Below are positions 1 through 64,000 of a stretch of 64,000 nt of DNA, piece by piece; positions within the stretch are counted from its first letter, which is position 1, and each line of letters starts with the position of its first letter. Source of the DNA: Dryococelus australis (Eukaryota; Arthropoda; Insecta; Phasmatodea; Phasmatidae); the NCBI GenBank assembly GCA_029891345.1, contig CM057000.1, positions 135,249,663-135,313,662 of the forward strand. The letters run 5' to 3'. The notes below the pieces were generated by a model, which was not told the origin of the DNA, ran no database searches, and saw nothing but the letters and a program-made list of their open reading frames with translations. The position numbers were made by a program, and so were the translations under genes.

Positions 1-673
1 ACGAACTCAAAATGCCCCCCCCCCTTTTTTTTTCACATCCCGCGCTTTGCTTCGCAGTCCTCACTCAACTTAACATATTCTTTGATCCTTTGGCAATCGA
101 GTGGTGTAATTGAATTTTGAATGTAGACGATAGAGTCGGAGCTACTATGCCAAACTGTATTCCTCCCCCCCCCCCCTTTTTGTTTCCATCGGACTTTCTG
201 GATTGCCTCCCACTATGATTGCAAATTTAAAGACGTATTCGCGTCAAAAATGTGAACAAACCACGAAAAGACTCTACTGGCATGACCTTGGAACATTCCT
301 TCTCTCGCTCGCACGGGACAGGCCAATGGGAAGCGACGCAATTCAGCGACCGCGTACACTGAAAGAAAATATTTTGTGGCGGCCACAAAAATTTTTTTTG
401 TGTAACAATATATACCTGGGTGATATACATAATTATTAACATATGAAGACACACTTTATTTTTTTTTTACGAAGAATGCAAAAAAGGATTTTCAATTGCT
501 TGAACTTTGACTTTAGCCTTTGTATCGTGCAACTGCGATTTCGTAAAAGGAATAGCTACACAAAGTCAAACGCTGATGTTTTCAATTGTGGATAAGCTTT
601 TCACGGTCCCAAAGTAATCACTTTTTCAATTAAAACCTGAAGAAAAAAAAAATCACTGCCCGTTAACTGCACA
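1..673. other. anonymous AT-rich DNA
   Basis: No coding or repeat signal that I can support. It contains C/T homopolymer runs near 17-33 and 166-182. The short open frames here have no recognisable motifs. Confidence 0.6.
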
Positions 674-913
674 TATAAGCTGTTCACTGTAAAGTGAGCA
701 CTTTTGAAAGCCTTCTCATTTGGAATAATATTCAATACATATATTTTATTTTAGCCTTAGACGTCAAATTAAAAGTGCGGTGGAATATACACACAGTGTC
801 TATTACTTACATGGTAATATTTATTTTAAAAGGTGGTTAAACGATAAGAAATGGGTGAATGTAAAAAGTAACAAGGGCCTCAAAAGTGCTCACGTTACGA
901 TGAACAGCCTATG
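674..913 (+). mobile_element. MITE family D, copy 1 (about 240 bp)
   Basis: It starts with TATAAGCTGTTCACTG and ends with the inverted counterpart ATGAACAGCCTATG. The interior (TTCTCATTTGGAATAAT and onward) matches copies at 40729-40969 (same orientation) and 23266-23489 (inverted). The termini are those of families A and C. It is non-coding and non-autonomous. Confidence 0.85.
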
Positions 914-1204
914 CATTACTGTGCACAACTGCGTGCAGGCCGCAGTTAAGTTTGCAGCGAGATAAATAAAATAGTTCGAGCAATTGACGCTGTGTTGCGA
1001 GAGTGATGATTCAATTGATGGCAAATTAATATGATAATATCTCTCTCTGTCTTGCTCTTTTTCTATATTATACACACTAGAGTACGAACTGGCATGCAAA
1101 TAACACAATTAGGTATACTACAAAATTTCACGTTCTCATTTGACTGACGCCTGTGACAATGCCAATTCGTACATATATGGCGTAAGTATGTCAAACGAGT
1201 AGTT

Positions 1205-1450
1205 GAGAGATTAGAGCGGCTCTGAACAACGAGGTCCTGAGAGCCGATGAGGGCGAAATGAGGTGCGAATGGAGCAGCGCCGGAATGCTTGGGTGGGGGG
1301 GAAAGGAGATCCCCGAGAAAACCCGCTGAACAGCGGCATCGTCTGGCACGATACCCACTTGCGGAGAACCGGGAGTGACCCGGCTGGGGATTGAACCCGG
1401 TTCGCCTTGGTGGGAGGCGAGCGTGCTAACCGCTCAAACACCGCGGCCCC
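1205..1450 (-). mobile_element. tRNA-derived SINE family E, copy 1 (full length)
   Basis: On the minus strand it opens with a tRNA-like head. Box A-like TGAGCGGTTAGCACGC is near 1434, and box B-like GGGTTCAATCCC is near 1393-1404. These are an internal RNA polymerase III promoter. A body follows and ends in a small stem made of GGCTCTCAGGACC and GAGCCGCTC (1213-1250). The best-matching copy is 35900-36133. Damaged copies lie at 33728, 35085, 44983 and 60775. The head is only tRNA-like and will not fold into a functional tRNA. Confidence 0.85.
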
Positions 1451-2220
1451 TGTCAACTGGGGTAGAAAACTGTTCTCGAGCAGGTCTTTCAGACGTGCTT
1501 GCCCTACCGTTCCCGTTAAAGATAGAGATATATACGACCCGGGACATTTTGCGAGCAGAAAAATACGTGATTTTTTGCTATCGAAGCCTCTAGTAACATT
1601 ATTGTATAGCCTGTTTCCTGGAATACCAAACAGCCTTGCATGCCATGCCGGCAGCCACGAAGGCGATCTTCAAAAGGGGAATCAATGTTAAACGAAATTT
1701 CTTCTCATCGTATCCATTTTAAAAATTATTATTAAAAACAACATGCTGACGCCACTTTCTCTGAAAATATTGCTATATCAAATAATATTTGTAATAAAAA
1801 TTAATTTATCCATTTTTTTTTTTTTTTGTTTATAGATTTCCATGTTACATTTTAGAAATAATATTAAGCAGAACAATCGGCAAGATGTCTTTACACAGCA
1901 ACATTCCTTAAGAAAGTTCGCGTAGGATAATGTTTGTTTGAAATAGTTATATTTGAAGTTGACGCATAGCTAAGGAATTTCGTTTATCATTGATCCCCCA
2001 TTTGACGTTCGTGGCTGCCAGCTTGGTAGGCAGGACCGTTAATAATTAAATAAAAAATCGCTGAAAAACTATTTGTTATATTCGGGTCGACAAAGAGCTT
2101 GAAAGTATCACTTCTCACACCAGGGTTTCTTTTCACTTTTACATCTCCCAAATTGCAATCAGAAAACCCAAGTTCAGTTGCAGGTATTTCCCTATACCCT
2201 ATTCTCGCTGCTTTCAAACC
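1451..2220. other. anonymous DNA
   Basis: Between a SINE and a family A MITE. Nothing recognisable; a T-run lies near 1814-1829. Confidence 0.5.
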
Positions 2221-2649
2221 AGGCTGTTCACGATAAAGTGAGTACTTTAGAACTTAACCATAGAAAAATTTCACTCCCCCCTGCATGGGTATATTTTAGC
2301 GGGAGTACTGAGTAACATTAGCCCAGTAAAGTTGGTAACGATGGATGAAAAGTAGTTACATATCCTAACGTCGAATAAAAAGTGTTAGGTAACCATTTAT
2401 TATCAATTAAAATTATTTCTTTCGCTTTCTGCTCTTTTTAAACCATCGAAGCGTAAAAATTAGCACGTTTGTAAAATAATTACTTTCTTAATAATTTCAG
2501 GGTTTCATTTGACCGATGCATGAATAAAGTGACGAGGTGCATGCAATGTTAATTTTACATAAGGTATACACGTTGTATACACAACGTGTATACAAGTAGA
2601 TCTTAAGCAGGGCGTTCAAAAGTGCTCGCTCTACCGTGAACGGGTTATA
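2221..2649 (-). mobile_element. MITE family A, copy 1
   Basis: Full length, inverted. The + strand begins AGGCTGTTCACGATAAAGTG and ends GTGAACGGGTTATA. The interior carries the family landmarks GTTAGGTAACCATTT, TTTCGCTTTCTG, GACCGATGCATGAATAAAG and CAAGTAGATCTTAAGC. At 2565-2594 it has a near-perfect 30-bp palindrome not seen in other copies. Confidence 0.9.
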
Positions 2650-2929
2650 AATGCTTACAGCCCTTGTGGGAGTGGGCGGGGATCTTGTATCTTTGTGTTC
2701 CTCACGCCGAGAAGACTTCTCGAACTGAATAAACGACGTGACGTGATCGATTCGCCGGAGAGGGTAGTTCTGTCCGAAACAAGGCGAGATGCCAACCGGC
2801 ACTGGAGAAAAGCCCCTTCGAAAGAGAGCTCCAACCCCATCTTCCTCCAGCCGACGTCACACCTTTCTCTCCCCCCTACCCCCCCCCCCCCCCCTCCTTC
2901 TCAAGCGACGTGCGAAATGAATTCCCGAG
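2650..2929. other. moderately GC-rich anonymous DNA
   Basis: Richer in G+C than its surroundings and followed by a C-run near 2871-2895. The open frames on both strands contain no recognisable domain. Confidence 0.4.
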
Positions 2930-3190
2930 AAGGGAAAGTCCATTAGCGGGCGACAAATGAATAGCTGGCGCCGCTAAGTATTGCTCTTTGACCGCATGTC
3001 GCTGGGGCGCGCTGCTAATAGACCTCCCTAATGCAACACCGTCGCCTTTCTAATGACGTGTTCATTGCGTCGTCCCCCCCCCTCCCTCACTCCCACATCC
3101 AACCGGTGAGTGCCGTCAATGCTAGAAATTTATTAGCGTCAGCGTCGAAAAAGTTTAATGGGTTCCAAGCAGGAAAGCGAACACAATTTC
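2930..3190. promoter_or_regulatory. possible cis-regulatory patch (homeodomain-type sites)
   Basis: This stretch has a dense set of TAAT/ATTA cores (CATTAGC, CTAATAG, CCTAATGC, CTAATGACG, TATTAGCG, TTTAATGG) mixed with CpG-rich sequence, unlike the plain AT-rich flanks. Such clusters are typical of insect homeodomain-bound enhancers. The assignment is inference from composition only, with no conservation data. Confidence 0.25.
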
Positions 3191-3204
3191 ACGTAGATTT
3201 CGGG

Positions 3205-3212
3205 ACTATATA

Positions 3213-3261
<49 letters not shown>

Positions 3262-3281
3262 GTGTGTGTGTGTGTGTGTGG
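3205..3281. repeat. compound microsatellite (TCTG)n(TC)n(TG)n
   Basis: Uninterrupted TCTG, then TC with one T insertion, then TG dinucleotides. Confidence 0.95.
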
Positions 3282-3919
3282 AAAAATTGGTTATTAGCTG
3301 AGGCTTTCCAGATCAAATAAAACAATTACTATAGATATACGCTATTGCAGAGCTACGCTGGCGAAGAACGGAAAGACGATGATATTGGATTCAAGTTTGC
3401 ACTCGTTTACAATGAACGTAATTTGAATAATTATTCACTTATCCCCTTTGAAAGTATCATTCAAAAAGCATGTTAGAGATTTTCTGGAAAAAAGTTTTTT
3501 TTAAATAAATCCCCAGAGACGGTTTCCAAACGTCTACATTTGTTTCGCGGCACCTGTAGCAATATATTAATATATATTTTTTTTTGAGGAAATTAAAGGT
3601 AACGGCGACAAAAATTAATACTTTAAAATTTTTTCAATATTTAAAAACGTTTTAATCGGGCATACATTATGTTAAAAACTCCGTGTGCTCTATAATGATT
3701 CACGTGTCTTATAAAATCCAAGTATACACATAACACGCACATCGTGGCCAGACAAGTGTATAGAAATGCATAGGTATGAATCCACATGCCCTAGTTGTCA
3801 CGCCATTCGGGTAGGCCAAAAATGAAGTTCTTAAACAATGGTGATATTAATCTATATCAGTGGCAAACAGAAGGCTTGCTGTCCTAACGTAGGATGGCTA
3901 GAACGGGAAAAATAAAGGG
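3282..3919. other. anonymous AT-rich DNA
   Basis: Nothing recognisable on either strand. Confidence 0.5.
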
Positions 3920-4332
3920 TATAGGCTGTTCACGATGAAGTGAGCACTTTTGAAATCCTCCTTAGAAAAACGTCACGGCATACATTTTAACGGGCGCCCT
4001 GAATGACATGCGCCCGTCAAAGTTGGTAACGATGGATGGAAAGTAGCTCAATATCTTAAAGTCGAATAAAGTGTTAGGTAACCATTTGTGATCATTTAAA
4101 TTATTTCTTGCGCTTTCTGTTTTCTTTAACGCCTCAGTATGTAAAAATTACCAGATTTACCAAATGTTAACATTTCTAATAATTTCATAGTTTCGCTTGA
4201 CCGACGCGTGAATATAGTGGTGAGTCCGAGGACAATGATAATATTACGTAAGGCGGAAGAATACACGAAGTGTGTAAAAGTACATCTTAAGCAGGGCTTT
4301 CAAAAGTGCTCATTTAACGTGAATGGCCTATA
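3920..4332 (-). mobile_element. MITE family A, copy 2
   Basis: Full length and inverted. It begins TATAGGCTGTTCACGATG and ends GTGAATGGCCTATA, with the complete family interior in between, including GGATGGAAAGTAG, GTGTTAGGTAACC and AGCAGGGCTTTCAAAAGTG. Confidence 0.92.
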
Positions 4333-4489
4333 CGAATCATCATCGTACGAAGCAGTTGGGATAGATAATTTCTACTGGCTACGACCGCTACCTTATTTAT
4401 TTGTTGTACGAACTGTCGACAAGATATTGAGCCAATATCTTTTTATTTTATTTCAATAATCTCCGAAGTCTATTCGGAAACGCTGCTAA

Positions 4490-5044
4490 TAGTCCAGGAA
4501 TATTAGTCAAATGAGGGCAAGAATCTCGGAATGAGAGATAGTCAGCTATAAACTTGTATAAACCTTTATTTTGACACCCTAAAACTTGTCTCAAAACCTA
4601 CCTATCGTAGGGTGTCCGCGACCACAGATATTTCAAGGTCAAAGGTCAAAAAATCGATTTTTTTACATATTTATTGCAAATATCTCGTTTCCTATGGGTT
4701 TTATGCTATTTGTATTTATTATAAATATTGTAGAGGATTAAATTCTCTACAACTTTTGTTTAAACATTTTTTTTATATCTTGAACCATTTTCGAGATAGA
4801 GGGCAGAGCGCGCGCAGTGTTTAACTATTTAGAGTATCATTCGAGGTCAACCTGTAGTCCCGATTAAAAACACGCCGTATAAAGTTTATAAATTATTGAT
4901 AAATATATAATTCTAAATAATTTGCATTTTTATTAACTATTACGTTATAATTAATAATTTTTTTCAATAATTCAGTATCTATTCATTAAATAATACTTAC
5001 CTAATCGTGTACTTATAAAGTTACTAAGGGAAATACTTTAATTA
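4490..5044 (+). repeat. left terminal inverted repeat (about 555 bp)
   Basis: It matches the reverse complement of 6366-6911 with only scattered substitutions and small indels. Both arms hold GGTCAAAGGTCAAAAAATCG, two tandem AGGTCA-like half-sites that resemble a nuclear-receptor DR1 element. They also share a GGGCAGAGCGCGCGCAGTG patch and an AT-rich inner third. Confidence 0.93.
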
Positions 5045-5206
5045 TTTTTTAATTCTAATCTTATTTATACTAATTACTTCCTAACTAAATAAAAAGAAAA
5101 GAATTAAATTTTTAATTAGTGTTTTTATTGAAAAATACCATTTCATACATTTATGAACTTTGAAATTAAAAAAATTGAATAATAAAAAGAACTACAAGTT
5201 CTAATT

Positions 5207-6125
5207 TCAATTTTCTTCTTCTTCATCATCGTCTTCCAGTGGCTGTAAAATTTCAAATTCCTCCGTGTTCTCTTCTACAGTTCTTAGTCTTTCTGCTTGA
5301 GGATTTAAGTTTTTATTATCGTACCAAGCTTTTGATAAAATATTAGCGTGTGAATCACGAAAAGAAATGATCGTAAAAGCTCCTACTTTTTTCGTAATTA
5401 TTATATTGGTTAAGTACTTTTGTTGTAGCCTTGAAATAATAGTTTTATCATCTGGTACATACCCTGTCAAGACATATTTAAGCTCTTTTAGTGTAAATTG
5501 TGAATCGTTATTATTTTCTATGTAATTGAAAATCTCTATCATAGCTTCTGAAACTTGATTATCTTGACGAAGTTTCGGATGAGACGATGGTACTTTAATT
5601 GTGAAGAAATTCGTATAACAAACAGCATGGTATTTAGCTTCAGCAGCAACTAAATCATATTGAAAAAAATATACGATTTTTCACCAATTCTCCGAAAGTA
5701 TCACCACGTTCTTCTGCTTTTTTCATAACATTGTCTTTAAACTCAAGAGTACTCACTGCACTTATCTTGCATCTATACTTTTCTTTTTTCTTTGTCTCTG
5801 CGGCCTCGTCAGCTATTTCACCACAAAATAAACACTGCTTCTTGAAATCCAACACTTCACTTAGTCTTTTATGCGGTACAGTTGGAGAAGCTGTAGTTTC
5901 ATCTTGTTCTAGTCGCCGTTTTGCTGCTAATATACAATTTTCTCTAATGTAAACAGTTCGGCACTTTTCATGCACTTGTACAGAGGTTACGATTTTTAAA
6001 TAATCAATAAGACCGTCGTTTCGTTCGATACTTGCAGTTCTCAGAGTTTTTATACCACGCACTAGATTCACTAATGATTCACCTTCCGAATCTGACTTTT
6101 TACATATAAAACACAAATTATCCAT
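5207..6125 (-). pseudogene. transposon-borne cysteine/histidine-rich protein, one frameshift
   Basis: The reading frame starts at the ATG at 6125 (MDNLCFICKK). It runs to a stop at 5655, then continues in the next frame from about 5662 to the stop at 5207. Removing one A from the 7-A run at 5663-5669 would join the two into about 305 codons. Visible motifs, in order: CFIC (residues 5-8) with HEKC about 60 residues later, then CLFC with YHAVC in the second frame. This gives two CX2C...HX3C sets, probably two small zinc-binding modules. The C-terminal part has a helical segment around TLKELKYVLTG and an acidic tail (EDDDEEEEN). From memory, similar N-terminal modules open much longer uncharacterised proteins in many arthropod genomes; here the protein stops after that part. 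A poly(A) signal AATAAA lies on the minus strand at 5129-5124. I infer DNA or RNA binding rather than catalysis. The frameshift may be a real mutation or a homopolymer sequencing error. Confidence 0.75.
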
Positions 6126-6365
6126 CACTCTTAAAATTGTACGTCCGTAGTACGATTCAAAACTAACGAATAACAGTGGTTCCTTGAAAAAGAAACCGGT
6201 CGTGAGTAAGCAATTGAACATCTGTCCTTTCTGGCTATAAATAGAAAGGTTCGTACTATACAATAGAGGTCCGTTGTCCCAGGTATAATTTTTAACGTTT
6301 TAAAAGAATCTATAAGTTTACGGATTTCAATATAGATGTACTTAATTATTTTCTACTTAAAATGT

Positions 6366-6911
6366 AATTAAAGTATTTCCCTTAATAACTTTATAAGTTC
6401 ACGAGTAGGTAAGTATTATTAAATGAATAGATACTGAATTATTGAAAAAAATTATTAATTATAACGTAATAGTTAATAAAAAATGCAAATTATTTAGAAT
6501 TATATATTTATCAATAATTTATAAACTTTATACGGCGTGTTTTTTAATCGGGACTACAGGTTGACCTCGAATGATACTCTAAATAGTTAAACACTGCGCG
6601 CGCTCTGCCCTCTATCTCGAAAATGGTTCAAGATATAAAAAAAATGTTTAAACAAAAGTTGTAGAGAATTTAATCCTCTACAATATTTATAATAAATACA
6701 AATAGCATAAAACCCATAGGAAACGAGATATTTGCAATAAATATGTAAAAAATCGATTTTTTGACCTTTGACCTTGAAATATCTGTGGTCGCGGACACCC
6801 TACGATAGGTAGGTTTTGAGACAAGTTTTAGGGTGTCAAAATAAAGGTTTATACAAGTTTATAGCTGACTATCTCTCATTCCGAGGTGAAACCCCTAATA
6901 TTCCTGGACTA
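6366..6911 (-). repeat. right terminal inverted repeat (about 546 bp)
   Basis: Inverted partner of 4490-5044. The outermost bases on the + strand are CTAATATTCCTGGACTA. The arm includes GAGGTGAAACCCC near 6883-6895, which is not matched in the left arm. Confidence 0.93.
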
Positions 6912-6914
6912 TAA

Positions 6915-7540
6915 AGTTATACCATCGGGATACTCACTACGTATCCTTCCGCAACATGTAAATAAACCTGAAAAAAGGCCAAGTAGACACCAAAGCACCA
7001 TGTTTGTGCACTACTAGACAAACAATCTGTAATAATAAATACAATTGAAGTGTCTGTCTGTTATTTCAAAATTGATACCGTCATCAAGGCGTATTATGCT
7101 ATTTAAACGATGTTGAAGCATAAATGACTGTTTTTAACATTTTTCTATATCTGTCTGCCTCACTGTCTCGATGTTTGTCCAGAATAGGCTCGAAAATGCT
7201 GAATCGATTCTGATAATATTTTCAGATATCATAGAGTTTTTTCTATTTGAAATCTGCTTTTTATTTTATCTCGATATATCAAATGGTTATGAACTAAATT
7301 AATTTTTCCATATAATTTTTTTTTCGTGTTTAATATATTTTTTTTAAAAGTATTATTGTCAAAAAACACTTTAAACAAAAATAGTTTTTTAAATGATCAT
7401 TGATATATTACGCATCATGGAAAAATATACATTAGCAAAAAATAGAAAATTAACATTATCAAACAACCAACACTAACGCGACGATAAAACTATTTCCGAA
7501 AATAAATTAAAAATCTTTCAAACCAATTATGTAGGTAGCC
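6915..7540. other. anonymous DNA, probably old repeat remnant
   Basis: Contains phrases such as CTGTCTGCCTCACTGTCTCG and ACTGATTC-like words that look like decayed dispersed-repeat sequence, but no family can be assigned. Confidence 0.35.
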
Positions 7541-7722
7541 TATGAATTTCAATAACTCCATAAAACCTGGGCGAAGCGATGGTGCGCTGTATTTTAATAA
7601 CCCCACAAAAACTGAACGAAGCGATATTTCTATTTTAAACGTAAAACCTGAGCGAAGCGTTGGTGGGCTGTATTTTAATAACTCCATAAAAACTGAACGA
7701 AGCGATATTTCTATTTTAAACA
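7541..7722. repeat. 81-bp tandem duplication with CGAAGCG motif
   Basis: The block ACTGAACGAAGCGATATTTC starts at 7611 and again at 7692, so the period is 81 bp. The intervening half (ACCTGRGCGAAGCGNTGGTG ... TTTTAATAAC) is also doubled, at 7565 and 7650. About two and a quarter units. Confidence 0.85.
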
Positions 7723-8569
7723 TACGTAAACAAATACTAATGTCCACGCAAACGAAGTCGCATGCACTGCATTAATTTCCATCTAAACATAAAAATTAGT
7801 TGTATTTGATTAATAATTAAAACCTTATAAAATTTATTATTTTGTTTTGATTATAGAAATTATTACTTCTACAGTTCAATTAAAACTATTTTAAAAATAT
7901 ATAAACAAATCATAAAGTTGACACGAACGAAGTCGTGGGAACACCTGGTGAAAAATAAATGCACAATAGATGTGTTTCCAACAATTCATTCCCGAATACC
8001 TACCCCTTCAGCGAGAATTCATGGGCCAAACCCACAGGGCCAAGATGGTACAGGGGTAAGGGGAGGGCTGAAAAGGGAGAGCTTAATGTAAGGAACCCAA
8101 GATTGCACACGTTCCCTTCTCTCCCAAACAAGTGAGCGAAACTACAGCCGCAAGGTAGCGACAAACGTTTTCCAGTCTAATACAGGCACAGACATAGTTT
8201 GATATCCAGTCGTATGCGTGGCAAACAGGTATTGTGTTACAGGCAGACTGAAGGTAGGATACGTTTGATGGGCCTACGTAGTAAGTAGTTTATTAATATC
8301 CGAGAAGAGAGTTTGGAAAAGTGGTTCCAAACGATGGCCAGCAACTTCAATGCACAGTTCGCAACGACGAGACACATTCGCCAAGACCTGTTCAAAGTTT
8401 TCAGGTGTGGCGACGCACAGAATTACTTTCTTCTATAGCACCTGCGGTCACAAATTCTCCACTAACAACAGGCGTTTCGTACACCAGAGAGTTCACATGT
8501 GGCATACAAGGTGCATGTCGGCCAGCTCTCCTGCCATGCTTCCCCAACCTACTGCAGGCTCATACTGGC
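7723..8569. other. anonymous DNA
   Basis: No recognisable gene. ACGAACGAAGTCGTGGGAAC near 7923 echoes the CGAAGCG motif of the adjoining tandem repeat, so the old repeat probably extends to about 7960. Confidence 0.35.
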
Positions 8570-8700
8570 CTGAATAATTCTTCGCGAATTCATTTTGAGA
8601 CAAGCTAGAATTCAAAACACTCGTGTTTATACAACATTAGTCATTGGTCCACACGGTACTCGACTCCTCCTGGAGAACGCTGGCCCAATCGTCGCCTTCC
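8570..8700 (+). repeat. dispersed repeat family I, fragment
   Basis: Phrases GAGACAAGCTAGAATTCAAA and CATTGGTCCACA match diverged copies near 24590-24730 and 25060-25190. The nature of the family is unknown. Confidence 0.5.
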
Positions 8701-8810
8701 ACTGTGACAGCAGACAACCAATGCGCAGTTAATCTCGGCATATTTGGACATAAGACTGTTGAGTCTAACCTGCAGATCAATGAACTCGCGAATTTTTTCA
8801 GGTCTCTTCT

Positions 8811-9232
8811 TATAGTCTATTAACAGTTTCGTCACAATTTTCGAAATTAACCTCCAAAAAATCATCCTATGTGTGACGTGTTTTGTTCTTTCCCAAAAAT
8901 TTAATGTATCAAAAGCTTTTTATACTTGTGGTAACATGAAATTACCTCAATTTTGTTCAACTGAATTTTTATCTATATTTTATTAATAAATTGTAATATA
9001 TTTTTATAATTAATATTACTAATAGCAGTGGGAAAATAGTTGTGTTGGCAACGCCTAGTAAGATAATAGTTCTCGTGCAATCACAGTGAGTGCGCACGAT
9101 TGCGGTGCGTTGTCCCTTTGGTGTAATATTCTCGACTCGATTAAGTTTTGTTTGCACGAGGCGGAGGATTATCCTGGAAGTAGAACTTTAGCAGGGCTCC
9201 AGAAAGTTTCGTAGTAACCGTGAACGGACTAT
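8811..9232 (-). mobile_element. MITE family B, copy 1
   Basis: Inverted full-length copy. The + strand starts TATAGTCTATTAACAGTTTC and ends AACCGTGAACGGACTATG. Landmarks are AACGCCTAGTAAGA, CACGAGGCGGAGGATTATCC and GAACTTTAGCAGGGCT. Confidence 0.88.
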
Positions 9233-10011
9233 GATGGACGTTGCAAAGTATTGCACAGTAAAGCGCAACATGTCTTGTGTTGTGGACCAACATAATGATG
9301 TTAGGTGGATATACACAGACCAACAAAACTGGTGTTGATGCTGTGGTTTATAGAAGCGACACACTTCCATCTTCTCTCGAGCGTCTACAAATCTGCGCTG
9401 CGCCAAAAAGTGTTTGACTACGCAAAACACCGCGACATAAAACCTATTGTTCTTCTATCTTTCCTGCGCTCGTGATGTTCCCTAAGTAAACTAATCGGCA
9501 AATTCTCAACGAGTAACTAAATATCACTTGGTCTGTTTCAGTTGTAAACCAGTACCAGAGCTACAATGTTTGTAGAAAATAGCTACACGCAGAAGCAGAC
9601 ACTAGAGTTAATCCCACATCGAGGTTAAGCACACAGTTCGCCCCCTCCCCCCCCCCCGACCACTTAAAAGCTTAACCAGGCGAGGTAAAGACGAACTTCG
9701 ATAAATATTTGTATTTCCCGTGCTTCCATTCGCCTAAAGATTGTTATGATTTCCCGGCAAACGGGTAAAAGCGTGGAGGGAGAAATAATCGGGAGATGAC
9801 GTGCATTTTCGAACATCGCGATTTCTGTACACAACCAAAAACGACGACTGCAACGCGGCTGCTTGTTTAAGTATCTAATTATTTTCAACCGCGACATTTG
9901 TTTTAAATAAATAACACTGCTGAAGCTAAGTTTTCAAGACAAACATTAACATCCATTGATACAATAGCAGTATTGTATTTCTGTTGAGTGTTATCTGTTT
10001 TTTTTTCTGTG
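9233..10011. other. anonymous DNA
   Basis: A C-run lies at about 9642-9658. The block at 9660-9900 has more balanced composition but no recognisable open frame or motif. Confidence 0.45.
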
Positions 10012-11218
10012 TCACAAGATGGCGAACAGTCATCACCGTTTTTAAACACAAATCTTTGAAAAATCACCCCATGTGTTACGCAATTAGTAATTTCCTAAAT
10101 ATCCCATGTATCAAGCGTTTTTATACCTCTGCAAACACAGGCGTATCTTACTTTCCGTCAAATTAAAGTTTTAACTATATTTTATTTATGCACGATAATA
10201 TTTCTTTTGTAATAAACACGAATAAAAACAGTTAGAAAATATCTGTGGTGGTAGCGCCTAGTAATAAATAGTTCTCATGCAAAATAACATTCCAACCACG
10301 GGCGCAGGGATGCGGTATGTTGTCCTCTGGTGTAAATTTCCAGACTTAGTTAAGGATGAAATAAAGCAATTGCCTATGGAGCACTGCACCCAACTGTATA
10401 AGGTGAACTCGTAAAAAAAGTAATACAGGCACCATAAAAATGGTCTGAAAAGTGATTTATTCTGTAGGCCCATATGAAATAAGAATGTATATATTTTGCA
10501 ACATTATAAAATATTTTACCCAACATATAATTTTCAAATGTAAAAAAAATAATCGATTGAAAGAGAGATTTTTTTTTTTCCATTCTGGATTCTTCGGAAA
10601 AAAATAATTCGCAAGAAAATCTCCTTCAAGAAAGATCGCCATACTGTGATCATGTGTAATAAAATCATAGTAATAATGTATCATATCAATTCAATAGTTA
10701 ATTTTTATTTACGTCAGTTTCAGCCATAAATGTTTGTGACAAATGAACGTATATAAAAATAATTATAGAAATGATCCCCTAGTATATTACTATTACAATT
10801 TTCTTACACATAATTATAGTAGACATTATGACGATATTCCAAGATGAACATTTTCTTGCAAATTCTACTTTCCAAAGCATCCAGGATGGAAATGCGCTTT
10901 ATTTAAGTTAAAAATACAAAATATTTTAATCGATTTTTTTTATTTAAAAAGTATATTTTAGTAATTTATTTTATAATTTTTCAAATATATGCATACTTAT
11001 TTCATATACAGTACAGCATAAATCGTACTTTTCTGACAATTGTTATGTTTGTACTACTCTTGATGAGTTATTCACATTGTATAGTTGGGTGCAGTGCGTC
11101 ATAGGCAGTTGCTTTACTTCAACCGTAAGCTTAGCTTGCACGGGGCGGAGGAATATCCTGGAAGTAGAACTTTAGCAGGGCTTCAGAAAAGTGTGAAGTA
11201 ACCTACAAACAACTATAC
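10012..11218 (-). mobile_element. MITE family B, copy 2, split by a foldback element
   Basis: Family B sequence runs from about 10012 to 10353 (landmarks AAATCACCCCATGTG, GCGCCTAGTAATAAATAG). It resumes at 11126 (TAAGCTTAGCTTGCACGG) and ends at 11218. The gap is a 772-bp insertion. Confidence 0.85.
10354..11125. mobile_element. foldback element G nested in family B copy 2
   Basis: Ends are inverted: GGATGAAATAAAGCAATTGC on the left against GGTTGAAGTAAAGCAACTGC read from the right, continuing for about 45 bp. The inner arms also pair imperfectly: TCTGGATTCTTCGGAAA near 10585 against the reverse of the block near 10870. It is non-coding. The flanks fit a 3-bp TAA duplication (10351-10353, 11126-11128). 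Confidence 0.75.
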
Positions 11219-11239
11219 CATACGAGAGTAGCGCTTCGT

Positions 11240-11777
11240 GCTGGAGTCACAATGCCCCGAAGTATCCGAAACGTCGACCCCGACACAACGAAACCTGAGC
11301 ATCAGTCAATGAAAAGTAAGGTCAATGTGACGTCAGTCCGACCAGATCGCAGCTGCGACAGCCCGACGAAAGTAGGTTCTATTTCTACTGCCCGTCGTGT
11401 CGGGCTCGTTGGGGCGCGCAAAGAATGCAAATACAACATTAGGAAACAATATTTTGTGCGTATTTGCCTACTGTAATAAGTAATGAACTAACTTTCCACC
11501 GAAATAACTTTCCAGTTTGTTTCTAAATACTTTTATTCTCTCGTGTAAATTCAAAAACTGTCAAAATCAAAACAACCATTCTCTTTATCGTGAGTTGTAA
11601 AAAGTTAATATCGGATATTATAAGGATGACGTGCTGTGTTAGGATTTTCCAACAACCAACTAACCCACATGTCAGGCAAATTTCGTCGGGGTAATGTGAA
11701 CGCTGAGTAAATTATAATATGAAATTCCGTCGAGCTCTGACGTCGTGTCGTGTTCGTCGGGCTATTGTGATTCCAGC
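11240..11777 (+). mobile_element. MITE family H, copy 1 (538 bp)
   Basis: Starts GCTGGAGTCACAATGCCCCG and ends with the inverse CGGGCTATTGTGATTCCAGC. Both ends are rich in CGACGA/CGTGTCG words. No coding content. Confidence 0.75.
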
Positions 11778-11782
11778 CTTAC

Positions 11783-11985
11783 GCCGGAGTCACAGCTCCG
11801 ACAAGCAGACAAAACACGCGCTACATAACTATTAAAACCAAGCAGCCGATCAACTATACGACACATGTGACGTCAGCATGAGAAAAACTGTCGCACGACC
11901 AACGATTTTAGATTAAAAACGATTTATAATTTGTCTTGTGGTTCAGCACTATAAGCACATAAACGTTGTGAAGCAAAACAGAATG
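11783..11985 (+). mobile_element. MITE family H, truncated copy
   Basis: Begins GCCGGAGTCACAGCTCCGAC, the family H left end, but no matching right end is found before the next copy begins at 11992. Confidence 0.5.
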
Positions 11986-11991
11986 GCTAAA

Positions 11992-12530
11992 GCCGGAATC
12001 ACATAGCCCCGACGAGCACATAACGACACGACGAAAACCGCAACCACGACCATTTTCAATGAACCCGCTTGAATTTACAGCCCGACAGTTTACTGACGCG
12101 ACACGACGAGTAGAATTTTCGGATCCATTTAGAAGGCGCTGATTAACTACGATAGTTTCAAAGGCGGCGAGCAGACGGGAAATTTCAATACATGATGGTG
12201 ACAAAGTTTTATCGCTAATGCATACGAAGGTAAAATTAATATTTCTAATAGTTAGATACAATAATTTTCATAATTTGTTTTCTTTCAAGCTGCGTATTTG
12301 CCATTGCAGGGAAAGCTTATCATACAATTTAATTTTGCAATTTTGCACTCTGCGCGTCGTGCCGCACGACTCGACGAATATAAATAATTTCTAATCCAAA
12401 ACTGCTGGTCGTAGGACAGAATTGTCGGACTCACGTGAGATCTATATTATATTTCACTGGTTGTTTAGTTGTTTAGTTGTGTCGTGTCGTGCTTGCGGTG
12501 AATTACTGGCCGGGGCTCTGTGATTCCGGC
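11992..12530 (+). mobile_element. MITE family H, copy 2 (539 bp)
   Basis: Starts GCCGGAATCACATAGCCCCG and ends GGGGCTCTGTGATTCCGGC, nearly the same length as copy 1. The inner ends carry CGACACGACG and its inverse. Confidence 0.75.
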
Positions 12531-12545
12531 ATTGCGTTCCCTTCA

Positions 12546-12962
12546 GTATTGGCTTTTCACCTTTGACTGATCACTTTCGAGATCAGCCTTTGAAAGATGA
12601 CACTGCCGCTGCATGCATAAATTGTAACAGGATTATTGACTAGCATGCGCATGGTGAAGTTTGTAACTACTTACGGAAAATAGTTCTATGTCTAAGCGCT
12701 GAATTAAAAGTGTTAGGTAAATAAATATGAAGACTGAAATAATTTATTGTTGCTTCCTCTTATTTTGACGAGTAAATGTTTAAAAATTAGCACATTTATA
12801 ACATATTTACGTTTTCAATAATTCTACCGTTTACTTGCATGAATAACGTGATCAGGCCCGCGGCAATGTTAATTTTAATATATGGCGGAAGAATACACAA
12901 TGTCTATACAGGTGGATGTTAAGTAGGGATATTAAAAGTGCTCAGTTTACAGTGAATGGCGT
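12546..12962 (-). mobile_element. MITE family A, copy 3 (old)
   Basis: Diverged inverted copy. Landmarks AAGTGTTAGGTAA, GCATGAATAACGTGATCAGG and GGCGGAAGAATACACAATG remain. The termini are eroded (TTGGCTTTTCACC, GTGAATGGCG). Confidence 0.75.
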
Positions 12963-13500
12963 CGTCCATATCGCTCCGCGCTTCTCAGCCTCATACGAGG
13001 AAAATGCTCCTGCAGGTAGACGGGGGCCTTAAGGGCGCCGTACGACTGCACGCGTTTTGCGTGTCCTAGTTCTGGGAGCACCGGGCGCTAAAGGCGATAT
13101 TACGCGATACCAGATTCCGCAAAAAGTTTATGCGAGGTCCGCCATAGCGGCCGAAACACGGGCTAGTGTGGCACCCGTCTTGCCATTCCCCGCCTTGCAC
13201 GGCCAGATTCGTAACAGGTTCGAGTAATTGGACACGTCCTATTTTCGTGGCAGGTCCCGTGCCATGTTTCGTTCCTGGCCAGCATTCAGGCATCCTGCAG
13301 GTTCGAGGGCGTAAAGGGCGCTCCGTGCACAAGGACGACGCCTCATATTGATTATATATATCCGTGAGGTGACACTCTTTCCAAAAAGATTTAAAAATAC
13401 GACAACGACGAATAATATTGGCGAAGACAACTTTCAATTACTGTTTAAAACCGTTCTAAATACTTAAAACGTTACGTACTCTAATTTAAAAAAATTATTC
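12963..13500. other. GC-rich patch of unknown nature
   Basis: 13010-13340 is much richer in G+C than its surroundings and repeats phrases: GGGGCCTTAAGGGCGCCG near 13023 and GGGCGTAAAGGGCGCTCCG near 13310. Open frames up to 123 codons exist on the minus strand but show no known domain. It could be a decayed retroelement or an unrecognised exon. Confidence 0.35.
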
Positions 13501-13519
13501 AGAATGTTTTCGGGGTCTA

Positions 13520-13640
13520 CAGTATATAAAAGCGACACTTGGCGTGTTAGTTCGTGGTTCAGTTGTCAAGTTGCGGCCACTGAGAGTAGCATGTAGTTTT
13601 TGGACACGAGTTCGAAACTCCCCTGGGCCCAAATTTTTTT
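13520..13640 (+). promoter_or_regulatory. TATA/initiator pair or tRNA-like SINE head
   Basis: TATATAAAAG (13523-13532) is followed about 30-36 bp later by TTCAGTTG, the arthropod initiator consensus TCAGT (A at 13561). Alternatively, GTGGTTCAGTTGTCAAG and GAGTTCGAAACTCC (13610-13623) resemble RNA polymerase III boxes A and B of a tRNA-derived SINE. The T-run after 13633 suits the second reading. The two cannot be separated by eye. Confidence 0.4.
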
Positions 13641-14384
13641 ATCATTAAATTTTACATGTGGATAATATCCGGGTACGTAAAGAAAAAAAACTATATTTTG
13701 AAACCGGTCAGTAATTTTTGTCAAAATTAAAAATAACGCACTCGTACTCTAATGACTTCACGTCATTTCCAAGAAAAATTAATGAAACTATACTATTAAG
13801 CAATCAATTTATATATAAGGCGAACAGTAATGTAACAATATTAAGGTGTGCTAGCTATTTTTATAGGCCTACGCAAGTTACTAACTGGTAGCAGTTCTAC
13901 GAATGGGGTACGGATTTACTACAAACCACACATTGCGCACCCACAGAGAGTGTCAAATGCTAGTACGCGAACTGCTGTCGTGTAATATGAATCTGCCATG
14001 GCGGCTCATATAGCGGCTGGTATACCAGGTCTTGCAGAGGCTTGTACAAGAACCAAGTACGGCTGCAGGTATCGTGTAATATAGGCTTGAGGAGGATCAA
14101 GATACGTACATAGTATGTCTGGTCGCTCTTGACACTGAACTGGCGCGCAGTCACCCTCTCGTCGACTTGCCTTTATATGTAGCACTGTTACAGGTCGCCA
14201 GAGATGTATCCGAGTTGGCGAGGGATGGAGGCCTTAATAACATGAAATAGTATAATTATTATTTAAAAATTTTTATTGTGCTATGAAATGCAACTATTAG
14301 TTACAACGTTAAACTACCTATCTCTAGTATTAACTCTTGTTATTTTCATTGTGCGCGATGTTAAATGTTAATTTCAATACTAAT
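13641..14384. other. anonymous DNA with a possible LTR-like fragment
   Basis: On the minus strand, 14220-14130 reads TGTAACAGTGCTACATATAAAGG, a TGT start followed by a TATA box. The neighbouring phrase GGGATGGAGGCCTTAATAA (14221-14240) recurs as GGGACGGAGGTCTTAATCA near 31772. This may be the remains of an LTR retrotransposon. No target duplication or partner LTR was found. Confidence 0.3.
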
Positions 14385-15238
14385 TATAGGCTGTTCACGG
14401 TCAAATGAGCCCTTTTGAAAGCCCTGCTTAAGATCTACTTACATGCACGTTGGTAGTCTTAACGACTAATGTAAAATTAATATTGTAACAGGCCTCATCA
14501 CTTTATTCATGCATCGGTCCAGTGAAATTGTAAAATTATTAGAAAATGAATTTTTAAAATCTGCTCATTTTAACACTTTCATGCATTAAAAAAAAAAACA
14601 CAAAGCGAAGTAAATAACTTAAGTCGTCACAAATGGTTACCTAACACTTTTTATTCGACGTAGTTAGCCTATATGGTAATACTTTCCCTCCATCCTGACC
14701 AATTTTACTGGGCGCATGCCACTCAGTGCGCCCGTTAAAATATATGCAGGTAAAGGCTGTTCACGATAAAGTGAGCACTTTTGAAATAAACCTTAGAAAA
14801 CAGTCACTGCTCCTGCCTGCATATATATGAACGGATGCACTGAGCAACATGTGCCCAGTAAATTTGGTAACGGCAGACGGAAAATAGTTCCAACTATTAA
14901 CATTAAGTAAAAAGTGTTAGGTAACCATTTGTGATAATTTAAATTATTTATTTCGCTTTCTGGTTTTCTTTAAATGCTTCCAAGTGTAAAAATTATCAGA
15001 TTTGTAAAATATTTACTTTTCTAATATTTCTACAGTTTCAACTGACCGACGCACGAACAATGTGATGAGGCCCACAGCAATATTAATTTTACGTAACGTG
15101 GAGGACTACACAACGTGGATACAAGTAGATCTAAAGCTTGGCTTTCAAAAGTGTTCATTTTCCCGTGAACAGCTCATAGGAGCAATGATTTTTCTATTAG
15201 GTTGATTTCAAAAGTGCTCACTTTATCGCGAACCGTCT
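14385..15238 (+). mobile_element. MITE family A, copy 4, interrupted by copy 5
   Basis: Starts TATAGGCTGTTCACGG and runs to GCAGGTA at 14752, then resumes at 15179 with GGAGCAATGATTTTTC and ends CGCGAACCGTCTT. The interruption is copy 5. Confidence 0.88.
14753..15176 (-). mobile_element. MITE family A, copy 5, nested in copy 4
   Basis: A 424-bp inverted family A element (AAGGCTGTTCACGATAAAG ... CCGTGAACAGCTCA). It sits in copy 4 with TA on both sides (14751-14752, 15177-15178), showing a TA target site. Confidence 0.88.
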
Positions 15239-15361
15239 TTTAAGCCCTTATCACTGTATTTATGTTAATTAGTCACTTAACTCACGCTTACTATTTACAC
15301 TAGTTCAACACAGCTCTATTAGCACTTTTACAAATGTTGTCATTGACGCATCCAAACCAAT
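15239..15361. other. unique spacer at the centre of an inverted duplication
   Basis: Short non-repetitive segment; it forms part of the loop of the palindrome formed by 14486-15003 and 15362-15872. Confidence 0.5.
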
Positions 15362-15612
15362 TGGAAAAATCTGATAATTTTATACCTGGAAGCATTATAA
15401 AAAAAAACCAGAAAGCGAAATAAATAATTTAAATTGTCACAAATGGTTACCTAACACTTTTTAGTTAAGGTTAGTACTTGAAACAATTTTCCCCCTGTCG
15501 TTACCAAATTTACTGAGCACATGTCGCTCAGTGCGCCCGTTAATATATATGCAGGAGCAGTGACTGTTTTCTAAGGTTGATTTCAAAAGTGCTCACTATA
15601 TCGTGAACACCC
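15362..15612 (+). mobile_element. MITE family A, copy 6 (truncated)
   Basis: Carries the right-hand portion of a family A element, ending TTTCAAAAGTGCTCAC ... GTGAACACCC. It is the reverse complement of the first part of copy 5, including the private phrases GGAGCAGTGACTGTTTTC and ATATATATGC. Confidence 0.8.
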
Positions 15613-15875
15613 TTTACCTTCATATGTGTTAACAGGTGCACTGAGTGACATGCGCCCAGTAAAGTTGGTCGTGATGGAGGGAAAGTATTACTGTAATACT
15701 ACGTCGAATAAAAAGTGTTAGGTTACCATTTGTGACGACTTACATTATTTATTTCGCTTTCTGTTTTTTTTTAATGCATGAGATTGTTAAAATGAGCAGA
15801 TTATAAAAATTACTTTTCTAATAATTTCACAATTTCGCTGGACCAATGCATGAATAAAGTGACGAGACCCATGGC
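15613..15875 (-). mobile_element. MITE family A, copy 7 (truncated)
   Basis: Reverse complement of part of copy 4 (GGGAAAGTATTACTG, GTGTTAGGTTACCATTTG, GGACCAATGCATGAATAAAG). It abuts copy 6 at the point where copies 4 and 5 abut, so the pair is an inverted duplicate of that junction. Confidence 0.8.
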
Positions 15876-16310
15876 AAAGACCCGTCACTCTCCACGGTAA
15901 CGTAGCTCGCAGTCCGTGGACTTAGCTCTCGCTGGTGACTCTCATCGCCATCGCTCATCGCTTCACTGTTGCCGAATACCTGCCGCTTAAGGCCCCTGTC
16001 TCTAGACCCAAAGGCCGGCCGCGCCAAGGTCCAGAAAGTTCCCCGCACTTCGAGTAGCGCTGAGGTAGGCGAGGGTGGTGGCCAGAACATTCTTGCAACG
16101 ATGCTTCCAGACATTCAGTCCCTCGTAGGGGTGGGAGTGGCACGAGCAGGCACGTGCCAACCATCCACCGCGACTTGTTTTCGATTCTGCCTGGGTATTC
16201 TCCGGTTACTTGTGATATCGGCGGCGCTCCACCGAGAAGGGAAGTTTGAGGCCACGAAGACAAATGCGCCACTTGTAACAGTACTTTCAGCGGCGACTCT
16301 ATAATATTAT
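15876..16310 (-). other. GC-rich patch, possible decayed LTR-element leader
   Basis: Read on the minus strand it has GTTACAAGTGGCGCATTTG (16282-16264), a TGGCGC motif like retroelement primer-binding sites. About 170 bp further on it has GCAAGAATGTTCTGG, which is also present in the GC-rich patch at 32100-32600. Open frames of about 95-124 codons lack recognisable Gag or Pol motifs. Confidence 0.3.
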
Positions 16311-17928
16311 GGCGTAATAATAAATACAATGACGTGATGTATGTACCAACACCAAGTACCCTGTACCAGAAGTTTCATACCTAAAATTTTCTTTATTGGG
16401 ACACTGGCATTTGCACTGATTATTTTAAAATGTAAGTACACATCACGGACAAAAACAGAAAGAAAAAAATCTAGCAGACACCACTAAAAAATTAAACAAA
16501 TTTTAAATTACTATAACGACCGAAGATTTTCTCTCTGTTTAAAGCTTGGGCAGGAGGTATCTTCAAACGCAGAATGGAACACCTATGCAAATTTTCTGAA
16601 CCGATGAAACATGTTACTTTGTCTTTCCAAACAATTATAAAAAGATTCGTCCTAATGAGTATGACGTATTCTCCTCTTAGTGTGTCCCGTCTTCCTTAAG
16701 CTATGGTATATTAGGCAGGATGTGTGTGAACACAGAGAAGGCCACAAAATTCACCTGAAATACCTCCAGGTGTTGTGCACATTTTTCCTGCATACGTTCG
16801 GGACTGAGAAACATAGAGAGTACCCATACGGTTTGGCTTCGACTATTTGCTCCACCGAAATTTTGAATGTCATAACGTAGCGTGACTCATCAAAAAGTCG
16901 TACTACTTTAATCCTATGATAGAATTACTTATTATGTGAAGGGCGCAAAAAAAATCCTATTAGGTACTCCTTTGATTTTATAATGAATGTCTCGAATCGG
17001 GAAAAAAGTTTTGTAATGCGACATGGTAAAATGGCATTTAGTTTCTGACCTGCAACCTGCTGGCATCATGGCAAAACTTCAAACGAGATTGTTTTGCCGC
17101 TGGCGAAGTTCAAGAGAGTTCAACGACCCAGAGAAACACATGGAAGTCATTTACAAGCTTATAATATAAGCCCATACACTCCCTGTCTAGCGCACAAAAC
17201 TCGCATTCTATTTTGGCGTACTGCATTGTAATAGAACTGCCATTAAATTTAAATAAGCAGTATTAAGTCTACTATAGACATAAACATTTCAGGCCAGATG
17301 AACAGGTGGTGTCACGTCTTACAAATAACTTATAATTTTTTATGATTAGTGTAACTAACCATAAAGAGGCCTTACTTTTTTATGGCGACTGAGCTCTAGA
17401 TTTCGGTTATACTACATTAGCAATATAAAATCACAACATAGAGCAATACGCACTAATTCCGAATTAGTGATTTGCAACTGTAGAATCATTTAACTGAATC
17501 TTCATTTGTTTAGCTGTTATCTGCTGGTCAATCAGTGGAATGCCGCGAGGTTTTATGCCAGGCAAGTAAAATTCACAAGGATTCGATGGAAATCAGTGTT
17601 TAATCAGTAAACACCAGCGACTAAAATTATCGGTAGAATTTCACTGATTCAAGCTCAGCAGTTTAAAAAACTCTGCAGGCAAATTCACCGTACTGGATTG
17701 TAGTGAGCTGATTATCGGAGAAGTTCGTAAGAGGCGGGCGTCGTCGGACATGATAGAACAAAATATCCTAACTGACGTCCTCGTGCGTTCAAAAAAATTG
17801 TTTGGAGACTCCCGCAACTGCCAGCACAAACGACGGAGTTCACCAAAACAATGTTTTTGCATATAAATTTCATATGGTTCTTTTCTCGTGCGCTTGTTTT
17901 CTGGTAACTTAATTTCAGATCGCAGCTA
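16311..17928. other. anonymous AT-rich DNA
   Basis: No convincing coding frame, RNA gene or repeat. The last bases, TTAATTTCAG (17909-17918), look like a splice acceptor just ahead of the satellite, but no exon follows. Confidence 0.5.
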
Positions 17929-19673
17929 CTGCATTCCGACAGCAATATCCTCTGAACTTTCTTGGGCACCTTGTTTAGGCAAACTGGTGCCACGTGGCTC
18001 TGGAAATTGCAGCTTCTATACTGCATTCCGACAGCAATATCCTCTGAACTTTCTTGGGCACCTTGTTTAGGCAAACTGGTGCCACGTGGCTCTGGAAATT
18101 GCAGCTTCTATACTGCATTCCGACAGCAATATCCTCTGAACTTTCTTGGGCACCTTGTTTAGGCAAACTGGTGCCACGTGGCTCTGGAAATTGCAGCTTC
18201 TATACTGCATTCCGACAGCAATATCCTCTGAACTTTCTTGGGCACCTTGTTTAGGCAAACTGGTGCCACGTGGCTCTGGAAATTGCAGCTTCTATACTGC
18301 ATTCCGACGGCAATATCCTCTGAACTTTCTTGGGCACCTTGTTTAGGCAAACTGGTGCCACGTGGCTCTGGAAATTGCAGCTTCTATACTGCATTCCGAC
18401 GGCAATATCCTCTGAACTTTCTTGGGCACCTTGTTTAGGCAAACTGGTGCCACGTGGCTCTGGAAATTGCAGCTTCTATACTGCATTCCGACAGCAATAT
18501 CCTCTGAACTTTCTTGGGCACCTTGTTTAGGCAAACTGGTGCCACGTGGCTCTGGAAATTGCAGCTTCTATACTGCATTCCGACGGCAATATCCTCTGAA
18601 CTTTCTTGGGCACCTTGTTTAGGCAAACTGGTGCCACGTGGCTCTGGAAATTGCAGCTTCTATACTGCATTCCGACGGCAATATCCTCTGAACTTTCTTG
18701 GGCACCTTGTTTAGGCAAACTGGTGCCACGTGGCTCTGGAAATTGCAGCTTCTATACTGCATTCCGACAGCAATATCCTCTGAACTTTCTTGGGCACCTT
18801 GTTTAGGCAAACTGGTGCCACGTGGCTCTGGAAATTGCAGCTTCTATACTGCATTCCGACGGCAATATCCTCTGAACTTTCTTGGGCACCTTGTTTAGGC
18901 AAACTGGTGCCACGTGGCTCTGGAAATTGCAGCTTCTATACTGCATTCCGACAGCAATATCCTCTGAACTTTCTTGGGCACCTTGTTTAGGCAAACTGGT
19001 GCCACGTGGCTCTGGAAATTGCAGCTTCTATACTGCATTCCGACGGCAATATCCTCTGAACTTTCTTGGGCACCTTGTTTAGGCAAACTGGTGCCACGTG
19101 GCTCTGGAAATTGCAGCTTCTATACTGCATTCCGACGGCAATATCCTCTGAACTTTCTTGGGCACCTTGTTTAGGCAAACTGGTGCCACGTGGCTCTGGA
19201 AATTGCAGCTTCTATACTGCATTCCGACGGCAATATCCTCTGAACTTTTTGGGCACCTTGTTTAGGCAAACTGGTGCCACGTGGCTCTGGAAATTGCAGC
19301 TTCTATACTGCATTCCGACAGCAATATCCTCTGAACTTTCTTGGGCACCTTGTTTAGGCAAACTGGTGCCACGTGGCTCTGGAAATTGCAGCTTCTATAC
19401 TGCATTCCGACGGCAATATCCTCTGAACTTTCTTGGGCACCTTGTTTAGGCAAACTGGTGCCACGTGGCTCTGGAAATTGCAGCTTCTATACTGCATTCC
19501 GACGGCAATATCCTCTGAACTTTCTTGGGCACCTTGTTTAGGCAAACTGGTGCCACGTGGCTCTGGAAAGTGCAGCTTCTATACTGCATTCCGACAGCAA
19601 TATCCTCTGAACTTTCTTGGGCACCTTGTTTAGGCAAACTGGTGCCACGTGGCTCTGGAAATTGCAGCTTCTA
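17929..19673. repeat. 92-bp tandem repeat array, 19 units
   Basis: Nineteen head-to-tail copies, almost identical. Unit 15 (19217-19307) lacks one C; unit 19 lacks the last two bases; unit 18 alone has GGAAAGTG for GGAAATTG. One site alternates A or G (GACAGC or GACGGC) in the order AAAAGGAGGAGAGGGAGGA. Each unit holds the palindrome GCCACGTGGC, with a CACGTG E-box. Each also holds an inverted pair GGCACC ... GGTGCC, with inner GTTT/AAAC pairing that would fold as a hairpin. The open frames through the array follow from the period (92 is not a multiple of 3) and are not genes. Confidence 0.98.
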
Positions 19674-19718
19674 CGCAAGACAATTCAAGCGTGAAACTGG
19701 GCTCGCCTCTCGCACCCC

Positions 19719-20140
19719 AAAGGTTGTTCACGATAAAGTGAGCACTTTTGAAATCAACCTTAGAAGAAAGTCACTGCTCACACCTGCATACATTGTAACG
19801 GGCGCACTGAGTGACATGCGACCAGTAAAGTTGGCAACGTTGGAGGGAAAATAGTTCCATATCTTAACGTCCAATAAATATTGTTGGGTAACCATTTGTG
19901 CTACCTTAAATTATTTCCATCGCTTTCTCTGTTTTTTTATGCGTAGAAGAGTACAAATCAGCATATTTTTAAAACGTTTACTTTTCTTATGATTTTACAG
20001 TTTCACCGGACCGACGCATGGATAAAGTGATGAGGCCATTGCCAGTGATAATTTTACATAAGGCGTGAGAACACACAACGTGCATACAAGATCTTAAGCA
20101 GGGCTTTCAAAAGTGCTCATTTTACCGTGAACAGCCTATA
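19719..20140 (-). mobile_element. MITE family A, copy 8
   Basis: Full-length inverted copy immediately after the 92-bp array (AGGTTGTTCACGATAAAGTG ... ACCGTGAACAGCCTATA). Confidence 0.92.
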
Positions 20141-20246
20141 GTCTGCGAGCATCGAAACAGTAGCGGGAGAGAATGTCCCGTTGGACTGTTTGAAAGTGCG
20201 ACTGAATATATGAATTGCAGACGTTTGGAATTATTTTAATGTATAG

Positions 20247-20675
20247 TATAGGCTTTTCACGGTAACATGAGCACTTTTGAAAGCCCTGCTTGAGGTCAAT
20301 TTGTATGCAAGTTGTGTAATATGTTCCGCCTTATGTAAAAATAACATTGTAATTAGTATCATCACTTAAGTCATGCGTCAGTCAAGTAAAACTCTAAAAT
20401 GATTAGGAAAGTAAATATTTTACAAATCTGCTAATTTTTATACTTCGCTCCAAAAAAAAAAAAGCATAAAGCGAAATAAATAATTAAAGTTATCACAAAT
20501 GGTTACATAACACTTTTTATTGGACGGTACGGTATGGAACTACTTTCCATCCATCGTTACCAACTTTACTGGGCGAATGTCACTCGGTGCGCCTGTTAAA
20601 ATATATGCATGCAAGGGGCCGTTACTGTTTTCTAGGGTTCATTTCAAAAATGCTCACTGTATCGTGAACAGCCTT
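20247..20675 (+). mobile_element. MITE family A, copy 9
   Basis: Full-length forward copy (TATAGGCTTTTCACGG ... ATCGTGAACAGCCTT). It lies head-to-head with copy 8 across a 106-bp spacer. Confidence 0.92.
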
Positions 20676-21213
20676 GAGTGGACATTTTGTCTAGCTTATG
20701 TCCAGCTAATAAGTGAGAATTAAGTGACTATAGGCTATCTAGTTCGATGCCGGTGACAAGAACATTATTATTTGATTTCAGATTGGCATTAAATATTGCG
20801 GACACTGACAGTAATATTGATTCTTCATGGCGGAGATAGGATATGCCCTAAATAATATCGGCATGTATTATTATAGAATTTTAAATAAATAAATAAATTA
20901 AATTTTGCTCTTTTATTTTTATTAAAACATCCATCCCTCACGAACTCAGATACGCCCCAGGTTTGTATATATATATAAAGGCCTATATGCCTATATATAT
21001 GTGAGTGAGTGTTTGTGTGTGTATGTATATGTATACGTGTGCGTGTTACATTCGAATTGATTGAAATAGTTCTTTAAGAATTGGTTTTGTATCATTTATT
21101 GCGAGTGTAATATTTATATACATACATCTACGATGGAGTTATTATTTGCTTTTTTACACATTTACAGTGCGAATTAGAGTAGGTGCAAATAACGCATTTA
21201 CATTCATTACGAT
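20676..21213. other. anonymous DNA with TA/TG microsatellite
   Basis: 20967-21050 is a degenerate (TA)n/(TG)n tract containing TATAAAGGCCTATATGCCTA. The rest is unremarkable. Confidence 0.6.
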
Positions 21214-21580
21214 TACACACTGTAAATCGGAATCAGTTATTTTTTACTGATTGTCAGTTGGAACTGCTCCATCCGGAATCTGTAGAAAAAGAAAACTACT
21301 AATATCTTCAGTTAAATGAAATCCACTAATGCAAACAGTAGAAAATAGTTATTTATAGTCGATTAATAAAAAGCACAAGGATTGAAAACCGTGAATTACG
21401 GTTTGAAATAAATTAGGTATACAATTATTTTGTCACAAAACCAAATTATTATATGTACATACAAGGAAATTTTGGAAGTGGTTGGTATCGAACCGCCACC
21501 CCAAAACGCAACACATTCTCTTGTTTCTTTCGGCTGACGTTCTACCAACTGTGCTAAGTAGACTGAGATAAGTAGTCTCG
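21214..21580 (-). mobile_element. tRNA-headed SINE family F, left member of inverted pair
   Basis: On the minus strand, a head with box A-like TAGCACAGTTGGTAGAACG (about 21556-21538) and box B-like GGCGGTTCGATACC (about 21500-21487). A body follows and ends at CTACAGATTCCGG ... GATTCCGATTTACAG near 21214. The body is an inverted copy of 21950-22196. This is the inner promoter of a tRNA-derived SINE, not a tRNA gene, because the two boxes are about 50 bp apart with no tRNA-like fold between them. Confidence 0.65.
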
Positions 21581-21859
21581 CATTTGCGTAGTAACATAAA
21601 CTTACATTTGTCTCGTTGCATTGTAAAATGGCGAAAACTAGTGGACATCGATAACCTCGTACATTTAAACCCCTATGTTTATCTTTTAAAGCACAGAATC
21701 CGAACTAAACTAAAGACAGATTGACTTTAGAACTTTGCAGAGACATGTACTTGCGCAGAAAATTTCGACAGCAATAAATACTTCCACATCACGAAACTTA
21801 CAGCAATATTTGACATTATATTTTTGTGGTTCAGTACCCATAATACGAGCATACATCTG

Positions 21860-22196
21860 GCCGTGGTAAAGTAGGGCAGTGGATATGGCTGATCATGAAA
21901 GCTTCAGCATGCCTTGCTTAATGGGCGGAGGTTCGAGCCCAACCACGTCCAAAAACGTTTTTGTATGGACAATATTTGTGTTCTGCGACAAAATAAATCG
22001 TACCTAACTTACATCACATAGGAATGCTCTGTGCTTATTTATTGATAACTATAAATATGTAGTTTTCTACTGCTTTAATTAGTAGATATCTTTTAACCTA
22101 GAATTGGTGGTATTTTTTCTACAGATTCCGGATGGAGCAGTTTCAACTGACAATCAGTAAAAAATAACTGATTCCGTTTTAGAGTGCAGTTTCATT
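21860..22196 (+). mobile_element. tRNA-headed SINE family F, right member of inverted pair
   Basis: Head with GGGCAGTGGATATGGCTGATC (box A region) and GGAGGTTCGAGCCC (box B, 21925-21938). The body follows to TACAGATTCCGGATGGAGC and CTGATTCCG. It mirrors the unit at 21214-21580, so the two heads face each other across about 280 bp. Confidence 0.65.
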
Positions 22197-22319
22197 TGGA
22201 AGGCGCCTAAATAAAGAGATCAGGCCCATGGGAATGTTGAACTGATAGAAGGATACGAAATTATAAGTAAAGCCTAGGCAGGGATTTCGGAAGGGCTCAA
22301 TAAACCCCAAACAGTCTAT
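22187..22319 (-). mobile_element. MITE family A fragment
   Basis: Right-hand third of an inverted copy (AGTTTCATTTGG, AAATAAAGAGATCAGGCCC, GGCTCAATAAAC), cut off at its left by the SINE pair. Confidence 0.65.
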
Positions 22320-23168
22320 GTAGGCTATTCACGGTTATTTTAGCGCTTTCGAAATCAACTGCTCAAAAATGTCACTGCCCCTACCTGCATGTATTTTAAT
22401 GGCCACGCTGACTGGCAAGCGACCAGTTAAGTTGGTAACGACGGAGGTAGAGCGTAATCTATTCACGTTACTTCACACTTTTCTGAAGCCCTGCTGAAGT
22501 TCTACTTCCTAGATATTCCTCCGCCTCGTGCAAACTAAGCTTAACTAAGTCTAGAAAATCACACCAAAGGACATCGCACCGAATTCGTACGCACCTAGTT
22601 GTAATAATATTCTGCATGAGAACTATTTCTTACTAGCCGCTACCAACACACATGTTGTCTCGCTGTATTTATTCATATTTATTATAAATAATATATATTA
22701 TAATTTATAGATAAGATATAGGCAAAACTTCAAATTAAACGAAAAATACGAAGTTTTATGTTGACAGAGAGATAAAACGGCTGCGATTAATGACGTATTT
22801 AGTAAATAGTTAAACACGTCATACATGGGATGATTTTCCAAAGTTTTGATTCAAAAAGTGTGAATAAATCGCAAATAGACCCTAGTCCCGTCTGTTATAA
22901 CGTTGAATGTAAAGTGTTAGTAAAACCTTTGTGAATACTGAAATTATTTCTTTTTCTTTCTCTTTTTCTTCATCCTTGTTAAGAATGAGCAAATTTGTAA
23001 AATATTTACTTTCCTAGTAATTCCAAAGGTTCACTTGACCGACGCATGGATATAGTGATCAGGCCAACGGGAACGCTAATTATACGCATGGCGGAAGAAT
23101 ACTCAATGTGTTTTCAAGTATATCTTAAGCGCAGCTCTCTAAAGTTCTCAGTTTACCTAAAACAACCT
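22320..23168 (-). mobile_element. MITE family A, copy 10, split by a family B element
   Basis: Begins TAGGCTATTCACGG, is interrupted after 22456, and resumes at 22885 (GTCCCGTCTGTTATAACG). It ends near 23168 with eroded termini. Confidence 0.85.
22457..22882 (+). mobile_element. MITE family B, copy 3, nested in family A copy 10
   Basis: A 426-bp element with TA at both junctions (22455-22456, 22883-22884). Landmarks are CTGAAGCCCTGCTGAAG, GGATATTCCTCCGCC... variants and ATTCAAAAAGTGTGAATAAA. Confidence 0.85.
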
Positions 23169-23265
23169 TCACCTGAAAATACTATATCTACGAAAATGTA
23201 ATAGGATGAATGTGTGAGGATAATTTTTATTTTCCCAATTGGCTTACAAATACATTTATATCTAT

Positions 23266-23489
23266 ATTCTGTTCACGTTAAAAAAAAAAAAAGCACTTTT
23301 GAGGCCCTAGTCACTTTTTCCTCTCAGCTTATACTTTAACCACATTTTAAAACAAATATTGCCATGTAAGTAATAAACACAAAGTGTATGTCCCAGCGCA
23401 CTTGGAAGTTAACATCTAAGATTAAAATAAAATATGCTTATTGGCTATTATTCCAAATGAGAGGGCTTTCAAAAGTGCTCACGCTACCA
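23266..23489 (-). mobile_element. MITE family D, copy 3 (inverted)
   Basis: Left end CTGTTCACGTTA followed by an A-run; right part TTCCAAATGAGAGGGCTTTC. The interior is the reverse complement of 674-913. The right terminus is lost after GCTCACGCTACC. Confidence 0.75.
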
Positions 23490-23593
23490 TTTCTCTACTG
23501 TTTCTGTCGTAGAAATCGCTTTCCCTTTCTAGCAGCATATTTCATTAACCCATTCAGATCCAGTGTACACAATTGTGTACAATACGCATGTGT

Positions 23594-24015
23594 AAAGACT
23601 GTTCACGATAAAGTGAGCACTTTAGAAATGAACCTTTGAAAAAATTCACTGCCCCTGAATGAATATATTTTAATGGACACACTAAGTGACGTTCACCCAG
23701 TAAAGTTGGTAAGGATGGATGAAAAGTAGTTCCATATATCAACGTCAAATAAAAATTATTAGGTAACAATTTGTAGTAACTTTAAACTAATTCATTAATT
23801 TTTTTTTTAATGCATCGAGGTGTAAAACTGAACAAATTTGTGAAGTATTTACTTGCTTAATAATTTCACACTTCTATTTGACCGACGCATGAATAAAGTT
23901 ATGAGGCCCATAGCAACGTTAATTTTACGTAAGGCGGAGGAATACACAACGTGTATTCAAGTAAATCTTAAGCAGAGCTTTTAAAATTGCTCATTTTAGC
24001 GTGAACAGCCCATAG
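23594..24015 (-). mobile_element. MITE family A, copy 11
   Basis: Full-length inverted copy (AGACTGTTCACGATAAAGTG ... GCGTGAACAGCCCATAG). Confidence 0.9.
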
Positions 24016-24279
24016 GTAATTTTTGGTCTGTGCTGCACACTGCAAAGCTCAGCGATCAATGTTCTCGCCTAGGCGTAAATGATTCGCAAACCGTCCTACT
24101 GGTCTGATTCCGTATTGGCTCCTATAAATGTAGCCGAACATATAGCCTACAGCGCATTGGCTCCGACTGCGAAACACGTGTTTTGTCGACTTAAGTACAG
24201 TACTCATCATAACGTGTTGTGTTTGCAACACCTGAAACCGTAAATTGAAGTGGATTAGCACGGTTAAATAATGGCACGA

Positions 24280-24315
<36 letters not shown>

Positions 24316-25238
24316 ACCGTAAAATTGACAGTCGGCTTGCAAAGATTTAGTACACCAAACCCTGCATTAAAAATTTCCCGTCAAATTGTCGGTGGTAACT
24401 TGTATGTACATTTGCGTCATTTCAAGCTATGATCCCAAAGTTGCTGTGTTCATTTGACGTTGAGGCGAAATCTGTTATGATTCTAATTCGAAGCCCAGCA
24501 CCCGACATTCACGCATAATTAGTGGGCGGTTTTTTGTGCTCATTATGATTATCACCCTTGACTTCTATCGATGTCATATAACTAAAGACCTGAAAAATTG
24601 GCGCTATTATTTGGAGACATCTTAAACTCGAAACTCACGTACCTTTGCAATACGTTTGTCATTGGACCATAGTTTATGTGACACGCCCTGGGTGACTCTG
24701 CACCAATAAAGGAACACTTCACAATTAAGTGCCCCAATCAAGTGTACAGTTGTCAGGGAGGGAGTGTCTTAACATCTCTACAGCAGCCAATGGAGAAACG
24801 ACGCCGGCTCTTGTGCATACAGTACTGTGAAGTTCAACCTGATGCCAAATAATAACGCGAATTCCGCATGTCCCTACATATAACGCTACCTCATTTCAAC
24901 CGACTTTATCCAAGTTCGCCATGATAGTGCAACATCCCGCATCATTTAAACACATTTGTGACTTCATATTAGGCCCACGTCGCCAATGTGTTTTTCTGAA
25001 ATTCACTGGAACGTAATTTCACGTCAGCAGCACCCGAACTGTGAAATTACCAGGGACTTGAAAATTTCGCTTATTATTTTTAGGACAAGCTAGAGTTCAA
25101 ACGAGTGTGCATTTCTGTCATATTTGCAATTAGACGACAGTTTATTAGGCACGCCCCGGTGAACCCTCGGCCAATAACAGACCTCCTGTAAGGAGACATG
25201 CACAGAATCGCGTGCTACATCGTATAAGGTCAAACTGG
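24016..25238. repeat. two diverged copies of repeat family I, plus poly-A run
   Basis: A 31-base A-run ends at 24311. Two segments resemble each other in the same order. Both carry a CAGCACCCGA phrase (24498, 25030), a CTGAAAAATT/TTGAAAATTT phrase (24590, 25059) and a CACGCC(C)NGGTGA phrase (24681, 25152) followed by CCAATAA. They look like a diverged tandem pair of about 450 bp. The family is unidentified. Confidence 0.5.
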
Positions 25239-25481
25239 CTATAGGCTGTTCACGGTAAAGTGAGCGCTCTTTAAGGGTCTTATAAATTCTTCCTTTTATT
25301 CCATTTCCATCTTCCTGCTGCTTTTTAATATAAACATTACAATGTGACCAATAAACACAGTGAATACATTTCACCACCATCAATATTTAATGCCTGAGGC
25401 TGCAATAAGACATATTTATTAGCGGTTAATGCCTGTTGGGAGGGCCTTAAGAAGTGCTCACTTTATCGTGAACAGCCTATA
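25239..25481 (+). mobile_element. MITE family C, copy 1 (about 243 bp)
   Basis: Ends are TATAGGCTGTTCACGG and ATCGTGAACAGCCTATA, the same as family A. The interior (CCATTTCCATCTTCCTGCTG, TTAATGCCTGAGGCTGC) belongs to family C and matches 42702-42921 inverted. Confidence 0.9.
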
Positions 25482-26329
25482 CACGCTGGGGCAGCAGCTA
25501 ACGAACAGAAAGTTGAGGTTCGAAAATACATATAATCGTGTAGTCTAGTCTACACGTCGTTTAAATCGCGAAATTGTCCTGATCCTACACAGAAGTTCAT
25601 AAGAAAAATAAAAGAGCTGACGCACAGACAAACCCCCCCCCCCCCCCCCAACCACCAAAATCCCAAACCTCATTTTTGACATACTTATATTTTAAAGGGT
25701 TTAATCTCAGTTCTTAAATAAAATGAAGAAAAAAAAATCTCATAAAACCTTCAACTATTTTTTTTAGCTCAGCGAAAAATTCTTTTACGCATAGGTTTTA
25801 ACATTTAAAAAAACCTATTTGAGACTTCAAAACAGCAGTTTAAAATAATTGAACTAGAATTAGTATAACATATTTTTCATTCCCTATTTTGCGTAGAGTC
25901 AAGTGATAAAAAGGTAATTTTTGTTTATATATTTGTAATTATTGAACTTTTTTTATGAACTGAATATAAACCCTTAAAATACGTGTTAAAAGTGAGGTAT
26001 GAAAATTTGGGTCTCAGTGTGCCAGATCTCTTATTTCTTATCTACTCGTGGATTCTGGGGGGACAAGTCGCTGGCGATGGGTTGCCGACGGACCGTCAGC
26101 CGGGGAGGCCAGAAGTGTGGCGTGGATGCTGTGGACCGGTCGACACACTTGCTGGCCTGGCCACCACAGCTCGGTCCGATCGATTGGCGGCAGATCGCCC
26201 CCTCATCCCTCGCCGAAGTAGCGCCGACCGGGCGAAATATGTACGAAAAAAAAAGAAGAAGCGAGCATAAGCACACGTTGTACGCGGTAAAAAAAAAAAA
26301 ACGCTGTAGCGCTGCAAGGCGACGACGAT
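25482..26329. other. anonymous DNA with a GC-rich patch
   Basis: A C-run lies near 25634-25649. 26045-26240 is GC-rich with open frames on several phases (up to 142 codons, minus), but no domain is recognisable. It could be an exon or a decayed element. Confidence 0.35.
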
Positions 26330-26758
26330 TATAGGCTGTTCACGGTAAAACGAACACTTTTGAAAACCCTGCTTAAGATCTACTTGTATGCACGTTGTGC
26401 GGTCTTCCGCCTTATGTAAAATTAACAGTGGCAATAGCCTCATAACCTTATCCACGAGTCGGTCCAGTGAAACTGTAAAAACATAAGAAAAGTAAACATT
26501 TTTAAAATCTGCTAATTTATACACTTCTACGCATTAAAAAAAAAAAATAGAAAGCGATGGAAATAATTTAAGTTAACACAAATGGTTACCCAACAATTTT
26601 TATTCGACGTCAAGATATGGATCTACTTTCCCCTCCGTCGTTACCAACTTTACTGGGCACATGTCACTCAGTGCGCCCGTTAAAATATAAGCAGGTAGGA
26701 GCAGTGATTTTTTCTAAGGTTGATTTCAAAAGTGCTCACTTTATCGTGAACACCCCTT
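26330..26758 (+). mobile_element. MITE family A, copy 12
   Basis: Full-length forward copy, close to the apparent consensus (TATAGGCTGTTCACGG ... TTTATCGTGAACACC). Confidence 0.93.
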
Positions 26759-28193
26759 ACAATAACTCTCCGATTTCTCCCCCGAACAGCGAAGACCTTG
26801 CAGTGTATAACAAAATGACTCACTTCAAGGATGGGGAAGGCAAAAGTCCTTCAATGCAGTATTCCTTCCATGAAAACCATTTACCTAATCCACATCCAAC
26901 ATTTCAGTCGAGTACAACGCAGGCCAACCTCAGCGTAGCTTAATGAGAGATTAGAAAGGCGAAATTCGAATTTTGATAGGCGTAATTCGGATGTTACAGA
27001 AACCCCGTCTTGATTTTATCGATTAGCAGTTCTAATATAACGTACGTATTTTTGATGTTTTTAATTCTTTACGGAGATGAAGATGCGAATTTCATTTGCT
27101 GCATTAAATCCATGTTTTATATTATATTAGAACTGTTGAAAATTTAATATAGAATGTGACCATAAAATTTTTAATGACTATAAATATAGAACATTTAGTG
27201 AAATATAACTGGTCTTATAATGTTGGCGTCCCTGGAACGTTGTAAGTTGTCGGGAAGGCTGACAGCAAAACATAGGAAATTACTGCCTGTGTCTTATGGC
27301 AACAGCAACACCGCGAGATTGTATTGTATACGTGATGTGTGCTCGTTTTAACACTCTCATTGATCACGTGGAACACACAGCAAGCACCGAAGCCACGAGG
27401 ATATCTAAGGTGTACAGCGCCCAAGTATTTAAAAATTATCAGTTTTCCAGGGTTCGGCGTTATACGAACCATAATAACTATGACATATCGTTTAAGTAAC
27501 CGTGATAGATTAAACTATGATTTTTAATAGTTATAAATTTACAGGTCACTAAGTGATAAAAAAAAAAACTCGTTTCATTGAGTATCACACGTAGTAATTT
27601 TTTTATGACTGGCTTCTTCGCCCGGGTTCAGAAATATAAATATTTCCCCTGCAGTCATAAATTATGCAGTTTAGCCACACTTCCAACAGATCGGATAAAA
27701 TGAAGTAATGACGAACAAACCGTACATCATTAAAAAATAATTTATTTCGTGTCATTCACCCACAACAATTCGTTACCTCTTAAATTTTATCTTTGTTCCT
27801 CTAAATATTTCGTGTATTTTTTTTTAAGTATGTTATAAAATATTTTCTTTGCGTTGGTAACTTATATATATATATATTCAGTTATCTTTCGCAGTTTTCC
27901 ATGAATACTAACTTTTTTTATAACCTGATTTTGAACCGTGCGATATCGCATACGCTAAATTAATACTGCACAAGAACAAAAAAACTTTGTACATATGCTA
28001 CCATGCATGTTGCTTCCGCATGATTCTGAGATGTGTGCATGGCAGCGGCTGTAGGTTCTTGGTATCCTGCAAGTATTCAGTGCTCCGTTTTGAAATCATT
28101 TCAACTTATTAACTTAAAAAGAAGGTACCTAGTTTACTGTAGATGAGAGCCTGAAGCACGAGAGCTAATGGGTAGGTGATAGAGGGGACTCAC
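26759..28193 (-). other. anonymous DNA, start of the inferred first intron
   Basis: No exon recognised. If the exon at 28194-28272 is real, this is its downstream intron on the minus strand, beginning with GTGAGT at 28193-28188. Confidence 0.4.
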
Positions 28194-28272
28194 CATTTCC
28201 GGACATCCACAGGCCGGCCACAAGAAGTTGAAGAACCCTCAGGGATAATCCATTCACCGGCGACGTATCCAT
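28194..28272 (-). CDS. candidate first coding exon with signal peptide
   Basis: On the minus strand an ATG at 28272-28270 sits in CGACCATGG, a very good Kozak context. It opens a frame of 26 codons plus one base that ends exactly at a consensus splice donor, ATG|GTGAGT. The peptide begins MDTSPVNG and has the hydrophobic core VLQLLVAGLWM followed by small residues (SGN). That is the layout of a secretion signal peptide, with a phase-1 intron just after it. Phase-1 introns in this place are common in genes for secreted or cell-surface proteins such as immunoglobulin-domain receptors. The exon is preceded by a CpG-rich, promoter-like block, which supports a 5' end. I did not find the next exon, which would lie at lower coordinates, probably outside the window. 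No family can be named from this stretch. Chance occurrence of all these features is possible but less likely. Confidence 0.55.
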
Positions 28273-29040
28273 GGTCGTCGATCAGGTGTGCGAAGGTGTG
28301 GGAGGAGGAGAAGGCGATAATTCCCTGCTCACTTGGTTGTTTACGAGTCACCGGCCGCACCACCGGAAGAGAGCGCGAGAGGAAGGAAAAAAAATAATAA
28401 ATGAAAACTAACCTCGTCACACGGTTGTAATTACAGAAAAAACAATCGTCTCACAACACTTTTCTGATGAACGCAACCATGCCGTGGTCTGCATTATTCA
28501 TACACCCCTCTCCACGTCTAACGAAGTTAACAGTTTCTGCATTTTTTTTTCCACTTAAAGAACAAATCACTTCGGGGGAGTCACACACGAATTAGCTAAC
28601 CTCGCGGGACACACACCACGCACCGAACATAACCGCGGTTTATTTCTTTTGCTCGCGATTTTCCTTGCAAATTTTTTGCTCGTCCGGTTCGTGATATTTA
28701 CTACCTGAGGCAGATTTTTTTTTTTCCTCAGCCACCGGTAAAAAAAAAACCGGTTGTAATTCCCTCACTCCGGCGACCCGCCTTTGCCGCGCCAAACTTG
28801 GCCACTGCAAGCTGACGTCGCTAGCGGCGCCACCTCCGCGCGCTGGTTCCGACGCCCGCCGCTAGGTGTCTCCCCGGAGCGCGCCGCTGTAGCGACGCCA
28901 GGATCAATATAATGGTAAATAAAACGTGAGAAGGGGCGGCGACCCCCCCGGCTCGCGCAAAGAGAGTGAGACACTGGTGGGATGGTGCGGGAACTCTCGC
29001 ACACCCCCCCCCCCCCCTCCTCTTCTCGAGCAACACACAC
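28273..29040 (-). promoter_or_regulatory. CpG-rich promoter and 5' leader of the candidate gene
   Basis: 28740-28990 is markedly rich in CpG compared with the rest of the window. It contains TTTGGCGCGGC on the minus strand (E2F-like TTTGGCGC), a TGACGTCGC motif (CRE-like) and GCGCCGCTAGCG-type words. 28273-28740 would be the 5' leader; it holds several upstream ATGs and pyrimidine tracts. There is no clear TATA box, as expected for a broad promoter. Confidence 0.45.
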
Positions 29041-29302
29041 GCGCACTCTTCTCTCTAGGGGTCGCTGGCGACAACGCCATCCCTCACACTCCGCTCAGCG
29101 GTGTTTTGCAAGAGAGGGAATCGCATTTGTTCAGGCGCCGCATTAGGTTCGACCTGCACCCCCCCCTTTTTTTTCACCCTATCGCTTGTCCAATTCTACA
29201 TTCCTTCACCTATCCCACACCGACCAACCGGAATTCCTTCCCAGTTCACCCCTGCGGGTATGCTTTTGACGTTCAGCGCCCGCCACCTTCCGAGATTAGG
29301 CC
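29041..29302. other. anonymous DNA
   Basis: C- and T-runs near 29159-29174; nothing else supported. Confidence 0.5.
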
Positions 29303-29734
29303 TATAGTCCATTCGCGGTTACTTCAGCCTTTTCTGAAGCCCTGCTAAAGTTTTACTTCCAGGATATTCCTCCGCCTTGTGGAAACTAAGCTTGACTAAC
29401 CCTGGAGAATTACACCAGAGGACAACGCACTTCAGTCATGCGTACTCAGTGTAACAGTATTTTGTGTAAGGACTATTTCTCACTAGGCGCTTCCAACATA
29501 CCTATTTTCACCCTGATCTTTATTCAGATTATTAATAAATGAAGCATTATAATTTATAGATAAAATATGAATAACATTTCAATTTAACAGGGAAAAAAAA
29601 GTACCTTTTTTGAACACAAGTATAAAATGCTTGTGATACAGAGCGTATTTAGGAAATAACTAAACGCGTCATAAACGGGGAGATTTTTCAAATTTTTGAT
29701 TCAAAAAGGCTGAAGAAACCGTGAATGGGCTATA
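29303..29734 (+). mobile_element. MITE family B, copy 4
   Basis: Full-length forward copy, TATAGTCCATTCGCGG ... CCGTGAATGGGCTATA. Landmarks are AGGATATTCCTCCGCC and GGAAATAACTAAACGCGTC. Confidence 0.93.
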
Positions 29735-29771
29735 TCAATAGACTCCCTGTCTCCGCGAGAACCACTTTTTT

Positions 29772-30186
29772 GTTGGCTGTTCACGGTAAAATGAGCACTT
29801 TTGAAAGCGCTGCTTAGTAACTACTTGTATACACGTTGTGTATTCTTTCCCCTTACGTAAAATCAACATTGCCATTGGCCTCGTCACTTTATTCATGCGT
29901 TGGTGAAGTGAAACTGTGAAATTATTAGAAAAGTAAATATTGCACAAAGCTGCCTATTTTTACACTTCGACGCATTAAAAATTACACAAATGATTTAAGC
30001 TATTACAAATGGTTTACTAACACATTATTTTCGACGTTAATATATGGAACTACTGTCACATCCGTCTTTACCAACTTTAATGGACACATGTCACTCATTG
30101 CGCCAGTTAAAACACATGCAGGTAGGGACAGTGACTTTTTCTAAGGTTAGTTTCTAAAGTGCTCACTTTATCGTGAACAGCCTATA
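29772..30186 (+). mobile_element. MITE family A, copy 13
   Basis: Full-length forward copy, only 37 bp after family B copy 4 (GTTGGCTGTTCACGG ... ATCGTGAACAGCCTATA). Confidence 0.92.
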
Positions 30187-30869
30187 ACCTCTTTTTAACA
30201 AAGAAAATAAAAATGCATTAACGTGCTGCATCGAAATAAATGCCGTACATTGTTTGCATTACCAATATATCGAAGAAAGTGATTACCACAGTATAAACTG
30301 CAATATGTTATATGTTCTTGGTTTTAGATAGTTATGCATTGAAGTCACCACGACGAAAACGTATTTGATCATTTGACACACGTAAAGACGTGAAAGTACC
30401 TTTCATCCTTCTCATTCACATAAAAACATTAATAGAGATATGCCATTTTGGATAAAAGGTTCGCTTAGTGTTGAAATATCGTACTACTATAGTCATTTGT
30501 AGAGACTTTCAAAGAAACATCCATATATATAAAAAATATGAATGATGTAAATATCTCTGTCCAGAAAGTGCACTTTTACTTAACAGTCTGTTTTAAATGA
30601 ATATATGTAAATGGAAGTGTTAAATACTTCTTATTCAATTATATTTTCCTTTCTTATAACAGTGATGTAACGATATTCTAACTGTCTGCATCTAAAAATT
30701 TTTCCCAAAAATTAAAATAACTACAAAACTGAAAGTAGAATAATGCGAGTTTTCCAATACGCGAAGGTATCCGCATATTAGGCAATGAAGATTCGGAGTA
30801 TGTCAAAAATATTGTGCTCACTTTCACTCCTATTATATTTTCCAATATATGGATATATGTGCAACAGTG
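30187..30869. other. anonymous AT-rich DNA
   Basis: Nothing recognisable. Confidence 0.5.
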
Positions 30870-31080
30870 AGGTTATTGGAAGGGAAGCGAGTGGCCGAAA
30901 TATTCACGCCAGGGGAGATAAGCGGTCAAGGGCTGTAGTGAGGATTCATACAGCATCCATCTGGAGCAATTTCACGAAACCTCGTAAGGCCGAAATAATG
31001 ATGGCTGGACCCGGGAATCGAACCCTGGCCTTCATGAACGCGGATGGCAGAGTGTTTTCACTGGATCGTCTCGCGCCATA
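30870..31080 (-). mobile_element. tRNA-derived SINE, distinct from family E
   Basis: On the minus strand, TGGCGCGAGACGATCCAGTG is followed by box B-like AGGGTTCGATTCCCGGG (31027-31011). A body of about 140 bp follows (CGAGGTTTCGTGAAATTGC and onward). The + strand open frame here (98 codons) runs through it and is not a gene. Confidence 0.6.
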
Positions 31081-32095
31081 AATTTTGTGAAGAGGCACAT
31101 TTTAGCAGAGACAGTACTACGAACATACTGAAAAGCCACTTATACTACTAAAGTTTTTTTCATGAGGGACCAAATAATTTCCATAATTTATTAAATACGC
31201 CTAAATGAAATCAAACTTGGTTATCTAGAAAATAAAATTTTGGTCGTTCCCTGTAAGGATGTAAAACTTTGAACACTTACTTTCGCAAGTCTGTGATAAA
31301 AATATGTTCCGTCAATATATTCCCTTGCCGTCTTTGAGAAAACTAAATTGTACAAAACAGTGTATCTCATTTTCATCCTGTCCTCGCTCATATGACCTAA
31401 GTGAGCTGCTTGTGAAAACAGCAGTCGATATCGCTGTGGCACGCTAATGATAAAATACTTAAGAAGAATGTATCCTATTCTGGAAGCTGCGTGAACATTC
31501 GTGTGGTAAAGTGGGTTGAAGGGCGAGGTAGATGAGAACGATAATTCAAGGATGACGAAGATTAGAACTCTAATTACAGTACTATTACCCTTTTCCCCGA
31601 AGTAATCACGTATTTATGAAATCACCTCCTTCGCTATGTTTTTATGTGTGCGTGAATGTGTGTGTTTATACCTATCATTCCCAGAATATTTCGTACGCCT
31701 GCACCGAGTTTCATATAACTGTTACAATTTCTCTCTCTAGAAATTAAGTGGGCTATACCAAGTTCGTTAAGGGACGGAGGTCTTAATCAAACAAAATAAT
31801 TAATTATAATGTCCTTATTTTATTTACAATAACTACAGCAAAATTGTCTGAACTCAAAATATCTCAATAGATTGATATCACTTACTGTTCACAACTTATT
31901 ACTCCTGTTTAATGCAATTTATAATTACCATAAAGAAATCAATCGAATTAAATAATCAAAGCTCAGTCCTAATAGACAGTGTATCAATCTATTCAGATAT
32001 TATGTAAAATAAGTGTCCAATTGGCAGTTCAAATATTTACAATAAAATCCGTATTATACTTTCATTCAGTCCCACCTCAGTTCAGTCCATGTCCC
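31081..32095. other. anonymous AT-rich DNA
   Basis: GGGACGGAGGTCTTAATCA (31773-31791) resembles the phrase near 14221. No gene signal. Confidence 0.4.
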
Positions 32096-32610
32096 GCCAG
32101 TCGCAATGTTCTACAGTCCTCCAAGAGCCCTCGCGCACAGTAGGCTTCACTCGTCGGTTTCACGCCCTCTTGTCCTCACTCATCATCGTCCCGCAATTTC
32201 CTGTCTTCGCCGACACCTCAATTCGCTCGCGCACACTCGGCCAGGTGGCCTCCGCCAAAGACTGCCTGCCGCTGGGCAGCGGCGGAATATATATATCGTC
32301 CAGGGCGTCACCCAGAATCTTCCCCAACTCGCGAGTTGCGCCGAGGAGGGTCCGGGGCGCCAGCCAGTCTCACCAGAACATTCTTGCGTCGTCGCTAAAC
32401 GTATCGGAGACTCTAGCAGACGAAAGGAAGTCTGTGGCACCAGCAAGTCTGGCCAATGTCGGTATTCACGGGATTCCCAGAAGGGGAGGCAACCGGCTGC
32501 GAGCGCATCGTTCCAGGAAGAGGGGAGGTCGAGGTGGGTCACCTCCCACGGAGCCAGACAGTCGAGCAGGCGCCATCTGCAGCACGTAACATAACTATGA
32601 AAACTTGTTG
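32096..32610 (-). other. GC-rich patch, possible decayed LTR-element leader
   Basis: Read on the minus strand it has GCAGATGGCGCCTGCTCG near 32582 and, further on, GCAAGAATGTTCTGG (near 32390). This arrangement is shared with 15876-16310. TGGCGC-type motifs following an LTR serve as primer-binding sites. The open frames of 149-166 codons overlap on both strands and have no recognised Gag, protease or reverse-transcriptase motifs. Confidence 0.3.
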
Positions 32611-33727
32611 TAAGTACATTGTAAGACCCCAAAATTAATAGTTTTTACTACATAAATGCTTTTCATTTTCAAATGGGGACACATTATTTTTTTGTGCGCT
32701 ATGTATAATAAGAGGAACCATCTAATTGATTTGAACGAAAAATAAAATACCGATACTTCTTACTGAGATTATACAGAAAACATATTTTCATTAATCCGCC
32801 ATTTTGGAAATTTAATATGAAAAACGTTTTTTGCATTGTATACCGGAATCACTGAATCGATTTCCAATCAATTTGGTTGACTATTCATGCTGTAGTCGGC
32901 TATGCCAAGTGTAAGTGGTTGCACGTCAAACACTTATTTTAAAAATGATGGCGATAAAAATATTTCAATTTGACGAGTCGTATCTACCGAACCATTTGAC
33001 CAAATCTTGCAAAATATTTGTGTTTGTAGTACCTGCTGTGGGAAACAAAAATGATAATGTACAGCACTGTCATTAAATTAATAATTAAAAAGTTTAATTG
33101 TTTCTCTGAGACTATACAATTGATTGGAGCCAAATTTACCTCCAAGTATTACTACAGGGTCCTTGCTAAATTTGTATGACTTTAGAAGCTCAGGCACGTA
33201 TTTTCAGTATCGTAGCAATATAAATATTTTATGTTAATATAGCATTTCTGCCGAACAATTATAGTTTCCACCAAATGTGTAAGCTAGCAGTTCCTAAGTG
33301 ATAATTACAAAATATGTTATTTGTAGCTTTTAAACATTATTTATTAAGATAGTGCTACCTGAAATATTATAATTATTTTTTTTAAACTAACTAATCCTAT
33401 CCGAAAAAAGTTACGTACAAATAAAACTGTTATGGACAGAATAAATTTAGAAATTTTTAATGGATGGACTTTACTTATTTTTAATGTAGGCCACGTCACA
33501 AACGCTCTCGAATAATTAAACATGTTTGAAATTAAATTATTGTGAGCTTTAAAGAGCTAATTAATTGTTATTTTTAGTGTGCGTATTTAAAGATTTCGCA
33601 AGATATATGCCTACATCTCAGAAACTTATTCTAGTAGCTAGGCGCATTCCTATAAAAGATACAATTTAGATTTTTGTTGGTGGTTATTCTATCTGGTCTT
33701 CCTTGGCTAAATGTAATTTTTTTCCAC
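32611..33727. other. anonymous AT-rich DNA
   Basis: 32800-33010 (GAATCGATTTCC, AAAATGATGGCG) vaguely resembles 46860-46990; probably an old dispersed repeat. Confidence 0.35.
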
Positions 33728-33990
33728 TTTGGGGGTTCGATTTCCGGCGGGGTTACTCCCATATTTTCACATGTGGGAATCGTGACGGACAATGCTGCTA
33801 GTCGACGGGGTTTTTTTTCGGGGATTTCCCGATTCCCCCGCCCTTGCATTCCGGTGCTGCTCCATGCTCACTTCGCTTTTACCCTCATCGGCTCTCAAGA
33901 CCTCGTTATTAACAGCCTCCCAAGTCCCTCCACTCTCCACTCCGAGGTTACTAAACCACTCGAGACCTGAGAGTGTCTCAATCTGGAATA
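33728..33990 (+). mobile_element. SINE family E, copy 3 (head damaged)
   Basis: Box B-like GGGTTCGATTTCC at 33734 begins the recognisable part, then the body GGGATTTCCCGATTCCCCC and CTCATCGGCTCTCAAGACC. Box A is missing. Confidence 0.75.
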
Positions 33991-35084
33991 TGGAGCTCAC
34001 CGTTACGTCGTTGAATTCAGAAACCGTCCGAAAAAAAAATGTTGCCACTCAGGCCAGTAGGTGTGTTCGTGAGCCAACTGTAGTCTGAGGCATCGATGGT
34101 TTAGGCTTAAGGTAATCCTCCGAGACGCAGTCCTGTGCTACAGTGACGTTTATTCCATAGACGCAAGGTAAGCAATGGTTACCGTATACATATTGGAAAT
34201 GTTTGACCCTTTATAGTTTTCGCCTTAATATATTGAAACACATTTAAATCTGAGATCCCCGTTTTCGATTCGAGAAACAGAGTTTTCGTAACTCCCGTAA
34301 TATACAAGGGTAGTGCTACTATCTAGTATTTATTTCCACAAACGGGAGCGACTGGCGCCCCGTTCCTTCGTCAGGGTAAGCAGTCGTTCTGTTTGTGTCC
34401 TCCAGTCCTACATTTTTCCTTGAGAAGTGGGTGAAAGTATTCGGGAAAACGGGAGTTTTGTTGTAATTTGTAATATGCTGAGTAAATATTATTCACTTTA
34501 ATTATCATTACTTACATTTCTGTTTTATAACTAGTGTTAGGTATTATGAAACTGTAACTACATGTGGAGTTTAAGCAAAGTTGGAAGTTGCGTTTGTTAG
34601 TAGAAATTGCTTACCCTGTAAAAAAAAAAAAAAAACGTACTACACGCCATTGTGCTAAACAGATGCTGTCGAAACGTGGAAGGAGACAGTGTCAGGCCTG
34701 TTGTCACGTTCCAGCGTTACGCAAATACTCGAGGCAAAACTGAACGGCCTGTCACTGCCATGCGAACGAGTTGCCTGTCGGCTCATGGTGGTGTCGCATT
34801 TCTTGGTGCAGTTCTTGATTTTCGACTCATCGTGTTCTTGTCATCCCACTGTCCCCACAATCGCATCACTGCCATGAGAACTGCGTCAGGAGCTGCCTCG
34901 TACCACATTGGAATCCTCTCTTCTGGGGAGTGAGGTATCTGCCTTACTGGCTTCGGCTCATATGGCACCAAGACCCGACCACTAGGCGGATCGTTTGGCA
35001 CCCAAAGCCTGAATTACGTGTGAAGAAATTCTATAGTCCGTGGCGAAGGACACTCCAGAGTGAAACCCACAAGTATCGGTGATG
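33991..35084. other. anonymous DNA
   Basis: Includes an A-run near 34620-34635. GACTGGCGCCCCGTTCC near 34350 was considered as a primer-binding site but has no supporting LTR. Confidence 0.4.
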
Positions 35085-35268
35085 GTGAAATGAGTTGAAG
35101 ACGAAGCAGTGGCGGAATGAGAGATAGAGGAAAACGGAAGTGACCCGGGAAAGCCCGCTGAACAACAAGAACATTGACTACGTTTCCTGCATGTTGGGTG
35201 AACCCGCCATGAATCGCGGACCAAGTTTGCCTTGATGGTAGGCAAGTAGTCCGACCAGCGAGGTACTG
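35085..35268 (-). mobile_element. SINE family E, copy 6 (degenerate)
   Basis: AAAGCCCGCTGAACAAC and TTTGCCTTGATGGTAGGCAAG correspond in order to the body and head of family E, with many substitutions. Confidence 0.5.
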
Positions 35269-35371
35269 TCAGGGACTCAGTTCTCCGACCCTCGAGGGAA
35301 TGCAGAGGCGGGTGGTAAAGGCAAGTGTCGCACCACTCAGCCTCCCTTTCGTCGCGCGGCAGGCTGTAACA

Positions 35372-35408
35372 GAGAGCGAGAGAGAGAGACAGAGAGAGAG
35401 AGAGAGGT
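35372..35408. repeat. (GA)n microsatellite
   Basis: GAGAGC followed by GA repeats with a single interruption (GAGACAGAGAG). Confidence 0.9.
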
Positions 35409-35899
35409 GAAGGCTTTTCAACAGAGTACTCTCCACAGCAAAAACATTTACTCGCCATTTCATAGTGGCAATGTCGAATATTCCTCTGACCCAGACCCTT
35501 CGCATTCAGAAGCCGAGCTGTCAGCTTCTGAACTTATGTTATCGATGTCCCTGTCACCGCCATTATAACTGCTAGTAGATAGGTATAGTCGATTCGGTAA
35601 TATAGGGGACAGGGAAATGGTTCGGTGCCTTGGCCGCCATTTTGGAATTCCCCGTTTTTCTCTCAAAATCGATTGTGTTACCCCAATAATCACTTCAGAA
35701 ATCAATCATTTTACCTAAAATTTGTATTTGCCTCCTAAAAATTCCAACCGATCACTATCAAATCTGTTAAAAAAAAAACTGCTTAGATTTTTAAGAAACT
35801 GATTATACTATCAATGTTTTCGAGTACCTCATCGCAATTACTTACGTGTGTGCGTGCGCGTGTGTGCAGAGTGAGTTAGTAAAGAGTGAGTGAGTGAAG
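35409..35899. other. anonymous DNA
   Basis: Minus-strand frame 35705-35460 contains an acidic, serine-rich stretch (SSEADSSASECEGSG) that resembles low-complexity coding sequence such as transposase N-termini. There is no domain to support it. Confidence 0.3.
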
Positions 35900-36133
35900 A
35901 GATTTGGGTGGCTCTTAACACCGAGGTCTTGAGAGCCGATGAGAGTTAAGTGATGGAGCTGCACCGGATTGAAAGGGCGGGGTAAACGTGAGATCCCCGA
36001 CATAGCCCGCTGAATAGCAGGCTCTTCCGGCACGATTACCACTGGCGAGAATCCTGCGTGAACCGGCCGAGGATTGAGCGCAGTTCGCCTTGGTGGGAGG
36101 CGAGCAGGCTAACCGCTCAGTCACCGTGGCGCC
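35900..36133 (-). mobile_element. SINE family E, copy 2 (full length)
   Basis: Minus-strand head TGAGCGGTTAGCCTGCTCGC (box A), eroded box B, and the full body to GAGCCACCC near 35905. Closest relative in the window is 1205-1450. Confidence 0.85.
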
Positions 36134-39100
36134 GTGTCTGTAGAGAAAAGTGAGCTCATTTTTGTGTCGGCAACATTTTGTATTTGTTTCGTTGCAGTTT
36201 GAAAAATATTGGGCAAAAACAGAAACAAACAGTTGCCATTGATTCTACAGTACAAGAGATCGCACAATATTTTTTTGTGGGGAAATTTCACTTTGAGTGT
36301 TCAACTTTGCATTAGCAAACGTTATATTTTGTTCTTAGAGGAGAGCAGAATTATTAAACGGAAACAATTCAATGTAGCTAAGAAAACAGACGTAAGTCTA
36401 GAAAATTCGCCATACTAAGGACGTATGCCGCTACAAGTGCAGATGTGTTAGAACATATCAGTTTTGAACATTCGGAATATTAAAATATCTATAAAGAACT
36501 GCGAAATAAGTTGTTGTATCAAAATATATTTTAAAAATATTCACTTCTTCGGGCAGATAACTATTATGTGCAAATACAAGATGGGAATCTGTTTATTGTA
36601 TTCGTGGCACAGATAAATGCTGTATTTTTATAATTTCTTAACTTTTAAGATAAAACCTACGTTGTTGCATATTTTAACTTAACACCAAATTATTTATTAA
36701 AAAATTTCCCCGTTTATATTGAAATATTTTAATGAATTTTACGTCTTATACCGTATACTTCTTTGACGTGTCACGAAGAGAACCCTGCTAAGAATATTTG
36801 TACTAAAGAAAATTAAGATGACTCATAAATATTATAGAGATATATTAATAGCTCACCAATCAGCCTAAAACAGTGACTTTCTTAACTGCCTCTATCTGAC
36901 GTATTTGATCTCCTGATAATCTTTTCGTATAAAATGAAAAATTATATTACCTAAAGTAGGGCAAGATCACTTAAAAATCATTTAAGAGTGAACATAAAAA
37001 TTAAAGGTACCGGTTACATTCAGGCTCAGCAAACACGCTAACTAACACGTAAGTTTGCTATACGTAGACCGCTTAGGCTAACTTATATCGCGCAGACGAG
37101 AACAGATCGAAAACAACGAAAATGGCCTTGGAAATCCCGTGGGATTGCGAAGGCCGACAAACTGACCACATCCAGTGACATCAGCTTCAATCTAGACATA
37201 TAGTTGGCCATCTTTCGCCCACTAGCAGTTTGAGTCACGTCCTCCCAGAAAAAAAAAATGGGATAAATACCCCACTTTAAACGGTCGGCAGCAATATTAC
37301 CTCCATTTACCCCCGACTCAATGACACATGTACGCCCACATCTTGGCAACGCCGGAACCTGCACTGCGGTTCTGAAGTGATGTGGTCCATTTCCAAAGGG
37401 TTCATTGTCCGTGTAAATTGAATGTCGGGGAACAGCGACATATCGATAAGGATAATATTGCTTAATGTAGCTGCATGAACTTTGGTATGGGTGTTACTGT
37501 TGGTCACTAACATTGCCTGCAGAAGTGAGAGCCTTCTGAAACCAAGCATTCGCCTTAAAATGAAATAAATTGAATTTAATGTTTGTTTGCAAGGGCTACT
37601 TTGGAAACTGAATGAATTTTAAACCTGCGTTTAAACGACCTTCACGCAGTTTTGCACCTGTAAAACATTTGTCATTCCGTAGCAAAGGTTTGGAAGGAAC
37701 TAACAGGACATTGTAAATTGTCATATTTGTGGACAAGGGACGCTTTGGATATTGACTACTCAAGTACGAACCCTGTAGAAACTGGCTGTTAGAGATCATA
37801 AGTGATGCCTCGAGTGTATTTGGAAATGTAGCGTTGAAAATTTTCTCGCAGTTATCTAGCGCCATTTAAGAGCTACTATTAATAATATTGTGCTAGAGTA
37901 AAATGTGAAAAACTGTAACATCGCAAATATTTTTCATGGAAGTTTTTCCAATAAAATAACTGCTGTAAAATTAATTGCATAAACCTTTGGATTAGATAAT
38001 TTAATTATATTATCATACAAAAACGCTTTTCAAATAAGACTACAAACTAATTTATGATTTGCAATTTTCCGTGTTACGCACTCAGTCAAATATTTTTACA
38101 AATGTATTATATATATTATAAATATTTATTTTATGAAATATTCATAACATAAGTATTTATTAGTTAAGAGAATACAAATTCTTTAAAAGCCTTTGTATTA
38201 TTGTCTTAATTAATTACTGTCACATACACTATATAAATAACTTCTAGTAAAATTTAACTAAAAAATTCTAATTCAGAGAACTGTGGTATAAATGAAATTA
38301 ATAGAACCTGTGTTATATATTTATCTCAGAAGGAAACATTAAGCAAGTTCTCGTAGGTATTTGATGCCTTTCTACAAATGTAGGCTTTAGTAAATACACG
38401 CCGTTTGAGAAGAAGTCCATGGACGGGAATTATCAATAAATGTTTTCATAGACATTAGTTGCAAGAAGTCACTTGTTGATAGTTTTTACATAGCATTTTG
38501 TAACATTCCCGACACCGTTATGAAATCTCCGGTAGTTTGAGAACTGCATTCATGCATAATTGCAAAAAAATTAGTTTTTACGATACACGAGGTTTTTCTT
38601 TGTGTGATTTATAAATAATTTTTCCCTATTTCTTTCTCCCAGCATTTCATTGAATAACTGCAGGGTCTCGAGATTTAAATGTAATTATTCTATCGAGAGA
38701 AGATAAATACAAAGCACTGATACGCTTTGTCGTCCCACAAACAAATCTAACAAACGTGAACCCCCTACGATTGTGTACTTTATTTCCCAAATGATGTTGA
38801 CTAAGAGTAGCGTAGAATAATAGAAGAATGTCATTATTCAGGATTGGGGAGTTGTGGAACTGGGTCGTGACATTAGAGATTGGTCATGTTGGACATATGT
38901 GACGTAGCTTGCGACCTTGAATGTTGACGCTCGGTTACCCTGAACGGCCTTGCATAAGGTTATGGTAAATACCAAAAATGCCAAAAGTACATTAATATAC
39001 CTCAAAAAAGATTTTTCCAAACATCAAAAATAAAATTAATGAAAAACTTATCTGAAAAATATTTCAACTGTTTAAAATATTAAGTACATCGAAAAAAAGT

Positions 39101-39436
39101 TAATATATTTAGAAGAAATTTCTAGCACCTGCCTTATTTTACCCAACTGGCTACCACACTAAATTGTTTTTATATGATTATATAAATAACTTAATGGCTA
39201 ATTAATTAACATTAATTGTCTTGCGCGCGCTTTATAAAATTGCTAATATTTAATTTATTTCCAAAAAAAAGATTTAAAGATGTACATGCACAAGGTCCTG
39301 GGTTCGATCATGAATCCACCACTTACAAAAATGGCGGAACGGATATTTTCTTTAGTAAATTCAGCAGGCGACTGATACTTTCGCCAATAAATTATCTGCT
39401 TCACGTCACTCTCATACTATCTACCACCAGCCCTTG
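36134..39436. other. 3.3 kb anonymous AT-rich DNA
   Basis: No repeat family of this window and no supported exon. GGTCCTGGGTTCGATCATG near 39293 is a box B-like scrap of a tRNA-derived SINE. The minus-strand open frame ending near 38838 was examined and rejected as it lacks an ATG. Confidence 0.45.
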
Positions 39437-39864
39437 TAAAGACTGTTTACGGTCAAATGACAACTTTTGAAAGACCTGCTTGGGATCTACTTATATGCTC
39501 GCTGTGTATTCTTCCACCATATGTGAAAGTAACATTGCCATGGGTCTGATCACTTTGTTTATGCGTCAGTCAAGTGAAACTGTGAAATTATCTGCAATGC
39601 AAATATTTTGCCATTTCGTGGGTTTTAACGCTTATAAGCATTGCAAATAGAGAAACTAAAATTAATAAATTCAGTATTCACAAATTTTAACCTAGAACGT
39701 ACAATTCAACGTTAGTCCATGGAAATATTTTTTTTTATCCGTCGTTACCATCTTTACTAGGCAAATGCCAGTCAGTGCATTCGTTAAAATATACGTAGTG
39801 AGGGGCAGTGACATTTTTCAAATGTTGCTTTAAAACGTTATCAAATAACGGTAAACGGTCTATA
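39437..39864 (+). mobile_element. MITE family A, copy 14 (diverged)
   Basis: Forward copy (AAGACTGTTTACGGTC ... ACGGTAAACGGTCTATA). Both termini carry the matching change GTTTACGG / ACGGTAAAC, so the inverted repeats have stayed complementary. Confidence 0.85.
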
Positions 39865-40728
39865 ACCCACAAGTTCGACTGCTCTACCGTCCTTCACATC
39901 ACTATTCTTCTTTTTACTGCCATTTACTCGTATTCTACTTCCTCTCTCCTCCTCCTCCTCCTCCCATATCTTTCTTCCTTTACTCATAGCTTTTGTACCC
40001 CCTTCCTTCTGCCCCTGGCTTTAGGGTCATTCCCCCTTTTTCCACTTCTTCGTTTAATCTTTTTTTTTTTTTTTTTTTACTCTCAAGATTCAAACCTTTC
40101 CCCTTAATTTACTTGCAGTAAATGAACGCATATTCAAAAAATTACGTTTTTACGTGTATACATGGTGAGCGTAGAGAAGGAAAGTATCATTTATTGCACG
40201 CGTAGTTTTCCTATATTACACTTTATCCAACTTGCCATATTGAATTCAGGTATGCTTACTTAGAATAATACCTATCCTTCATATTTACCACAAGATTTTT
40301 TAAATAATTAAAAATATATTTGCTTTTAGAGTAATACGAACCAATTTACAATTTTATTTCTCGATTCTTTCTTGAGTACCATATTTGAATGCATTTTATT
40401 TATTTTTATTATATGTTTCATCTATATTTAATTGGTCTATTTTCTTACAAAGGATCAACATGAATAAAAATCGCAAAAAAAAAATTAAATTAAATAAAAA
40501 TTGTATTCGTCAGTCAGTAAAATTTATCTACTTCTACAAAAAAACTTTTACACAAGAAAAAATATTTACAATTTTCTTAAACCGTTGTTTCAGTCAAGTG
40601 TGTTTATCATTACATATAATATCCAATTGCCCCACAGTCTCTCGTTATTTCCACTAGTAACCCATGCTTTTATAAGCTCATTAATCTTGTGTCTTAATAC
40701 TGTGAGCTTCACTGCCAAGTCCCTCTGG
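39865..40728. other. anonymous AT-rich DNA
   Basis: (CTC)n near 39948-39962 and a T-run near 40060-40078; otherwise nothing. Confidence 0.5.
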
Positions 40729-40969
40729 TATAGGCTATTCATGGTTAAGTGAGCACTTTTGGAAGCCCTCTCATTTGGAATAATAATCAATAAACATATT
40801 TTATTTTTACCTTGGACCTTAACTTTAGAGTTCGGTGGAATATACACACTATGTTTAATACTTATATGGCCAATATTTTTTTTAAGAGGTGGTTAAAGTA
40901 TAAGAAGTGTCTGAAAGGAAAAAGTAACAATGGCCTCAAAAATGCCCACTTTATCGTGAACAGCCTATG
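40729..40969 (+). mobile_element. MITE family D, copy 2
   Basis: Full length, TATAGGCTATTCATGG ... ATCGTGAACAGCCTATG. The interior matches 674-913. Confidence 0.9.
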
Positions 40970-42701
40970 GTAGTTTTGCCGATTTAAAATGTGTAGTGCC
41001 ATAATAGTAGAGCTGAAGATACAGATGGCTGAGCTTAAGAGTTAAATCATGTTGCTGTTCCTGGAGCTGAGGCAGCAGCTGCATCCAGGGAAGGATATTC
41101 TTTTGGTAAGATAAGTAACTGTTGAACATTATGGTAGGTTACAGTTCATTATAATTTTTGCTACGTACACACAAACTGGTGCAAAATCCGGGAAAGACTA
41201 TTTAGGAAACCACATGTCTCGCGATGACGAGAACATAACACGAGTGAACTGCTTTAAGAAAATTCAACTTTGAGTTACCGATGAAAAGTGCACTTCGCCT
41301 TTACACATTATGCACGTCTAGATAGATTATCTATTTTGCTGGTCAGTTGATCGCGATTTTTTTTCCTTCTGTTTAATAAACGATCAGAGATAAACGTGTA
41401 ACTGTGTTCATATCGCCCAACATTATGGTTGTACGGCGAAGATCTTCTATGTCCCTGCTAGGGATGTGATTTGCTCACGAAAAGAAGACAAGAACAACAC
41501 AAATTAGTGGTGGCGATGACTCACTCGGATACTTAGTTAACTATTCTCAAAACTCGAAACGACACGGTATATTTCACTTCGAACGCACAGATCTCTGCAC
41601 TTTTCACATAGCATCAGCGGCAGAAAGATGTTTTTCGTGCAGTCTTTCATGAAACTTGAGAATGGTAAAATAGGCTTAAATTAGCATCGGCGACACACCA
41701 AAGACGCCACTGGTGTGGGCATAGATTCCAGCATCTCGTTCGACGTTGAAGTTGCGAGCGAATTTGATGTCGCTGTTACAATTGTCAGCTGTCCAGTGTC
41801 AAACAAAGTCGATTACACCCTGAAAACGCCACTTGTTCTGGGAGGATCGGATGACTGGCGAATCTAGACCCTCACATCATTCGCACAACAGCTACATCTT
41901 ACTAAGCAAGAACATTCATATTCGGAAGTGTCACAGACATGTCAGTTGGTTTACTGTAAAATGAAGAGATTTTATTTTAACGTTGAGGTCATTAGTACTT
42001 GCTCTTGTCTTCCAAGACAATTCCACAAGTAGGGGCACGTGATGGACCATGTTTGCATATTGTCACGTGCATCAGCAGGTATGCTAGCCTGATTGCTGTG
42101 GCACAAACATATTGCGAAGAAGTGGAACGAAGCCTTGAGCGCTTCTAAACAAACCCTGCTAGGCGGGTCGAGTGTGCCGGATATTACGGCTGGAAACCCG
42201 GCGAACGAGGTCTTTGTCGTCGAGACACTGAGCCAGCAAGACGTCCAGAGATGGGGGAGTGCTGTCCGCCGACATGCGTCTAGTCTTCAGCCTACGGTAT
42301 CATGGACAAGGTGAAGTCGGACCATAGTAAACTAGTCAGAGTGGCCTTTTATATAGACAAGTTATTTAATAACGAATCACATTAATATCTAGCATAATTT
42401 AACCAAGTAAGCTTAACGAGAGCTCCTCCGATTTAATGAGTAACTAACATTCTGTAACGAGATGTAAAAGAAATGTAACGAGATGTAATTTGATATTGAT
42501 TTCAATACAGGGACGATAGTGAATTTAAATGAGTTCACTTTTGAGTACGCCTAACTCCAACATGTACGTTTAATATGAACTATAGTTATCCACTTTAAAA
42601 CCTTTTCGTCTGTTTTGGTTCTCAGAATCCTTCAGTTTAGAGTGCATGCTGACACTGCTTATGCTCGAAGGCAGCTCTAATATATGCTGTGTAAATCTCC
42701 A
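40970..42701. other. anonymous DNA
   Basis: 42093-42311 is an open + frame of balanced composition with no recognised motif. No repeat of this window occurs here; it may hold unrecognised single-copy sequence. Confidence 0.4.
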
Positions 42702-42921
42702 TATAGGCTGTTCACAGTAAAGTGGGCACTTTTTAAGGCCCTCCCAACAGGATTTAACCACTAATAAATATTTTTTATTGCAGCATCAGGCATTAAATTT
42801 TGAGTTTGGTGGAATGTTTACACGGCGTTTATTCGTCACAAAGCAATGTTTATATTAAACAGCACCAGGAAGATGGAGATAGGATGAAAGTAAAAATTAG
42901 GAAGGGCCTTAAAAAGTGTTC
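42702..42921 (-). mobile_element. MITE family C, copy 2 (right end lost)
   Basis: Starts TATAGGCTGTTCACAG. The interior is the reverse complement of 25239-25481 (CAGCATCAGGCATTAAAT, CAGGAAGATGGAGATAGG). It ends at AAAAAGTG without the terminal inverted repeat. Confidence 0.85.
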
Positions 42922-44982
42922 TGTGCAGTAATCATCACAGTATTTTCGTGACTAAGTCTCAGTAGTATTATGATACGAGATACCCCCCTACGTTTCTCAA
43001 CAATGGTAACGCAGTTTGGGGGGGGGGGGGGTCTAATATCGCGCTTGGTCCAGCCTATGGCTTGCCACGTAAAAATTGAACAATGCGTGCAATTCGCGAG
43101 ATTAACAGGCTGAAACTATAGATGCGTGCAGAAGTAACTTTTAAGTGCTCTGATTTCAATACTGCAGTCAAATACATTTAACTAGTATGGTAATCCTTCT
43201 TTATTTCCTCTTTCCAAAACAATGCGTGAGGTCGTACTCTTGAATGTTTCCAGGCTCAGTAGGGGAATGAGTGCATTCATAATGAGCTTGTTGTAATTAT
43301 GCATACGTTTGATATACAAGTAAGTGTCGCGAATTTTCAAAGACTGCGTTCTTGTCGATAAATAGATAGCTTTCGCTTGACAAGTCTTGAACTTCAAATG
43401 GCTCATTTTCATAAAGTGTTGTGCTCATTATGTAGCCCGAAGAACACGTACCTTGGTTTCTCAGTAGTGAAACTGGACTTAAATACACACGTGATGCAGT
43501 AGCTTCCGTGTAAGTCGGGGTATATATTTAAACTTCACGAACTCAAAACAAAATCAATGGTTTTGCCATCTTCCATATTTCAGTATTTTGTTGATACATT
43601 TCAAAGTTCTCAGTTGAACATGAAGCAGCATCCGTCCGATCGAATGTAACTTCATTTATATGGTATCAGTTTTCTTCTGGCACTCACGATTCCATTTATG
43701 TGACGGCTGGAAACAGAACCAATTCTTGCGTCAAATGAATTATGAGCTTGTAGTTTTCAGCGAATTCCAGCAGTAATGTTGTCGAAACATACACTTCGAG
43801 TTTACCTCCTGCGTAAACAGGAACATTGTAGTCTTCTTCCATTTCCTAACCAGCCATCTTGTGGGATGGAGTGAGGGTCGTACGAAGGTATATTGCAAGT
43901 AAGTCTTTGAAAATTGGCAAGAGTGTTAGAGTTGTTTTTAAATGTTTTAAGACAGTTGTAATTTGAAAAATAATTAGTCATAACGAAAATTCATAAATAT
44001 ATAAAGTATAACAACAAAATTCAAGATAGAGTCCAGCTGGATGGAAAGAGCGAACGATAGAAATGATTTTTTGAATTCCCTATATTTTTATTTAATTTAT
44101 TTTTTTAGATTTTATATTACTTTTTAAATTAAATTTAAAAAAAATTATTTCGTAGAGTTTAAATTTCATGCACTTTTTTAAATATGTAATTTCATTTTTG
44201 GAATATTTTTAAAAATATTCCTGGTTTTCCATTTTTTTCTTTTATTCAGTATCACTGTCGTTACAATCCGCGATCAACGCTGTACATGGCTAACGCCCGA
44301 GGGCAACACTAAGGTGACATGTCTCCACATCCCTGATATTAGGTTTTGAATTTTATTTAACTTTTACGTAACTGCAAAATATGATCGTGAACTATGCATG
44401 GCACAATCTAGTGCAGAAGCATTTAACTTGATTAACCACGTAGCTGCGAATGAAAATGCTGCTATTAAGTCGTAACCAGAAACCACTTTCGTGAAGTACT
44501 TAAGCTTCTGGTAACCAATCATTGCATCTCTTTGCTTTAATATCGTTTCTTCTAAGGTAATTAAGCGAGCAATAGAATATTAATAATTATGATTATAATA
44601 ATTATTGTTCGGAGAATCTTCTTTCCCTTCGTGCAAGTTAGACTTTATTAGAAAATTCACTGTGGTAATATTTAATTTCACGTATATTATTAAATTTAAA
44701 GTAAAAGTCATAGGTTTCTTCGCGGCAATAAAATGTTATTCACGGAAGAGTAAAAATGGCCCAAAATTGATCTTCCAAGATGATCAGTGCCGTCAGTGTG
44801 GCTTTGTTCCGACATTTGTCTCCGGTGTTGACTTGGAAGGATTCTGTAAACACTTTACAGAACACAATGAATTCAGTGAGCGATTTCTCGATGCTACTAC
44901 GCCCTCATATTTCGGCGTCCAGTCATACGGCGAGAATAAACTCAGATGTAAACACCGCCTTACACAACTCCGGAGAGCGAAT
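42922..44982. other. anonymous DNA with one open stretch
   Basis: A G-run lies at 43017-43031. 44740-44980 on the + strand stays open through a region with a CRQCGF and FCKHFTEH cysteine/histidine pattern. Its composition is more coding-like than the flanks, and it is cut by the SINE at 44983. No family recognised. 43488-43182 on the minus strand is also open in overlapping frames without a motif. Confidence 0.3.
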
Positions 44983-45131
44983 AGATTTGAGCGGCTCTTA
45001 ACATCGAGGTCTTGAGGCCCAATGAGGGCGAAGAGAGGTTTCCGTGGAGTAGCGCCCGGAACGAAAGCGCGGAGTAAACGGGATATCCCCGAGAAAACTC
45101 GCGGACCGGTGATATCGTCTCGACACGATTA
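44983..45131 (-). mobile_element. SINE family E, copy 4 (head missing)
   Basis: GAGCGGCTCTTAACATCGAGG and ATATCCCCGAGAAAACTCGC are the SINE 3' body. The tRNA-like head beyond 45131 is absent. Confidence 0.75.
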
Positions 45132-45303
45132 GGTAATGTTAGGAACTTTCTCCGCGAATTTAATTTGGTTATCTGCTCGGAAAAGCGGTCGGTTGTTTTG
45201 TCTTGTTTCTTGCCCGCGCTCATGCCGCATTCGCCAACTTTGTAGCAAGAAGTAAGTGTATACCTACCTACCTACTTGAAGAAATCTCAGAGTTAACTCT
45301 TGT

Positions 45304-45690
45304 TATAGTGCGTTCATGGTTACTTAAAACTTCTAGGATGCACTGCTAAAGTTCTACTTTCACGCTATTCCCCCCGCTCTATGCTAGCAGTGCTTAACCG
45401 AATCTAGGAAACTACACCAAAATTACAATGGACTTCATTCGTATGCACTCACGTTAATAATATTTTGCATGTATATTATTTTTGGGCATTTATCCATGTT
45501 CTTATTCATTTCTATTGTAAATTAAATATTATGATTTATGTATAAAATATAAGTACCATTTTAACTTAACAGAAATTTAGATACTTTTATTTAAACACAA
45601 GTATAAAGTCATGTGATATGTCACGTATTTAGGAAACAGCCAGATATATAGGTGATTTTACGAAGTTTTGATTCAAAAACTGTAGTGATT
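45304..45690 (+). mobile_element. MITE family B, copy 5 (right end lost)
   Basis: TATAGTGCGTTCATGG start, landmarks ACTGCTAAAGTTCTACTTTC and TATTTAGGAAACAGCC, and loss of the right terminus after TTCAAAAACTG. Confidence 0.8.
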
Positions 45691-48352
45691 GAAATTTATG
45701 TCAACCTTTCAAGTTGCACTTTATTTTTATCATGTGATCTAATTTTTTTATTTTTTTTATTTTGTTACTAATTTTTTTTAGACTTTTGTGAACTGGGGTT
45801 GTTAATCATTTTCATATTTTCAAATAATAACCCTACTTTTTTTTAATTTACTGTCTTATAGTTTGGTTATTAAATTGACAATTTATAACTTCCCTTCACC
45901 TCACTGTTGTGTTCCTTAGTAGAAGGTTGATGATTTTAATTATTGTCTGTGATAAAGTAAAATTTCAAATTAAATTTTTACCCCTCGTTTACTCATGTCC
46001 TCTACGTGAAACCAGGCGAGCGAAGTAAGTGTTTTTATTTTCGCTTATATTTCATGGCCGTCATAGTCGCCAATTCTCATGCAGATGTAGCTATTTTCCA
46101 AGGTGTGGGAATACGTAAATTCTGGCTTCCTTCCTATTCTCACAACTGATTTTTTTTTCTCGTCGAATAACAATTATGTTATTCGATGCATTGTTTAATA
46201 TTTATGTTAATCATTTAACTACTCACGATGACCAATAGCGAAAAAGGAATTTCAGAGACCTTCGTCGTCAGGCTGAAACGTCTGTGGAGTTAGCGTCACG
46301 TGATTGTCTCTCTGTGTAAGCGATGCTGGGCGGCACAAACTAACATTTACCTGTGCAAACGAGGGCATTGTTTTCCTAGTGTCCGGGACTTCATTAATTT
46401 TGCTGTGATTGCCAATTATTGGTGCTGACGTGTGCATAGACATGACGCAGACTGAAAGACGTGGTTACCAGTTATAATATGGCATCTTATATAAGAATAA
46501 CATATATGAAAACAATATCAAATATTAAATAGACCGATTAAGATAACTTTATGCTTAAAACACACTATTGATAGAAGTACTTACACACGTTAGAAACTAT
46601 GTATTTACTAATTATAGCGAAAATAAGATTTTACTGGTATACACAATAAATTAATTTATGGTTGAAGGGAGTGGCATTTTTGTCTGTGTATGTGTACTAT
46701 AAACCACGTACTTAATTTTTGGCATATGTATTTGACAATATAACCAAACTCAATATTACTTTTTATCCAGATAGTATCTATTAGAAAAATCCTAAATAGA
46801 AACTCTTTTGAGAAATTTGTTTATAAGATATTGCTGTTTAGAGAAAAAAAAGTTTTTATGCCATATCTAAGAGACCAATCCACCGATTTCCACCACATTT
46901 TTCACAAAAGTTGCTTTATGGTAGGCCATGTGAACTTATGTGAATTGAGTGGCTCAGACACTTATTTACAAAATGGTGGCAGTGTAAAAATTTTAGCTTA
47001 CTATCATTCAAAACATTAGATTGATTACATCTGAAGTTAGTTGATGCTCGGAATCCTACTTCCATGATGCAGTTGATTGCACGCTACCTTCATTTTACTA
47101 GTTTTTTCCTGAATACGAATCTCGGGTAAGTCACACGTGTATTTTAATTGTCTTGGTACTGTTTCTCGTTTCATCTCTAATGATATTGCTTTCAATGTTA
47201 CGTCAAAGCCTACCTAACATCTAAAACTTTTAAGAATTTCACTGAAATTTATTTTCACCCATGTATAAAAAAGTAGGCTCATTAGTTATCAGTAACATGT
47301 TGTTGTTATTTTTGTTGGGGTTGATTATTTCGAGAAAATAAATATATTAAGAATTTGTGCGCAGTTGCTATAAAATAAACAATTGTCAGTCTTATTTTTA
47401 AAACATTTAATTGTTTCAATATTTATAAGGTGAATTTCAAAAATCATTTGAATATTATTTAATTAAATCGACCTATAATGAATGGAACCCGTAAATTTGT
47501 GATTATTAAAATAACATTTTAATGGAACAAATGTTATTAAGTTGTGTATTTTGGGCGTATCGAGGACAAGGTTTGCGGAGTAAAATTTAAAATAGTCCAT
47601 GTTATGAAATCAAACTTGAGCGTTGTTATCGCTCAAGTTATAGAAGAAAAATTACGTTAATGTGGAAACTCTTAGGTATAAGTTCTTTGTAAGAAACTTC
47701 AAAAATGTTGTGATGTTAAACAAAACAAAATTAAATAAATCACCGAAAGCTTTGTTCTATAGTTGTTCCGAATAAAAATACGGGTTATATTTGACTTGTC
47801 AAGAGCCATTGCATTTTCACGTTTAAATTAATAAATAAAGAATTAGCTTATGAAAAATTTATGTGGAGGCCCGCTTCAGTTATTTCTATGTAATATGACG
47901 ATGTTTTAACAATCTTATGAGTATCAAAATGACAAGAAATAACTACTTACATTTATAAATTTATAACTCATAGAGTGTAATGAAAGCAATTTTACAGCGT
48001 GAAATCACATATGAGATGTAAATTAGACTTTTTTTTTTGTCGTTTCATCATTATACTCTTAAAAGATATAATTTGGTGTTTATTTGTCATTTCCAGACCA
48101 AAAAATAAATTGAGAAATGAACGTCAACCATATTAATGTATATATATTTTTTCATTAAATGTACAAATGCACGTATTTTTAAACACTTCGGTTTTGTTAC
48201 TTGCAGCTTTTGTCATCCATGAAAACTTAACACGCGTTTTAGTAACAGGTGATATTTAGTAACAGGTGATATTTGCAGAACAGTTGAAGATTTGTAAGGC
48301 AGAAAGATTTTGACAATGCTAAATTTACATTTAAATCAACAATTGAAAAATC
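45691..48352. other. 2.7 kb anonymous AT-rich DNA
   Basis: No supported gene. A 17-bp direct duplication (AGTAACAGGTGATATTT) lies at 48241-48274. Confidence 0.45.
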
Positions 48353-48559
48353 ACTTGAAATCAACCTTTGAAAAATACCACTGCCCCTACCTGCATGTAT
48401 TTAAAAATAATTTCGCAGCTTTACTTGATCGACGCATGAATAGTGTGACCTGTCCAATCAATGTTAATTTTACACATGGCTGAAGTATACGGAATGTGTA
48501 AACAAGTAGATCTTTAACAGGGCTTTCAAAAGCGCTCACTTTAACGGGAACAGACTTTA
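48353..48559 (-). mobile_element. MITE family A, copy 15 (internal deletion)
   Basis: Both outer parts of an inverted family A element are present (TTGAAATCAACCTTTG and CAGGGCTTTCAAAAGCG), but about 200 bp of the middle is missing. The junction is near 48404. Confidence 0.8.
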
Positions 48560-49870
48560 CACTGTTTTCTTCTAGTGAGAGTTGGAATCGTCTGTTTAAA
48601 AACTATTTAAGTAAGAAAATCCACTCACACAGAATTATCAGTATAGATTGAACTAATAAATTGTTATACATGTTCAAAGAAAATATTAACTAATGTATGG
48701 AACTAGCATTTGCAGATGTAGTAAAAAAAATGTCGTCGTGTTAATTGCTATTTTCAGTCGACGTTTGCGCTCTCCTTTGTGGACGATAGGTTTAAAATTA
48801 AATATTTTATATCAATAATATTTCTTAAATGATTTAACACTACTGTCCCATTGATTGGAGGGACGAAGCTCAGAATTTATCATCCCGAATAGTGACATGG
48901 ACGTATTCAGAATACACAATTGACTGGAGGAAATTTTAAAACAATCTCGGTATTTTCTGTTTTTAGTATAACGGTGTAATTATTTGTGATGTAGCTTTAT
49001 ATATTTTGTACTAGTTTTACTCAACATATTAGTCAGAAAGAGTAAAAAAAAATTCAAATGCAAGTAATGAGCATTTACGTTAACTGAATAATCACGAACT
49101 TTTTTCCGTTGTGCAAAGTCGAGGGCGTGGAACAAATTAAAGGTCTGCGATTTTCTGAACATGGGAGGAAATCTAGTTACATCAACTGCGGTGACGACAG
49201 TGTTCCAGTTCGTAATCCCAAAATACATGTGAACGTACCAGTTACTCGGTGGACTGGAATCATGGGATTGTTTCCTGAGCTGGCGTGATGATATCGTTGC
49301 TCGCCTCTCGGCCAGTGAGCACGCCTAGGCAGCAGTCGACAGCACGACAACGGGTTGGCTGTGAAGTAATGCGGTGCTTATTTCTCGCAAACGACTTCCT
49401 GGCGAAAGAGCATTTCATTCGCCGCAGCGTTAAAAAAAAAAAAACTTAAAGTTAGGTGCAATATTTTTTTTTATCGTATATCCAGGGCGCGCAAACACTT
49501 TTTCCGCTGGTTTAAATTTGTTTGGTAACAGCACAGCATCGAAGTATACCATCGTCAAGTCATGCTCTTTTCACTAGATCCTGAGAAATGGATGTGTGTA
49601 CTTGGCTTTTTTTTTTTTTAATGATAACTAATAAATAACGTTTTAATTTCTGTGGAAGTGGTATAAACTACGTGTTTCAGTCTTCAGAAATTCTTCCATG
49701 TAATATATATATATATAATATCTTTAAATTTACAAGGACAGATTGGATGGGAAAAAGTGATTCGTAAGTGATGTGTGACATAGGTGAGGTTAATAAATTA
49801 TAACACTAATGGAATAAAATTTTGATTGCCGTAATCAATAAGCTGAACGAAACAATGAAACTTGTGAGGT
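48560..49870. other. anonymous AT-rich DNA
   Basis: Nothing recognisable. Confidence 0.45.
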
Positions 49871-50047
49871 AATACAGCGGCTAAATCCGGACAGGCTACT
49901 TTGAAACACACAGTATCAGCAGCAATACTAATACAGCGGCTAAATCCGGACGGACTACTTTGAAACACACAGTATCAGCAGCAATACTAATACAGCTGCT
50001 AAATCCGGACAGACTACTTTGAAACACACAGCATCAGCAGCGATACT
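49871..50047. repeat. 59-bp tandem repeat, 3 units
   Basis: Units start at 49871, 49930 and 49989 with AATACAGCGGCTAAATCCGG (third unit AATACAGCTGC). They differ by a few substitutions. Confidence 0.97.
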
Positions 50048-51121
50048 AATACCAACATCATACCGAGGAATATCCTTAGAATTACATTGTCTAACTTGAT
50101 TTTACTGTGTCTCACCGACATTAGATGAATTAAGAAGATAAATAAATAAATATAATAGGCTGTGTACTTGTAGTTTCATACATTTACTCAAAAAAAATGT
50201 TATGATACATGAATAAACGAACAAATATTGTTTTCTTTACAAAAAAATACGGCAACCCTCTCCGTGGTACCTTCAGGTACACAACATAAATATTAAGGTA
50301 AATATTACTATCACATTCACTCCGCTGAACAGTTGCCGTTAATGAGAGGAACTGCGTTCATCATGAATTAAATATCCAAGCACAATCAATTCAGTGAGCT
50401 ATGATCGTCATTGAAGGTGCCATACTCTTGGTATCTGAAGTTAATTTTTAACATATTGTGTATTCTATTAAACTTAATGAAAAAGGGCACTAAAATACCA
50501 TACTCACAAAGATATTTCAAGTGCAATCCACCTGACCAAGAAAAAATTCACATCAAGATTATCAAACCCTCAAAGAAAAGAAAATAATAAAATACTATTA
50601 TACAATAGTTATTTTAGCAAAACTCTATGAATGCGTTACAATCTGAAAGGTCGGATAGAATAAGGCAGCATTCCCTTTTGTCGGCATGTTATCTGACCTA
50701 TATCACTTTTCTAAAAAATATATATATATATATATTTACCTAAAATATAATCAGTACCAAATTATCTAGAATGGTTACAGTATGTTGTGCGTAATCTCAT
50801 AGTCAAAATCCCTTTTTTATGACCAAAAATCAAATATTCCAAATTCTAACTCCATGGATCGTCACACTTGCTATAGTGATAGCATTTAATTAGGCTCCTT
50901 ATTTCTTGTCAAAATAATTCCCTGAGAATTGTAAACTAAAACGCTCCCGCCCCCTTCTTCGTAGCCTTCAAAGCATGTGACGTCACGAAGATGCGCCAGC
51001 GACATCCAAGATTGTTTGAAAAAGTTCTGGGGGTTTTTTATGTGTGCGACGAGCGGAATATAAGGGCGTGGCTTTCTCCTTTCGGCCAGAGGGGCAGAGA
51101 GGGACTCGGAACAGTCACAAT
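50048..51121. other. anonymous DNA
   Basis: A (TA)n run lies near 50719-50735. 50980-51120 is more GC-rich, with GAATATAAGGGCGTGG (a TATA-like box) 70 bp before the direct repeat. It could be a promoter-like part of the same element. Confidence 0.4.
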
Positions 51122-51408
51122 CCTTGGAAATTTGTTACTCCGCTGGTGGGGGGTTAACTATTTATTAATTATGAAAATAAGAGTCAATATTTCACTGCAT
51201 TTTTAACGGGGTTTCCTGTGGAGTTAGTTGCTAATGTACTCAGGTGTTTTGATATTTGTAAAAGTTTAGGTTTGTTCAGTTTTGTACATTTATTCGACTT
51301 TGTATAACTGTTGTGTTCGCGTTATTTTGACGAATTGTTAAAAAAATATATATAGGGCATAGGTATTTCTTATAAAAGAATTTCTTAAAAGAATATTTTA
51401 AGCTATAT
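51122..51408 (+). repeat. 287-bp direct repeat, copy 1
   Basis: Nearly identical (about four differences) to 57948-58234 in the same orientation. It begins CCTTGGAAATTTGTTACTCC and ends TATTTTAAGCTATAT. It is non-coding. It could be part of a long terminal repeat or the 3' end of a retroelement. Confidence 0.95.
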
Positions 51409-51428
51409 ATATACATATGCATGGGGAT

Positions 51429-51491
51429 GTGGTCAAGCACTTAGTCAGCGAGGGCACCAAGGCAGTCACCAAGTACACCAGCTCCACGTGA
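51429..51491 (+). pseudogene. histone H2B C-terminal fragment
   Basis: The frame reads VVKHLVSEGTKAVTKYTSST and then TGA. The last 18 residues of animal H2B, the C-terminal helix, are matched at 16 positions, including the invariant SEGTKAVTKYTSS. Differences are a Leu for Ala after KH and a final Thr for Lys. The rest of H2B is missing: the sequence just upstream is the 287-bp direct repeat. No histone 3' stem-loop follows. This is a truncated gene fragment joined to repeat DNA. Confidence 0.8.
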
Positions 51492-51493
51492 GC

Positions 51494-51856
51494 TGCCCCC
51501 ATGATCACACATGGCCAGTCATAGTGTCTTCTGCGCCGACAGTGTTTGACTCCATAACACAGAGCGATACATTTGCAGTAGTGCCTTGAACATCCGGAGT
51601 TGGTGCAGGAATCACATCGCGTTGTGTCTTCCGAATAACCACGCTTCACTCTGGGTGTTGACAATGGTCGTACAAGAAACTGGCGCCGCAGAGGTGAGCG
51701 TCAGTACCAAACGGACATTCACGTGTGCCATAAGGCTCGTACATCTCGAGTTATGGTTTAGGCCACCATTATTACTTACGACTCAAGTACAAGTGTTAGA
51801 GCATGACGCATTGCCAGGCCACCGGTGCATTACAGATGTCATACGTCCGCATTTTA
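51494..51856. other. anonymous DNA
   Basis: Balanced composition, between the H2B fragment and a small transposon. Open frames on both strands have no motif. Confidence 0.4.
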
Positions 51857-51858
51857 TA

Positions 51859-52368
51859 CAGGATGAGTCCTTTAAAAGAGACCCCGTGGGACATGTGTGT
51901 AACGGAGCGAGGGAATGAGGAAATACAGTCCAGTGTGACCACAACTTATAGAGTAAGGTGCTGGGAGTGTCCGCCAAGTGACCTTGAGTCACGGTGCGCG
52001 CAGCTCCCGCGCATTGAGTCGGTGTTCCAGGCAGATCGTGTCATCAGCCATGGAACAAACCAACCTATGCCACCCCGTTCACCAGCTTTATCAGTATGTG
52101 ATTCCTTCTTGTGGGACGCTCTAAAGGGACAGGAACAACCCGCACACACTCGAAGAACTCCAGACCAACATTATCACAGCCATCGATGCCATCCCGCAGC
52201 ATGTCCTCCACAACTTTTGGTGTTGTCTGAACACCTGCCTTGAGGTCAATGGCGGCCACTTCCAGCATCTACTATAGGTATTTTGTTGTCACACTGATCT
52301 GTATTTCCTCATTCCCTCGCTCCGTTACACACATGTCCCACGGGGCCTCTTTTAAAGGACTCGCTCTG
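51859..52368 (+). mobile_element. 510-bp miniature transposon with transposase remnant
   Basis: Inverted repeats of about 85 bp (CAGGATGAGTCCTTTAAAAG at the left and its counterpart at the right), flanked by TA on both sides (51857-51858, 52369-52370). A TA target fits the IS630/Tc1/mariner group, as does the transposase tail inside. Confidence 0.8.
52074..52277 (+). pseudogene. transposase C-terminal remnant
   Basis: SVCDSFLWDALKG in one frame (about 52095-52133) matches the DFFLWGxLK block of IS630/Tc1/mariner-like transposases. After a frameshift near 52140, the other frame continues TLEELQTNIITAID ... LEVNGGHFQHLL and a TAG at 52275-52277. This is the characteristic C-terminal end of these insect proteins. 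The catalytic domain proper and the N-terminal DNA-binding region are gone, so the element cannot move itself. Confidence 0.75.
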
Positions 52369-52370
52369 TA

Positions 52371-52984
52371 CTTTGTACTCTGTAAAAAAAAACGACCACA
52401 TTCGGCAGGCCTGTTGCTCGCTATCAAACCAAAAAACTGTACATATGTCCCTTTGTTTTACCATGTACATTGTAAGCAGTGCCAATTATTTTCAGATTTC
52501 CTGTTTGCATACATAGAATTACAGTCGCATGCAATTTGTTGATTGACTTTGTTAGTACAGTTCTGTTACAGGATTTAAACCAAAAAGGTGTGTGTGAATG
52601 TATAGCAGCCATGCATGTCTCAATAAGTGAATGCGTTAACTACATAATTTTTGTCATCAGCCATGGTTCCGAATGAGGTATACACATTAAAAGATTCATT
52701 GTAATGGGTACATCCGTGCCAAAATCTTTCGACGTATCCCCGAAAGGCGCTTGCTGACGTTCATGTAAGCACACCACAAGCCCAACTCACAAACTCACAG
52801 ACACTAGGACATGACCTCTGAAGCCATTCTCTTGCAGGTATCGATTGTTTTTTTGTCTCTAGCGTTAAGCCAGAGATTATAACCGACATATGCAACAACT
52901 CAGACTCTACGTGATTATTCAGAAATGTACCATACCAGTGTATATGCTTAGTGAGAAAGTGGAAGTGGTTATTTCCCCGCCCTA
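52371..52984. other. anonymous DNA
   Basis: Nothing recognisable. Confidence 0.45.
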
Positions 52985-53110
52985 TACATGTGTCGTAACG
53001 CCCCTACAGTTGCTCAGGAAACAGTCTAATGCGTAGGGAAGTTCCCAACTTTGTATAGTAGCGACGCTGAACATTCCCATATATGCAGCTTGATGTTGAT
53101 GTATAGTATA
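52985..53110 (+). repeat. single arm of the foldback family at 62931-63650
   Basis: GCTCAGGAAACAGTCTAATGC and CTTTGTATAGTAGCGACGC match the right arm near 63500-63560. No inverted partner lies nearby. Confidence 0.75.
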
Positions 53111-54775
53111 TTTGTGAATCACCTTTAGAATATCGTATAATTGCTATTGATCGTGTAGGCAGTAAGATAGTGGATTTCCTTACATAGCTGCAACCAACAT
53201 AACAAAAGTAGAGCAAGCGGAGAAATTATATAAAACTACTGGAGGGACGACGAAACTTGCCCGTAATATTATGTTTCAATTTTCACGACATGCAAATAAA
53301 TACGTTATAAAAATTTAAAAAGTTTAGTTGCATTGCTTTTTTTTTTTTTTTTTTTTTTTTATATTATTCTGTTTACTAAAAATACTCTATTCCAACACTG
53401 ATGTGTTATATTTTTCTTTTGCATTCGAAACTATACTGTGTCAACAAAAAGTCAAGCAAAGCAACGGAAATAATTACTTTTTTGCCTATGTAATTTGGTA
53501 CTGTTTTCCATATATTCGCTCGGTCATTTACTGTAATTTATTAATATATTAGAAATAGGTATATTTAGGAATATAATGATTTACTTGTTTCTATAAATTT
53601 CCTTGTATACATTTACAAAATTACTACAAATGTTTGATTACATAGACTGCGAGCAATTGTTCTGATTGTTCCGCCTGGCAAAGATTTGTTGGCATGGTAA
53701 CGTGCACTATAAATATTTCAGTTTGAAATACGCAGGAATTTTCTCCCTTGATTAACTAAACATTGAAAGAATTTTATTTTAACAAATTATGATATATTGT
53801 TATAAAACGTATACCTACTTCTCTACAACTAAAACAGCACTTTTCCAACAAGTTTCGTAGATTCTCTTTCAGTTTGTAATACAGTCTGCATGTAATGTAG
53901 CTTGCAATAATGTAAGGTAATCTGTCCTAGTAGTACATTGGAGGCAGTTAGTACGTCTATGCAAAATAAACTAACAGAAAACCCACATGCGGTAATATTT
54001 TCTCTGATGTCGCACGACTATACAGCATCTACGTTTTGGACTCATATGGGACACTTCTGTAATAAGACTGCAGTTTTTTTTAATAGACAATTTCCGTAAT
54101 CTCGAAACACATTATATGAGTTATTTGGAGTGTTTGCATAACGTATGTTCTTTTAAAGGCATGCCAATAATGTTACGATCATTTTGCATGCAATAATCAG
54201 TGCGCCTTTCTTGCATATAGTACACAGATTAACAAGACAAACTCTGATTTTCTTTACATCTATGGATGTTAAGCTCTAATCCTTAGGGAAATCTCACGTA
54301 CACACAACTACAATAAAGAGGGTACGCCAAGCTAAGCAATAACTTCGGAGTTCCTTGTGGAGGTGTATACTTTTGTTACCTTACCACTCCACAGTATGCG
54401 AACAAAGTGTGCCGCAAACATGCTTCGGACTGCTGCAGTAGTCTGAAAAAAATTTTCTGGCATCTCGAAAAATTTTTTGTACTATTCGTGTCAGCACATA
54501 CGGCAAACAGAATTCTTCGTATGTGATCTACCCATTTCCTAACGTAGCAAAATATTGTTTTTCAGACTTTTGTACTACCTAAAAATTTTAATTTTTCAGG
54601 TTTTTCTTTTATATGTTATTTCTAGTAACATTTTGACACGCACCGAATAAAAAATTTTCCTTATGCAAGCAAGACGACAGGTAAGCATTAAGAAAGTATT
54701 ATTTTATTGCGATACTTGTTCGAGCGCCGTTGAAATAATACTTTTTTTTAATACTTTGGAGCTCCACTCGCCCCC
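53111..54775. other. anonymous AT-rich DNA
   Basis: A T-run of about 24 bases ends near 53360. No gene or repeat identified. Confidence 0.45.
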
Positions 54776-54829
54776 CGTAATAGGATTACCGGGCGGTTGG
54801 AGGGGGGGGGGGGCCATGGTCGTGGAGTA

Positions 54830-55035
54830 GGAGTAACACATAAAGAGGTAAATGACGTCACCAAATTAAAATACGCTTATTATGCCGTGGTATTGTCGGA
54901 TTCAGTTTCAGCGGGATGGGGACTTTTATTAAATTATCTGTCTTTTAATTAATTTCGGCAGCGATGCGCAGTTCGCACCATCAATTTTTCCGAGTCGACT
55001 AATTAATTTCCACTTAATCACCGTTTAATGATACG
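54830..55035. promoter_or_regulatory. possible conserved regulatory block (TAAT cores)
   Basis: TTTTAATTAATTTCGGC, GACTAATTAATTTCC, CTTAATCACC and GTTTAATGATAC occur within about 85 bp, after a balanced-composition block with GATTCAGTTTCAGCGGGATG. The pattern suggests a homeodomain-bound enhancer. This is inference only. Confidence 0.25.
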
Positions 55036-57947
55036 CACCCGCAAGTATTTCCTCATTCGTAAAAAAAAACGTACGTTTTAAATAACAGAGTAATTGCGTA
55101 TTTTTGTTAATTCTGTATTGCAAGCGTTCAACTTTACCTAGCACAAATGCTGGGAGTAACGAAATGTAATACTTCAACTTTCTAGTGATCTAAAAAGCAA
55201 TGTTGTGCAGTGAGCTTTTAAAACTTAACATTTCTCTCGTTCTCTTGATTAAAGAACTTTATTAATTTCGCGTAAACTTTTCAAAATGTTTTCATATGCC
55301 TTGCTGAATATTATTTTTTTGGCGCCGTTTATTCTGCGAGAGCAAATAAACTGTGTGGTTGTTTTTTTTTTTTTCAGTCGCTAGTCGCTAAGATAGCGCT
55401 GTAGTAACTAGAACAAGAGAACATAAAAGGTGCATCCCATTTCTGGAGGCAGATGTGAATTTTTGCACAGTTTTCCAATTGTGGAAAAGTTGTTTTTAAA
55501 ACTGAATACCGGATAACCCTCAAGTTAAACGCCCATTTAACATTATCACCTGCAAAAGAGGTCGATTGTCAGGCGAGCAATTTCGAATATGTTTTCTATC
55601 TTAACGTGCCTTTGTCATTAGTCTATAACCATGAATGTAGCGTTTTTGTTTACATAAAACGCCAAAACAGAAAATTTTAAATTTTCATGACAATGTGTCT
55701 GTGGTTTATTTTGTCTTAGCCATTAATTTTGGATTTTCATTCTTTACCAAAGAACGTTTAATATGCTAACATTTCAAGAAGAACTTTAAATTGAACGCAA
55801 GCTTTCTGTTAATTAAAAAAATCGTGAAAAATCGGAAAATTCAGGAAAAATGGTAAATAATCATGAAAAACCACATTTATGTCCAAGACAACTCTCTTGG
55901 ACTTATATAACTATAACCTTGGCCCTCAGTTACCATAAATCCGAAAAAGCGAGAAAAACCAACAAATTAAAAAAAATAGTAAAATTCCGGGAAAATTATA
56001 TCATTAACCACGGCTGCCATCATGGACTTCCATTATATTGACGCTAATCTCAGGTGACCTTGAACCTGAAACATCTATAAACATAGCAAAAAATCGTATA
56101 AAATGAAAATGATTAAAAAAATTAATAACATTGATATTTGACAAATGATTAAAACTGTGGAAAATTTTCCCTAAATAAAATTATTCCTCAAGTACTTTCA
56201 TGTAGGAGGTCCAGGGTTCGACTCTCGTAAAGATAGTGGAACTCGCTCATTCTAAGTACACTGGCCAACAGGTAAATGCACCCGAACACGGCTAACTATT
56301 TGCCCCCCCCCCCCCCCAACCATACCAAATACCCCTTTTCAACGAATCATTGGCCTTATCTTACCTGCACCTGACCCCCTCCCTCTCACGATCATTTCAC
56401 TGCTATAGTGCGACCTCTACAACTAGCACTGGACTGCGCTCGTGATTGGCTGTTACTCACGTGATATTTCTACCTCTGCAGATAATGTAGTGTGGTCAAT
56501 AACCTCACGGCCCAGTTCTTTGTCTGATGCAAGAAAGTTATTTTTATTGTTCGAATTTGCCATGACGGTTCAGTTATTGAAACGTTTAAATATGAATTAA
56601 TTAGTTCAATTTTAATATATAATTGAGCATATATCAATTTTTTATGTAAGCACATTTTGCAAGAATACTCCCGATAAGTGGCACAATTATAATAATTCCT
56701 ATGGTTGTATGTAAGAATATGTATTGGTACTTATGAAAAAATATATTTTAATAATCGATAGTATATACATTTATACGTACACAGTTATTAAAATCATAAT
56801 ACATGCTACATGATTTTGAAAACAAATCTTTCATTCATCAGTGTCTCCATTTTCGGAATACATATTGTCCTTGGTGTAAAGAACCATGTCTTCCTCTACT
56901 GCGTCGACTAAATATTTGGTTGGTGTAGAATTAGGCAGAAAAAAAAACAGGCAGTTTCCACAAATCGTAAATCATTGGAGGCCGCTTTTGTGGTAACCAC
57001 GGAAAGCTCTTCCCCATAACAGCTTCAATGCCGCTTTCTTGTGATGGTCTACTAAGAACAATATCCTATCAGTGCGTGAAAGGATGTGGTCGCCACGCAA
57101 CCCGCCTTTAGTGTTCCATGATTTGTGGAAACTCTCATGGCTTTCCTGCCTAAATTCCCCACCAATAGGAGATTCAGTCGATGCTGTAGAGGAAGAAGTA
57201 GTTTTTTTTTTTTTTGTACACAGAACTATATGTATTCTGAAAATGAAGGCACTGCCGAGTGAATGACTTTTTTTTTATTCACGCAACATATATTATGATT
57301 CCAAGAACTGCGTGTGTTTTACATTGAACAGCCATAATGTCAAGTAATGCAACTTTAATATTTAGTTTATTTATCAAAGTATGTTCGAATTTAGGTAACA
57401 CAATGTAATGGCATAATTGCTTTGTGTTGTAAATTGAGGCATTTTTAGTTCTATACAAAGTAGATCATGCAATTAATATTTTATTTCAATTAGTATGATA
57501 TGTGGGAAAAGCAGTACTCTCTTGCATACTTAAATGTAAATAAGGCAATTAAAATGCATGGGCAGCATGAGTGAGAGGACCCTAAATAGTTGAAAGTTGA
57601 CCCTACATAATGCAATATGTAGGGTACTTTGTTTTAACTTCAGTGGGTAATACAAAACATAAAGAAATACAGTTGGTACGATTGGTATGCATTCCGTTTT
57701 ATTTCTATGGAAAATTCGGGGTACAGTCTGTTGCTAGCATGGACAAAAAGGGTACTGGACTAAAAAAAAACCACCTTTAAACCGCTGGGAAAACTATAAT
57801 GTCAGCGACGAAAACTCCATTTTCTGTAGTAAAGTGAATGCTCTTCAATTTTCTTAAAACTTATTTTACTGTGAAATCAATACTAACGGATATAGGCTAT
57901 AAAATGTGATTGTGTACTTTTTTACAGTGTAGCACAACGAGCACAGC
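55036..57947. other. 2.9 kb anonymous AT-rich DNA
   Basis: GGTCCAGGGTTCGACTCTCG near 56208 is a box B-like scrap of a tRNA-derived SINE. A C-run lies near 56305-56320. No gene supported. Confidence 0.4.
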
Positions 57948-58234
57948 CCTTGGAAATTTGTTACTCCGCTGGTGGGGGGTTAACTATTTATTAATTATGA
58001 AAATAAGAGTCAATATTTTACTGCATTTTTAACGGTGTTTCCTGTGGAGTTAGTTGCTAATGTACTCAGGTGTTTTGATATTTGTAAAAGTTTAGGTTTG
58101 TTCAGTTTTGTACATTTATTCGACTTTGTATAACTGTTGTGTTCGCGTTATTTTGACGAATTGTTAAAAATATATATATAGAGCATAGGTATTTCTTATA
58201 AAAGAATTTCTTAAAAGAATATTTTAAGCTATAT
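57948..58234 (+). repeat. 287-bp direct repeat, copy 2
   Basis: About 98-99% identical to 51122-51408. The upstream and downstream flanks of the two copies differ, so the repeat boundaries are real. Confidence 0.95.
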
Positions 58235-58908
58235 TAATAGGTAGAGCACATCAGTAAATGATGTTTTATTGAACAGAATTATCATATAATTTATAATTAC
58301 GTGATTATTAACTGGTGGAGATTAAATGGAATATCATTATGCTAATTAACTCCTGTATGATTAATTATCACTCGCCGCTACTATTGTGATTCCAAATGGA
58401 AAGTCCCCACCTTATTCATGTTGCCGGATGCTGTTTCTTGTAGGCGGTTAACGACGGCCGGACATACCCATCTCCGTGTCCTTCTCGTTGCAATGGCTCG
58501 ACGAGGAAAGACGCCGCGCCCAGCGTTACGCTAGCCTATATCGGGCGCGTTGTTTAACATATTCAGCCCAAATTACTGGCCTGGTAGAGGGGTTTCTGCA
58601 GCTGATTTTCGCAGTGCGTTGATGTAATCACGCTCGTGTCCTGGTTCAGTGTTTGAAGGTGTGATGAGGCAGGCCGTCCACCTAAGGCCTGATCACATCG
58701 TACACTACGCATGCGCCGAGTGGCAGGATCGACGTGCGTGTGTGCGTGCGGCATTGAAACTTAGCGGGAATATTCCCTGCGTGGAACCAGCATCTTGCGA
58801 GTGCGACACGACTGTGGAGAATACTTGAGCTGCTCCCAAGCAAACACTATTGACATTGATCCCTGCATAGGACACAGTGGTAGTGGGGAGAGTTTAACGA
58901 GTCACTGA
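58235..58908. other. anonymous DNA with a TAAT-rich block
   Basis: 58318-58372 contains GCTAATTAACTCC and GATTAATTATCACTCG, homeodomain-type sites. 58440-58760 is GC-richer without a recognisable gene. Confidence 0.35.
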
Positions 58909-59331
58909 TATAATCCGTTCACTGTTACTTCACAATTTTCTGAAGCCCTGCTTAAGTTCTACTTCCAGGATATTCCTCCGCCTCGTGCAAACTAAGCTTA
59001 ACTAATTACACCACAGGACAACGCACCGAATTCGTGCGCTGACAGATGTAATAATATTTTGCATGAGAACTATTTCTTACTAGGCGCCACCAACACACAA
59101 GTTTTTTATCACTGTTTTAATTCATATTTATTATAAATGAAATATTATCATTTATAAATAAAATATAAATGAGACGCCAATTTGACGAAAATTAAGATAA
59201 TTTTATGCTAACAGAGGGATAAAATGCTTCTGATAAATGGCATATTTAGGAAATAACTGAAAATGTTATACATGGAGTGATTTTCAAAATGTTTGATTCA
59301 AAATGTGTGAAGAAACTGTGAAAAGACTATA
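58909..59331 (+). mobile_element. MITE family B, copy 6
   Basis: Full-length forward copy, TATAATCCGTTCACTG ... ACTGTGAAAAGACTATA. Landmarks are CCAGGATATTCCTCCGCC and TACTAGGCGCCACCAAC. Confidence 0.92.
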
Positions 59332-59382
59332 GATTTCCATCTTTTTGCAACGTTAAATATATATATTAAAAAATTTTTAAAA

Positions 59383-59796
59383 AATCGCAGTTTCTTCACA
59401 TTTTTCAAATCAAACAAAATCACCATAATATGTATAACGTGATTTGTTGTTTCATGAACATATCACGTTTAACAAATATTTTTTACTTCTGTTAATATAA
59501 CAATACCTTAATTTTAGACAATTTGAATTTTTACTTATATTTTCCTATAAATTATAATATTTAATTTATAATTAATATGGACTATAACTGGGAGAAAACA
59601 TGGGTGTTGGTAACGCCTAGTAAGAAATAGTTCTCATGTTAAATATTATCACAGTATGCACGAATGAAGTGCGTTGTCAAATTAGTGAAGTTTCCAATAC
59701 TCCATTAAGCTTTATTTGCATAGAGCAGGGGAATATCGTGAAAGATTAAGTTAATCAGGGCTTCAGAAAAGTTTGAAGTAACCGTGAATGGACTAT
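59383..59796 (-). mobile_element. MITE family B, copy 7
   Basis: Inverted copy 51 bp from copy 6, ending AACCGTGAATGGACTATA. Landmarks are GTAACGCCTAGTAAGAAATAG and AGGGCTTCAGAAAAG. Confidence 0.9.
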
Positions 59797-59821
59797 ATCA
59801 GTTATCAACTGCCTACATTTT

Positions 59822-60247
59822 AAAATCTGTTCATGATAAAGTGAACACGGTTGAAATCAACGTCAGAAAAGTCACTGTTCCTGCCTGCATATATTTTAAC
59901 AGGCGCACTGAGTGACATACGACCAGTAAAGTTGGTAACGATGAATGGAAAGTAGTTCCATATCCAAACGTCAAATAAAAGAGTGTTTGGTGACGATTGG
60001 TGACAACTTAAATGATTTATTTCGCTTTATGTTCTTCTTTAATGCTTCGAAGGGTAAAAATGACCACATTTGTAATGCATTTACTTTTATAAAAATTTCA
60101 CAGTTTCACCTGACCGAAGCATGAATAAAGTAATTAGTCCCATGACAATGTTGATTATACATGAGGTGAAAGAATACATTCCTTGTGCATGCAAGTAGAT
60201 CTTAGGGAGGGCTTTCAAAAGTGCTCATTTTACGTAAACAGCCTATA
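59822..60247 (-). mobile_element. MITE family A, copy 16
   Basis: Full-length inverted copy (AAATCTGTTCATGATAAAG ... TACGTAAACAGCCTATA) 25 bp beyond family B copy 7. Confidence 0.9.
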
Positions 60248-60774
60248 TCAATGAAACTGTACTGTATATATATATTTTATTAGTCTTCTCATCACACTAC
60301 CTGTCTGCATCCCCGGCAGCATATTCAGCTGGATTCAAGCTTGAATGAAGCTCTCGCGACAAGATCGCAAACCTGCATCAAGCTTGCCATGTAAACGAGC
60401 AAGCACGTATTTAGTTTCGATCAAGTGTGTAGTATCCGTGCGTCAAGCTGCAAACATAACTTAAACCAAATGCAAGTTTGTCGTTTGTCATTAAGAAGTA
60501 CGAGCAAGTAATTTGAAATTCGGCTTGAATCAGGCTTCATTTAAAGTTACTGCGAAAAGTTTGGTTGCCCTGGCAAATTCAAATCAAATTGCAAACTTAC
60601 ACTTTATCTGGGACTAATGCGACTACGTCTATAATTTATGTACAATGTTATCTGGTAATAATAGGCCTCAGAATGTTTCCAACGAGAAAGGAATAAGTCC
60701 GCGGAATAACTGGTTGTCAGAGCTCTATCTACCATATTTTGGAGTGCACTGATAACTTAATGCGGTATTCTTCT
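60248..60774. other. anonymous DNA
   Basis: 60330-60600 has several AAGCTTG/CAAGCTT-type words (CAAGCTTGAATGAAG, CATCAAGCTTGCC, GTCAAGCTGC). It may be a short degenerate repeat. Confidence 0.4.
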
Positions 60775-60962
60775 CTCAGTTCGCCGGGGCCGCAGTGGTG
60801 CGGCGATCAGGCTCCCGGATTTTCGTATATGGGAATCGTGCCAGACGATACCTCTGGTCGGCGGGTTTTCTCAGGGATATCCCGTTTTCCACGTACTTTC
60901 ATTCTCACGCTCCTCCGTAACCCCCTCGCTTCCTCCTCATCGGCTCTCGATACCTGGATGGT
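60775..60962 (+). mobile_element. SINE family E, copy 5 (box B lost)
   Basis: GGGGCCGCAGTGGTGCGGC is the tRNA-like start; the middle of the head is deleted. The body GGGATATCCCGTTTTCC and CCTCATCGGCTCTCGATACC follows. Confidence 0.75.
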
Positions 60963-61456
60963 AAGATTCTCATGTTAATGTTTAATTAATTAAATGTATT
61001 GTGAATGTATATAGATGTTGAAAGAGTGTGTGCAAGTAGACGTATTAATATCTTATTTTATGTATATTTTTAGGTAACTGATAATTTTAGACGTTTCTCC
61101 CGTGTTTAAATAGTCATACGCTGTGATTTTCTGTCCTTCACTAATCCTTAAAATTAATTTTAGTTTTAGAACTTTTGCTAGTCAATGTTATCTTGTATTA
61201 AATTTTTTTTAATGGTATAATTATAGGTGGCCATATGGATATATGTCAGGTGTGTATGTGGTTTTGTGTATACATGTATGTGTTAATCGTGTAAGTTCAC
61301 TATTAAGATTAATTTAATTTTATGTAAGTTGCTTTTATATATTTCATATAATATTCTTTCTTTCATTGTTATATTTATTTTTCTTTAAAAAAAAAAAAGT
61401 GTTATGTTTTACTACGCAAAGTGGTTATGTTAACTTCGCCACAAAAAATAAAGACG

Positions 61457-61458
<2 letters not shown>
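60963..61458 (+). other. AT-rich DNA, possible retroelement 3' tail
   Basis: Ends AAAAAATAAAGACGTTTT immediately before an (ATT)n run. Such microsatellite tails follow the 3' ends of many non-LTR retrotransposons and SINEs. No coding motif seen. Confidence 0.35.
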
Positions 61459-61495
<37 letters not shown>

Positions 61496-61500
61496 TATAA
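61459..61500. repeat. (ATT)n microsatellite
   Basis: About 12 ATT units, then ACTATTATA. Confidence 0.95.
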
Positions 61501-62087
61501 GAATCGCTCAGATCTCTACACTCCACTCCACTCTCTCTGTTCGCACCGTATATCGTAGTGCCGGCAAACGCAGACTATCACGTCGTCTTTTGCTCGGTGC
61601 CACTCATTCCTGGGAAGGGGTTTTGGGACCGTCTTGCAACCCCCCCGAGAGAAGACAATGTTGGTGTGTTTCGCGCCAGAGTCGACCCCCATCACCCACC
61701 CGCCTCAAGATGCCACACAACCCCCCAGAGGGAGAAGCCAGCAGCCTGCCCCAATTACGTCGCCCTGCGATGTTCATTAAGAGGTCGGTAATGGGCTGGA
61801 TTGGCCTGTTATTACTACACCCCCACCCCCCCAACTCACCAACCGCCCTTGCCAGTTATCTGGTGTCCCGGCCCCGCGACAAAGACGACACCGCTTGGCC
61901 CCCGCCTCTCAGTGGCTGTGTTGTCCTCCAAACACCAGCACACACAGAGGAGTATCCGCGGCCAGCGAACCGAGTGTGTGCCACTTCGTGAACCTTCGGC
62001 TGTTTCCGCCGCTCGTGCGAGCCTCCCTTGTGGAATGCCACAACACGGAGGTGCAGCCGTAGAGTAAAGATGAGGTAGGCCGACCGC
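61501..62087. other. GC-rich patch of unknown nature
   Basis: 61560-62060 is far richer in C and G than the flanks, with long overlapping open frames on both strands (up to 133 codons) and proline-rich translations. No domain recognised. Candidates are an unrecognised exon, promoter-type DNA or a decayed element. Confidence 0.3.
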
Positions 62088-62090
62088 TTA

Positions 62091-62663
62091 GGCCCAGTTG
62101 CACCAACATCCTCCCCGATCCGAGATCGAATGATCCTAGTTCCGAACCAGGATCCAGATCTTAAGTTCCAATGTAAAAGTGTTGCACCAACGAAATTTCA
62201 TGATTCTGGAACTCCGACTCGTCGATCTTGGTTCCAAAGTAAGAGATCGAGATTAAATATGAGACAAATTTTGCTATTGGTTCGTAATATATGACGTCAT
62301 TTTGCACTGTAGATAGAAATATATGTGCGATGTTTTATCTGTTTTAAGTGAATTATTGTTGTACCGAATTTTTATGAATAATATTCAAGTGAGTATAAAG
62401 TTGTTTTAATTTCCCAAGAAAACAATCGGACCTACTTATATCTGTTTTTTTTTTTTCTGTCTGTATTTTCAAACTACATTTGACGATGATGGCTGCTGAT
62501 GTCGGATCGAGATTTTGAAACCGCCCAATTTCGGCGGTTCGAAAAAAGAACTTTATTTCGATCTCCAGTCAAGCTCTGAACTCGAATGGTGCAACGGTTT
62601 TCTTGTGTCGATCTTAGATCCGATCTCGGATGGAGTTTCGAACCACGATTGTGCAACCGGGCA
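62091..62663 (+). mobile_element. 573-bp MITE, PIF/Harbinger-like
   Basis: Left end GGCCCAGTTGCACCAAC, right end (inverse) TGCCCGGTTGCACAATC, with TTA flanking both sides (62088-62090, 62664-62666). The inner arms also pair (GATCCGAGATCG against CGATCTCGGATC). A TWA duplication and G-rich ends with GGTTGCACC are known for non-autonomous PIF/Harbinger elements of insects. Confidence 0.75.
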
Positions 62664-62930
62664 TTATTCAGCTTCAGCGCATGTACCCAACCTAACCCAA
62701 TAATATATAATTGTCGAAGTCGCATGTTCAACATTGGTGAAAGTCTTTGTTTATATTTGAATTTTTAAATGGCAAGCCTTATTATATGGATCAAATGCTT
62801 TTACCAATAGGAATTTCATCACACTGCATTACAAATTGGTTAGAGGAAGTATAGACACATTTCAAAGCATTTGTTTACATATCAGTTTTCTAACCTAAAA
62901 TCCACACCATTACGTTTCGGCGACACAAAA

Positions 62931-63650
62931 TTCTGGTAAACTTCCTAAACTCTAATGGACGCTTTCAACCTATGCGGTGTATGGAAATAATACTACACGT
63001 TAGGTTGAAAACATGGGAATGTTTAGCATCGCTACTATACAAAGTTGGGGACTTCCCTATGCATTTGTCTCTTTCCTGAGCAACTATACGAACGTTATCA
63101 TGAATGTAGTGGAAAAATAATTTACCATTCACGCCTTTTCACTGTACATACGTATACACTGATATGGTAAATGTACAAATAATTTCTTGGAGTGTAGACG
63201 TGTTGGCAGAAAAGCAGTTCAATGTTGGAACACGGAGTTTGGTTGCTACCCAGCCAGCGAGATCGGTCTGCCTCAACTTTATTTTATGGCAGCCGCATAC
63301 ACCGCGAACTAAAATCACACATGCCAGCAAAATGGAGTCACTAGCCAGCTAAAGTTTAACACCGATCGGACAATCAGTACATGCACTCTTGTAAATTATT
63401 CGCGAAATTTACAATATCGGTTTATACGCAGAGCGAGAAAGCGCGAATTGGTATAAAGTTATCTTCCCATACATTCATGCTTGCGATCCTGCATTTGCTA
63501 AGGAAACTGCCAGATGCGTAGGAAGCTTTCCAGCTTTGTATAGTAGCGACGCCAAACATTCCGTATTTCTAGCCAGATGTGTGGTAGGTATTATTTGCAT
63601 ACGATATATGGGTTCAAAACTTCCCATTCAGTCTAGGAAGTTTACCAGAA
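62931..63650. mobile_element. 720-bp foldback element with about 200-bp arms
   Basis: Ends are TTCTGGTAAACTTCCTA and its inverse. Arms 62931-63140 and 63440-63650 pair with many mismatches (GTTTAGCATCGCTACTATAC against GTATAGTAGCGACGCCAAAC). A single arm recurs at 52985-53110. No coding content and no clear target duplication. Confidence 0.8.
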
Positions 63651-63704
63651 CATCCTACTCACCCAGCCAACAGCGAACCTTTCGCAGCCCGAAGTAACCA
63701 ATAT

Positions 63705-64000
63705 TATAGTCTATTCGCGATTTCTTCACACTTTTTAAATCAACCCTTTGAAAAATCCCTTAATATATGACGTGTTTAGTTATTTCCTAAATACGCTATG
63801 CATCGCAAGCGATTTTTGCTTCTGTTAATAAAAGTATATTACTTTTCGTTAAATTAAAATTTTACCTATATTTTATCTAAATTGTAGTATTTCATATATA
63901 AATAAGTATGAATTACAAACAATGAGAAAACTTGTGTGTTGGTAACTCCTAGTAATAAATAGTTCTCCTGCGAAATAACTGAGTGCGCACGTAAATTGGT
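63705..64000 (-). mobile_element. MITE family B, copy 8 (runs off the window)
   Basis: TATAGTCTATTCGCG start, then ATATATGACGTGTTTAG and GGTAACTCCTAGTAATAAATAG. The last quarter of the element lies beyond the window end. Confidence 0.88.

Follow-up and report, generated by a model that had tools for sequence, protein, structure and literature searches.

A transposon with half-kilobase inverted arms, a TAA target-site duplication and a Cys/His-rich gene product in which no catalytic domain is recognised

P elements generate 8-bp target-site duplications, end in 31-bp terminal inverted repeats (TIRs) and encode a THAP (C2CH) finger. PIF/Harbinger elements duplicate 3 bp of the form TWA and encode a DDE nuclease together with a Myb/MADF-like second protein, and AcademX elements encode a DDE transposase with an XPG-type nuclease. 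DNA binding in the Tc4/pogo group is of the helix-turn-helix (HTH)/CENP-B type, and Tc4 is reportedly a fold-back transposon. Tc4 has been reported in nematodes, arthropods and tardigrades, its target-site duplication being TNA within C-TNA-G (PMC11071193), and for Fot-type pogo elements TAA duplications are given as 341/385 as printed (PMC7386202). A third report lists duplications of 3 bp for Zator, 3 or 4 bp for AcademX, and none or 1-4 bp for PHIS (PMC10045372). Mutator-like elements (MULEs) combine TIRs of >100 bp and varied internal sequence with 8-10-bp duplications (PMC5225508). The KP-type P elements, putative repressors, are described as having an interrupted transposase with a retained DNA-binding domain (PMC12393704).

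The 2,422 bp transposon analyzed here spans positions 4490-6911 of a 64-kb window (the whole stretch of DNA that was analyzed). Its host is a eukaryote, probably an arthropod to judge from sequence style. An identical, inverted 17-bp TIR, TAGTCCAGGAATATTAG, lies at both termini (4490-4506 on the plus strand, equal to the reverse complement of 6895-6911), in agreement with an earlier note that had described a complete element with these ends. That note had also proposed arms of about 550 bp. Inverted arms are indeed present (4525-5052, plus strand; 6357-6885, minus strand), measuring ~530 bp with 98.3% identity over 530 aligned bases. They do not begin at the very ends: each arm is separated from its TIR by an unmatched spacer, 18 nt long at the left end (4507-4524) and 9 nt long at the right (6886-6894), for which the arm alignments show no counterpart at the opposite end. 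The arm alignment contains no substitution across 4525-4987 and six in the inner 65 bp (4988-5052). The arm pattern fits recent arm-to-arm copying, or a young element whose homopolymer lengths are noisy in the assembly. A second copy of the element was not found in the 64-kb window at E <= 0.01.

Note that the only three arm differences within 4525-4987 (at 4658, 4865 and 4926) are single-base changes in homopolymer run length, which suggests that homopolymer run lengths in the assembly are possibly unreliable. Each arm also carries one perfect DR1-type sequence, AGGTCAaAGGTCA (4636-4648, plus strand; 6762-6774, minus strand), which we take to be a nuclear-receptor-type site. At up to one mismatch these are the only two sites in the window, where the chance mean is 0.21 and 2 of 100 shuffles gave at least two; the two count as a single event because the sites in the arms are copies of each other. 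In addition, a 25-bp near-perfect hairpin (TTGTAGAG...CTCTACAA) is found in each arm, at 4728-4752 and 6659-6683. The left-arm hairpin (4728-4752) has a folding energy of -13.9 kcal/mol (z -6.6), and a search of IMG/VR with the arm hairpin pattern returned 0 matches.

TAA borders the element on both sides, at 4487-4489 and 6912-6914. Taken alone this match is weak, because 1.9% of window positions (1188/61572) give a 3-base match at element-length distance; support is supplied by related empty sites. These were sought by joining the flanks after removal of the element and one TAA and comparing the joined sequence with the window. Matches crossing the junction were obtained at 29326-29369 (33/44 identical) and 11191-11151 (31/41 identical), together with a weaker match at 9194-9167 that starts no more than 7 bases to the left of the junction. 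All three belong to one repeat family, and the related empty sites contain a single TAA, as the previously suggested TAA duplication implies. When pieces of the window were joined at random, a crossing match occurred in 48 of 1979 joins and at least two such matches in 1 of 1979. Uncut pieces gave crossing matches more freely (85 of 300 random window pieces, with at least two in 61 of 300) because the window is repeat-rich; the random joins were taken as the proper control.

A profile built from 7 other copies of this repeat block matched the joined flanks with an E-value of 8.4e-6 (nhmmer; 21.8 bits, model positions 25-93), a test that is partly dependent in that the 7 copies were themselves retrieved through the joined flanks. 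The alignment is ungapped at the junction and has an 11-base insertion further right. By this alignment, the host repeat that the element interrupts has its left part at 4469-4489 (plus strand) and its right part from 6915 to ~6973. Of the single flanks, the left gave no match to the profile at this stretch and the right an E-value of 4.5. The junction sequence CTGCTAAAGTT is present in 4 of the 7 profiled copies (29304, 9125, 11110 and 45305), the remaining three reading CTGCTTAAGTT, CTGCTGAAGTT and CTGATTAACTT. In score, the joined site falls well short of the 7 profiled copies (86-103 bits) and is on a par with the distantly similar ~430-bp repeats; thus, the target is a decayed or distant repeat member. 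We conclude from these alignments that the element inserted at CTGC-TAA-AGTT, duplicating TAA, within such a member, where the empty site reads CTAAA. With its inverted ends, long arms, a duplicated TAA and a location within an older repeat, the element is a real DNA transposon.

The surroundings are populated by a ~430-bp repeat family with many copies starting ATAGGCTGTTCACGGT. With 20246-20675 as the query, copies ~68-80% alike to it lie at 2221-2650, 3923-4333, 12551-12956, 14385-15173, 15367-15869, 19720-20140, 22898-23157, 23595-24014, 26330-26755, 29775-30183, 39436-39835 and 59827-60247; one copy ends ~155 bp left of the element. Copies of a second, distantly similar family are located at 8811-9232, 22455-22821, 29304-29671, 45305-45636, 58904-59802 (a large imperfect palindrome), 10030-10354 and 11110-11216, and the element is nested in a member of this second family that is decayed or distant. 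A kinship of the element with the small repeats of the window through a common ATAG[GT]C start was considered and dropped, the stretch being too short. Further to the right, a tandem array at 17927-19673 comprises 19 copies of a 92-bp unit with 99% matches; it is very uniform and hence probably recent. Two 81-bp tandem copies (7561-7721; 93% alike) with the motif GCGAAGCGAT are situated 650 bp right of the element.

The arms enclose a single gene, which is encoded on the minus strand with an ATG at 6125 and a stop at 5207. Two measures give it a strong coding signal: between the arms the longest open frame has 214 codons, a length that none of 500 dinucleotide shuffles equalled (maximum, 142 codons), and the G+C content at the three codon positions is 0.47/0.36/0.26 in the first gene piece and 0.45/0.28/0.22 in the second. 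The earlier proposal of exactly one gene is upheld, but this gene is split over two overlapping minus-strand frames, 5655-6125 and 5207-5680, with the frame change falling within ~5655-5680. The first frame, beginning with the ATG at 6125, encodes a C-x2-C...H-x2-C set and a second C-x2-C; the second frame encodes the second H-x2-C pair, a stretch within 5270-5563 predicted to fold as a winged helix, and an acidic tail. Neither this H-x2-C pair nor the tail can be reached without crossing the frame change, which may be a true lesion or an assembly error; the arm comparison shows that homopolymer lengths do vary at this locus. Being in two frames, the gene may not yield its product at all. A candidate polyadenylation signal, AATAAA, is located at 5124-5129 (minus strand), 78 nt past the stop; as one of six AATAAA on the minus strand of the element it is weak evidence, possibly a chance occurrence given the AT-rich DNA.

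Read through the frame break, the product comprises 305 residues with two zinc-ligand-like sets, C5-x2-C8...H52-x2-C55 and C98-x2-C101...H166-x2-C169. Two sets had been recognised before with the spacing CX2C...HX3C; both are present, but with H-x2-C in place of HX3C. The acidic tail that had also been pointed out is evident, with D or E in 13 of the final 22 residues and K/R absent, and could represent the natural C-terminus of a protein that is small but complete. Residues 1-283 have a calculated pI of 8.85. Folded alone, the segment 5270-5563 was predicted as helix-strand-helix-helix-strand-strand, the winged-helix order, with a mean pLDDT of 55. A Foldseek search with this model returned 821 matches at E <= 10, none of them at E <= 0.001 (best 0.072). 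The best 50 of the 821 include winged-helix domains (the MCM8 WH with probability 0.97 and E 0.08, Cdc6, MecI, BlaI and MarR-type) and also many COP9/proteasome chains, the top match being a COP9 signalosome chain. The winged-helix model of 5270-5563 is accordingly a weak one, and modelling the read-through product at full length was uninformative (pLDDT 33). As a lead, the two C2HC sets and the winged helix would form a DNA-binding module.

No catalytic domain was recognised in the product by Pfam at E-values up to 10, in line with the earlier impression that no DDE core is visible, and no Pfam family scored above its cut-off. Matches below the cut-off were to glutamate synthase (E 0.0009 and 0.005), PHD_NSD (0.067 and 3.5), EF-hand_6 (0.15), DpnI_C (0.21 and 0.63), PHD_4 (0.66) and zf-C4_ClpX (0.91). 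PDB sequences gave no match to the product below E 0.02. Assignment to a known family by way of the protein was dropped, all Pfam matches being below cut-off and PDB sequences without a useful match. In IMG/VR no relative was found with either gene piece, with the read-through product aligned to additional probe sequences or with those probes alone; likewise, GTDB genomes contained no relative detectable with the first gene piece or with the alignment of read-through product and probes. Note that these two collections hold viral and prokaryote DNA, where absence is expected for a eukaryotic gene and weighs little either way. The 17-mer TIR was found in 4 IMG/VR contigs, with end matches spanning 17-23 bp plus a few matches of 14-18 bp, as would be consistent with chance. 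Among the literature matches listed, the titles and opening lines of the abstracts mention no such element. Certain uncharacterised arthropod and cnidarian proteins of ~1000 residues, annotated as 'tesmin/TSO1-like CXC', presumably have a similar Cys/His N-terminus, which we take to show the same order of C2HC sets followed by a similar HTH-like stretch.

We favour, with moderate confidence, the reading that this is a non-autonomous cut-and-paste transposon with long TIRs that retains, from a larger transposase, the N-terminal region for DNA binding, is mobilised in trans and possibly acts as a repressor. The element would then probably depend on a helper elsewhere in the genome. The DDE-type transposase of a longer relative would recognise the 17-bp ends and the arms, cut the element out and insert it at a TAA cleaved with a 3-bp stagger. 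The gene of the element would correspond to the N-terminal DNA-binding portion of that transposase, with two C2HC zinc-binding sets and a winged helix, the catalytic part having presumably been lost through internal deletion, so that the product could no longer cut. If made, the product may bind to the arms and act as a competitor or a poison of the full enzyme, in the manner of KP-type P elements, and the near-identity of the arms would reflect youth or the copying of one arm onto the other. The description as a truncated transposase draws on the absence of a catalytic part and on the order of the domains, because Pfam, PDB sequences, IMG/VR and GTDB yielded no relative. The presumed likeness to the N-termini of the arthropod and cnidarian proteins also weighs toward it. 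A more far-reaching version, which we consider unlikely, would place the element in an undescribed superfamily with TAGTCC ends, half-kilobase arms, TAA duplications and a transposase N-terminus of tandem C2HC/C2HC/winged-helix organization, the present copy being a self-regulating derivative that codes for the module alone.

A different origin of the gene would apply if a non-autonomous element had captured a host or accessory DNA-binding gene unrelated to its transposase. Such capture has precedent in Pack-MULEs, which are described as taking up host gene fragments between long TIRs (PMC5225508). Against it, the start and stop of the gene both lie between the arms and neither Pfam nor the PDB sequences link the product to a host family, so that we regard this origin as improbable. 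The earlier note had envisaged a non-autonomous element with a domesticated accessory gene; the first part of this proposal is retained as the best fit, whereas a truncated transposase is a likelier source of the gene than domestication. About as improbable in our estimate is a fold-back element of the Tc4/pogo type with an unrelated or eroded gene: a 3-bp TNA duplication and long fold-back arms are present, but the empty site is CTAAA and not CTNAG, and Pfam detects neither a Tc5/CENP-B-type HTH nor a DDE domain.

Were the element autonomous, the small Cys/His-rich protein would itself serve as the mobility protein, an unusual one, in a transposon group not yet described. It is the product of the sole gene in an element having both ends and a target duplication, and it falls into no Pfam family above cut-off, although a missing family match is weak evidence when it comes from one sequence. 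However, its ~305 residues are taken up by zinc-binding-like sets, a winged-helix-like stretch and the acidic tail, with no catalytic domain recognised, and the reading frame is interrupted; autonomy is thus very improbable. That the element is an assembly-made inversion or another artefact, the objection raised in the earlier note for the event that no empty site existed, has a negligible probability. Assemblers can generate near-identical arms, but here an exact TAA stands on both sides, the spacers adjacent to the two ends are unlike each other, and 6 substitutions separate the arms over their inner 65 bp. The related empty sites with a single TAA in the same window answer the objection and weigh heavily against an artefact.

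At present the locus is a single, well-defined insertion at a TAA target that we assign to no superfamily: a 3-bp duplication fits Tc4/pogo, Harbinger, Zator and AcademX, whose proteins are not recognisable here. With Tc4, of the Tc1/mariner-pogo group, it shares long inverted arms and a 3-bp duplication of the TNA type (TAA here). In contrast to Tc4, the target CTAAA misses CTNAG by its last base, and unlike in Tc4/pogo elements no DDD/E or Tc5-type HTH domain is recognised by Pfam. TAA also agrees with the TWA of PIF/Harbinger, but neither the DDE nuclease nor the Myb/MADF-like protein has a Pfam match in the element. The duplication is likewise of the length found in Zator and within the 3 or 4 bp of AcademX; the ITm-type DDE transposase of the former and the XPG-type nuclease domain of the latter are not recognised by Pfam, as would be the case in any non-autonomous copy. 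Mutator-like elements and Pack-MULEs have long TIRs in common with the element, but their duplications are 8-10 bp rather than 3 bp. If no parent exists, the movement of an element free of catalytic function would require a new explanation. If one does, a Cys/His-rich protein without a Pfam match would gain a name and a function. The element may resemble KP and other internally deleted P elements of Drosophila in being small, having intact ends and encoding a product that would keep DNA binding without a complete transposase. It differs from P elements in its 3-bp TAA duplication, ~530-bp arms and C2HC ligand order. With a parent sharing the same ends, it would be a transposon that makes its own DNA-binding inhibitor, comparable to P and KP.
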